From: Lachnospiraceae bacterium
Lineage (GTDB): Bacteria > Bacillota > Clostridia > Lachnospirales > Lachnospiraceae
Reading direction: 5' to 3'
Assembly (NCBI GenBank): GCA_003507655.1
Contig: DNUZ01000003.1
Span: 1-44,073, forward strand
DNA: 44,073 bases
Both the position numbers and the translations under genes were made by a program. Below the pieces are notes generated by a model that worked only from the letters and a program-made list of their open reading frames with translations, had not been told where the DNA came from and made no database searches. Below are positions 1 through 44,073 of this stretch, piece after piece (the stretch's first letter is position 1; the number at the start of each line of letters is the position of its first letter).

Positions 1-21
1 TCCAACTTTAGTGTCTTAACA
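1..21. mobile_element. possible end of an inserted element inside comEC
   Basis: On the minus strand the comEC frame follows the family consensus down to ATCTCAGG (I-S-G). The remaining sequence, TGTTAAGACACTAAAGTTGG, no longer encodes the expected Leu-His. It begins with TG, as ends of IS3-type and some other insertion sequences do. Only 21 bases are visible, so this is a suspicion and not an identification. Confidence 0.25.
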
Positions 22-761
22 CCTGAGATCGCCAGAATATGGGAAATCCCTGTCTTTTGATAAAGGCTCTTTATCTCCGGCTCTAACAGCTGTCTGTCTC
101 CTAACACCATGGTACTCAACACCCCTGCGGTTTCTGCTCCCATCGTTTTTTGATAAAGCTGTATGACCTCACGTTTTTTCTGATAGAGAAATTCTGCAAA
201 CCGGTCTGTATCACGGCTGATAAACTGTACGGTTTCTCCATAGAATTTAAAGTCTGTTCCCTGACTTTCATAAAAGTTCTTTTCGTCAAAATTTCCTTCA
301 TTCCTTGCAGGTTCTAAGGTTTTGACGGTTCCATTGACATAAATGATATTTCCGACAGATACGTCGGTATTCAGATATACTAAGATTTGTCTGCATGGAA
401 GCTGCTTCTCTTCCACACGAAGATTACAATGTTTCAGATAGATTTTGGTACTTTTTGCACCCTCTTCTTTTTTTGAGACAGTTCCCCAAACGGCTGCTTT
501 CTCTCCATCTTCTAACAGGGATTCCACTGCCTGATGGCTTTTTATGGCATTTTGCATATGACAGATTCCCAATACAAATATCACAGAAAATGTCACAGCA
601 TATACGATTCCCTGCACACTTCCCCTCTTTTTCCAGCGAAGATAACTATGACACGCAAGGAAGATCGCAGATAGCAAAAATATCCACACATTCCAAAGAC
701 GCGCCGACAAGATTCCCAGCAGAAAGAATGCAGCCGCTAAAAAAAGCGGCCTTTTATTCAC
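1..761 (-). CDS. comEC: ComEC/Rec2 competence protein, N-terminal part, cut by the window edge
   Basis: ComEC forms the inner-membrane channel for single-stranded DNA in natural transformation. I read this gene directly from the reverse strand; it starts with GTG at 761 and overlaps the stop of the GerMN lipoprotein gene by 8 bases, so the two are translationally coupled. The frame is open for 253 codons to the window edge. The start reads MNKRPLFLAAAFFLLG, followed by two or three hydrophobic segments within the first ~70 residues. An OB-fold-like region follows (residues ~70-190, including LVYLNTDVSVGNIIYVNGTV-like sequence), then the typical ETAGVLSTMVLGDRQLL and GISHILAISG. The family continues this last motif as LH(I/V), but here the last visible residues are GVKTLKL (residues 247-253), which does not fit. 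Either the gene is interrupted at about position 21 or the protein is divergent. Identification is from motif knowledge plus linkage to comEA. Confidence 0.85.
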   Translation of the reverse strand, partial: MNKRPLFLAAAFFLLGILSARLWNVWIFLLSAIFLACHSYLRWKKRGSVQGIVYAVTFSVIFVLGICHMQNAIKSHQAVESLLEDGEKAAVWGTVSKKEEGAKSTKIYLKHCNLRVEEKQLPCRQILVYLNTDVSVGNIIYVNGTVKTLEPARNEGNFDEKNFYESQGTDFKFYGETVQFISRDTDRFAEFLYQKKREVIQLYQKTMGAETAGVLSTMVLGDRQLLEPEIKSLYQKTGISHILAISGVKTLKL

Positions 762-1698
762 GCTTTGTTTTCTCCCCCTTTTTTTGTCCTTCTTCTAAAT
801 AATCCAGATTCCGGTCATATATCTTATCGAGTTTGTAACTGTCGCGATACACTCCCTTGGTACTTCCATTGACAGAAATCTGTACCTTGCTGACCGTTGA
901 AAGTTCAGATAAGGAATCCACAATGGAATAGATTACGATCGGTTCCTGTATTTCATAATCCTGATTTGTAAAGCCCGCATCGAAGTTGACATAACATACT
1001 CCATCTACGGTTGTGACACTGAGCAGTTTTGTTCCTGATGGAATGGCTGATTTGCCTTTTGCATTCTTCGGTTGTTCTAAAAGATGCTCGATCACTAATT
1101 TTTCTATCGAAATATTACTGCTGTAGTGGACCGTCTGTGTCTCTTTTACCAATGCATCTCCATCCCGGTTAGAAAAATACAGTGTCAGTGTCGTCGTCTG
1201 GATCGCATTGATCTGCTCTCCCGGATTTTCCACAAAACTTTCTGCAGTCATCAGTCCTACTACATTATTTTTGGAATCTACTAAAGGACTGTCTCCCACA
1301 AAAAAGGAAACACAGGAGATATCCGGTATCTGCGTCATGGTACGCACTACGGCTGCACGACAGAACACCTCCGTTGCCGCATCCATATTATAATAATCCG
1401 AATCCATCCAGACAGATAGCTGGTCGCCTTCGATCCGATACTTTGTAATCTCCACATCATTCGGGATCGGCTTTTGATATTCCACGTCCTCCGGTGCAGA
1501 AGAAAGCTCCCGCAAAAATTCTTTGACCATGCCTTCCGCATCCTTGCTCTTTGGATGGTATTCCCTCGGATTGAGTTTTGTCTGTTCTGAATTCAGATAA
1601 TAAATCTGATATCCTGTTTTTACTTCTTTTTTCGATCCACAGCCGCATAACAGCAGAAGCAATGCTGCAAATAGAAATATCAAATATCTTTTCTTCAT
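754..1698 (-). CDS. GerMN-domain lipoprotein
   Basis: The predicted protein has 314 residues and is probably anchored on the outer face of the membrane. The start at 1698 is preceded by AGGGGG and yields a lipoprotein signal peptide, MKKRYLIFLFAALLLLLCGC, with the lipobox cysteine at residue 20; a longer upstream in-frame ATG would put 30 polar residues before the signal and is rejected. Two GerMN-type modules follow, about residues 45-160 and 175-290. The second includes the features LVIEHLL, GVCYVNFD and IVYSIVDSL typical of the fold. GerMN was first described in the sporulation/germination protein GerM, and also occurs in the actinobacterial lipoprotein LpqB, which is encoded next to the MtrAB two-component system. 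Here too the gene directly follows a sensor kinase gene (10-base gap), so a role in modulating that kinase or in envelope homeostasis is a reasonable inference. Confidence 0.85.
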   Translation of the reverse strand: MKKRYLIFLFAALLLLLCGCGSKKEVKTGYQIYYLNSEQTKLNPREYHPKSKDAEGMVKEFLRELSSAPEDVEYQKPIPNDVEITKYRIEGDQLSVWMDSDYYNMDAATEVFCRAAVVRTMTQIPDISCVSFFVGDSPLVDSKNNVVGLMTAESFVENPGEQINAIQTTTLTLYFSNRDGDALVKETQTVHYSSNISIEKLVIEHLLEQPKNAKGKSAIPSGTKLLSVTTVDGVCYVNFDAGFTNQDYEIQEPIVIYSIVDSLSELSTVSKVQISVNGSTKGVYRDSYKLDKIYDRNLDYLEEGQKKGEKTKRE

Positions 1699-1708
1699 CT
1701 TCTGCCCC

Positions 1709-3139
1709 CTATGCAATATAATTGAGCGGTATCCGCACGGTAAAGATGGTTCCCTCGCCTTCCGTACTGTATGCTTTAATAGCTCCACGGTGCATCAGCA
1801 CGGCATTTCTTGTAATCGCAAGTCCAAGTCCTGTTCCACCGATCTCCCTCGAATGGGACTTGTCCACTCGGTAAAATCTCTCGTAAATATGCTCTAGGGA
1901 ATCCTCCGGGATTCCAATTCCCGAATCCTCTACTTTGACATAGAAATACTGATAATCTGCATTCAAAGTCACATGTACCCAGCCGTTTTCACGATTATAT
2001 TTTATCGCATTTTCCACCAGATTTGTAATTGCAAGCGTCAGCTTAACCTCGTCGATTTCTGCCGTAACCGGACGGAACGTCTCTAACACCAGTTCAATAT
2101 TCTGCTTTTCCGCGATCGGACGCAGACGTTTTAATATCAGCTCTAGCATCTCATTGATGTTGATGCTTGAAATATTTAAATCTGCCGCAGACTTATCCAT
2201 TTTTACTAAGGAAAGCAAGTCTGTGATAATCTTGTTCTCACGCTCAATTTCATTCGTAATGTCTTCCATAAACTCTTTATAAAGCTCTACCGGTGCATCC
2301 TCCATTGCATTGATGGAATCCGCTAAAACCTTCATGGAGGTCAGCGGGGTCTTTAACTCATGGGACACATTCGATACGAATTCCTGTCTGGAATCGTCAA
2401 TCGTTTTCATCCTTCCGAATAACTGGTTAAAACTCTCCGACATCTCTTTTGTCTCGGTATAGGTATTCACATTCAGTCCGTCTTCTTCATATCCGGTCTG
2501 GATATCACGGATAGATTTCTCCATCTTGCGAAGCGGACGTACCAGTCTGCCGGATGCAAAAATGGCAAATGCTAAGATCAATACGCCGATAATGAGCGTA
2601 AGGATTGCCGCATTGCGTCCCACGGCATCACGGTCATGAAGGACACTGTCCATAGAGACACTGACTAACATAACACCGATGACTTCTGTACTGTTTGCCG
2701 CTTCGATCGGCAGTGTCATTTCTAAATAACGGCTCTCTTTATCATATTTTGAGATTTCTTTTCCGGAAAGACTCTGGACGACTTCTTCGGAAATAATGGT
2801 TTTTGTCTCATCTAATCCATATGTATCTGCCACGATCCGAAATGCAGAGTCGATCAGCATTACCCTGCCGTCATAGATATTCGAAAGCTGGTTTAACTGT
2901 ACCGTGATCGATTCCGTATTCTGTTTATTGATATAATCATTTGCTGCAATCTGGTCTGCAAGGATCTTTGCCTGACTGATAATCGCAATACTGCGTGTAG
3001 AAGCCGCCTGGTCTTCGTAAGCTTTTAAAAAACCGGCTCGCAAAACCAGACACGGCAGGATTCCGACGATCAGACATAACAGTATCAGACGGAATCGCAT
3101 GCTTTTTAAGAATTTTTGAAATGCATTATTTTTTTTCAT
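1709..3139 (-). CDS. sensor histidine kinase (HAMP-HisKA-HATPase), WalK/PhoR-like
   Basis: This 476-residue membrane sensor kinase has a first membrane segment at about residues 16-36, an extracytoplasmic sensor region to ~170, and a second segment around 180-200. A HAMP linker follows (RLVRPLRKMEKSI). The HisKA box is FVSNVSHELKTPLTSMK, with its phospho-acceptor His. The HATPase domain has an N box (NLVENAIKYN), a G1 box (VEDSGIGIPE) and a G2 box (GGTGLGLAI). I place the start at ATG 3139, not at the longer in-frame 3181 codon, because the upstream part overlaps the regulator gene and has no domain content; AAGGTG lies just before 3139. The gene follows the response regulator by 11 bases and precedes the GerMN lipoprotein by 10. 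The overall arrangement resembles WalRK or MtrAB. The signal sensed is unknown. Confidence 0.93.
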   Translation of the reverse strand: MKKNNAFQKFLKSMRFRLILLCLIVGILPCLVLRAGFLKAYEDQAASTRSIAIISQAKILADQIAANDYINKQNTESITVQLNQLSNIYDGRVMLIDSAFRIVADTYGLDETKTIISEEVVQSLSGKEISKYDKESRYLEMTLPIEAANSTEVIGVMLVSVSMDSVLHDRDAVGRNAAILTLIIGVLILAFAIFASGRLVRPLRKMEKSIRDIQTGYEEDGLNVNTYTETKEMSESFNQLFGRMKTIDDSRQEFVSNVSHELKTPLTSMKVLADSINAMEDAPVELYKEFMEDITNEIERENKIITDLLSLVKMDKSAADLNISSININEMLELILKRLRPIAEKQNIELVLETFRPVTAEIDEVKLTLAITNLVENAIKYNRENGWVHVTLNADYQYFYVKVEDSGIGIPEDSLEHIYERFYRVDKSHSREIGGTGLGLAITRNAVLMHRGAIKAYSTEGEGTIFTVRIPLNYIA

Positions 3140-3150
3140 GACCTTACACC

Positions 3151-3843
3151 TTAACTCTGGTAATAATATCCCACTCCCCATTTGGTGTGGACGTATTTCG
3201 GCTCGCTTGGATTTGCCTCGATCTTCTCACGAAGTCTTCTGACATGTACATCAACCGTGCGGACATCTCCCGGATATTCATATCCCCATACCAGATTCAA
3301 AAGATTTTCCCGGCTGTACACTTTATTCGGATTCATAACTAAAAGCTCTAACAGGTCAAATTCCTTTGCCGTCACATTGACCTCTTTTCCAAGGATAAAA
3401 AGTCTTCGGCTCTCACAGTCTAACTTCAGATCACCGCTCTCTACGATCTTAGGATTTTCCTCTTCTTTCGGTTTTGCATTTCCGGTTCTTCGCATAATGG
3501 CTTTGATCCTTGCCTTGACCTCTAGGATATTAAAAGGCTTTGTTATGTAATCGTCTGCTCCATACTCAAGCCCTAAAATCTTATCCATATCATCACCTTT
3601 TGCCGTCAGCATTACGATCGGAACACTTGAAAATTCACGGATCTGCTGGCAGACCTCGAATCCATTCATCTTTGGCAGCATGATATCTAAAAGGATCATA
3701 TCATATGCATTTGCTTTTGCTTTTTCATAGGCTTCTTCGCCGTCATAGGCACAATCCACCTCCATGCCGTCCTGCTCAAGACTGAACCGGATTCCTTTTA
3801 CGATTAACTTTTCATCATCTACAACAAGAACTTTTTTTGCCAT
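3151..3843 (-). CDS. OmpR/PhoB-family response regulator
   Basis: This 230-residue protein is a full-length two-domain regulator. The receiver domain (residues ~3-118) has the acidic pair VVDDE, the phospho-acceptor Asp53 in LLDIMLP, the switch threonine in VMLTAKG and the conserved lysine in ITKPF. The C-terminal winged-helix domain (about 132-228) has the family features KEFDLLELL, SRENLL, WGY and the recognition helix region TVDVHVRRLREKI. Its partner is almost certainly the kinase encoded 11 bases downstream. It follows comEA by 9 bases and so is transcribed with it. Target genes cannot be read from the sequence. The pairing with a WalK-like kinase suggests envelope control, but WalR identity is not certain. 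Confidence 0.95.
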   Translation of the reverse strand: MAKKVLVVDDEKLIVKGIRFSLEQDGMEVDCAYDGEEAYEKAKANAYDMILLDIMLPKMNGFEVCQQIREFSSVPIVMLTAKGDDMDKILGLEYGADDYITKPFNILEVKARIKAIMRRTGNAKPKEEENPKIVESGDLKLDCESRRLFILGKEVNVTAKEFDLLELLVMNPNKVYSRENLLNLVWGYEYPGDVRTVDVHVRRLREKIEANPSEPKYVHTKWGVGYYYQS

Positions 3844-3852
3844 CTTTACACC

Positions 3853-4479
3853 TCAGTTAACTTTTATACTGTCCTTTATTTTCTGATAAACTCCTTCTTT
3901 GATCCCACTGATATTCATCAATTCCTCAGGGGCCTTGAACGCTCCATGCTCATTCCGGTAAGCGATGATTGCATCTGCTTTCGACTGGCCGATCCCCGGC
4001 AGACTCATCAGGGCAGACGCATCTGCCGTGTTGATATCGACGCGTCCGTCCCAGCTGCTCTCTGCAGTCTCCTGCCCCGGCTGCACCGTTGCCGCTGCCG
4101 CTTCCTCCGTTGTCAGTACCCGTAACATCTGTCCGTCACTTAAGACCTCTGCCTGATTCAGGCTGTCACCTGCTGCCTGTTCGCTCAGTCCTCCGGCTGC
4201 CTCTATGGCATCACAGATCCGCTGTCCCGGTAAAAGCTCATAGACTCCCGGTTTTTGCACTGCTCCACAGACATATACAAAGATGTTTTCCGTGCTCTTT
4301 TCTTTCTCAGAGCCACTTTTTCCTTCTTTTATATCTTTGTTTCCTTCTGTCTGCTTTTCGTTATCCGTATGCTCTTTGGGATTTTCTAATATAAAATCCG
4401 TCTCCTGTTTCTTCTGACATCCGGTGTTTACGGCTGTCATGAATAAGATCAGAAACAGGAAAATGACTGTTTTTTTCAT
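3853..4479 (-). CDS. comEA: ComEA-type DNA-binding competence protein, predicted lipoprotein
   Basis: ComEA binds incoming double-stranded DNA outside the membrane and hands it to the ComEC channel. This 208-residue protein has an SLBB-type domain at ~65-122 (IFVYVCGAVQKPGVYEL) and a ComEA helix-hairpin-helix domain at ~147-206, with VDINTADASALMSLPGIG and a second hairpin around NISGIKEG. The N-terminus ends in a lipobox-like AVNTGC with Cys21, so it may be lipid-anchored instead of held by a plain transmembrane helix; that is inference. A charged linker rich in Lys and Glu (residues 25-65) separates anchor and SLBB domain. A strong AGGAGG site precedes the ATG. It is the first gene of the operon that continues with the two-component system, the GerMN lipoprotein and comEC. 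Confidence 0.93.
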   Translation of the reverse strand: MKKTVIFLFLILFMTAVNTGCQKKQETDFILENPKEHTDNEKQTEGNKDIKEGKSGSEKEKSTENIFVYVCGAVQKPGVYELLPGQRICDAIEAAGGLSEQAAGDSLNQAEVLSDGQMLRVLTTEEAAAATVQPGQETAESSWDGRVDINTADASALMSLPGIGQSKADAIIAYRNEHGAFKAPEELMNISGIKEGVYQKIKDSIKVN

Positions 4480-4529
4480 TTTGGTCCTCCTTTTTTTGAA
4501 AAAGGAGTCCGTTATGCCTGCTATTTTTT

Positions 4530-4558
4530 ATTGTAACGAAATTTTAAATTTATTACAA
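4530..4558 (-). promoter_or_regulatory. sigma-A promoter of the comEA operon
   Basis: On the minus strand TTGTAA (4553-4558) and TACAAT (4530-4535) are separated by exactly 17 bases, about 50 bases upstream of the comEA start. No other good pair lies in this gap. Confidence 0.6.
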
Positions 4559-4598
4559 GAGTATTTCCGTTTTTTTAAGGATTTGTTTTGAAAGACTT

Positions 4599-5030
4599 TT
4601 ATTCCCATTTAAAAACCAGTATTCCGGCAATGGCAAGTGCCATTCCGACTACTTTTGACCACTGGAACGGCTGTTTATCCACACCAAAGATCCCAAACAG
4701 CTCGATCAGATAGGCAACCAGTAACTGTGCTGTTACGATCAGCATTACTGCCCTTGCAGGACCTAACGCTTCCATACTTTTAATAACGGTGATCGTGATG
4801 AAGGCTCCGATGGCTCCTCCTAAGAGCATATATTTCGGTTCTACGTTTTTCAATTCCATAAAACTGCTTCGGTCCGTGATCCCCCATGCTGCCAAACAGA
4901 CGATCAATGCCGTTAACTGTACAAATGCTCCTGCGACCCAGATGCTTGTCCGTTCCGTTACCTCCGTATTGAATACTCCCTGAATACTCATCAATGCTCC
5001 GGAAAGCAGAGCAATAAAAATTCCAATCAT
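4599..5030 (-). CDS. DMT-superfamily YdcZ-type membrane transporter
   Basis: This 143-residue, very hydrophobic protein has about five predicted membrane segments: residues 1-20, 32-52, 66-85, 92-112 and 123-142. The spacing, short length and the motifs GALMSIQGVFNT near the N-terminus and GPARAVMLIVTAQLLVAY in the fourth segment fit the DUF606/YdcZ family (PF04657) of the drug/metabolite transporter superfamily. Substrates of the family are mostly unknown. A strong GGAGG site precedes the ATG. It stands alone between argD and comEA, with its own probable promoter and an inverted repeat over the -35, so it may be repressed by a dedicated regulator not encoded in this window. Confidence 0.88.
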   Translation of the reverse strand: MIGIFIALLSGALMSIQGVFNTEVTERTSIWVAGAFVQLTALIVCLAAWGITDRSSFMELKNVEPKYMLLGGAIGAFITITVIKSMEALGPARAVMLIVTAQLLVAYLIELFGIFGVDKQPFQWSKVVGMALAIAGILVFKWE

Positions 5031-5049
5031 AGTCTCCTCCTAAAGATAT

Positions 5050-5091
5050 ATTATCCTTAGTATGGACTTTGATTGGAATTTTATTCTAATC
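5050..5091 (-). promoter_or_regulatory. probable promoter with overlapping palindromic operator of the YdcZ-type gene
   Basis: On the minus strand TTCCAA (5073-5078) and GATAAT (5050-5055) lie 17 bases apart. An inverted repeat, GATT-n-GAAT / ATTC-n-AATC with a 3-base centre (5071-5091), covers the -35. Such a position suggests a repressor site; the regulator is unknown. Confidence 0.4.
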
Positions 5092-5105
5092 GGCTCTTTT
5101 GTACT

Positions 5106-6305
5106 CTATTCCGATAACGCTGCTAACGTATGATCTAATTTTTCGATCATTTCATCCACATGTTCTTTTTCGATCACTAATGGCGGTACAAACCGCAGGA
5201 CATCGCTTCCTGCTGAAATAATAATGAGTCCTTCTTCTAATGCCTTTGAGGTAATCTCACCGACCGGCTTTGTAGTTACCACTCCCTGTATCAGACCAAC
5301 ACCGCGTCTTTGGGTTAAGCAATCATATTTGTCTACGAGTGCATCTAATTTTTCTTCTAAATAAGCAGAAATCTCTTTGACATGGGCAGGCAGATTTAAT
5401 TCCTCAAATATATCTAACACGGTAGAAACTGCTGCACCGACAAACGGATTGCCGCCATAGGTAGTTCCATGGTCACCCGGTTTTAAGGATTTTTCTGCTA
5501 TCCGCTCTGTCATTAAAAATGCTCCGACCGGCACACCGCAGCCCAGTGCTTTCGCACTCGTCATAATATCCGGTTTCACTCCGTAGCCCTGCCATGCAAA
5601 CATTTCTCCGGTACGTCCCATGCCACACTGGATCTCGTCTAAGATCAACAGTATATCCCGCTCTTTACAGATTTTTTCGATACCATCCATAAATTCCTGT
5701 GTTGCCGGATAAATTCCGCCTTCACCCTGCACGGTTTCGAATAAGATCGCACAGGTCTTATCGGTAAGCTGTGCTTTGACACTCTCTAAGTCATTGAAAT
5801 CTGCAAAACGGATTCCGCCAAGTAACGGTTCAAACGGCTCCTGATAGTGTTTGTTGCCGGTTACCGACAATGCCCCAAGACTTCTTCCATGGAAGGAATG
5901 GTTCATAGCAATGATCTCATGATCCGTATGGCCGTCTCTGGTATAAGCATACTTTTTTGCCGCCTTGATCGCACCCTCGATCGCCTCTGTTCCGCTGTTG
6001 GTAAAAAAGACTCTGTCCATCTTAGATACTTTTAAGATTTTTTCTGCGGCTTCCATGATCGGAAGATTGTAATAGAGATTCGAAGTATGCATCAGCTTAT
6101 CAATCTGATCTTTTAAGGCATCGTTATATTTCCGGTTGCCATATCCTAAGGCTTCTACCGCAATCCCTGCCGCAAAATCCAAATATTTTTTTCCATCCGT
6201 ATCATAGAGATAGACTCCCTCGCCTTTTTCTAAGACCACCGGAAAACGATTATATGTATGGAGCATGGCTCCTTCTTCTCTTTTGATATATTCTTCTTTA
6301 TTCAT
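5106..6305 (-). CDS. argD: acetylornithine aminotransferase
   Basis: This PLP-dependent class III aminotransferase has 399 residues, the usual length for ArgD. It converts N-acetylglutamate semialdehyde to N-acetylornithine with glutamate as amino donor. Visible family features are the N-terminal [18 protein letters not shown], the phosphate-binding [28 protein letters not shown], the aspartate of [13 protein letters not shown] that holds the PLP ring nitrogen, and the PLP lysine in [14 protein letters not shown]. The gene overlaps the end of argB by 8 bases and is the last gene of the arg operon. Ornithine and succinylornithine aminotransferases are related, but the operon context settles the assignment. 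Confidence 0.97.
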
Positions 6306-7197
6306 GGTAGAATTTCGTCTCCTTATCCCCTAAGATTGCTGTACCGATTCCTTTGTTTGTAAAGATTTCAAGCAGCAGACAGTGTGCGATCCGTCCGTCT
6401 AAAATATGTACTCTGGACACGCCATTGTCGATCGCATCAATACAGTTGTTCAGCTTCGGTAACATGCCTCCACCGATATTGCCTGCCTCGATCAATGCTT
6501 TTGCCTTTGAAACGGTCAGCTCTGAGATCAAGGTACTCTTATCGTCTGGATCTAAATATACGCCTTCAATATCTGTTAAAAACGCCAGTTTTTCGGCATT
6601 GACTGCTCTTGCGATCGCACATGCCGCATCATCCGCATTGATATTATAGGTGTTAAACTCATCGTCCATACCCACCGGACATACGATTGGAAGAAAATCT
6701 TTCTCTAACAGATCATGTAAGATCTTTGGATTGACCTCGGTAATCTCTCCGACAAATCCAATGTCCTGTCCATTTGAGTATTTTTTCTCAACCTTGAGCA
6801 GTCCACCATCTTTTCCGCTGATACCGATCGCATTGACACCAAGTGCCTCTACCATCTGTACTAGGGATTTGTTGACCTTGGACAATACCATCTCTGCAAT
6901 TTCCATCGTTGCCGCATCGGTCTTTCTGAGTCCGTTGATAAATTCCGGCTCCATGCCGACTTTTCCAACCCACTTGCTGATCTCCTTACCACCGCCATGG
7001 ACAATGATCGGTTTGAAACCAACTAATTTTAACAGGGTTACATCCTGTATCACGCTTTTTTTCAATTCTTCATCTACCATCGCACTGCCGCCGTATTTGA
7101 CAACAATGATCTTACGGTTAAAACGTTGGATATATGGGAGTGCTTCGATCAAGACTGACGCTTTATCCATAATTTCCTGCATGCTTTTTTCTTCCAT
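6298..7197 (-). CDS. argB: acetylglutamate kinase
   Basis: ArgB phosphorylates N-acetylglutamate, the second step of arginine synthesis. The 299-residue protein belongs to the amino-acid kinase family: VVKYGGSAM (nucleotide-binding lysine and glycines), VHGGGKEIS (substrate binding), [18 protein letters not shown] and GGMLPKL near the C-terminus. The N-terminal helix [21 protein letters not shown] is the type found in arginine-inhibited hexameric ArgB enzymes, so feedback inhibition is plausible (inference). The start is preceded by AGAGG 11 bases upstream. A 124-base gap separates it from argJ upstream; the 3' end overlaps argD. Confidence 0.97.
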
Positions 7198-7321
7198 CTG
7201 ACTAAAACCTCTTTCCTGTTTTTCTATCTGATTTCTTATTTCTGCTTCTTTTTCTGCTTTTTCTCAAAGTATTCTTTTATAAATCAGCCGCTTAGGCTGT
7301 CTGCATTGATTTTATACCCTG
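7198..7321 (-). other. argJ-argB spacer with a small hairpin
   Basis: This 124-base spacer is the longest inside the arg operon. Near 7290-7305 it holds a short hairpin, CAGCC TAAG CGGCTG read on the minus strand, not followed by a T-run. No promoter of good quality is visible; mRNA processing or mild attenuation is possible but unproven. Confidence 0.35.
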
Positions 7322-8545
7322 TTAGGAGCGGTAATCTGCATTAATCTTGACATAATCATAAGTCAAGTCACAGCCCCACGCCGTTGCCTCGGCATTGCCC
7401 TGATTCATGTTGGCAATTGCTGTTACTGCCGGCTCTGATAAAATCCTGGTTGCCTCTTCTTCGCTGTAATCTACGGCAATTCCGTTTTTGATGATCTGAA
7501 TGCTTCCTGCAGCACTTTCAAAGACTAAATCCACTTTTTCCGGGTCGAATTCCACACCGGAATAACCAAGTGCGCAAAGAATCCTGCCCCAGTTTGCATC
7601 ATGCCCGTAAATGGCTGCTTTTGTCAGACTCGAACATACCACGGATTTACTCAATATTTTTGCTTCTTCCTTACTCTTTGCACCAATGACTTTGACTTCA
7701 AACAATGCGGTGGCACCTTCTCCGTCTCCCGCCATCATTTTTGCAATTTCCGTATTCACATAATTCAGCGCTTCACAGAACTTCCGGTAATCTTCATTTT
7801 TTTCCGTAATCTTCGGGTTTTCTGCCATACCATTTGCTAAGAGCAATACCGTATCGTTTGTGGAGGTATCTCCATCTACGGAGATCATGTTATAAGTATC
7901 ACAGACATCGGCACTGAGTGCCTCCTGTAAGAGTTCTTTACTGATCGCTGCATCGGTCATGACAAATCCTAACATCGTACACATATTCGGATGTATCATA
8001 CCGGAGCCTTTGCACATCCCGCCTACCGTAACGGTTTTTCCGCCTGCTTCAAAAGTAACGGCCACTTCTTTTGAGATCGTATCGGTTGTCATGATCGCAC
8101 ACGCTGCCTGATGTGCCGCCTCTCTGGTATCGGAAAGTTCTTTTGCCATCACTTTAACGCCTGCTTCTAACTTCTGAATCGGAAGCTGCATACCGATCAC
8201 TCCGGTAGATGCCACTAATACGGCATCCTCTGCAATGTTTAACTCTGCCGCCGCTTTTTTTGCCGTATCTTCACAGTAGCCAAATCCTTCTGCACCGGTA
8301 CATGCATTTGCAATTCCGGCATTGACTACCACTGCCTGTACGCTCTTACTCTCCGTTACGATTTTTTTATCATATAAGACCGGAGCTGCTTTTACGACAT
8401 TCGTGGTAAAAGTTCCTGCCGCCTTACAGGGAACCGTGCTGTAGATCATTGCCATATCACTGCGGTCCTTATATTTGATGCCTGCTGCTGTTGATGCTGC
8501 TAAAAATCCTTTTGGTGCGGTCACGCCGCCGTCTATTACTTTCAT
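7322..8545 (-). CDS. argJ: ArgJ glutamate N-acetyltransferase (ornithine acetyltransferase)
   Basis: ArgJ transfers the acetyl group from acetylornithine to glutamate, recycling it; some members also use acetyl-CoA. The start at 8545 follows GAGGGG and gives MKVIDGGVTAPKGF, the canonical N-terminus (407 residues); an earlier in-frame ATG overlaps the upstream gene and is rejected. The precursor is normally cut before a threonine that becomes the catalytic nucleophile, in the context KGSGMI-PNMATML. Here the site reads KGSGMIHPNMCTML, so the predicted nucleophile is Thr190 but the preceding residue is Cys instead of the common Ala. The rest of the family pattern is intact (NDTVLLLANG, DGEGATALFEV, YGHDANWGRI). 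It lies 16 bases after the GNAT gene in the argC-argD operon. Confidence 0.96.
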   Translation of the reverse strand: MKVIDGGVTAPKGFLAASTAAGIKYKDRSDMAMIYSTVPCKAAGTFTTNVVKAAPVLYDKKIVTESKSVQAVVVNAGIANACTGAEGFGYCEDTAKKAAAELNIAEDAVLVASTGVIGMQLPIQKLEAGVKVMAKELSDTREAAHQAACAIMTTDTISKEVAVTFEAGGKTVTVGGMCKGSGMIHPNMCTMLGFVMTDAAISKELLQEALSADVCDTYNMISVDGDTSTNDTVLLLANGMAENPKITEKNEDYRKFCEALNYVNTEIAKMMAGDGEGATALFEVKVIGAKSKEEAKILSKSVVCSSLTKAAIYGHDANWGRILCALGYSGVEFDPEKVDLVFESAAGSIQIIKNGIAVDYSEEEATRILSEPAVTAIANMNQGNAEATAWGCDLTYDYVKINADYRS

Positions 8546-8561
8546 TCTGCGCCCCTCTTTC

Positions 8562-9029
8562 CTATGAATTAAATCTGGTAATATTTTCTTCATTTAATGT
8601 AAAATCATAGTAGTTCAGATCTTCCCGGAATGTCCAGCCGACACTCTTCCAAAAGACATTTCCCACTTCGTTATTTTTAAAAGCGATCAGGCAGACTTTG
8701 TTGATCTGCTCTTTTTGCAGTTCCTTCATACAGGTTACCGCCATGCTCTTTCCAATCCCACGTTTGCGGTACTGCTCATCTACGCAGACATGATAAAAAC
8801 ATCCGCGTCTTCCGTCGTGCCCACATAAGATCGCTCCTACAATCTTTTCTTTATTTTCTTCTTTGACAACGGCAACTACACTCGTGGAAGGATTTCTCTG
8901 TAAAAAACGCTGTACTCCTTCTTTCGAATCATCCAGACTTCGCATGCCGAATCCATGGATCGTTGTCCAGAGCGTATATACTTCTTCGTAGTCTTTAATT
9001 GTCATTGTCCGTATTTGATATGTATCCAT
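8562..9029 (-). CDS. GNAT-family N-acetyltransferase inside the arg operon
   Basis: This 155-residue protein is a single GNAT domain. The acetyl-CoA pyrophosphate loop is visible as CVDEQYRKRGIGKSM (R-x-x-G-I-G), followed by a helix and the late strand ending NNEVGNVFWKSVGW. The start is ATG 9029 with AGGAC about 10 bases upstream; ATG 9005 is an alternative. It lies between argC and argJ, 16 bases from argJ. The position suggests a function in acetylglutamate supply or acetylation of a related metabolite, but short GNAT domains are too diverse to call it an N-acetylglutamate synthase from sequence alone. Confidence 0.85.
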   Translation of the reverse strand: MDTYQIRTMTIKDYEEVYTLWTTIHGFGMRSLDDSKEGVQRFLQRNPSTSVVAVVKEENKEKIVGAILCGHDGRRGCFYHVCVDEQYRKRGIGKSMAVTCMKELQKEQINKVCLIAFKNNEVGNVFWKSVGWTFREDLNYYDFTLNEENITRFNS

Positions 9030-9096
9030 TTTTCTTTGTCCTGTCTGCTTGTTCTCAATTCCTTTATCGGTATGACCTTCTTATCCTCTGACTTTT

Positions 9097-10149
9097 TTAT
9101 GGGAACATCGGTACTAATTCTAAACCGGTTTCCTCCGGCAGCCCAAATAAAATATTCATATTCTGTACCGCCTGTCCTGCTGCACCTTTGACAATGTTGT
9201 CTAAAGCTCCCATCATAATGATCCTGCCGGTTCTCTCATCAATGACAAAGTTCACATCCACATAATTGCTTCCCTCTACCCATTTTGTCTCCGGGCAGAC
9301 CCCTTTGTCTAATACACGCACAAATTTTTCTTTTCCATAATATTTATCATATACTGCCTTGATCTCCTCGTAAGTCGGCAGTTTTCCGCCTTTTTTATTC
9401 AATGTTGCATACTCGGTCACTAAGATGCCACGGTTCATCGGAACTAAATGCGGTGTAAAATTAATCTGTATCTCTTTGCCTGCCGCATAGCCTAGCTGCT
9501 CTTCGATCTCCGGTGTATGTCTGTGGCTTGCCACACCATAGGCTTTGATGTTCTCATTGACCTCGCAGTACAGGTTCTGTACTTTTGCTCCTCTACCGGC
9601 TCCTGAAGTACCGGATTTTGCATCGACGATCAGGGTTGTTGTATCAATGAGACCTTCCTTTACCAGCGGATAAGCGGTCAGGATCGAACAGGTCGTATAA
9701 CATCCCGGATTTGCTACCAGTCTTTTGCCCTTCGTCTTTTCCCTGTTGATCTCACAGAGTCCATAGACTGCTTCTTCAATAAACTGTGGGGACTTATGCT
9801 CAATTCCATACCACTGCTCATAGATATGTACATCTTTGATCCGGTAATCCGCACTCAGATCAATGACTTTGCACTGCTTTAAGATCTCTTCGGTCAGTAC
9901 TCCTGCTAAAAATCCCTGCGGTGTTGCCGTAAAGATCACATCGACCTCTTTTGCTAACTTTTCTATATTATCATCAAGACAGACATCCTCTACCAGTGTA
10001 AACATATTCCGGTAAACATCTGCATACTTCTTATCGATATAGCTTCTTGAACCGTACCATTTGATCTCTACATCTTTATGTCCTAAAAGGATACGCACCA
10101 GTTCTCCTCCTGCATATCCGGTTGCTCCAATAATTCCTGCTTTTATCAT
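9097..10149 (-). CDS. argC: N-acetyl-gamma-glutamyl-phosphate reductase
   Basis: ArgC reduces acetylglutamyl phosphate to the semialdehyde with NADPH. Chosen start: ATG 10149, preceded by AAGGA, giving MIKAGIIGATGYAGGEL, a typical Rossmann N-terminus (350 residues). The catalytic cysteine lies in ANPGCYTT, and the family pattern also shows DLSADYR, SGTSGAGRG and SHRHTPEIEEQL. It is the first gene of the minus-strand arg operon. Its promoter region is shared with the divergent argG and contains ARG-box-like operators, consistent with repression by an ArgR/AhrC protein encoded elsewhere. Confidence 0.97.
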   Translation of the reverse strand: MIKAGIIGATGYAGGELVRILLGHKDVEIKWYGSRSYIDKKYADVYRNMFTLVEDVCLDDNIEKLAKEVDVIFTATPQGFLAGVLTEEILKQCKVIDLSADYRIKDVHIYEQWYGIEHKSPQFIEEAVYGLCEINREKTKGKRLVANPGCYTTCSILTAYPLVKEGLIDTTTLIVDAKSGTSGAGRGAKVQNLYCEVNENIKAYGVASHRHTPEIEEQLGYAAGKEIQINFTPHLVPMNRGILVTEYATLNKKGGKLPTYEEIKAVYDKYYGKEKFVRVLDKGVCPETKWVEGSNYVDVNFVIDERTGRIIMMGALDNIVKGAAGQAVQNMNILFGLPEETGLELVPMFP

Positions 10150-10181
10150 TCTCTTTCCTTCTTTCTTCAATAACTGTATCT

Positions 10182-10210
10182 AGTGTAGTATATCTTTTGG
10201 TTTTCGTAAA
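10182..10210 (-). promoter_or_regulatory. probable argC operon promoter
   Basis: On the minus strand TTTACG (10205-10210) and TACACT (10182-10187) are 17 bases apart and about 33 bases upstream of the argC start. Each box matches four of six consensus bases. Confidence 0.45.
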
Positions 10211-10218
10211 GGGTTTTT

Positions 10219-10253
10219 ACACATTTTTTTCATTTTTTATGTATATTTATTCG
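10219..10253. promoter_or_regulatory. ARG-box-like operator near the argC promoter
   Basis: TGTATATTTATTCG at 10240-10253 resembles the ArgR/AhrC half-site pair TGAAT-n4-ATTCA. A much weaker match, right half only, starts exactly 21 bases away (10219-10232). The distance of two helical turns is what hexameric ArgR uses for paired boxes. Confidence 0.5.
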
Positions 10254-10301
10254 CTATATTCTAAAATTATACATTGCATTTGGTACTTTTTCCAGTATAT
10301 A

Positions 10302-10336
10302 TGCATTTTTATTTGAAAAATATGTATATTTTTTCA
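10302..10336. promoter_or_regulatory. tandem ARG-box-like operator before argG
   Basis: Two 14-base sites, TGCATTTTTATTTG (10302-10315) and TGTATATTTTTTCA (10323-10336), begin 21 bases apart, the classic centre distance of paired ARG boxes. They end next to the argG -35 hexamer, so a bound ArgR/AhrC hexamer would cover the polymerase site. The regulator gene is not in this window. Confidence 0.55.
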
Positions 10337-10337
10337 C

Positions 10338-10366
10338 TTGCATTATTCTCCCATTTATTATATAGT
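10338..10366 (+). promoter_or_regulatory. argG promoter
   Basis: TTGCAT (10338-10343) and TATAGT (10361-10366) with a 17-base spacer, about 50 bases before the argG ATG and directly adjoining the ARG boxes. Confidence 0.65.
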
Positions 10367-10416
10367 AATTGCAGTGCAGAAAACTGCAAAAATGAACGTA
10401 AGAAAGGACGACGATT

Positions 10417-11637
10417 ATGAAAGAAAAAGTTGTTTTAGCCTACTCAGGCGGATTAGACACCACAGCGATCATCCCGTGGTTAAAAGAGAATTATGATTAT
10501 GAAGTTATCTGCTGCTGCATCGACTGCGGACAGGAAGAGGAATTAGACGGATTAGAGGAAAGAGCAAAATTATCCGGTGCAAGCAAATTATACATAGAAG
10601 ATATTACAGATGAGTTCTGTGATGACTACATTGTACCTTGTGTACAGGCAGGTGCCGTATATGAGAACAAATATCTGCTCGGTACTTCCATGGCACGTCC
10701 GGGTATCGCAAAGAGACTTGTAGAGGTTGCCCGTAAAGAAGGTGCTACTGCGATCTGCCACGGTGCTACCGGAAAAGGAAATGACCAGATCCGTTTTGAA
10801 CTTGGAATCAAAGCTCTTGCTCCTGATTTAAAGATCATTGCTGCATGGCGTGACGATAAGTGGAACATGGATTCCCGTGAAGCTGAGATTGAATACTGCA
10901 AAGCTCACGGTATTGACCTTCCATTCTCCGCTGACTCTTCTTACAGCCGTGACCGTAACTTATGGCACATCAGCCATGAAGGTCTTGAGTTAGAAGATCC
11001 TGCAAACGAGCCAAATTATGACCACCTTCTCGTTCTTGGCGTAAGCCCGGAAAAAGCACCGGATGAAGGCGAATATGTAACCATGACTTTTGAGGGCGGA
11101 GTTCCTAAGAGCGTCAATGGAAAAGAGATGAAAGTATCTGATATCATCCGTGAGCTGAACCGTCTTGGTGGAAAACATGGTATCGGTATCGTAGATATCG
11201 TAGAAAACCGTGTGGTCGGAATGAAATCCCGCGGTGTTTATGAGACTCCTGGCGGAACCATCTTAATGGAAGCTCATCAGCAGTTAGAGGAACTGATCTT
11301 AGACCGTGACACTATGACTGTGAAAAAAGATATGGGCAATAAATTTGCACAGATCGTTTACGAAGGAAAATGGTTCACACCACTGCGTGAGGCTGTTCAG
11401 GCATTCGTGGAATCTACACAGAAATATGTAACCGGCGAAGTAAAATTCAAACTTTACAAAGGAAATATCATCAAAGCAGGAACAACTTCTCCATATTCCC
11501 TTTACAGTGAATCTTTAGCAAGCTTCACAACCGGAGATTTATATGACCACCACGATGCAGAAGGATTCATCACTTTATTTGGTCTGCCATTAAAGGTTCG
11601 TGCTATGAAGATGGCTGAAATCGAAAAAAATAAATAA
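10417..11637 (+). CDS. argG: argininosuccinate synthase
   Basis: ArgG joins citrulline and aspartate using ATP. The 406-residue protein has the N-type ATP pyrophosphatase P-loop [12 protein letters not shown], the [16 protein letters not shown] nucleotide/citrulline-binding segment, [13 protein letters not shown] and [19 protein letters not shown]. Length and motifs are those of standard bacterial ArgG. It is the only convincing plus-strand gene in the window, with AAGGACG upstream of the ATG. argH, its usual partner, does not follow: the gene ends before a strong terminator, so argininosuccinate lyase must be encoded elsewhere. Confidence 0.98.
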
Positions 11638-11668
11638 TTTCCGTACAGGCATAATAACATAATAAAAG

Positions 11669-11710
11669 AAGGTGTGAGCTACAGATGTAACTCACACCTT
11701 TTTGTTTTTC
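11669..11710. terminator. bidirectional intrinsic terminator between argG and the J-domain gene
   Basis: A perfect 10-base stem, AAGGTGTGAG / CTCACACCTT (11669-11678 and 11691-11700), can extend inward through TACA/TGTA. It is followed by TTTTTGTTTTT on the plus strand and by TTCTTTTATT on the minus strand, so it can end transcription from both convergent genes. Confidence 0.9.
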
Positions 11711-11716
11711 TTTTCG

Positions 11717-12130
11717 TTAACATGGTCTGAAACAGCAACAGTTACAGAGCATATTTAACAGTATCATGCTCAAGCACCAGCTTCCCTGTCCCGCATAAGG
11801 ACTCTCATACTGGCCACGCATGTTCTCATACCACGAATCTCCATATCCAAACGGATTCTCACCCGGACCATAGCCATAAGGACCTCCGTTGTTCTGCCCA
11901 TAGCTTCCGTTCTGATAGCCGCCCTGCCGGTACCCGCCCTGCTGGCGTTCCCGCATGATCTGTTCGTATGCCTGCTGGACTTCTTTAAATTTTTCCTCCG
12001 CCTGCATCTTATTCGGATTGTTGATATTTGCATCCGGATGATATTTCCGGCTCAACGCGCGGTATGCTTTTTTTATTTCTTCATCTGTAGCACTCGGACT
12101 GACTCCAAGTACTCCGTAAGGATTGATCAT
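11717..12130 (-). CDS. J-domain protein with Gly/Tyr-rich and Cys-rich tail
   Basis: The 137-residue protein starts with a J domain (residues ~3-65) with the essential HPD at 31-33, so it should stimulate an Hsp70 (DnaK) partner. It lacks the zinc-finger and substrate-binding domains of true DnaJ. The middle (about 64-112) is low-complexity, rich in Gly, Tyr, Gln and Asn with recurring YGQ/GYG-like units. The tail is hydrophobic and Cys-rich, [14 protein letters not shown], which could anchor the protein or bind metal. It overlaps the end of the DUF5685 gene by 4 bases (ATGA), so the pair is translationally coupled and probably works together. The client is unknown. Confidence 0.85.
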
Positions 12131-12990
12131 TTCCGATGCCTCCTTGTTCCGGCATTCTGTTTCTTTTTCTTCTTTAACTGCATATATTCATATTTTGTCC
12201 AGACACCGGAATACAAAATATTTCGGATGATCTCCCCATGTTCAATGATCGGCAGACGTTCAAAGGACTTCGCACATTCTGACAGCATACTTGTCAGCAT
12301 CAGCTTACAAAATGCATCAAAATTCTTCGGGTCTGTCTTATACATATGACGCAGGACGTTAAAATTATGATTCTTGGTATCTTTTTCTAAGTCCTCATAT
12401 GCATCCATCAGATAGATGAACTTACCAAGATAATAGCCAAAGCATTTCAGCTCATCTTTCCATTCATCATCTTTCCATGCAAAAATCTCGCTAAGCATCT
12501 CGCCGGTCAGGCCTGCAACTGCATCAATATTGTATTCCTTTGCCGCCTCTGCTTCTTCTAACTTCTCAATATATGTCTGGATTGCCTCTACCTGTCTTGG
12601 GTATTTCAGATATATCCTCTGATAATCCTTATCGAGAACCTTCATGTATGCCTTCTTCGGGATCGAATGATGATCTCTCCAGTCATCCCCGAAGTTCTCA
12701 TAGGCAAGCACCACATTCATGTCTGCAGCATAGTCTGTAATCTCATTGATATACGCTAACTGCTTCTTTGTCGGATGGATCGCACAGGTGAACTTTTTCC
12801 TGTGATCTTCTACCTCATAAAGCCCTGTTAAGAGTACGATCAGAAAAGTCATATCATAGGTTAACAGAGCCTGTCCCTTGACTCCGCAGTTGGTCTTTAA
12901 CTTCCGGCACAGACCACAGTAATACGCCTGATATGCCTTTCGCTCTTCTTCTGACAACTGACTCTTATTAATATTGATATAGCCAAACAT
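12127..12990 (-). CDS. DUF5685 family protein
   Basis: A 287-residue, mostly alpha-helical protein that I recognise as the DUF5685 family of Clostridia; its function is not established. Visible features are the start [16 protein letters not shown], a Cys-containing segment CGLCRKLK near residue 25, an acidic helix [18 protein letters not shown] near 215 that is reminiscent of the aspartate-rich helices of polyprenyl synthases, and a basic Lys-rich C-terminus. AAGGAG precedes the ATG. It is co-transcribed with and overlaps the J-domain gene, suggesting the chaperone acts on or with this protein (inference). Confidence 0.75.
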
Positions 12991-13035
12991 ATCGTTCTCC
13001 TTCTGCCAGTATCACGCTCTGTTCCATTAGATAAT

Positions 13036-13064
13036 ATGTTACAACGTGCCTGATAGAGTGTCAA
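13036..13064 (-). promoter_or_regulatory. sigma-A promoter of the DUF5685 / J-domain operon
   Basis: On the minus strand a consensus TTGACA (13059-13064) is followed after 17 bases by TAACAT (13036-13041), about 46 bases before the gene start. Confidence 0.7.
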
Positions 13065-13122
13065 CAATACTACATTTTTTTTAGAAAGATTTTATACTTC
13101 CGTAATAATTGGTTTCATATTT

Positions 13123-16100
13123 CTAATTCAAATCAAACAATGTGGTTTTTAAAACCTTCAGTGTCGATACATCATCATGGCTTTCTTCCTTACCATAATA
13201 GTTAAATTTGCAGTTTAATTTTGCACGGATCTCTAAACTTTCATTTCCCGCTTCTGTTAATTTTTCAGATGCTCCATGCAGTACCGCTTTATAAATATGA
13301 CCTTCCGTATAGGCACCGGATGCGGCTGTATTCGTTGTCACATCGGTAACCTGGATCTGGTCTGCCCCTAACACTACATTCGTACTGCCATTGTAATAGG
13401 AAAATTCCATCGTCATCTGTTTTTGTGATGATGCCAAGTTCGGGTCCGATACCGTAAAGTAGAATACGATGTCATCCTCGATCGGTTTGTCGGAAAGTGA
13501 ACTGTCATAAGTAATATATTCATACTTTTTCTCAGCGGCATTTTTATCCGGTGCTTCTAAGATCTTAAGATCCGGTGCTTCTACTCCTGCCTTATAGGCT
13601 GCCACTACCGTATTGATGAATAACTTTGTCTCTAAATCATCGCCTGAATGGTCTAATTCCGAGTTACCCATTCCCGAATAGGTCACATTTCCGATACTGT
13701 AAATATAGTAATTGTTGCGGGCATCGTTCTTTGAATTCTTATATACTTTTCCACGCTCGGATTCCGGGTTGTCGGCATCACCGGACAGACAGTACCATAC
13801 GACTACATCCCCGTTTCCATCTCCATCTGCATCCTGATCTATGTTCAACTGGTAATATTGATAATTCGTCTTTGCCGACCGAAACTCTGTTCCGATCTCA
13901 TATGGATAATGTGTAATTAACCCATCATTTTCACGAGTGACTTTTGCACACACTTCTCCATCCCTGTAATGCAGTTTCTGTATCGAATCCTGTTTCTCAT
14001 CCATTGCCGGTAACAGATCGTTTCTCAGATTCAGATACTGTACATATCTTCCATTGGAATTCTTATGGAAATCGGCAAGATAGATCGGATCTATTACGAG
14101 ATAGTGATTTAAAACCGCATTGGTAAATCCATGGGTCTGTCCTAGCGCCTGTGCCTGTTTGGTACTGATGTTATAGGTCTTCGGTGCATAGGCAATATCC
14201 CTGTTCTCACTTAGCGTTCCTTCTTTGATATTCCTCGTTAAAAAATATCCCAGCTTTTTACTCCGGTAGCCATCCTCATACTTTCCAAAACCTATGGCTG
14301 CATATTCGCATACCCATCCCTGATTGACGGTTGCGTGAAGCGTCTGTGTATCGACCGTTAAATGCTGCTGCTGTCTTAACAGATTTCCCTGTGCCTGCAT
14401 CTGCGCTGTTTCTGTGGTATCGGTATCTGCCGAAACTCCATAGCGATCCATTGCCATAACATTTCGAAAGGCATTGTTCATGTAGTAGCCCCACTGACGC
14501 GGCACCTCCCAGTCCTCACTTCCTCCGACTAAATGTCCGTCTTTAAAGGAATGGTGCGGTGATACGTTGACAAACGACGTGGTATCATTTGAGAACAACA
14601 CACTCTTACCGGAATCAATAAAGATGTTGATGGCCTCTACTGCATACTGGCTCTTTCTGTTTGAGCTGTTATAGAGGTCATAATACTCACTGGCAAAACC
14701 AATGATGAGCATATCATAGTCTTCTAAGGATTTTCCAAGTCCGGTCAGTTCTTTCTTATAAAATTCTTCTGCCGAACTGATACCGGATGCATTATTTCCA
14801 TAATCTCTTCCGCCGATCGTATCAATATTGAATTTTAAGCCTGTCATATTGCATACTTCATCCAGATAGTCCTGAATACGGCTCTCATTTTTCAGATTGA
14901 TACGGTTGTTATCCGCACCGCTTGCACTCTGGCTCGTGATCTGTAATACATTGACCACTTCCTGATCTCCGATCCCATCCACTTTTGTATATTGGATATC
15001 CGAAGTTCTGACTGCCGGATTTGACACCTGTACCAGTTCTAACTGCCAGGACAGTACACCGCGATAAGTTGCCGGAATCTGACGCTCTAAGCGGTATCGC
15101 ACCCTGCTGTTCAACTGATAGTTGCCCTCTCCGTCTTTTGGTGCCTCCTCGCCGGTATCTGCATTGTAAATCGTACAGCTCATCTCTTCCCCACTGCCGG
15201 ATGCTCCTGCTTTTGAAAATTTACCGTCTGCATTCATATCCAGACAAAATACCGGACGATAGACTGAAGCCGCTGTCGCTTCTACCTGACTTTCTAAGTA
15301 AAATCCCACTTTTACGGTATAGGTTCCCTCTGTCTGTGCATTCGATGTATCAACGATCATTTTAGAAACATCTGAAAAGATCTGTCCGCTTGCCGTACCG
15401 ATCCCATCATAGGAACTTAAATTTTCCGGTGCGGTAATATCGAAATATAAAATCTGCGGTTTTGGGATATTCAGATAATCTCCGATCCCACTTCCCACAT
15501 TTTCTGCCTGACTTACGGTAAATACATTCTGATTTCCTTTTACCTGTTCTAAAAACTGATAGAGATAGGAAGTATTATCTACTGTGTTCTGATTTACGGA
15601 CTTATCCGTATTGTAGAGTGCATCCGAAACTACCACCGGATAATTGGCACTGACATATTCTAATAGATCATTCAGCTTGGTCTTTGTAATATCATTTCCA
15701 CTGTATCGATAGATCATCAGATCGCCTGACAGCTCTTTTGGGCTGGCTCCGATTCCATACTGATACTGTGTCTGCGTATATGGCTTTTTATAATACTGCC
15801 GTAAAACATCATCTTCTAAAACGGTACGACTCCTGTTTGCCGTATAATAAACACCCAGATCCTCACCATTGTTATGCAGCAGATATCCTTCATAGGTAAC
15901 GCCAAACAGGCTGTTCTTTGCATATCGGGCATAGGGTCTTGGGGTCTTGTCTTTAAACAGATATGCTCCGCCATAGTCTACGTCCATCATTCCTGTGATA
16001 CAGAGATTGCCTGCAACATAGTCTCCGGTATGCGTATAGATCAGTCCGTTCATCCGTGTATCGTTATAGACGGTATGTCTCGAACTTCCGCTTCCCCCTG

Positions 16101-17754
16101 TATTCAGATAATCAATGCATGCTCCCACATAGATCATATCGTAATCTTTATTCAGATCATCTACCTTACCGATGAACTCAGCAGTAGACATCGAATCGAT
16201 CGTAATATCCGCAGCATCTGCCGATATGCCTGCCCACGCTGCTATCTCTTCTTTTGTCAGACGAAAACCTTTCATATCGGCTGCTACCGCATCTGTCGGC
16301 TGGATCTCTAAGACACGGAAATGATCCTTAGTCTGGATCCTGCGCTGATTACTATAATCAATAATATACTGCATCAGAAACAGGCGGGTAATATCTGTCG
16401 AAAGTTTTTCCTCGCCGCTTCTTATCATATTTTCTTTTTTGATCAATTCAGATACCTCTGAACATCCCGAAGTATCGGAAACCACGCCTTCTAAATTCTC
16501 AAAAAACGGCTCTCTTGCTGCTGCATCCTTCGTTCCAAAGATATAGACGTTTTCATGTATAAAATCACTCTGTCCCGTATAGCCTTCCTGATAAGCGGCA
16601 CACTTTTCCCATACTCCGCTGGATGCATCGATCATGCACGGAACTTTTTGCAGCGAAACACTGTTTGCAACCGCATCCCAGACTGCCTGCGGATTTTGAT
16701 AGGCTTTCGCGTCTTTTGTGGTATCTCCACAGAGATAGATAAAATCTGCCGCAGACAGATCGGTCTGTGCTAACTGACTCTCTTCTACCGTAACCACTTC
16801 GACCTCTAAACTGTCACTGTCTTTCGAAGCTAAAACCTTTCTCCGCATCCAGTCCTGACTGCTGAACCCGCCTTTGTAATAGATTTTTCCGATCTGGACG
16901 ATACATTCTTCTTTTGCTTCGTCCTCTACAAACTGATAAGAGCCGCTTGTTCCTATATAGGAATACGGTAATTCCGCATCTAATACCGGTGTGTAACAAG
17001 CCCCTGCACTTCCGGAACCTACATACTGAAAGGACTCAATATAGTATAAGGTTCCTGTCGGATCCTCCTCTGCTGCCTCCATCATTGGATTCCCGTTTTC
17101 ATCGGTTCCAACGTTACGGTATGCCTGTGTATAGAGTGCATCGGTGGTATCGGTACGCATGGTCTCTGTAAAGGTTACGGTATAGGCACCATGGTCTTTA
17201 TCATACTGAAAGCCTGTGATATTTGGCTCATAAGAACCGTCTAAAGCCGGTGTCTCCTCATAACTTCCGTGAAGCTGTACGGTCTCATACTGCTCCTTTG
17301 GAAAACCCATCACTTTCCAACCCTCTGTATCTTTTGGAAAATAAGCCTCCTCATAATCTCCGTCTTTTTGCAATGGTTTTCCGTCTCCGGCAAAGGCTTC
17401 TAATTTTCCCATCAATGAGTTGACATAATCTTTTCGCACCTGTGCCGTATTCTGTCTGGACGTATCTTCTGCAAGATAGGTGTCTAAGTATTTTTTCAGA
17501 TAGTCACCGGTAATGTCCGTGTCTTTATTTTTTACTAAATAGCCGATCTCACCTTCGGAACCATCCGGTACAACTTCTACGATCTGAAACTTTTTGCTGT
17601 CCTTTACTTTTTGGGAAACTTTTTCTTCAAGTCCTGTCAAAATTCCCTGTGCCTGCACATGAAAAAACAGATAACCGCCTGTTCCGACACATAAAAGTGC
17701 TGCTGCGATCACCACACACCATATTCTCTTATTTTTCCAGCCTTTCTTTCCCAT
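13123..17754 (-). CDS. giant DUF5057-type surface protein at the end of the pilus operon
   Basis: The 1543-residue protein has a basic N-terminus and one hydrophobic segment (residues ~11-33) that ends in an AQA-like site, so it is probably exported or membrane-anchored. I recognise it as DUF5057-like. Three similar segments can be seen: IVEVVPD near residue 58, FRVLEIQP near 478 and VVNVLQITS near 931. Each is followed further on by a strand-type motif (ADFIYLCGD ~338, YDMIYVGA ~538, YDMLIIGF ~1011), suggesting three Rossmann-like modules separated by beta-rich regions. The C-terminal ~200 residues look like Ig/cadherin-type beta domains. It follows the last pilin gene by 13 bases and so belongs to the type IV pilus operon. 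A role as pilus-tip or surface adhesin is inference. Confidence 0.8.
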   Translation of the reverse strand: MGKKGWKNKRIWCVVIAAALLCVGTGGYLFFHVQAQGILTGLEEKVSQKVKDSKKFQIVEVVPDGSEGEIGYLVKNKDTDITGDYLKKYLDTYLAEDTSRQNTAQVRKDYVNSLMGKLEAFAGDGKPLQKDGDYEEAYFPKDTEGWKVMGFPKEQYETVQLHGSYEETPALDGSYEPNITGFQYDKDHGAYTVTFTETMRTDTTDALYTQAYRNVGTDENGNPMMEAAEEDPTGTLYYIESFQYVGSGSAGACYTPVLDAELPYSYIGTSGSYQFVEDEAKEECIVQIGKIYYKGGFSSQDWMRRKVLASKDSDSLEVEVVTVEESQLAQTDLSAADFIYLCGDTTKDAKAYQNPQAVWDAVANSVSLQKVPCMIDASSGVWEKCAAYQEGYTGQSDFIHENVYIFGTKDAAAREPFFENLEGVVSDTSGCSEVSELIKKENMIRSGEEKLSTDITRLFLMQYIIDYSNQRRIQTKDHFRVLEIQPTDAVAADMKGFRLTKEEIAAWAGISADAADITIDSMSTAEFIGKVDDLNKDYDMIYVGACIDYLNTGGSGSSRHTVYNDTRMNGLIYTHTGDYVAGNLCITGMMDVDYGGAYLFKDKTPRPYARYAKNSLFGVTYEGYLLHNNGEDLGVYYTANRSRTVLEDDVLRQYYKKPYTQTQYQYGIGASPKELSGDLMIYRYSGNDITKTKLNDLLEYVSANYPVVVSDALYNTDKSVNQNTVDNTSYLYQFLEQVKGNQNVFTVSQAENVGSGIGDYLNIPKPQILYFDITAPENLSSYDGIGTASGQIFSDVSKMIVDTSNAQTEGTYTVKVGFYLESQVEATAASVYRPVFCLDMNADGKFSKAGASGSGEEMSCTIYNADTGEEAPKDGEGNYQLNSRVRYRLERQIPATYRGVLSWQLELVQVSNPAVRTSDIQYTKVDGIGDQEVVNVLQITSQSASGADNNRINLKNESRIQDYLDEVCNMTGLKFNIDTIGGRDYGNNASGISSAEEFYKKELTGLGKSLEDYDMLIIGFASEYYDLYNSSNRKSQYAVEAINIFIDSGKSVLFSNDTTSFVNVSPHHSFKDGHLVGGSEDWEVPRQWGYYMNNAFRNVMAMDRYGVSADTDTTETAQMQAQGNLLRQQQHLTVDTQTLHATVNQGWVCEYAAIGFGKYEDGYRSKKLGYFLTRNIKEGTLSENRDIAYAPKTYNISTKQAQALGQTHGFTNAVLNHYLVIDPIYLADFHKNSNGRYVQYLNLRNDLLPAMDEKQDSIQKLHYRDGEVCAKVTRENDGLITHYPYEIGTEFRSAKTNYQYYQLNIDQDADGDGNGDVVVWYCLSGDADNPESERGKVYKNSKNDARNNYYIYSIGNVTYSGMGNSELDHSGDDLETKLFINTVVAAYKAGVEAPDLKILEAPDKNAAEKKYEYITYDSSLSDKPIEDDIVFYFTVSDPNLASSQKQMTMEFSYYNGSTNVVLGADQIQVTDVTTNTAASGAYTEGHIYKAVLHGASEKLTEAGNESLEIRAKLNCKFNYYGKEESHDDVSTLKVLKTTLFDLN

Positions 17755-17767
17755 TGCGATTCTCCCT

Positions 17768-19327
17768 TTAATTCCAACTGATACCCATTTTATTTACAGA
17801 AAATCCATATTCATAGGTACTTCCATTCTTATCTGTTCTCCTAATTGTCTCCCCTGCACGATAGACCCCGATACTGGTGGATTGTGAACGGAAACCTCCA
17901 AAGAGCCAACGTAAAATGGAACGGTCCGGATCAAAGGTTGCCGTACACTCCCAGCTTCCGTCTACATTCTTTGTCGGTCTTCCAAATGATAATACTCCAC
18001 GGGTATCATACAGATAAAAATTCCCGCTTCCGCTGTCCTCTTTAATCTCATCTGTGGAGGATGCGATCTTCAATCCTCCCGCCGCAAGTTCCTCTAGTCC
18101 ATAAATTGTAAGCTTTGCACTGCTCATGTATGCCATACTCTTCCTGTCGGCTTCAATCCTTACCACATGCACAACCGCCTGATTCGATGTAAATACATGT
18201 CCTGCATCATCGGTTACAGATGCCGATACCGTAAAATCGCCGCTTGCCTCCGTTGCATTAATATGAATCTTCTGGTTGTTCTGCAGGCCATTATTATAAT
18301 TACTTTTCGATGCAGACCATACCAGATCAGAAATTTTTAATCCGGTTGAAGTTAAAATATCTGCATGATAGGTTACTTCTCCATTTCCATTCTTTTCCGG
18401 GTCTAAGGTACCCCCTGCCGGACTGATCCAGACTTCTTCCGGATAAATCCGGATTCCGGCATGGTTAATGTGGATCGTCATGCTTCCTTTGACTGACGGA
18501 TTCTGTGCAGACTGTGCCGTAATCGTCAATGTCTCTGCCGTCTCATCGGCTCCGATATGCAGGACTCCGTCTTCTCCTATATAGGTCTTGGCATTATTTG
18601 CTCCTGTACAAAACCAGTTCACCTTCTGGGATGGATAATGTTCTCCTGTTACAATGGCATAAAATACTTGTTCTTCGCCTTTTAATAAAGCCGTTCTCGA
18701 TGCATTGACCTCTACTTTTTTTACCACGGAAACTTCTTCTTCAGTCGGGTCTGTGACCTCGTAATCTTCTTCCTCGGTTGGATTCACAACCACGGCATTT
18801 CGCAGATGATATACCATATCTGCCTGATAGGTCTTTTTATCCTTTTTTAAGGTGACCGCTGCTTTCACTTTGCCTTTTTCCTGTGCCTTGGAAACATCCA
18901 TCGCAAAGCTCTCTACGTTTTCTGCGAGTGCTGTTTTTTCTACCGTAGTCGTATAGTCAGATGCCTCTGCCGCTTTTTCCTGTCTTTCATAATAGAGCTT
19001 TTTATCAGAAGCAGAATAGCTTAAAATATCTACCTGTGTTTTTCCGTTTTCCTCATCATAAATGGTGGTCACATCATCCTTTTGCCGGATTCCTCTCGCA
19101 CCGATGACATATTGCTCTAACTGGTTTAACAGCACCTGTGCTTCGTATTGCATATCTGTTTCGTTGCTGCTGGACTGATATGTCTTACTTCCTGACTGGA
19201 TCAGACTTACGACTCCTCCGCCTACAATCCCGATAATGGCGATTGCAACGATCAGCTCTACTAAAGAAAAACCATGGTTATTTACTTTTGTTGATGTTTT
19301 CCTGTTGCCGGATTGATCTCGATACAT
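17768..19327 (-). CDS. large minor pilin with Ig-like C-terminal domains
   Basis: This 519-residue protein carries a class III prepilin signal: a basic leader of 19 residues, then G|FSLVELIVAIAIIG with Glu at mature position 5, cleaved by the prepilin peptidase. The pilin part runs to about residue 190 (GspJ/PilW-like). It is followed by a Big_2-like bacterial Ig domain (~205-300, VEVNASRTALLKGEEQ...) and at least one further Ig-like segment (~305-400). Such fusions place adhesive domains on the pilus. The start ATG 19327 lies inside the preceding pilin gene (46-base overlap), but a clear AAAGGAG site in front of it supports this start. Confidence 0.85.
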   Translation of the reverse strand: MYRDQSGNRKTSTKVNNHGFSLVELIVAIAIIGIVGGGVVSLIQSGSKTYQSSSNETDMQYEAQVLLNQLEQYVIGARGIRQKDDVTTIYDEENGKTQVDILSYSASDKKLYYERQEKAAEASDYTTTVEKTALAENVESFAMDVSKAQEKGKVKAAVTLKKDKKTYQADMVYHLRNAVVVNPTEEEDYEVTDPTEEEVSVVKKVEVNASRTALLKGEEQVFYAIVTGEHYPSQKVNWFCTGANNAKTYIGEDGVLHIGADETAETLTITAQSAQNPSVKGSMTIHINHAGIRIYPEEVWISPAGGTLDPEKNGNGEVTYHADILTSTGLKISDLVWSASKSNYNNGLQNNQKIHINATEASGDFTVSASVTDDAGHVFTSNQAVVHVVRIEADRKSMAYMSSAKLTIYGLEELAAGGLKIASSTDEIKEDSGSGNFYLYDTRGVLSFGRPTKNVDGSWECTATFDPDRSILRWLFGGFRSQSTSIGVYRAGETIRRTDKNGSTYEYGFSVNKMGISWN

Positions 19328-19839
19328 TTTGAGTTCTCTCCTTTTTTGAATGTGATCTTTGTATATGTTAAATCTGATGTATCCTCTGTATTGACACAGA
19401 ACTTTGAAACGGCACCGGTAGATCTGTCATACCCGATCCGGATAAAAGTACTAAGGGAATCTCCTGCATTGTCCCTTAAAGTCTTTTCCCCTGTGCCATC
19501 CTGTTTTGCTGCGGATATCTCAACTCCGTGTGGTTTTCCTAATTTTTCCCGCTTCACGGTTTCAAATGTAACAGTTCCGCCGTTTTCTTTTTCTTTATAG
19601 GATTCTATATAATAGCATCCCTCTTTTTCATAGAGGCAGACTCCGCTTACGGTATTCTTAGACATGATCTCCGTTCTTGCCTTACGCATAAACCCGTCTG
19701 TCAGTTCTGTATACTTTTTTACCTGTGCGCTCTTGCTGTAATTGGAATTCCCGATCACGATGCCTCCAAGCACTGCCATGATCGCGATCACCACGATCAA
19801 TTCCAATAATGAGAAACCACCGTTTTTATTCTTATACAT
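19282..19839 (-). CDS. GspH/FimT-like minor pilin
   Basis: The 185-residue protein starts MYKNKNGG|FSLLELIVVIAIMAVLGG, a short class III leader with Gly before the cleavage site and Glu5 in the mature protein. The remainder resembles GspH/FimT-type minor pilins: a helix with KSAQVKKYTELTDGFMRKARTEI, then a compact beta domain. It is the smallest minor pilin of the set and probably takes part in the initiating tip complex. It lies 11 bases after the GspK-like gene and overlaps the next pilin gene. Confidence 0.85.
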   Translation of the reverse strand: MYKNKNGGFSLLELIVVIAIMAVLGGIVIGNSNYSKSAQVKKYTELTDGFMRKARTEIMSKNTVSGVCLYEKEGCYYIESYKEKENGGTVTFETVKREKLGKPHGVEISAAKQDGTGEKTLRDNAGDSLSTFIRIGYDRSTGAVSKFCVNTEDTSDLTYTKITFKKGENSKCIEINPATGKHQQK

Positions 19840-19850
19840 GTTCTACTCCA

Positions 19851-22043
19851 CTACTTTTTCGACCAGTTTGTGTATACTACAAGCTGCTCTAACCGTATCC
19901 TGTTATCAGATGATACCATTTCGACTTCTCTTCCAAGATATTTTTCAGAATCTGTCAGATAATCTTTTAACAGATAATCTTTTCCACTCTTTTGACAGGT
20001 ACCGCCTGCGATCAGTTGTGCAAGCTGGTTCTGGTTTTTGCAAAGCGTGATGTTTGCTTTTGCCGGAGAAACGGTTACTTTGCCTTTACTCAGGATCGTT
20101 CCCTCAAAATCTGTCCGTACCTCAACATCACCGGTTGCAATGACCATTCTGATCTTTGCTCCTGATGGTGCTTTTCCTAAAAAGGTATCATCAATGACTA
20201 ATTTTTGTGAGGTATTATCTGTCACATATGCGGCATAGGAAGTCCCGCCTTCTTTGTAAGTGAACCAGCCGGAAGTTCCTACCACATCAAACAATTTATC
20301 TTTTACTAAATTTTCAAAGACTGTTCTCGACTTCTGTACACCACTTAATGCCTCATAATTCAGTGTCAGATTGATATTATTTGAATGGAACATATCCTGA
20401 TAGCTGACAAGCTGGTCACTCATCTGTTTAGAATCAGACAGATCACTGCCCTCCGTAATGGTATCACCGATCGAAGTAATTCCCATTGCATCATATACTA
20501 AAATATTTCCATTCAAGTCCTTTTTTGCATTACGGTTGATCTGGACAGCTTTCTGATCCACATACAGATCCAGATAATTTTTAATCTTAGCCGATGCCGC
20601 GGAACCGTAATATGATGTAAAATAATCACTTGCTGCTTTGGCACTTTCAAATCTCATATAATAATAATAGAGATTTCCCTGTGTCATCTCCTCTATTCCG
20701 CTCACTCCCGGAGTCAATGCCTGTACACGGCTTAAAATATGACTCTTTAAAAGTACCGCCTGGTTTGTCGGTGTGTCTCCACCGGTATTTGCCAATGCCT
20801 GTATATGCATCTGCTCTGTCATTGGATTTGCCATACCGTCCATGCAGGACTCCGGCACTAAATAGGCGATCTGATTGCTCTTTACCGTTAGGGATTCCCC
20901 CATAAATACGGTACTGTTTCCGATATATGCATTTCCGGCAAGCATCAGTGTCGTAGACTGTCCTAAATTCAATCTCGCTTTTGCACTGCTTCCATTCACG
21001 CTGCTGCCTATGGCATTGACAATAATGGCACTGCTGTAATCCGATGGATTGTCTTCAATATCCTTTCTGATCTTCGCACTCTGATTAGAATCTGCCTTCA
21101 ATGCCGCTTTCGGATTGCCGAAGCCGTAATACTCTCCACCAATCTGTACATCGGCACTTCCAAACAAGGTCAGGTCATTGGCGGTATAGGTTGTTCCTTT
21201 TAGGGACAACTTCGATGCATTCGCTGCTTCAATATCATTTGACCATAGTGTTACCTTTGTCTCGCCCGAAAACTCTGAACCCTGTTCTAAGCAGAGCTTG
21301 TTTTTTAAGATCACATCGTTTCCCTTTTCCACAAGCAGATTCACACCATTTCCAACAGAAAGACTGGCATCATCGCCACCACCATAAATACTTCCATCCA
21401 CGGTAACGTTTGATGTTTTTTCTAAAGACGCTCCTTTCTGTGCGATCAGTGCATATTTTAAAACATTTGGAAATGAACCGCTCTCCGTAAAATTCATCTG
21501 TGGAAACAGGATCTGGATATCGGTCTGTACCCTTGTCTCATAATCCTGCTCATTCGTATAGGTCAAAAAAAGATTTTTCAAGGTCAGACCGCTTTCACTG
21601 ACACTCAGCTGCGGTGTCTTTCCCTCTACCGTTGTAAGGCTGGTCCGCTCTTTGACCTTTTGATCTAAAAAGTTCAGCAGATAGTCCACGTTGTAATGAT
21701 TCTCGTCCGATGATTGTGCCAGCTTACTTCTTAACACTTTGATATATGTCTCATTAAAATGCTTCGTCCGTTTTGCCGTACTTTTTCCGGTATAATCTGC
21801 CATCGTCTCTACATATGCCTGTGACATGGCATCGGATACATCGCTCTGCAGTCCCAGACGGATCTCATCTAATACACGCTCTGCATCATAAAAATTATTT
21901 TTTGATATACGGTTGGTCGCCTTCATCTGATAATTCCACAGTCCCATCGTCAATGCAACGGTTACTAAAACAGTTACCAGTGCAATTGCCGCGATGACCA
22001 TGACCAGTGAAACACCCCTGTTGTCTTTTTTTAACTTTTTCAT
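19851..22043 (-). CDS. GspK/PilX-like large minor pilin lacking Glu5
   Basis: The 730-residue protein has a prepilin leader and the mature start G|VSLVMVIAAIALVTVLV. The normally invariant Glu at mature position 5 is Met here, the signature of GspK-like tip pilins that cap the filament. Behind the N-terminal helix comes a helical region, then a long beta-rich part (~190-330) with repeated short strands such as VTVDGSIYGGGDD and ADVQIGGEYYGFGN, reminiscent of a bactofilin-like or beta-helix fold. The size far exceeds typical GspK (~320 residues). It sits between the PilV-like and FimT-like genes with gaps of 8 and 11 bases. Comparable large PilK proteins are known from clostridial pilus operons. 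Confidence 0.8.
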   Translation of the reverse strand: MKKLKKDNRGVSLVMVIAAIALVTVLVTVALTMGLWNYQMKATNRISKNNFYDAERVLDEIRLGLQSDVSDAMSQAYVETMADYTGKSTAKRTKHFNETYIKVLRSKLAQSSDENHYNVDYLLNFLDQKVKERTSLTTVEGKTPQLSVSESGLTLKNLFLTYTNEQDYETRVQTDIQILFPQMNFTESGSFPNVLKYALIAQKGASLEKTSNVTVDGSIYGGGDDASLSVGNGVNLLVEKGNDVILKNKLCLEQGSEFSGETKVTLWSNDIEAANASKLSLKGTTYTANDLTLFGSADVQIGGEYYGFGNPKAALKADSNQSAKIRKDIEDNPSDYSSAIIVNAIGSSVNGSSAKARLNLGQSTTLMLAGNAYIGNSTVFMGESLTVKSNQIAYLVPESCMDGMANPMTEQMHIQALANTGGDTPTNQAVLLKSHILSRVQALTPGVSGIEEMTQGNLYYYYMRFESAKAASDYFTSYYGSAASAKIKNYLDLYVDQKAVQINRNAKKDLNGNILVYDAMGITSIGDTITEGSDLSDSKQMSDQLVSYQDMFHSNNINLTLNYEALSGVQKSRTVFENLVKDKLFDVVGTSGWFTYKEGGTSYAAYVTDNTSQKLVIDDTFLGKAPSGAKIRMVIATGDVEVRTDFEGTILSKGKVTVSPAKANITLCKNQNQLAQLIAGGTCQKSGKDYLLKDYLTDSEKYLGREVEMVSSDNRIRLEQLVVYTNWSKK

Positions 22044-22051
22044 ATCTATTC

Positions 22052-23122
22052 CTACCTGGTGACTGTTCCCGTCAGTGTTGTGATTTCTTTGTTTTCCCGA
22101 TTTACTTTGACCGTAACATCATAAAGACGCGTATGTACACGTTTGCCATCGAGCCCGCTCAGTCCGAAATATTTTTCTAACTGTGACTGGTTCAACGAAG
22201 TTTCGCTTCCTCTTCCTTTATAATAGAATAGCGGTGTGTCCGCATCCGTAAAGTTTGCCCGTATCCGGATCCCCTTTGTAAAGTCCGGGTCCTGCTCTTC
22301 CCCAAAGTGTTCCTTTTCTTTCGTTCCAACCAGATGTACCTCTACTTTGGCTGCCTGATCTCCTTGTTTGATTAAAAACAGGTTCAGTGGATAATCGTCT
22401 TTATTCTGGACTGTAATTGTATTTTTTGCATTTGGTTCAAAACAGATATAAAGATTTTCAAGAGTTCCGCCCGCCTGTCTGCTGTCATATAAAAGCATCG
22501 GATGCTCTCCTAAAAGAATCCCATTATAATAATAAGAGACGTTCTGCCAGATGTTCTGTTGATTCTTATCTGCCGCTACTACATAATTCCACCGGATATC
22601 TAAATTTTTCAGTACTGTATCCTTCTGGTCTGCCTGTACCTTGTTTTCTGAAACTGCCTTGATAAAATCTTCTTCGATGATCTTATCATCCTGTACATAG
22701 ACTCCGTCTTTGGAAAGATCGATCCTTTTTAAATCTACAACTTCTTTCTTATTGTAGTCTGCGTCAGCATTCTCCGTGTTCTGATACGGACGTACCTCTA
22801 CGGTAACCGCAAATTTTTTTCCATCCGACTCATATTCGGGATAGGTGAATTTGTATCCTGTCTTTTTTCCATCTTCCTCAATATAACCTACATCTGAGAT
22901 TGATTTACTGTCCTTATCCCGAATAAAGGCTTCCATACCGTCCGCTTTTAAATCCTCTAACACTGCCTCTCCTGCCGAAGTTGCAGCTAACAACACTCTG
23001 GATCTTGCATTAGTCTGAACGGTAAGGATCATGGATTTAAAAAGAGGAACCACGCAGATCACCAGTATCGCTGTGGCAATCAATATTTCCACTAAAGACA
23101 CACCGCGATCATCCTGTTTCAT
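22052..23122 (-). CDS. PilV-like minor pilin
   Basis: The start at 23122 is preceded by AAAGGAGGAA at ideal distance and gives MKQDDRG|VSLVEILIATAILVI, a class III prepilin leader with Glu5 in the mature pilin (356 residues). The ATG 18 bases upstream overlaps this ribosome site and is less likely. The C-terminal body is beta-rich, with a calcium-free, Lys/Glu-rich composition. Position between pilO and the GspK-like gene matches the PilV/GspI slot in clostridial pilus operons. It probably forms part of the initiating minor-pilin complex. Confidence 0.82.
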   Translation of the reverse strand: MKQDDRGVSLVEILIATAILVICVVPLFKSMILTVQTNARSRVLLAATSAGEAVLEDLKADGMEAFIRDKDSKSISDVGYIEEDGKKTGYKFTYPEYESDGKKFAVTVEVRPYQNTENADADYNKKEVVDLKRIDLSKDGVYVQDDKIIEEDFIKAVSENKVQADQKDTVLKNLDIRWNYVVAADKNQQNIWQNVSYYYNGILLGEHPMLLYDSRQAGGTLENLYICFEPNAKNTITVQNKDDYPLNLFLIKQGDQAAKVEVHLVGTKEKEHFGEEQDPDFTKGIRIRANFTDADTPLFYYKGRGSETSLNQSQLEKYFGLSGLDGKRVHTRLYDVTVKVNRENKEITTLTGTVTR

Positions 23123-23171
23123 CCGTGTTCCTCCTTTCATTCCATCTTAAAATCTACTGCTACATTCCTGC

Positions 23172-23912
23172 TTACTGCTCCGGAGTCTCCGTTGCCTGTG
23201 TCTCTCCTGCCTGCTGTGAAGCCTTTGTCTGCTGTACATCTTCCGGTGCTATACCGGATGCTCCACCGAAAATATTATCTGTTCCCTTTTGAACATCATT
23301 AATCTCTGCTGGCTGATACTCTTCTCCTGTTCCTAACATATAGTACTGCTTCATGCGAATGTCTCCTACCAGATTTCCGCTTGCCTCATCCAGTGTCAGC
23401 ACCATTTCATTTATGGATTTTCTTTCTTCTTCTTTTGGTATCCGATGAAGCCAGTCCTTTAACTGGGAATAGGATACCGTAAACTCCAGTATTTCCGGTA
23501 CGCCATAAATGGAAAGACCGGCTTCCTGATTCTCTGCCACAAGTTCTCCTGCTTCCATGCTGACCTTGGTAATACGCAGGCTGTCATAACGCTTTTCCAT
23601 ATCGGAAGCATAGAGGATCTGGTCTCTTGCTTTTACCATTGCCGGAAATTCTTTATAATATTCTTTTGTTTTTTTCTTCCATTCTTCCGTCTGAGCAATA
23701 TATTCTTTTTCATTTTTCTGAATGACATCCAACTCTTTTAATTCTGCTTCTAGTGCAGCCTTCTCGGCTTTCTGTGCTTTATTTTCTACTAAAAAATTAC
23801 GAAAACCGAACTGAACGACCAGTACGACTAAAAGAATTCCTCCAACTATAAATAAGAGATTTTTATCCCGTTCACTCATACCGGCACTCTTTACTTTTCT
23901 ATCTTTTTTCAT
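23172..23912 (-). CDS. pilO: PilO-like pilus assembly protein
   Basis: The 246-residue bitopic protein has a short basic cytoplasmic tail, one membrane helix (~18-40, LLFIVGGILLVVLVVQFGF) and then a long coiled coil (~45-90) and a ferredoxin-like domain (~95-195). This is the plan of PilO, which pairs with PilN to align the platform with the pilus motor. The C-terminal ~45 residues are a Gln/Thr/Ala-rich tail with no fold. It follows pilMN by 21 bases with GGAGGGGG upstream. The identification relies on architecture and position more than on strong sequence motifs. Confidence 0.75.
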   Translation of the reverse strand: MKKDRKVKSAGMSERDKNLLFIVGGILLVVLVVQFGFRNFLVENKAQKAEKAALEAELKELDVIQKNEKEYIAQTEEWKKKTKEYYKEFPAMVKARDQILYASDMEKRYDSLRITKVSMEAGELVAENQEAGLSIYGVPEILEFTVSYSQLKDWLHRIPKEEERKSINEMVLTLDEASGNLVGDIRMKQYYMLGTGEEYQPAEINDVQKGTDNIFGGASGIAPEDVQQTKASQQAGETQATETPEQ

Positions 23913-23933
23913 CGGATTACCCCCTCCGTACTT

Positions 23934-25595
23934 CTATTTTCCTGCGGTCTGATCCTGCTGCTTTGTTTCAAGTGATTCTACGTCTTCGTTCATAGTCGTT
24001 TCATTCTGTGTCTCGCTATCTGCAGTCCCTCCTACATAGGTACAGATCACCATGAAATCCACATAGGACTGATTGGATTCGCTGACCGTCTCCTCTAAAG
24101 ATTCCACCTGAACATCACTGATACTCTCAAAATCAGAAAGTTCATCTACGATCTTGGTTGCCTCGCGCTTAGAACTTACGCGTATATCCAGCGTGATACT
24201 CTCAGAAGTTGAGGTAATGGAACGTACTAAAATATCACTTGGCATATTCTTTTCTAATTCGTCAATGAATCCACCGATCCCCTCTGAGGTTGTCGTGGTC
24301 TCTTTATAGAGATTTTCAATTTTTTCATATTCGGTCTTTGCCTGATTGTATTCTTTATACTCATCCGCAAGATACTGTTTTTCGCTTCGCTCTTTTTGCA
24401 GTTTATGAACACCCATCTTCAAATAGCCATAGTATGGAATGACCGCTAATAAAAGCACGAGTGATACCACAACACAGATCCCAAAGAACTGTTTTGGCTC
24501 AATATGAATCTGCTTATGCTCTTTTTTCTTCTCCGCAACTTCCTTTTCATCTTCTAAACGGAATTTCATCGGATTGACTGCGGCTCCGACACAGGTCAGA
24601 TACATCAGCGGATAATAATCTCCCGTGTTGCCTTTTTCCTGCGGGAGTGCTTCCCTTAACGATTCGCCTGAAACAGGAATACTCAGCTCATCGGACAGAT
24701 ACTGCTCCATTCCACAGATATCTGCACCGGTACCATAGAGAACGATATTCTCCATCTCCGCACCGGCATGATTGGAACTGTAAAAATTCATCACACGCGA
24801 AACGTTTCCTGTAATGGCACGAAAACCTTCTGTGATATCCTCTTGAATCTCTTCCTCTTCTAAGCTCAGGACATTTTCTTTCCGCATCTTTTCGAGTGTC
24901 TCATAGAAATCAATATCTTCACCAAAATGTCCGGATTTTTGAACCGCCTGTACAACATCTGCGATTCCATAAGGGAAGGTTCTTTGTAACTCAATCTTGT
25001 TCTCACGGACGATTGTGATCATCGTAGTGTCTTCTTCTAATCTTACCGCCGCGTATAAGTCATTTTTGATATTTTTTTCTAAAAGCTGTGTTGCGGCATT
25101 GCCTATGTAGTCTAAATCTACCAGTGTCAATAAGCAGACTTTTGCTAACGATTTATAAGCATCGATCATTTCGTTTGGTACGGCAAGTACCATCAGCTTA
25201 TATTTCTGTTCGCCCTCTTCCTCTACTTCATCTAACAGCCGGTAACTCAACTGATATTTTTCAAGGTCTACCGGAAAATACTCCGCAGAGTTTGCATACA
25301 ACAATGTCCGGATACGGTTTTCTTTTACATGCGGAATGACAACATCCCTGCTGGCGATCCTGCTGGATGCTAATACAAACACTGCCTTTCTTGTCTTAAT
25401 CTTATGTTCTTCAAGCCCTGCATCCAGACGCTCTTTAAACGGAAGAACGTCCGCAAGTGTCTCTTCTTTAAAGAGATTATCCGGTGTCTGGAAACTGAAA
25501 CTCTTATAGATTTTCGGTTCTTTTACTTTGAAATCCGTCTCTACAACGTGAGTCATACGGTTTCCAATCTCAATACATAATACTCTATTTGCCAT
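23934..25595 (-). CDS. pilMN: PilM-PilN fusion protein
   Basis: The 553-residue protein joins two assembly proteins. Residues 1-~355 are an actin-like PilM/FtsA fold (LCIEIGNRMTHVVE, the late phosphate motif IVLYGTGADICG). Residues ~370-391 form a membrane helix, and ~392-530 are PilN-like, with a coiled coil (QKERSEKQYLADEYKEYNQA) and the ferredoxin-like strands ILVRSITSTSE and SDVQVES. In Gram-negative systems PilM (cytoplasm) binds the PilN tail; here they are covalently linked. Similar PilMN fusions are known from clostridial pilus loci such as that of Clostridioides difficile. The last ~25 residues are acidic and unstructured. Confidence 0.87.
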   Translation of the reverse strand: MANRVLCIEIGNRMTHVVETDFKVKEPKIYKSFSFQTPDNLFKEETLADVLPFKERLDAGLEEHKIKTRKAVFVLASSRIASRDVVIPHVKENRIRTLLYANSAEYFPVDLEKYQLSYRLLDEVEEEGEQKYKLMVLAVPNEMIDAYKSLAKVCLLTLVDLDYIGNAATQLLEKNIKNDLYAAVRLEEDTTMITIVRENKIELQRTFPYGIADVVQAVQKSGHFGEDIDFYETLEKMRKENVLSLEEEEIQEDITEGFRAITGNVSRVMNFYSSNHAGAEMENIVLYGTGADICGMEQYLSDELSIPVSGESLREALPQEKGNTGDYYPLMYLTCVGAAVNPMKFRLEDEKEVAEKKKEHKQIHIEPKQFFGICVVVSLVLLLAVIPYYGYLKMGVHKLQKERSEKQYLADEYKEYNQAKTEYEKIENLYKETTTTSEGIGGFIDELEKNMPSDILVRSITSTSESITLDIRVSSKREATKIVDELSDFESISDVQVESLEETVSESNQSYVDFMVICTYVGGTADSETQNETTMNEDVESLETKQQDQTAGK

Positions 25596-25675
25596 CTTCT
25601 CATTCCCTTGCTATCATTTTTCACTGTCTGTTCCCACAAAAAGACCTTCCCTGTACCTTTTGTCGAAACAAACGC

Positions 25676-26431
25676 CTACCAAAGACGCATATACATCTGT
25701 AACAGGCTGTCACCCCAGAGCGCCGCTAATAAAATACCGGCTGCTAAGTACGGTCCCATTGCTAACACATGATCCTCATTTGTCAGTTTCATGCGCAGCA
25801 GATGGATGACCGAACCAAGAATACAGCCCATTACAAATGCTATTATAATTGCTTTCCAACCTAACATCATGCCCGCTGCCGCCATCAGCTTAATGTCTCC
25901 GCCTCCAATGGCTCTGCCCTTAGATAACAGATACAGCAGATATAAAAAAGCACTGACTGCGAAAAAACCTATGACATAGTCTTTCCACCGTGCTAAATCC
26001 AGCAGCATATGTATGCAGGCAAGGATAAATATAAATACGTTGATCCCAAAAGGAATCTCATATGTGCGAAAATCGATCACACTAAGCACCAGCAATGCGG
26101 ATGCCATCAGAGAGTATATCCCACTCTCTACATTCAGTCCATTGACTGCAAAAATCAGAACATACATGAATCCATTGACTGCCTCGACAATCGGATACTG
26201 GCAGGAAAGCTTTGTCTTACACTTTCTGCACTTACCTCTAAGAAAGATATAACTAAAGATAGGGATTAAGTCATACCATTTCAACTGATATCCGCAGGTC
26301 ATACAGTGGGAGTTCACTTTGACAATGTCCTCTCCTTTTGGAATGCGGTAAATACAGACATTCAAAAAACTGCCTATGACGATTCCAAATAAAAATATGA
26401 GAATTTCTGCGAATATCAGTATGGTATCCAT
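25676..26431 (-). CDS. pilD: prepilin peptidase / N-methyltransferase
   Basis: The 251-residue membrane protein removes the leader of prepilins and methylates the new N-terminus. The zinc-binding cysteines are present as C43-x2-C46 and C68-x2-C71, so the methyltransferase domain is intact. The two catalytic aspartates of the GXGD-type protease are Asp120 (SVIDFRTYEIP) and Asp179 (GGGDIKL). About seven to eight membrane segments can be counted. AAAGGAA lies 12 bases before the ATG. It is embedded in the pilus operon directly after the major pilin gene, so all five pilins in the operon are its likely substrates. Confidence 0.95.
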   Translation of the reverse strand: MDTILIFAEILIFLFGIVIGSFLNVCIYRIPKGEDIVKVNSHCMTCGYQLKWYDLIPIFSYIFLRGKCRKCKTKLSCQYPIVEAVNGFMYVLIFAVNGLNVESGIYSLMASALLVLSVIDFRTYEIPFGINVFIFILACIHMLLDLARWKDYVIGFFAVSAFLYLLYLLSKGRAIGGGDIKLMAAAGMMLGWKAIIIAFVMGCILGSVIHLLRMKLTNEDHVLAMGPYLAAGILLAALWGDSLLQMYMRLW

Positions 26432-26462
26432 GTGTTAGTCCGTTCCTTTCAAACTGCAAAAA

Positions 26463-26888
26463 TTACTTAGCCCAGTTACCTTCTGCTTCCGGATATAACT
26501 GAGTATCACCAACTTTAACGGTTACTTCACCATCTGCGCTAACGGAATATTTGAAGTTACCACTTGCTGCTTTTACTTTTGGTACTCCACCAAAAACCTC
26601 TTTCTGAGTTCTTGCTGTACTAGCAGCATCTGTATCGCCATCCCATTTTGCTTTACCATCAGTGATTGTCTGCTCAGCAACTGCTGTTGTTCTCGCTGTA
26701 TCAGCGAACTCTGCACTGATTGCAGTTGCAATCTGCTGTGCATTCTGGATATCGGTAGAAATTCTGGATCTTCCAATATACTTAACGAACTGTGGTGCTA
26801 AAACTCCTGCTAAGATTGCCATGATCGCAATTACGATGATCAATTCTACTAACGAGAATCCTTTGTTGTTACGCTTTGTCCTTTTCAT
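26463..26888 (-). CDS. pilA: major type IV pilin
   Basis: The 141-residue prepilin has a basic 10-residue leader, then G10|FSLVELIIVIAIMAILAGVL, with Glu at mature position 5. The mature pilin is about 131 residues, small and free of cysteines, so the D-loop cannot be closed by a disulfide as in many Gram-negative pilins. Ala/Thr-rich composition fits an abundant subunit. A strong AAGGAGAG precedes the ATG. A 90-base gap to pilC is the largest in this part of the operon and ends in an A+T-rich stretch with a TAATAT-like -10, but no matching -35 is visible; a pilA-specific promoter or processing site remains possible. Confidence 0.93.
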   Translation of the reverse strand: MKRTKRNNKGFSLVELIIVIAIMAILAGVLAPQFVKYIGRSRISTDIQNAQQIATAISAEFADTARTTAVAEQTITDGKAKWDGDTDAASTARTQKEVFGGVPKVKAASGNFKYSVSADGEVTVKVGDTQLYPEAEGNWAK

Positions 26889-26978
26889 AATGAATCTCTC
26901 CTTTTTCTTTTTTATATATTATCTCAAGTCCGAAGCCCTATCCCCCGGAAATTAGATACACGGAATACCCCTGCGGTC

Positions 26979-28193
26979 CTACATATTGCCAACGCCGTTG
27001 TATAACGAAAGCATTGGCCCCATGATCGCCGCTATCAGAATGACTACGATGATCGCCATAAATACAATGATCATCGGCTCTAAAAGTGCTAAAACGGTCT
27101 GAGTTGTTACCTCTACCTCTTCATCATAGTAATCTGCTAATTTATCTAACATTTCCTCAATCTCTCCGGTCTCTTCTCCGATCGCCATCATATGTACTAC
27201 CATCGGTGGAAAGAGTCCTCCATTTTTCAATGGTTCCGAAAGAGGAACACCTTTTGCGATTTCTTCTTTTGCTTTTAATAACTCTCTTTTGTATAAAATA
27301 TTTGTCATTGTATTTGCCACACTGTCTACTGCATCGATCATCGGGATTCCCGCCTGCATCAATGTGCTGAGTGTTCTTGCAAATACGGAAGAGTAGGTCT
27401 TGATGTTCAGATTCTTAAATACCGGGATCTTGATCGCTCTCGTACCAAAAAACTCCTGCCCTGACTCTGTTTTTTTCCAGCTTTTTATTCCTATAACGAT
27501 TGCTACAATGATTGCAACTAAGAGGATGGCATGATTTTTTACAAAATCTCCCATGTGCATAATTGCCAATGTCAATGCCGGCATATCAAAATCATATCCC
27601 TCAAACATTTCCATATAATTTGGGATAACATACGTCAGCATAACGATTAAAATTACCAGTGCCACAACTCCTAATACCATCGGATACATCATGGAGCGTT
27701 TCATCATGCCCTTTAACTTGGCTTCTTTTTCAAACTGGATTGCCATACGCTCTAAGGACTTGTCGATACTTCCACTGGTTTCTCCGGCTTCTACCATGTT
27801 GACTAACATCGGTGGAAATACTTTGTTCTGCTTCTCCATCGCCTCTGACAGGGTACTTCCCTTTCCAATCTCCGTTCTTACCTCTCGAATTGCCTGTGAA
27901 AGTGTCTTATTTTCGGTCTGTATCGACAGCATATCTAATGCTTCCACTATACTGACTCCGGCACGGAGCATACTTACAAACTGACGGCAGAACACGCTTA
28001 GATCTCTTGTCTTGACTTTTTTGCCCACGCCGATCTTAATATCTTTTTGTAAGGCATTCTGCTCTTTGATCTCTAATGGAATACACCCCTGCGAACGCAG
28101 TTTCTGTTCGACTTTTTCCCTGCTGTCCGATTCCATACTTCCTTTTATTTCTTTTCCGCTTTTTTCAATTGCAATATAAGAATAATCCGCCAT
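26979..28193 (-). CDS. pilC: type IV pilus inner-membrane platform protein
   Basis: The 404-residue protein is the platform that couples the PilB/PilT motors to the pilin helix. It contains two copies of the GspF domain, at ~65-190 and ~270-395, each with the typical FCRQFVSMLRAGVSIVEALDML-type and FARTLSTLMQAGIPMIDAVDSV-type helices, plus three membrane segments (~168-188, ~215-233, ~372-395). Paired motifs PPMLVNMVEAGETSG and PPMVVHMMAIGEETG are family hallmarks. It follows pilT by 18 bases. Confidence 0.95.
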   Translation of the reverse strand: MADYSYIAIEKSGKEIKGSMESDSREKVEQKLRSQGCIPLEIKEQNALQKDIKIGVGKKVKTRDLSVFCRQFVSMLRAGVSIVEALDMLSIQTENKTLSQAIREVRTEIGKGSTLSEAMEKQNKVFPPMLVNMVEAGETSGSIDKSLERMAIQFEKEAKLKGMMKRSMMYPMVLGVVALVILIVMLTYVIPNYMEMFEGYDFDMPALTLAIMHMGDFVKNHAILLVAIIVAIVIGIKSWKKTESGQEFFGTRAIKIPVFKNLNIKTYSSVFARTLSTLMQAGIPMIDAVDSVANTMTNILYKRELLKAKEEIAKGVPLSEPLKNGGLFPPMVVHMMAIGEETGEIEEMLDKLADYYDEEVEVTTQTVLALLEPMIIVFMAIIVVILIAAIMGPMLSLYNGVGNM

Positions 28194-28211
28194 TTTCCTC
28201 TCCTCTATCTC

Positions 28212-29270
28212 TTAAAACAGATTAATCTTCTGTGACATTCCCGCCGCATCATGTGCAAAACTGATTGCCGTCTCTGCAGTAATATAGCTTTTCATATACA
28301 GATCATAAATTGCATCATCCATCGTCTGCATCCCCATTTTCTTGTTGGTCTGGATAATCGATGGAATCTGAAAGCTTTTTTCCTCACGGATCAGATTCCG
28401 TATCGCCGGAACCGCAAGCATGACCTCATATGCTGCCACTCTTCCGCCTTCCTGCCTTGGCAGAAGCTGTTGTGCCACCACACCCTCTAAAACACCTGCT
28501 AACTGCACACGGATCTGCTGCTGCTGAAACGGTGGAAAGACATCGATCATACGGTCTACTGCCGAAGCCGCACTATTCGTATGAAGCGTGGAAAATACCA
28601 GATGTCCTGTCTCCGCTGCCGTAATGGCAATGGAAATCGTCTCTAAATCACGCATCTCACCGACTAAGATCACATCAGGGTCCTGTCTTAGGGCCGCCCT
28701 GACCGCATTTGCATAGGACATCGAATCATAACCGATTTCTCTTTGCAGTACCATTCCTTTTCCATGTCCATGCAAATATTCGATCGGATCTTCTAAGGTA
28801 ATGATCGTCTTTTTGTAATTCTTTGAAATCACTCCGATCAAAGAAGCTAACGTTGTGGATTTACCACTTCCGGTTGCTCCTGTTACTAACACCATACCTC
28901 TCTTTTTTGAAGTCAGATTTACAACTGCCTCCGGAACGCCTAAATCCTTCGGTAACGGAATCTCAAATGAAAGGATACGAAGTGCCATCGCATACGTTCC
29001 TCTTTGACGGAACACATTGACACGCACCCGGTTAAATCCTGCGATAGAATGTGCAAAATCCAGTTCACCTTCCCGCTCTAACACTTCTAACTGCTCGGTT
29101 GTCAGCATTGGCTTGATCATTTCTTCTATTTCATATGGCTTAATCTTTTCCTCCGACATCGGTATCAGATCTCCGTCGATACGGAACATGACCGGACTGC
29201 CGGGACAAAGATGAATATCTGAAGCGTTTCTTTGATTTCCGTCGATTAAAATATCTTCTATTTTACCCAT
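28212..29270 (-). CDS. pilT: pilus retraction ATPase
   Basis: The 352-residue protein is a PilT-type secretion ATPase that depolymerises the pilus. Walker A is GATGSGKST (131-139). The Asp box LEDPIEYLH, the Walker B region DPDVILVGEMRD and the His box GHLVFSTLHTNSA are intact. The retraction-specific C-terminal AIRNLIRE motif (VPAIRNLIREEK) is present, which distinguishes it from PilB. No CxxC zinc motif. The presence of PilT means the pili can probably retract, as needed for twitching and for DNA uptake. It lies 14 bases downstream of pilB. Confidence 0.96.
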   Translation of the reverse strand: MGKIEDILIDGNQRNASDIHLCPGSPVMFRIDGDLIPMSEEKIKPYEIEEMIKPMLTTEQLEVLEREGELDFAHSIAGFNRVRVNVFRQRGTYAMALRILSFEIPLPKDLGVPEAVVNLTSKKRGMVLVTGATGSGKSTTLASLIGVISKNYKKTIITLEDPIEYLHGHGKGMVLQREIGYDSMSYANAVRAALRQDPDVILVGEMRDLETISIAITAAETGHLVFSTLHTNSAASAVDRMIDVFPPFQQQQIRVQLAGVLEGVVAQQLLPRQEGGRVAAYEVMLAVPAIRNLIREEKSFQIPSIIQTNKKMGMQTMDDAIYDLYMKSYITAETAISFAHDAAGMSQKINLF

Positions 29271-29284
29271 AACCTGTTTTTCCT

Positions 29285-30979
29285 CTATTCTCCAAGTGAG
29301 ATACGGATCATCTCATGGTAGGATGTTTCTCCTTCTAAAACGAGTCTGACCGCTTCACTGTGTAACGTTTTCATTCCTTCTTTCACTGCCACTTCACGAA
29401 TCTCATCCGTAGACATCCGTGCCGCAATTGCATTGCGCAGAGTCGATGTGACCGGCATCATCTCATAAATACCGGTTCTTCCGTAAAATCCAGTGTCATT
29501 GCAGTGTTCACAGCCTACCGGCTCATAAATCTCAACCTCTTCCATTGGGTTAATGCCCATCATGCCCTTTTCTTCTCCAAGGGCTTTCCGTTTTCTCTTA
29601 CAATGCGGACAAAGTCTTCGCACCAGCCGCTGTGCAATGACGCCTCTCATGGCATCTGCTAACAGATAACTTTCTACGCCCATATCCATTAATCGCGTCA
29701 TGGTTCCCGGTGCATCATTCGTATGCAAGGTACTCAACACTAAATGTCCCGTAATGGATGCCTGCACTGCGATAGATGCTGTTTCCCTGTCTCGAATCTC
29801 ACCTATCATGATAACGTCCGGGTCCTGTCTCAATATGGAACGAAGTGCCGAAGCAAACGTCAGATCCGCTTTTGCATTGACCTGTACCTGACTCACTCCG
29901 TCTACATTTGCCTCTACCGGATCTTCTACGGTAATGATATTAATATTTTCGTGGTTTCTTTCGTTCACCGCCGTATATAAGGTCGTAGACTTACCACTAC
30001 CGGTAGGTCCTGTTACCAGTATAATCCCATTCGGATGATTCAGCATATCATCAAATAACTGCAACTGCTGTTCGGTAAATCCAAGACTCTTTTTATCTCT
30101 TGTCAAGGCTTTTTTCTGTGCCAGACGCATTACGCATTTTTCACCGTAAACCGTCGGAAGAATGGATGCACGGATATCATATTCCTTCCGGTCGATCATC
30201 ATGGTGATTCTTCCGTCCTGTGGTCTTCTCTTTTCGGAAATGTCCATATTTCCGATAATCTTTACACGAGTAATGATTGCACTTAACAAATTGATGTGAT
30301 AGGTCGATTTTTCATAAAGCACACCATCAATACGATAACGGACACGCACTTTATCTTCCATCGGCTCAATGTGAATATCGGACGCACGTTGCCTCGCCGC
30401 CTGTTCAATCATGGATTTTACAAGCTGTACGATCGGTGAATTTGCAACATCCTCATCTTCTGCCTGCTCCTCCTTTGTTTTCCGGCTCTCACGTTCTTTG
30501 GCATACTGCTCTGCCACTCTTTGTGCTTCGCTGTCACCGTAATATTTGTCCAGAGTCACTAAGATATCCTGTGTCGTTGCAATCACAGGCTCTACCTGTA
30601 GATTCGTGATAATAGAAAAATCATCTATTCCCCGCATATCCATCGGATCTGCCATTGCAACACGGATAATATTTACGTTTCCTTCTTTATACTCAAACGG
30701 TATCATCAGATGCTTTCGAAGCAGCTTACCATCTGCTAACTTGATGATATCATCCTCTATTTTCATTCCATGCAGAGAAATAAATGGGATATTTAACTGT
30801 GTTGCAAGCCCTTCCCCAATTGCTTCCTCTGTCGCATAACCAAGATCCACAAGCATCTCGCCTATTTTTTTGTGAGCAGTCTTATTCTTCTCCAATGCAT
30901 CTTCTAACTGCTCCTGCGTAATAATACCTGCTTCGAGAAGCATATCCCCTATACGCTTCTTCTGTCTGAAGTCAGCCAC
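29285..30979 (-). CDS. pilB: pilus extension ATPase with MshEN-type N-domain
   Basis: The 564-residue protein starts at GTG 30979 with GGGGGA upstream. The N-terminal 130 residues hold two consecutive motifs of the MshEN type (residues 9-32, RIGDMLLEAG..., and 38-61, KIGEMLVDLG...), which in MshE and relatives bind cyclic di-GMP. Walker A is GPTGSGKSTT, followed by VEDPVEANVDG, DPDVIMIGEIRD and LSTLHTNDAP. The zinc-binding cysteines are present (LCPHC and CEHC). It is the first gene of the ~18 kb pilus operon. c-di-GMP control of the motor is inferred from the motifs. Confidence 0.95.
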   Translation of the reverse strand: MADFRQKKRIGDMLLEAGIITQEQLEDALEKNKTAHKKIGEMLVDLGYATEEAIGEGLATQLNIPFISLHGMKIEDDIIKLADGKLLRKHLMIPFEYKEGNVNIIRVAMADPMDMRGIDDFSIITNLQVEPVIATTQDILVTLDKYYGDSEAQRVAEQYAKERESRKTKEEQAEDEDVANSPIVQLVKSMIEQAARQRASDIHIEPMEDKVRVRYRIDGVLYEKSTYHINLLSAIITRVKIIGNMDISEKRRPQDGRITMMIDRKEYDIRASILPTVYGEKCVMRLAQKKALTRDKKSLGFTEQQLQLFDDMLNHPNGIILVTGPTGSGKSTTLYTAVNERNHENINIITVEDPVEANVDGVSQVQVNAKADLTFASALRSILRQDPDVIMIGEIRDRETASIAVQASITGHLVLSTLHTNDAPGTMTRLMDMGVESYLLADAMRGVIAQRLVRRLCPHCKRKRKALGEEKGMMGINPMEEVEIYEPVGCEHCNDTGFYGRTGIYEMMPVTSTLRNAIAARMSTDEIREVAVKEGMKTLHSEAVRLVLEGETSYHEMIRISLGE

Positions 30980-31014
30980 ACTCCATTCCCCCTACATTCA
31001 TTATTATTGAAACA

Positions 31015-31020
31015 ATTATA
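31015..31020 (-). promoter_or_regulatory. -10 element likely driving the pilus operon
   Basis: A perfect TATAAT on the minus strand lies about 36 bases before the pilB GTG. The hexamer 17 bases upstream (TACAAA) is a poor -35, so the promoter may need an activator or another sigma factor. The 140-base region around it is very A+T-rich, with no riboswitch-like fold that I can see. Confidence 0.4.
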
Positions 31021-31157
31021 CTACATTTTTCAACAAATTTGTATAAATTTGAACAAAAAAGAACCGACAATTTTCGTATTTTGACAAGTTTTTCGTATTT
31101 TTTCGTTTTTTCATTCCTGCAACTGCATCTTTCCGAAATTTTCTCAGTTTTCAGAAA

Positions 31158-31204
31158 CAAAAAATGCACCTTTTTGCCGGCATATTTCTATGCGGCAGGT
31201 ACAT
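31158..31204 (-). terminator. terminator downstream of rnpB
   Basis: On the minus strand ATGTACCTGCCGCATA pairs with TATGCCGGC plus AGGTGCAT around a GAAA loop, with one small internal bulge, followed directly by TTTTTTG. It separates RNase P RNA from the pilus operon. Confidence 0.7.
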
Positions 31205-31289
31205 TCTACAGGTATTTTTCTTTTATTTTCTCTGTGATCATAATCTATTTTTATAACCTATTATATCTGTTCTTATGATCTGTTTTTTC

Positions 31290-31642
31290 ATATATAAGCA
31301 GGACTGTAAGCCGGGTTATGTTTTTCAGATGATCATCTATCTAGAACAACTGTTGCCAGCTGCTTCAAGCAACCTACCTAAGACTAACGGGCCGCATTAT
31401 CGTCTTGCTTCGGTCTTGCTTCAGATGGGGTTTACATGTGCCCCCTCTGTTACCAGAGAGGCGGTAGTCTCTTACACTGCCCTTCCACCCTTACCGGTTG
31501 CCCGGCGGTATATTTCTGTTGCACTGTCCTTGGAGTTACCTCCACCGGCCGTTAGCCGGCATCCTGCCCTGTGAAGCCCGGACTTTCCTCGTCTGCGGTC
31601 TTTCGACACTTGCAGCCGCGATCATCCATCCTACTTATATAT
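31290..31642 (-). ncRNA. rnpB: RNase P RNA
   Basis: The catalytic RNA of RNase P, which matures tRNA 5' ends. On the minus strand I recognise the invariant blocks GAGGAAAGTCCGGGCTTC with ACAGGGCA after it, GGTAAGGGTG with GGGCAGTG-like sequence behind it, the GCGGCCCGTTAG segment, and the 3' part GGCTTACAGTCC. Helix P1 can be drawn between 31628-31642 and 31290-31304 with only G-U wobbles, which defines both ends to within a few bases (about 353 nt). Several plus-strand frames over this region are incidental. Confidence 0.93.
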
Positions 31643-31658
31643 GATTGAATCGTTTCCT

Positions 31659-31686
31659 ATTGTAACATTTTTTTATACTTCGTCAA
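31659..31686 (-). promoter_or_regulatory. rnpB promoter
   Basis: On the minus strand TTGACG (31681-31686) and TACAAT (31659-31664) with a 16-base spacer; the expected transcription start, about 31652, lies just before the RNA's P1 helix. Confidence 0.65.
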
Positions 31687-31717
31687 GTATTTTTATACAT
31701 TCCTCGTTATACTGCAT

Positions 31718-33376
31718 TTATACGTCTATACAGCTTCCGCCGATGAACTCCCTGAGCAGTGAATTGCTTGGAATATCCTCTGCCGGCACCGGAAGAAAAT
31801 AGTCTAAGAATTTTAACAGACGCTTTGCCTCTAAATACTCCGGACAGTCCTTTTCGATCGCAAACAGACGCGGTTCTGCATACGCCTTTAACACGGCAAG
31901 CTCATAGATGAGTGCCGAATTGAACATCGCATCTGCCTCCTCCTGAAATGGGAAGATATGACGTTCCTCGCCTCTTCGCACCGATGGCCACATGGCAATC
32001 GTCTCTTTGGCACTGGTGCCGCGTGTTCTCGCATCACGCACGATCCTGCGGATCAGTCTTGCATCTGTAGTCGGAAGATAATTGTGTTCATCTATGTTCA
32101 ACTGGGTTAATGCACTGATATAGATTTTAAACTTACTCTCTTTTGTTAAGGAATAGGATAATTTGTCATTCAATCCGTGGATTCCTTCTATTACTAAGAT
32201 ATCGTCATCGCCAAGCTGTAAAAAGTTGCCTTTGTATTCCCGTCTTCCGGTCTTAAAGTTAAAGGTCGGTATCTCTACCTGCTCTCCTTTGAACAGTCTT
32301 GTCATATCTTCATTGAACTGCTCTACATCCAATGCTTCTAAACACTCAAAATCATAGTTGCCGTTCTCATCACGCGGTGTATTTTCACGGTCTAAATAGT
32401 AATTATCCAGTCCGATCGGATGAGGTTTGAGCCCCTGTGCCATCAACTGTGTGGACAGACGATAGGAAAAGGTCGTCTTACCGGAAGAGGATGGTCCTGC
32501 GATCATTACGAATTTTTTATCCCCTGCCGATGCAATGGTCTCTGCAAGCTGACCGATCTTTTTTTCCATCAGGGCTTCCTGCACCATGATGACCTGCCGC
32601 ATTTTTCCTGCCGCGATCGCATCGTCTAACGCTCCTACCGTATCGATATTTAGCATTTTTCCCCATTCTTCGGATTCCTGTAAGGTGTGGAATAACTTTT
32701 TAGATGGGTGAAACTCATCAATCGTCTTTGTATTTTTTCCAGGGAATAATAACATCATCCCCTCTTCAAATGGGATCAGGTCAAACCATTTCAAGTATCC
32801 GGTAGACGGAACCATATAGCCGTAAAAATAGTCGATATATCCATCTAAATCATAGACATTGACTCTCGAACTTCTGCGATAACGGAACAGGCGCTCCTTA
32901 TCATGCATACCCCGTTCTGCAAACAGGCGGATCGCATCGTCGGTCCGACAACTCTTTTTCCCGATACTGATATCAGCATCGACTAAACGCATCATTTCTA
33001 TTTTGATTGAAAGGATCAAGTCGCTGATGTCCTCTTTCGCTCCTTTTAAGGTGCAGTAATATCCCTGTCCTAAGGAATGACGAATCTGTACACTGACTCC
33101 GTCTTTTCCATAGAGGTTATCCACCGCCTTTTGCAATAATAACGTCGTACTTCTCCGATATGCCTTTTTGCCCGGGTCCTGTTTTGCCGTAATAAATTCG
33201 ATCGTCCCCTCGCTCTTTAAACTCTTTCCAAGTTCCCGCAGTCTATGGTCAAAGAGGACCAGTAAAATATCATCTTCGTACTCTTTTTGAAAATCTCCCG
33301 CGATTGTCTGGTATGTAGTTCCTGCCGGATATTCATACTCTTTTCCTTCTATTTGTACTTTTATCATCTGCTCCAT
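31718..33376 (-). CDS. nucleoside (uridine-like) kinase with TGS-like N-terminus
   Basis: The 552-residue protein combines a ThrRS-like N-terminal part with a C-terminal uridine kinase domain. Residues 1-~65 resemble a TGS domain (IKVQIEGKEYEYPAGTTY), and ~70-210 resemble the editing-associated region of threonyl-tRNA synthetase. The kinase domain starts near residue 285 with the P-loop IAGPSSSGKTT, followed by GLDNYYLDRENTPRD, VIEGIHGLND and ARTRGTSAKET. I place the start at ATG 33376, 8 bases after AAGGCGGG; an in-frame GTG (33385) would lie inside that site, and ATG 33367 is also possible. It ends the dgt-dnaG-rpoD cluster. Substrate and the role of the N-terminal part are unknown. Confidence 0.88.
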   Translation of the reverse strand: MEQMIKVQIEGKEYEYPAGTTYQTIAGDFQKEYEDDILLVLFDHRLRELGKSLKSEGTIEFITAKQDPGKKAYRRSTTLLLQKAVDNLYGKDGVSVQIRHSLGQGYYCTLKGAKEDISDLILSIKIEMMRLVDADISIGKKSCRTDDAIRLFAERGMHDKERLFRYRRSSRVNVYDLDGYIDYFYGYMVPSTGYLKWFDLIPFEEGMMLLFPGKNTKTIDEFHPSKKLFHTLQESEEWGKMLNIDTVGALDDAIAAGKMRQVIMVQEALMEKKIGQLAETIASAGDKKFVMIAGPSSSGKTTFSYRLSTQLMAQGLKPHPIGLDNYYLDRENTPRDENGNYDFECLEALDVEQFNEDMTRLFKGEQVEIPTFNFKTGRREYKGNFLQLGDDDILVIEGIHGLNDKLSYSLTKESKFKIYISALTQLNIDEHNYLPTTDARLIRRIVRDARTRGTSAKETIAMWPSVRRGEERHIFPFQEEADAMFNSALIYELAVLKAYAEPRLFAIEKDCPEYLEAKRLLKFLDYFLPVPAEDIPSNSLLREFIGGSCIDV

Positions 33377-33409
33377 AAAAAACACCCGCCTTTTTATCTT
33401 TTCTCTACA

Positions 33410-34192
33410 CTATATGATCTGAAATGGAAATGTCAGTGGCTGTACTGCAATCTCCAGTTCTTTTGCTTCTCTTTTTAAATACTGTTCCATATATGGGATA
33501 AAAATATGTTCCACTCCGTAATGCCCTGCATCGATTACCGTCAGTTTCTGTGCCACCGCATCTATTCCCTCATGGTGGTCAATATCTCCTGTGATCAGTA
33601 CATCTACCCCCGCCTGCAATGCATTCGAGATCACACTTCTTCCTGAACCCGGTGAAATGGCTGCGGTCTTTACTTTTCGTTCTAAATCGCCAAACACTTT
33701 TACATTTTCTAAGGAAAATGCCTGCTTGACCTCTTCACAGCACTCCCGCACTGTCATCTCTTTTTTCAGACTGCCGTATCTGCCAATCCCCTCTTCTCCT
33801 GTCTCTGAAACACTTGTAATTTCCAACACTCTGGTATCTGAAATTCCTAAATAATCTGCCGCTAAATCTGCCATGCCCATGACATCAAAGTTGGTATGCA
33901 TCGCATAATATACCATGTCATTTTGGATCAGACGGATAATCCTTCTTCCGATAAAATCTTCCTGTGTTACCCGTTTCATCCCTTTGAATATCATCGGATG
34001 ATGGGTCAACAGCATATCCGCTCCATTGGCAATCGCTTCTTCGATCGCCTCATCCGTAGCATCCAATGCAATATAAATCTTTTGGATCTCTTTATCTTCC
34101 CTGCCAACTAAGAGTCCTACATTGTCCCAGTCACAGGCATAACTTTTCGGCGACTGTTTTTCTAATATCTCAATTACTTTTTTACATTCCAT
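33410..34192 (-). CDS. Nif3-like dinuclear metal center protein (YqfO/YbgI type)
   Basis: The 260-residue protein belongs to the Nif3/DUF34 family, which forms ring-shaped hexamers with a two-metal site. Metal-ligand motifs are clear: LLTHHPMIFKG near residue 60, YAMHTNFDV near 100 and the C-terminal DAGHYGVEHIFIPYM with its conserved His and Glu. It is the short form without the PII-like insert. Biochemical function is unsettled; a link to GTP cyclohydrolase-type metal handling has been proposed. In Firmicutes it typically lies next to trmK and rpoD, as here: 41 bases after trmK. Confidence 0.93.
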   Translation of the reverse strand: MECKKVIEILEKQSPKSYACDWDNVGLLVGREDKEIQKIYIALDATDEAIEEAIANGADMLLTHHPMIFKGMKRVTQEDFIGRRIIRLIQNDMVYYAMHTNFDVMGMADLAADYLGISDTRVLEITSVSETGEEGIGRYGSLKKEMTVRECCEEVKQAFSLENVKVFGDLERKVKTAAISPGSGRSVISNALQAGVDVLITGDIDHHEGIDAVAQKLTVIDAGHYGVEHIFIPYMEQYLKREAKELEIAVQPLTFPFQII

Positions 34193-34233
34193 TGATCCTT
34201 ACACTGTCCTTCTCTTTTGGCTTATTGATCAGC

Positions 34234-34983
34234 TTACTTGCTCATTTCCTGTATTGCCCGCTCTGTCTGCTCTGCCTTTTTTTCTACCTCATGAATCCTC
34301 TTTTGAATCTCCGGTCTGTCAGAAATCGCAGACAGCTTTTCTAATAATTCCCGGTAGATCTGCGCCTCTCTTTTCAAATAGTCCTGCAATACCGGATGTC
34401 CTTCTTTTAATAAATATGCACCGTATAAAAAATCTATGTCCTTTGCATTCCGATAGGGATTGTCTAAAGGCATCGCTGTTTCTTTTTTTGTCACAGACAT
34501 CATCGGATAATATTTTCCGTCTTCTAAGACCATATCTTCTTCTAAGATACACCAACCGTCCTCTGTCAAAAAACGGCGAAACTGCTCAATCTCAGACTGC
34601 GGCTGCAAGACCACACAGGAATTTTTCTCAAAAAACTCCGGCGATCCGCTTAAGATCTTCTGCATCAGTCCTCCGCCCATTCCTGCGATCACTGCAACTT
34701 CTGACTCACCGGGCACAAAACTTCCCCCCCCATCGGAAAGTCTGGTCTGTATGTATTCACCCAGCCCATATTGCTCAATATGTTCTTTTGCATGAAGCAA
34801 AGGACCTTTTCTTACATCTGCGGCATATGCTTTTTTTACGACTTTTTTTTGCACTAAATAAACCGGAAGATATGCGTGGTCTGTTCCGATGTCTGCTAAT
34901 ACCGGCTGCTCTAGCTCTAATTGATCAATCCCATGCACCAACAGCTCTGCCACGGCATTTAAACGCTTTGACAACTGTATCAT
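34234..34983 (-). CDS. trmK: tRNA (adenine(22)-N1)-methyltransferase
   Basis: TrmK methylates N1 of A22 in bacterial tRNAs. The 249-residue protein has the Rossmann SAM site ADIGTDHAYLPVYLV near residue 35, then AADVRKGPLLHAKEHI and the family motif VIAGMGGGLM, followed by VLQPQSEIEQFRRFL. The C-terminal ~70 residues form a coiled coil (REAQIYRELLEKL and following). The ATG at 34983 lies one base after the rpoD stop (TAATATG), favouring translational coupling; a TTG nine bases upstream is an alternative. A run of seven C/G bases near 34727-34733 is in frame and does not break the gene. Confidence 0.95.
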   Translation of the reverse strand: MIQLSKRLNAVAELLVHGIDQLELEQPVLADIGTDHAYLPVYLVQKKVVKKAYAADVRKGPLLHAKEHIEQYGLGEYIQTRLSDGGGSFVPGESEVAVIAGMGGGLMQKILSGSPEFFEKNSCVVLQPQSEIEQFRRFLTEDGWCILEEDMVLEDGKYYPMMSVTKKETAMPLDNPYRNAKDIDFLYGAYLLKEGHPVLQDYLKREAQIYRELLEKLSAISDRPEIQKRIHEVEKKAEQTERAIQEMSK

Positions 34984-34984
34984 A

Positions 34985-36124
34985 TTACTCAAGATAATCC
35001 TTTAATTTTCTGCTTCTGCTTGGGTGACGGAGTTTTCTAAGTGCCTTTGCCTCGATCTGACGGATACGCTCACGGGTAACATTGAACTCTTTTCCGACTT
35101 CCTCTAAAGTTCTTGCTCTTCCGTCCTCTAATCCAAAACGAAGGGTTAACACCTTCTGCTCTCTTTCCGTTAAGGTGCCTAAAACCTCTTCTAACTGTTC
35201 TTTTAAGAGAGTAAACGCGGCTGCATCTGCCGGTACCGGAACATTATCATCCTGAATAAAGTCTCCAAGATGGCTGTCCTCTTCTTCTCCGATCGGGGTC
35301 TCTAAAGAAACCGGCTCCTGTGAAATCTTTAAAATCTCGCGGACACGTTCTACCGGCATGTCCATCTCTTTTGCAATTTCTTCCGGGGTAGGTTCACGTC
35401 CTAACTCCTGCAGTAACTGTCTGGATACACGGATCAGTTTGTTGATCGTCTCTACCATATGCACCGGAATACGGATGGTTCTTGCCTGGTCTGCGATTGC
35501 TCTTGTGATTGCCTGACGGATCCACCAGGTTGCATAAGTGGAAAATTTATATCCCTTCCGGTAATCAAATTTTTCAACAGCCTTGATCAGACCCAGATTT
35601 CCTTCCTGGATCAGATCTAAGAATAACATTCCTCTTCCGACATAGCGTTTTGCAATGGATACTACCAGACGCAAGTTTGCCTCAGCAAGACGTTTTTTTG
35701 CCTCCTGATCGCCTAACTCCATACGCTTTGCTAACTCAATCTCTTCTTCCGCACTTAAGAGCGGCACTTTTCCGATTTCTTTTAAATACATACGGACCGG
35801 GTCTTCAATTGATACACCGTCCGGAACGGATAAGTCAATTTTTTCTACCTCGACTTCTTCTTCTTCATCTAACAGGATCTCATCGTCAACCGTATCGTCA
35901 TCGTTGTCTGTGATACGCAGCACATCGATATTGCTGGTCTCTAAGAAGTCTAAAATCTTCTCGAACTGCTCTGCATTCAGCTCCATGTCCTGAAAGAAAT
36001 CACTGATCTCCTGATATTCCAAAACATTCTTTTTCTTTTTGGCTAATGCTAAAAGTTCTTTCAGTTTCGCCTGAAATTTCTCTTCTTTTTCATTTCTTTC
36101 TGTGTTTTCGTTTTTTTCTGCCAT
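34985..36124 (-). CDS. rpoD: primary sigma factor (sigma-A)
   Basis: The 379-residue protein is the housekeeping sigma factor. Region 1.1-like sequence is short and rich in acidic residues ([20 protein letters not shown]), then region 1.2 ([16 protein letters not shown]), region 2 with the -10 recognition segment [19 protein letters not shown], region 3 ([12 protein letters not shown]) and region 4.2 with the -35 helix-turn-helix [30 protein letters not shown]. Length is typical for Firmicutes. It follows dnaG by 32 bases in the classical dnaG-rpoD arrangement. The promoters proposed in this annotation match its expected specificity. Confidence 0.98.
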
Positions 36125-36156
36125 TTTAATATCCTCTCTCGTCTTTATTCTGCTCC

Positions 36157-37929
36157 CTATGGTATGGAAATATTCGTTTTCTCCAGTTTCTCAAGCTGTT
36201 TCTTATCTGCAATGATTTTTTGCAGTCCAGCCATATCCGTTGGATCCAAGTGCTTAGAATGCTCCCGGATGCTGTTTTGTTTTACACGGAGAATTGTCTC
36301 TTTTAGGGCTTTTTCCCTGTCGGCTTTTGTCTCCACCTTAGCAATCCTTGCATGAAAAAGCGAAGCAATCTCACTTTGATCCTCTTCTCCAAACAGATTG
36401 ATGATCTGTGCCGGATTCACTTTGCCATCACGGTGATACTGTTCAAATAATATCTGTGCCGTCTTTTGGTAAATATCCTCCGTAAAATCTTCTGCTCCAA
36501 GATATTCTTCTATCAGCTCAAAGAGCCTTGTATCTTCTATCAGCCAGGTCAGCAAAAGTCTCTGGGACTGCTTCATTCCATCTTCTTTTTGCGGTTTTTC
36601 CCTGCTCTTTTTCTGTCTTGGCTCACTTCCTGTTAATCCCTGTGTTCCAAAATGATAGACTAATTTTCTTAAATTCTCAAAACCCATGCCGTATTTGTCG
36701 GCAATTGCTTCTATATAATTATCTCTTTCTAATTCCTCTGAGAACTGTAACAATTTCTTTGCGGTCTCATTTGCAAATTCTGTCTTTCCAGCCGGATCTT
36801 TTAAGTCATACTCCTCCGATAACAGACGTATCTCAAATAAAAAGCTGTTCTCTGCCTGTTCGATCCGTTTCTCATATTCCTCTGCCCCAAGTGCCTTGAT
36901 AAATTCATCCGGGTCTTTATAGGGTTTCATATTGATGACTTTTGCTGTGATCCCTGCTTCTTTTAAGATCGGGATTGCCCGTTTTGCCGCACGGATTCCC
37001 GCGCCATCACTGTCAAAGGTCAGATAGACCTCTTTGGTATATCGTTTTAACAGATTGGCGTGTCCCGGCGTAAATGCCGTTCCGAGTGCTGCTACCGCAT
37101 TGTCAAACCCTGCCTGATGCAGTGCAATGACATCCATATATCCCTCACACAAAAGAATCTGATGCTTTTTTGTCGTTCTTGCAAAATTAAGTCCATACAG
37201 ATTCCTGCTTTTATCAAAAATCATCGTTTCCGGGGAGTTCAGGTATTTTGGCTCACCATCTCCCATCACACGGCCGCCAAAACCGATCACCTTGCCACGC
37301 ACATCCATGATTGGGAACATGGCACGGTTCCAGAACTTATCATAACCGCCACGCTGCTCATCTATGCTGACTAACCCGCTGTCTTTTAACAACTCATCCT
37401 CATAGCCTTTTGTTCGCAGATAGCGGTACAGGTCATCGGAATATTTATCGGAATATCCGAGTCCGAATTTTTGAAGCGTTTTCTCGCTCAATCCCCTGTT
37501 TTTAAAATATTCGTGAGCCCTGCTTCCCCGCTCACTCCGCAACAGGGTATAGAAGTATTTTGCCGCTTCTTTATTTGCCTCTAACAGTCTTGCTTTTTTA
37601 TCGGAAGCCCGCTTCTGCTCGGCACTCAGTTCCTGCTTTGGCAGTTCTACGCCGATGCGGTTCGCCAATACCTCTAATGCTTCGGGAAAGGTATAGTTTT
37701 CATATTCCATTAAAAAAGTAATGACATTGCCTCCCGCCCCGCAGCCGAAGCAATAGTACATCTGCTTATTGGGTGAAACCGAAAAAGATGGTGTTTTTTC
37801 ATTATGGAATGGACACAGTCCAAAATAAGTGCTTCCTTTTTTCGTCAGCCGCACATAGCCTGATATCACATCTACGATATCGTTTCCTGAACGGATCTCT
37901 TCTATCAGCTCATCTGAATAATATGCCAT
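36157..37929 (-). CDS. dnaG: DNA primase
   Basis: DnaG makes the RNA primers for replication. The 590-residue protein has the N-terminal zinc ribbon (C39, H42, C60, C63; [11 protein letters not shown] and [10 protein letters not shown]), the RNA-polymerase-like core with the Toprim motifs [11 protein letters not shown] and [16 protein letters not shown], and a C-terminal helical domain that binds the DnaB helicase. All catalytic acidic residues that I can place are present. It lies between dgt (24-base gap) and rpoD. Confidence 0.97.
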
Positions 37930-37953
37930 GTATGTCTTCTGCCTGCTCCTTTC

Positions 37954-38961
37954 CTAGCCGATCTCCCATGCTTTTGGCAAAAAGAATTCTCTGTATTTTG
38001 CCACCGCATACTGGTCTGTCATGCCTGAAATGTAGTCACACACCACACGTTCTTTTTTCTCGCCTTCACTGTGCATCCTCTGATACTGCTCCGGCAATAT
38101 CTCTATATGTCCCATATAATGTGCATAAAGTTCACACAATAATCGCTCTGCCTTTGCTTCTTCACCTTTTGCTGCAGGATTTGTATAAACTTTCTGAAAC
38201 ATGAATTTTCGCAAATCCTGCATCGCACCGCCGATCTCTTCTGACATCACAATATCATTTTTTCCCATACTGTTCATAATGATATTATGTATCAGGGTAT
38301 TTAAACGTTCCTTGGTTGTCATACCAAGAACTTTGCGGATCTCTAACGGGATATCTTCCTCACTCATGACTTTTGCACGGATGGCATCGTCGATATCATG
38401 GTTGATATACGCGATCTTATCCGACAAACGGACGATCTTTCCCTCTAGCGTATGCGGCATCATACTGGTCTGGTGGTTTAATATCCCATCACGCACTTCC
38501 CATGTCAGGTTCAGTCCCTTACCGTCTTTTTCAAGTTTCTCCACAATCCGCACACTCTGCTCATTATGGCGGTATCCTTCCTCACACAGCTCATTCAAGA
38601 TCCGCTCGCCCGCATGGCCAAACGGTGTATGCCCTAAATCATGACCTAATGCAATGGCTTCGACCAAATCCTCATTCAGACGCAGTGCTTTCGCAATGGT
38701 GCGGGCATTCTGCGACACTTCTAACGTATGGGTCAGACGCGTTCTGTAATGGTCTCCCTTCGGACTTAAGAATACCTGTGTCTTGTGTTTTAGGCGTCGA
38801 AAAGACTTACAGTGCAAAATCCGGTCTCTGTCCCTTTGAAAAACAGGACGGATATCACACTGCGGTTCTTCGCGGTCACGCCCTCTTGAATTAACACTAA
38901 GTGTAGCAAACGGACTTAATGAAATCTCTTCCATCCGCTCTAAATTTTCCCTGATTGACAT
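37954..38961 (-). CDS. dgt: dGTPase-like HD-domain triphosphohydrolase
   Basis: The 335-residue protein hydrolyses dNTPs to deoxynucleoside and triphosphate. HD-domain ligands are visible: HRTRLTHTLEVSQ, then IALGHDLGHTPFGH with the His-Asp pair, and a later conserved Asp in KIAYINHDIDDAI. I use ATG 38961, which follows GGAGGAATTTGC, instead of an in-frame ATG 111 bases upstream: the extra N-terminus is Lys-rich and lacks family similarity. It heads the dgt-dnaG-rpoD-trmK-nif3-kinase cluster; short dGTPases next to dnaG and rpoD are common in Clostridia. Confidence 0.94.
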   Translation of the reverse strand: MSIRENLERMEEISLSPFATLSVNSRGRDREEPQCDIRPVFQRDRDRILHCKSFRRLKHKTQVFLSPKGDHYRTRLTHTLEVSQNARTIAKALRLNEDLVEAIALGHDLGHTPFGHAGERILNELCEEGYRHNEQSVRIVEKLEKDGKGLNLTWEVRDGILNHQTSMMPHTLEGKIVRLSDKIAYINHDIDDAIRAKVMSEEDIPLEIRKVLGMTTKERLNTLIHNIIMNSMGKNDIVMSEEIGGAMQDLRKFMFQKVYTNPAAKGEEAKAERLLCELYAHYMGHIEILPEQYQRMHSEGEKKERVVCDYISGMTDQYAVAKYREFFLPKAWEIG

Positions 38962-39132
38962 GCAAATTCCTCCACAGCGCAAAGTCTCTATTTTAATATT
39001 TCTGTGCGAGGGTGGGATTTCCTTTATTTTTTTCGACTTTTTTTTCAATTCTTTCAGATGTTGGAAACGCAAGTTTGCTATGCATAGATGCAGGTATTAA
39101 GAATGTTCTTAAATCTCCCGGCAGTGATCGGG
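38962..39132. promoter_or_regulatory. dgt upstream region with a palindrome
   Basis: This is the leader and presumed promoter region of dgt. I see no sigma-A pair of good quality. TTAAGAA-TG-TTCTTAA at 39097-39112 is a perfect palindrome with 7-base arms and could be an operator. It stands just outside the first large structured element. Confidence 0.35.
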
Positions 39133-39347
39133 GTTCCGTTCGGCTATGCATGGGTGCGGGTGTTGGGATATAAGGCATTCGGACTTTCTCTGGAACGGAG
39201 TTGGGGACGGACGCAAACGACACCAATCCGCCCTCCATGGCGGTGGTGTCTTTCCGCGACTTCCTGTCGCGGAATTGCTGATTATGCGAGAAAATCTCGA
39301 ATGTCTAATATCCCACACCATGTACCCGGTGCATTGCCGAACGGAAC
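39133..39347 (+). repeat. large structured element, copy 1
   Basis: A 215-base palindromic element. The outer arms pair 39133-39181 with 39299-39347: the first 12 bases GTTCCGTTCGGC are perfect, and the rest is interrupted by small mismatches. The core 39202-39280 contains hairpin A (39219-39250, GACACC...CCGCC, loop CTCCAT, GGCGG...GGTGTC) and hairpin B (39252-39260 with 39266-39274, perfect 9-base stem). The unpaired block GACGGACGCAAACG stands before hairpin A, and AATTGCTG after hairpin B. The core is shared with copy 2 in opposite orientation. Possible reading frames of up to ~95 codons run through it but are broken into by the palindrome and lack good ribosome sites. Nature unknown: structured RNA, cruciform DNA site or non-autonomous mobile element. 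Confidence 0.75.
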
Positions 39348-39481
39348 ACGATGTAGCAAAAAACGATTATAGAGCTTGCGATGGAATAACATTGAAAAAT
39401 ATCTAAGGATTATAAATTATAAAAGGCTTATTCTGAATCCGTCATGAAAATACAAAAGCTTTTATCGTTGCGAAATGAACA

Positions 39482-39632
39482 CTTTTAAAGTAGTACAATA
39501 TAGTCCAATAATATAATAGAATTCTTTGAACTTAGACAATACTGTAAAACAAAAAATAAAACCCTTTAACTGAGACAACGTTGCAAAACAAAATAAAAAA
39601 AACCTTGAGTTGCGACAACACGGTAAAAAAAT
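39482..39632. repeat. degenerate ~39-40 base tandem repeat
   Basis: Units at about 39482, 39524, 39564 and 39604 share the pattern CTTT-AAC, then GACAA, then GTAAAACAAAATAAAA-CC. Units 2 and 3 are the best pair (GACAA separated by 39 bases), units 1 and 4 are weaker. The A+T-rich array links the two large structured elements. In one minus-strand frame it would give a 13-residue repeat, but no credible gene carries it. Confidence 0.6.
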
Positions 39633-39836
39633 ATTCCTACAGGGATTTATGTTCAGACATCCGGGTATCTTGATATTTTGTTCTACACACAGCAATTCCC
39701 CGACACGATGTCGGGGAAAGGTGCTGCTGAGCCATGGATGGCGAATCAGTACCGTTTGCGTACGTCGCCAGCACACTCTCACAAAATATTTAGATACCCG
39801 GATGTCTGATACATCCTCCCTGTAGGAATATTTTTT
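39625..39836 (-). repeat. large structured element, copy 2 (also terminator-like)
   Basis: A 212-base palindromic element related to copy 1 but inverted. Its outer arms contain perfect complements AATATTCCTACAGGGA (16 bases), CAGACATCCGGGTATCT (17 bases) and ATATTTTGT (9 bases). The core 39690-39770, read on the minus strand, aligns with copy 1 over ~80 bases at about three quarters identity (hand count). Hairpin B is a perfect 10-base stem (39696-39705 with 39709-39718). Hairpin A spans 39720-39753 around an ATGGAT loop (ATCCAT on the minus strand). The arms end in A6/T6-7 runs on both sides, so the whole also looks like a bidirectional terminator. It begins at the stop codon of the neighbouring membrane-protein gene. 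Confidence 0.75.
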
Positions 39837-40131
39837 AAATGCACACCGGAAAATTCTCCACACAATACTGCAGCACTCCCATTCCCATCGCAAAGAATCC
39901 CAGCAGGATCGTCAGAAAGATCGCCGCTCCGTCATATTTAAGCTTTATGCCCTCCTCTTTATTGCGGCAGGACAACAGCATTTCTACACCCAGTGCAATT
40001 AAAATGACCGGCCAGAATTTAATAATGAACTCATATTTGAGTGCCGGAACAAACATATGCACCATAAATAAAACTCCAAATATGATCAACAAGGCTCCAC
40101 AGGTAAGACTTCCTACTCTTCTGGTTTTCAT
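39835..40131 (-). CDS. small LiaI/LiaF-TM-like membrane protein
   Basis: The 98-residue protein has three predicted membrane helices (about 8-28, 36-54 and 68-88) with the pattern GALLIIFGVLFM and KFWPVILIALGVEML seen in the LiaF transmembrane region / DUF5668-like small membrane proteins linked to envelope stress. It starts one base after the stop of the preceding membrane-protein gene (TAAGATG), so translation is probably coupled. It is the last gene of the ECF-sigma operon, and its stop codon touches the end of structured element copy 2. Function unknown; an envelope-stress effector role is inferred from context. Confidence 0.75.
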   Translation of the reverse strand: MKTRRVGSLTCGALLIIFGVLFMVHMFVPALKYEFIIKFWPVILIALGVEMLLSCRNKEEGIKLKYDGAAIFLTILLGFFAMGMGVLQYCVENFPVCI

Positions 40132-40132
40132 C

Positions 40133-40687
40133 TTACAGTTCCTCCTTTTTTTCCTCTTCTAAGTCAAGCTGCACTTTCTTTCCCTTGATCATGCGGATAC
40201 CCACGCAGATCAGGATCACCGCTATTACAAGTCGCGGTAAGGTATGCAGAAACTGGCTAATGGAATTAGCAATACTCTCTGAAAACCATACATAAATCCA
40301 GGAGCCGATAAGATAATCCACACACTCATTCCAGAAAATGCAGATTCCGGCAATGATCAAAATACCTGCGACAATTTTATTTTGCTGTTTGCTCCACTGA
40401 TTGATCGGTAAAATACGGTCTAAATAAAAAATGTAATCATCTTCTAATGCATAAAATTCCTCATCGCTCAGACTGTACATGTTGTGGACATTAAAAAAAC
40501 TGTAGCACCATATGATCGGAAGTACGATCGTAAGCGGTCCGATATTCAGAGTTGCCGCAACTGCTATGGTTGCAAAAAACAATCCCATGATACTGACTCC
40601 CTGTTTCATAAATCCCATATACATCTCTCCCGCTCCCGGCAGAAGCGAAAAGATAAATGTCCATCCTTTACTTTTTTTCCTGATCAT
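40133..40687 (-). CDS. multi-pass membrane protein of the ECF-sigma operon
   Basis: The 184-residue protein has an N-terminal segment with GWTFIFSLLPGAGEMYMGFMKQGVSIM, resembling TM2-type small membrane domains, and about four membrane helices in all (~10-45, 52-66, 103-120, 145-165). A charged loop with many Tyr, Asp and Glu residues lies between helices 2 and 3, and the C-terminal tail is Lys/Glu-rich. The ATG overlaps the stop of the anti-sigma gene by one base (TAATG), with AAGGAGG upstream. Beyond the TM2-like part I do not recognise it. Confidence 0.7.
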   Translation of the reverse strand: MIRKKSKGWTFIFSLLPGAGEMYMGFMKQGVSIMGLFFATIAVAATLNIGPLTIVLPIIWCYSFFNVHNMYSLSDEEFYALEDDYIFYLDRILPINQWSKQQNKIVAGILIIAGICIFWNECVDYLIGSWIYVWFSESIANSISQFLHTLPRLVIAVILICVGIRMIKGKKVQLDLEEEKKEEL

Positions 40688-41172
40688 TATTTGTCCTCCT
40701 TAATTTTAAATTCTAATAATCGATTGGTTGCATCCTGCAGATAACCGGTAAACTTATAGCTGTTATCATTTATTTTTTTTGTGATCGAAGGCTTATTTTC
40801 CTGCTGCTGAACCTCCGAAAATTCCAGTGGATTCTGTTCTAACGTCGTTGTCATCGTCAGTAAAAAGATGGAAGCTGCAACTGCAAATCCCACTTTCAGG
40901 CTATAGAACAACAACTTCATTTTCTTAGATGTCTTTCTCACTGTTGCTGCCGCCTGAACATCCACCTTCCGGCTCCGCTCGACAATCTCGTCGTAGAGAT
41001 AGGATGGCGGCTCTGCAAAAAAATCTGTTTCCACAATATTTGCAAAACGTTCTGCACAATAAGTACAACATCCTACATGCGTATAAAGTTTTTCTTCTTC
41101 CTTGGTACTCAAGGTTCCCTGTGCATATTTTTTCCACATTTCATCGCTGATGTGTGTATGTTCCTCTGTCAT
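40687..41172 (-). CDS. anti-sigma factor with zinc-finger-like N-terminus
   Basis: The 161-residue membrane protein starts with an anti-sigma domain: HISDEMWKKYAQGTL, then HVGCCTYCAERF, which matches the His-x3-Cys-x2-Cys core of ZAS/zf-HC2 domains. One membrane helix follows at ~90-108 (LKVGFAVAASIFLLTM), and the rest is extracytoplasmic. It overlaps the sigma gene by 4 bases (ATGA), the usual arrangement for an anti-sigma factor controlling the ECF sigma in front of it. It probably holds the sigma factor inactive at the membrane until an envelope signal arrives (inference). Confidence 0.85.
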   Translation of the reverse strand: MTEEHTHISDEMWKKYAQGTLSTKEEEKLYTHVGCCTYCAERFANIVETDFFAEPPSYLYDEIVERSRKVDVQAAATVRKTSKKMKLLFYSLKVGFAVAASIFLLTMTTTLEQNPLEFSEVQQQENKPSITKKINDNSYKFTGYLQDATNRLLEFKIKEDK

Positions 41173-41678
41173 TTGCTGCTTCCTCCTTCCATCTGTTTTT
41201 TGATCAGTGCCTTTGCCCGATAGATCTGTGTCTGAACCGTTTTTAAGTTCTTTCCTGACTCCTCTGCGATTTCCCTTGCTGATTTTTCTTCATAAAAATG
41301 TTCTCTTGCAATTTTATCATAAGGCGGTTTGATCTGCTCACAGATCTTCAACACAAATTGCTTTGCCTCCTGATCGATGTATATCTCTTCCGGACCGGCT
41401 CTTTGGTCTTTGATCTCCTCAAAATAGACATCCTCTTTCGGCTCTGACCTTCTTGCTGCATTTTTTAGATAATCGAGGCATTTATTGGTCGCGATCCGGC
41501 TGATCCATGCTTTCTCGTAAGTTCCATCAAACTCCGGCAGTTTTTTGTAGGCGGACAAAAAAGTTTCCTGCGTCAGATCCTGCGCATCAAATGGATTCTT
41601 TACCATTTTCAAACAGATGGAGTATACGAGTTTTTCATAGGTACGAAGCAATGCCTCGAATTGTTCTTCCGTACTGAT
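41169..41678 (-). CDS. ECF-type sigma factor, apparent ATC start
   Basis: A sigma-70 family protein with region 2 (LVYSICLKMVKNPFDAQDLTQETFLSAYKKL and AWISRIATNKCLDYLKNAARR) and region 4 (REHFYEEKSAREIAEESGKNLKTVQTQIYRAKALIKKQ). The only canonical-type start in frame is TTG 41651, which lacks a well-spaced ribosome site. GGAGG at 41687-41691 instead sits 8 bases before an ATC codon (41676-41678), from which the sequence reads (I)STEEQFEALLRTYEK, a typical ECF N-terminus. I therefore propose 41678 as start, giving 169 residues; if TTG is used it has 160. A short ATG frame of five codons overlaps the ribosome site. The operon continues with the anti-sigma factor and two membrane proteins. Confidence 0.85.
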   Translation of the reverse strand: MSTEEQFEALLRTYEKLVYSICLKMVKNPFDAQDLTQETFLSAYKKLPEFDGTYEKAWISRIATNKCLDYLKNAARRSEPKEDVYFEEIKDQRAGPEEIYIDQEAKQFVLKICEQIKPPYDKIAREHFYEEKSAREIAEESGKNLKTVQTQIYRAKALIKKQMEGGSSK

Positions 41679-41775
41679 TTTATCCGCCTCCTCTCATTTT
41701 TTAATTTCTTTTTACCTGTTCATTTATTATAACGAGACTACGCAGTAATTGTCTTCAACTTTTTGAACAAAAATA

Positions 41776-41812
41776 AGTGGAACACTCCTTTTTATAAAAG
41801 TCATGTCCCACT
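41776..41812 (-). terminator. intrinsic terminator after the copZ-like gene
   Basis: On the minus strand AGTGGGACA pairs with TGTTCCACT (one G-U), with further TTTT/AAAA pairing inside, followed by TATTTTTG. It ends transcription from the copper genes before the ECF-sigma operon. Confidence 0.7.
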
Positions 41813-41844
41813 GTTCTGCTTTATTTTTGCGTTTTTATGCGCTA

Positions 41845-42102
41845 TTATTTTTTTAAAAAAGAAAACAGTCCGCCTTTTGTATATGGCTCACTACTGATCC
41901 CTTCTAATGTGTATCCGGTCTCTCCGACAACTTCTGCCAATTTTGCCTCATCTAACGGTTCTTCACTGATAATGACACTTTCTCCCGCTGTATGGGAAGA
42001 TGTCACCTTTTTTACATTGAATGCGTTCCGAATTGCATCATTCATATGTGATTCACACATTCCACACATCATACCATCGATTTTTAATGTTGTTTTTGTC
42101 AT
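41845..42102 (-). CDS. copZ: CopZ-like copper chaperone (HMA domain)
   Basis: The 85-residue protein consists of one heavy-metal-associated domain (residues ~1-66) and a short tail. The metal-binding motif is GMMCGMCESHM, i.e. M-x-C-x2-C with Cys13 and Cys16. The C-terminal ~18 residues (EPYTKGGLFSFLKK) are an added basic tail not required for the fold. It lies 31 bases after the copper ATPase gene with AAGGAGAG upstream, and would shuttle Cu(I) to that pump. A role with other soft metals cannot be excluded. Confidence 0.9.
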   Translation of the reverse strand: MTKTTLKIDGMMCGMCESHMNDAIRNAFNVKKVTSSHTAGESVIISEEPLDEAKLAEVVGETGYTLEGISSEPYTKGGLFSFLKK

Positions 42103-42133
42103 GTTCGTTCTCTCCTTTTTCCTTTGATAAAAT

Positions 42134-44073
42134 TTATTTTTCTGCTGGATGAATTTTACAAAAATTCAACCGCAGTGCATTTGTTACAACACAGAAACTT
42201 GACAAACTCATTGCCGCTGCACCAAACATCGGATTTAAGGTCAGTCCCCATTTTACATAACAGCCTGCTGCTAACGGTATTCCTATGATATTATAGATAA
42301 ATGCCCAGAACAGATTTTCATGGATGTTTCGAAGTGTTGCACGGCTCAGACGGATCGCTGCCGGAACATCGGATAACCTGCTTTTCATCAATACTACATC
42401 TGCAGCATCTACCGCCACATCGGCTCCTGCACCGATAGCGATACCGACATCTGCCCTTGTCAATGCCGGTGCATCGTTGATACCATCGCCTACCATTGCA
42501 ACTTTTCCCTGCTGTTTCAGACTGCGGATCACACTCTCTTTTCCATCCGGCAATACTCCTGCAATAACTTCATCTACACCTGCCTGTCTGCCAATGGCTT
42601 TTGCTGTCCGCTCGTTGTCACCGGTTAACATAATAACTTTAATTCCTATATCCCGCAGTTCTTTTACCGCTTTCGGGCTGTCTGCTTTGATCGTATCTGC
42701 CACCGCAATGATACCTGCTAACTGCTCATTCTCCATAAATACCAGCGGTGTTTTTCCCTGTTCGGAAAGTGCTTCTGCCTGTTCCTGTAATTCTTTTGGA
42801 ATCTCTGTTTTACTTCCTATAAAACTAAGACTTCCTCCCACTAACGTTTTACCGGACAATACGGCTGTCAGTCCATTTCCCGGAAGTGCCGAAAAATCAG
42901 CAACTTCTAATGCCCTCTTTCCGAGCTCTTCCCCTTTTTGCATCACAGCTTTTGCCAACGGATGTTCACTCTTTGCTTCTAATGCAATTGCAAGCTCTAA
43001 AAGTGTCTCCTGCGTATATCCCTCTGCAGGGATCATGTCCGTCACTTTTGGTTCTCCCTCGGTGATGGTTCCGGTCTTATCCAGTGCAACCACATTGACT
43101 TTTCCTGCATTTTCCAAGGTTGCCGCCGTTTTAAATAAAATTCCGTTTTTTGCACCCACACCGTTTCCAACCATAATGGCAACCGGTGTTGCAAGTCCGA
43201 GTGCACACGGGCAGCTGATGACCAGTACGGAAATACTTCGTGCTAATGCATAACTGAATTCTCTTCCAAGCAACAGCCAGACCACCAGTGTCACTGCTGC
43301 AATGGAAATTACGATTGGAACAAATACCCCGGAAACTTTATCTGCGACTTTTGCGATCGGTGCTTTCGTAGCTGCCGCATCACTGACCATTTTGATGATC
43401 TGTGATAACGTCGTATCTACGCCAACACGCGATGCCTCACATCGGATAAATCCCGATTGGTTGATCGTAGCTGCCGATACGGAATCTCCTACGGTCTTGT
43501 CCACCGGGATACTCTCACCGGTCAATGCCGCTTCATTCACCGCACTGCTGCCTTCTAAGATCACGCCGTCTACAGGGATATTTTCTCCCGGACGCACCAC
43601 AAAAATATCACCTTTTTTTACTTCTTCTATTGAAACCGTCACTTCACTCTCACCACGGATCACCGTAGCATTTTGCGGTGCTAATTTCATAAGGCTCTTT
43701 AAGGCATCGGTTGTCTTTCCCTTTGACTTTGCCTCTAACATCTTGCCAACCGTGATCAGGGTCAGTATCATTGCCGCCGACTCAAAATAGAACTCGTCCA
43801 TGTAGTGCATGACAGCATCCATATCTCCAACCGTCTGTGCCTTTGTCATCGCAAACAATGCATAAACACTCCACAGATAAGAAGCGGATGCTCCTAATGC
43901 AACTAAGGTGTCCATATTCGGAGATCTGTGCAATAGTCCCTGAAAACCGCTGATAAAAAATCTCTGGTTGATGACCATGATGATTCCTGCTAAGAGTAAC
44001 TGCAGCAATCCCATTGCCACATGATTTCCTTCAAACCACGCCGGAATTTTCCAGTTCCACATCATATGTCCCA
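42134..44073 (-). CDS. copA: copper-translocating P-type ATPase, N-terminus beyond the window
   Basis: A P1B-type ATPase that exports Cu(I). The frame remains open through the right edge: before the first Met the codons read G-H, as in the usual SMGHMMWNW, so N-terminal HMA domains and the first membrane helices lie outside. Visible: membrane segments, the actuator motif TGESIPV, the metal-site [13 protein letters not shown], the phosphorylation site DKTGTIT, the P1B signature SEHPLAK, and the hinge [10 protein letters not shown]. Membrane-site residues near the C-terminus (YN in FIYNIIGIP, and MxxSS in [10 protein letters not shown]) indicate the Cu(I) subtype P1B-1. It heads a copA-copZ pair ending at a terminator. 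Confidence 0.95.

Follow-up and report, generated by a model that had tools for sequence, protein, structure and literature searches.

Two related elements lying in opposite orientation in a 44,073-nucleotide stretch of Lachnospiraceae DNA (hereafter the window) were identified, with near certainty, as members of the TwoAYGGAY family (Rfam RF01731). They are typical of a family already described, and their detection is a rediscovery of TwoAYGGAY; what this analysis adds is the mobile behaviour of the family, which is very probably a dispersed, MITE-like mobile repeat, together with the GGA loops kept in most copies and a co-occurrence with CsrA. The best reading of the evidence, to which about even chances are given, is that TwoAYGGAY is a transposable element carrying a CsrA-binding decoy.

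TwoAYGGAY copies of the window

An earlier note on this DNA had described the pair as related elements on opposite strands with a common core, and named the two hairpins of that core A and B. Direct reading of the sequence showed two long hairpins in DNA free of genes. The following features were identified:

39133..39150, no strand, outer stem arm of copy 1 (inverted repeat, 94%; partner 39330-39347)
39159..39320, - strand, TwoAYGGAY copy 1 (RF01731, full model 1-168; cmscan 86.8 bits, E 1.1e-13, cut-off 43)
39228..39243, - strand, copy 1 hairpin 2 (hairpin A of the earlier note), CCATGGAGGG on the - strand, GGA loop (sequence, folds, loop class)
39252..39274, - strand, copy 1 hairpin 1 (hairpin B of the earlier note), ACAGGAAGT on the - strand, GGA loop (sequence, folds, loop class)
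39321..39647, no strand, A+T-rich spacer between the outward-pointing copies (promoter-like site scan)
39330..39347, no strand, second arm of the copy 1 outer stem (same inverted repeat as 39133..39150)
39626..39645, no strand, outer stem arm of copy 2 with an A-run at its start (inverted repeat, 20/20 complementary; partner 39817-39836)
39648..39814, + strand, TwoAYGGAY copy 2 (RF01731, full model 1-168; cmscan 118.6 bits, E 6.4e-21, cut-off 43)
39696..39718, + strand, copy 2 hairpin 1, loop ACACGATGT with CGA in place of GGA, a recurrent variant (sequence, fold, loop class)
39731..39742, + strand, copy 2 hairpin 2, GCCATGGATGGC, GGA loop (sequence, fold, loop class)
39817..39836, no strand, second arm of the copy 2 outer stem with a T-run at its end (partner 39626..39645)

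Both copies exceeded the RF01731 gathering cut-off (43 bits) over the full model, with 118.6 and 86.8 bits, and the earlier proposal of a new structured RNA is thereby withdrawn; TwoAYGGAY was itself among the families that the note had named for checking. The known RNA is read from the strand opposite to that quoted there (- for copy 1, + for copy 2). All other Rfam families scored far under their own cut-offs in 38950-39900.

Alignment of the two cores (39202-39280, reversed, against 39690-39770) gave 61 identical columns out of 81, with a local score of 80 that was reached by 0 of 500 dinucleotide shuffles, confirming the common core. The arms, described earlier as unrelated between copies and self-complementary within each, were found to be so: left arm against left arm and right arm against right arm were at shuffle level (the observed scores being reached by 191 and 127 of 500 shuffles, respectively), and the two arms belonging to each copy were complementary with scores of 66 and 84 (0 of 500 shuffles each). 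Hairpin B was also seen to have changed on both sides with its pairing retained. Folding relative to shuffles gave z values of -14.6 for copy 2 and -11.0 for copy 1. By eye, no target duplication was visible at the two copies. According to the open reading frame list, the copy 2 outer stem (up to 39836) runs into the stop codon of a 98-aa gene (39835-40131, - strand). Part of the left arm of copy 1 (22 bases, 39143-39164) is repeated at 82% 66 bases further out (39077-39098), where it is perhaps what remains of an older arm.

The seven promoter-like sites reported for 38900-40000 all fell in the spacer (2.6 expected), which is weak evidence. The spacer also holds an imperfect tandem repeat of about 39 bases (39526-39640), with two units found by the tool used and a third by eye. 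No empty site could be read for this locus, as the 80 relatives of the dGTPase gene lacked the right-hand synteny, two weak sigma-factor matches aside; the seven closest matches of this gene (75-77% identical) were from six Lachnospiraceae and one Petralouisia muris. Elsewhere, the window carries a class A RNase P RNA (31291-31637, - strand, 290.7 bits) and a type IV pilus or type II secretion-like operon (19282-30979) with GspE/PilT-like ATPases, a PilC-like protein, pilins and a prepilin peptidase, all named from translations.

Copy number and mobility

Full scoring identified 32 TwoAYGGAY copies in relative G117, 18 in G338, 9 in G330 and 12 in G379, with 16, 4 and 10 copies of the latter three above the cut-off. 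For the family and class surveys described below, copies per genome are lower bounds, 9 and 11 candidates having been scored in each, respectively.

The 18 places of G338, all situated on a single 3.14-Mb contig, showed that the repeat reaches beyond the Rfam model. Both terminal inverted repeats were present in 15 of the 18 copies, 284-397 bp apart end to end, and 12 of these 15 were flanked by exact direct repeats of 7-11 bp (7 bp being the minimum counted), compared to 1 of 210 crossed pairings in which the flanks came from different copies (a one-base offset being allowed). Homologues with terminal repeats and target-site duplications, which the earlier note had put forward as the mark of an ordinary MITE, thus exist in this genome. 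The same ends were found around five elements that lack the core and measure 107-134 bp, among which L202 and L203 have exact target repeats of 8 bp, and also around longer, partly nested elements. This occurrence of the same ends with and without the core indicates that the ends are able to move without it. Among the matches listed, such further terminal-repeat pairs of G338, the five core-less elements included, numbered eleven in all; they span 107-614 bp, which leaves no room for a transposase gene, and three of them have exact repeats of 7 bp or more. For subfamily A of G117, target duplications are suggestive only, a common flank of at least 7 bp being found in 6 of 11 copies versus 9 of 110 crossed pairings, with boundaries that are loosely set.

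Of 47 copies placed with an ORF heuristic (29 of the 32 in G117 and all 18 in G338), none was inside a gene. Their orientation with respect to neighbouring genes was unbiased (18 same, 16 opposite, 9 divergent and 4 convergent), which gives no help to a role as a strand-specific transcript.

Certain G338 copies were observed to be enlarged. In L197-L200 the right arm has an extra hairpin, about 112 bases long, which brings the element to 396-397 bp (versus 284-287 bp), and L206 has an apparent second core nested inside the first, suggesting that these repeats grow by nesting. Movement of the core alone with a GCGTAGG target repeat was considered and rejected, as the short 134-bp relatives are equally explained by deletion between direct repeats. 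Two degenerate exact-match patterns gave 0 matches on viral contigs, a weak test of phage carriage.

Separate histories of core and arms

Three other close inverted pairs were examined among the matches listed, two in G018 and one in G040. The cores of the G018 pairs were 98.6% and 100% identical, with arms 59-66% alike (raw identity by global alignment), and the G040 pair had a core 73% identical and arms 55-58% alike; in every copy of these pairs the element's own arms were complementary. The arrangement that combines a conserved core with arms that differ between copies and are self-complementary is therefore recurrent. Arms too are conserved within the subfamilies of G117 and in G338. From the inverted pairs we infer that cores may be exchanged or converted between neighbouring inverted copies. 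The earlier suggestion of a mobile core residing in hairpin loops comes nearer to the G018 pairs, and to the G338 ends with and without a core, than does a plain MITE.

In all four inverted pairs (the window pair, and L227, L228 and L229 among the matches listed) the cores point outward (-,+), a number too small to test. A search for divergent promoters between the inverted pairs found none in the two G018 pairs and one weak site in G040, so that such promoters are not proposed here despite the sites in the window spacer.

Covariation of the paired regions

An alignment of 29 sequences and 182 columns was made from the two window copies and 27 of the 31 best-per-genome loci; the four left out were L082, L100, L105 and L109, and in single-sequence folds the second hairpin of L105 and of L109 is atypical. 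Standard pairs occupied 88.8% of the pair cells, compared to 58.8% for shuffled sequences and 36-48% after sliding one of the sides, so that the covariation which the earlier note had asked to be checked is indeed beyond chance. Changes on both sides were found at 37 of 39 pairs. Only 9 of the 182 columns were invariant, 8 of them belonging to the loops of the two hairpins or to the base pairs that close them.

Under an identical procedure, G-U pairs made up 13 of 474 standard pairs in TwoAYGGAY (12 sequences) and 120 of 965 in the RNase P RNA of 10 of the same genomes and the window, making them four to five times rarer in TwoAYGGAY. As stems that act only as RNA usually tolerate G-U, this rarity suggests that the covariation derives in part from DNA palindromes, which is probably the case. 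The selection on structure claimed earlier is accordingly upheld as far as the 37 covarying pairs go, and qualified by the rare G-U pairs, which point to DNA palindromes. Rarity of G-U may be a general means of separating DNA palindromes from RNA stems.

GGA motifs in the hairpin loops

GGA was present in three of the four window loops, namely both loops of copy 1 and one of copy 2, in which hairpin 1 has CGA; the strict AYGGAY string was found only in hairpin 2 of copy 2. Across 156 copies from 45 genomes and the window, with loop classes assigned by alignment columns, GGA was identified in hairpin 1 of 141 copies, in hairpin 2 of 141 and in both of 132. These counts carry some bias, since the candidates were picked with a model containing the loops. 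GGA was missing from at least one loop in 24 of the 156 copies, six of which lacked it in both. The CGA loop recurs, with 24 such loops in the 156 copies, window copy 2 and the four paired G018 copies included; in the latter, GGA is absent from both loops. Of the 46 sources, 45 had at least one copy with at least one GGA loop, the exception being G091. Unclassed for loops were L105 (a G018 pair member, counted once), L142, L143, L163, L144-L148 (G338 copies that entered the count as other loci), the loci of G330 and G379 and more copies in L229-L232. Of 43 single-sequence folds, made for one copy per genome (the set omitting L159, near-identical to the G338 copies), 31 had GGA in both hairpins, 9 in one hairpin and 3 in neither.

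The commonest loop context of the 156 copies was CA-N-GGA-Y-G, which resembles the CsrA/RsmE site. The base that precedes GGA varies freely in CsrA sites. In the Rfam 12 paper (PMC4383904), the CsrA motif is given as a short GGA hairpin that is generally paired. The constancy of GGA within single genomes did not go beyond chance (p 0.30, 0.23 and 0.11; L165 and L193 were excluded from the G338 group).

Co-occurrence with CsrA

The family sample consisted of 298 genomes of the family to which G001, source of locus L001, belongs, with the element in 46 and CsrA in 151. CsrA was found in 44 of the 46 element-bearing genomes versus 107 of the 252 others (p 1e-12, kinship uncorrected). The class sample of 243 genomes gave 23 of 24 versus 67 of 219 (p 3e-10, kinship likewise uncorrected), or 15 of 15 when matches above the cut-off alone were counted. 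The samples overlap by at least seven genomes, those with no match being known in part, and after removal of the seven in common the class sample stood at 19 of 20 versus 64 of 216. Three element-bearing genomes were found without CsrA, G153 and G278 in the family sample and G459 in the class sample. The CsrA hypothesis for TwoAYGGAY thus passes a co-occurrence test that it could have failed.

Cas1, used as a neutral control in the family sample, showed no association (20 of 46 versus 121 of 252, p 0.63). Flagellin, present in 45 of 46 (counted by eye) versus 108 of 252, is as strongly associated with the element as CsrA is, which makes CsrA inseparable from motility, the remaining confounder. 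The association is specific against one neutral gene (Cas1) and not against motility.

Proposed explanation and alternatives

TwoAYGGAY may be described as a short, non-autonomous (MITE-like) palindromic element of CsrA-bearing Clostridia with two hairpins having GGA-type loops at its centre. A DDE-type transposase acting in trans would spread the element by way of its ends, and a promoter of its own or an adjacent one would transcribe it. The two hairpins could then bind both faces of a CsrA dimer, titrating CsrA as the CsrB/RsmZ RNAs of gammaproteobacteria do. The window pair would be an older pair of insertions whose target duplications are no longer visible at the ends. Judged from its loops and the genomes that carry it, binding of CsrA by TwoAYGGAY is favoured slightly over its absence. 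A broader version is put forward tentatively, as somewhat less than an even prospect: that TwoAYGGAY is a mobile CsrA-titration module, whose two-hairpin core moves from one palindromic carrier to another, unrelated one, by way of MITE ends and of exchange among adjacent inverted copies, and reaches tens of copies in CsrA-bearing Clostridia.

The main alternative, possible if somewhat doubtful, is that these are plain DNA repeats, the hairpins of a MITE mattering only as DNA (as a cruciform or transposition intermediate), and that the link to csrA reflects the shared ancestry of motile Clostridia. This would suit the terminal repeats and target duplications of G338, the five core-less elements with the same ends (L202 and L203 having their exact 8-bp target repeats), the scarcity of G-U pairs, the unbiased orientation of insertions and a flagellin association equal to that of CsrA. 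Against it, conservation among the 29 sequences is highest in the loops and the pairs that close them, and GGA is mostly kept across 46 sources with varied arms, the base before it being free to vary as it is in CsrA sites. A palindrome serving only as DNA has no obvious cause to keep a GGA loop on one strand, and the CsrA association is found in the class sample also.

A host-owned, CsrB-like sRNA sequestering CsrA, much duplicated and not itself mobile, would account for the GGA hairpins and the co-occurrence with CsrA, and is what PMC4333381 proposes, but it is at odds with 32 dispersed copies in G117 and with the terminal repeats, target duplications and core-less relatives in G338, and is considered quite unlikely. 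Marginally less credence still is given to a role for the flanking genes, as their bidirectional terminator or as a cis-regulatory leader. In copy 2 the outer stem does overlap a stop codon, with its A-run pairing with its T-run; however, a terminator scan (which limits loops to 3-8) did not report the stem, the 47 copies have no consistent orientation to their neighbours, and in the 80 relatives the right-hand neighbours of the window pair were not found next to the dGTPase gene, apart from the two weak sigma-factor matches.

If the titration module is real, the dose of a global regulator acting after transcription is set, or disturbed, by a transposable element. TwoAYGGAY has had no assigned function since 2010, and should the reading as a decoy-carrying element hold, a structured RNA of Rfam would be a transposable element with regulator-binding sites. 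The CsrB-like antagonists of Clostridia, not yet known at the time of PMC4333381, would in that case be multicopy and mobile, and it would become possible to test CsrA regulation directly in gut Lachnospiraceae. Should the RNA side of the reading fail, the family serves as a warning that long covarying stems can arise from DNA palindromes.

Comparison with known systems

TwoAYGGAY was described by Weinberg et al. 2010 as a probable RNA that is neither cis-regulatory nor a riboswitch (PMC2864571), and RF01731 carries the Rfam type label Cis-reg and belongs to clan CL00106. Gardner and Eldai 2014 proposed it, from two matches to the CsrA motif, as a CsrA-binding sRNA of Clostridia, unvalidated (PMC4333381). 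The Rfam 15 paper reports two additional covarying pairs (PMC11701678), and the family is named in structure surveys (PMC11661157 and PMC7657543). In titles and abstract openings, a coverage outside which most subscription papers lie, neither mobility of TwoAYGGAY nor its co-occurrence with csrA was reported.

The window copies match RF01731 with the same two hairpins and enclosing stem. The family as described is a candidate RNA, whereas here it was found to be a dispersed repeat that is longer than the model and, in a relative, has terminal repeats. REP/BIME elements, which are associated with RAYTs, are also intergenic palindromes and at times form inverted pairs, as here; unlike them, TwoAYGGAY has terminal repeats and target duplications of 7-11 bp, a misfit with the HUH mechanism.

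TwoAYGGAY shares GGA hairpin loops and the pairing of such sites with CsrB, CsrC, RsmX, RsmY and RsmZ. Those sRNAs are low-copy genes, whereas TwoAYGGAY is a multicopy mobile repeat of Clostridia and a candidate binder of CsrA. At the time of PMC4333381 they had been identified in Gammaproteobacteria only. With bacterial MITEs, TwoAYGGAY has in common a short length, terminal inverted repeats, target-site duplications and many intergenic copies; it differs from them in that its core, and not its ends, is conserved across genomes, and in that this core varies independently of the ends.
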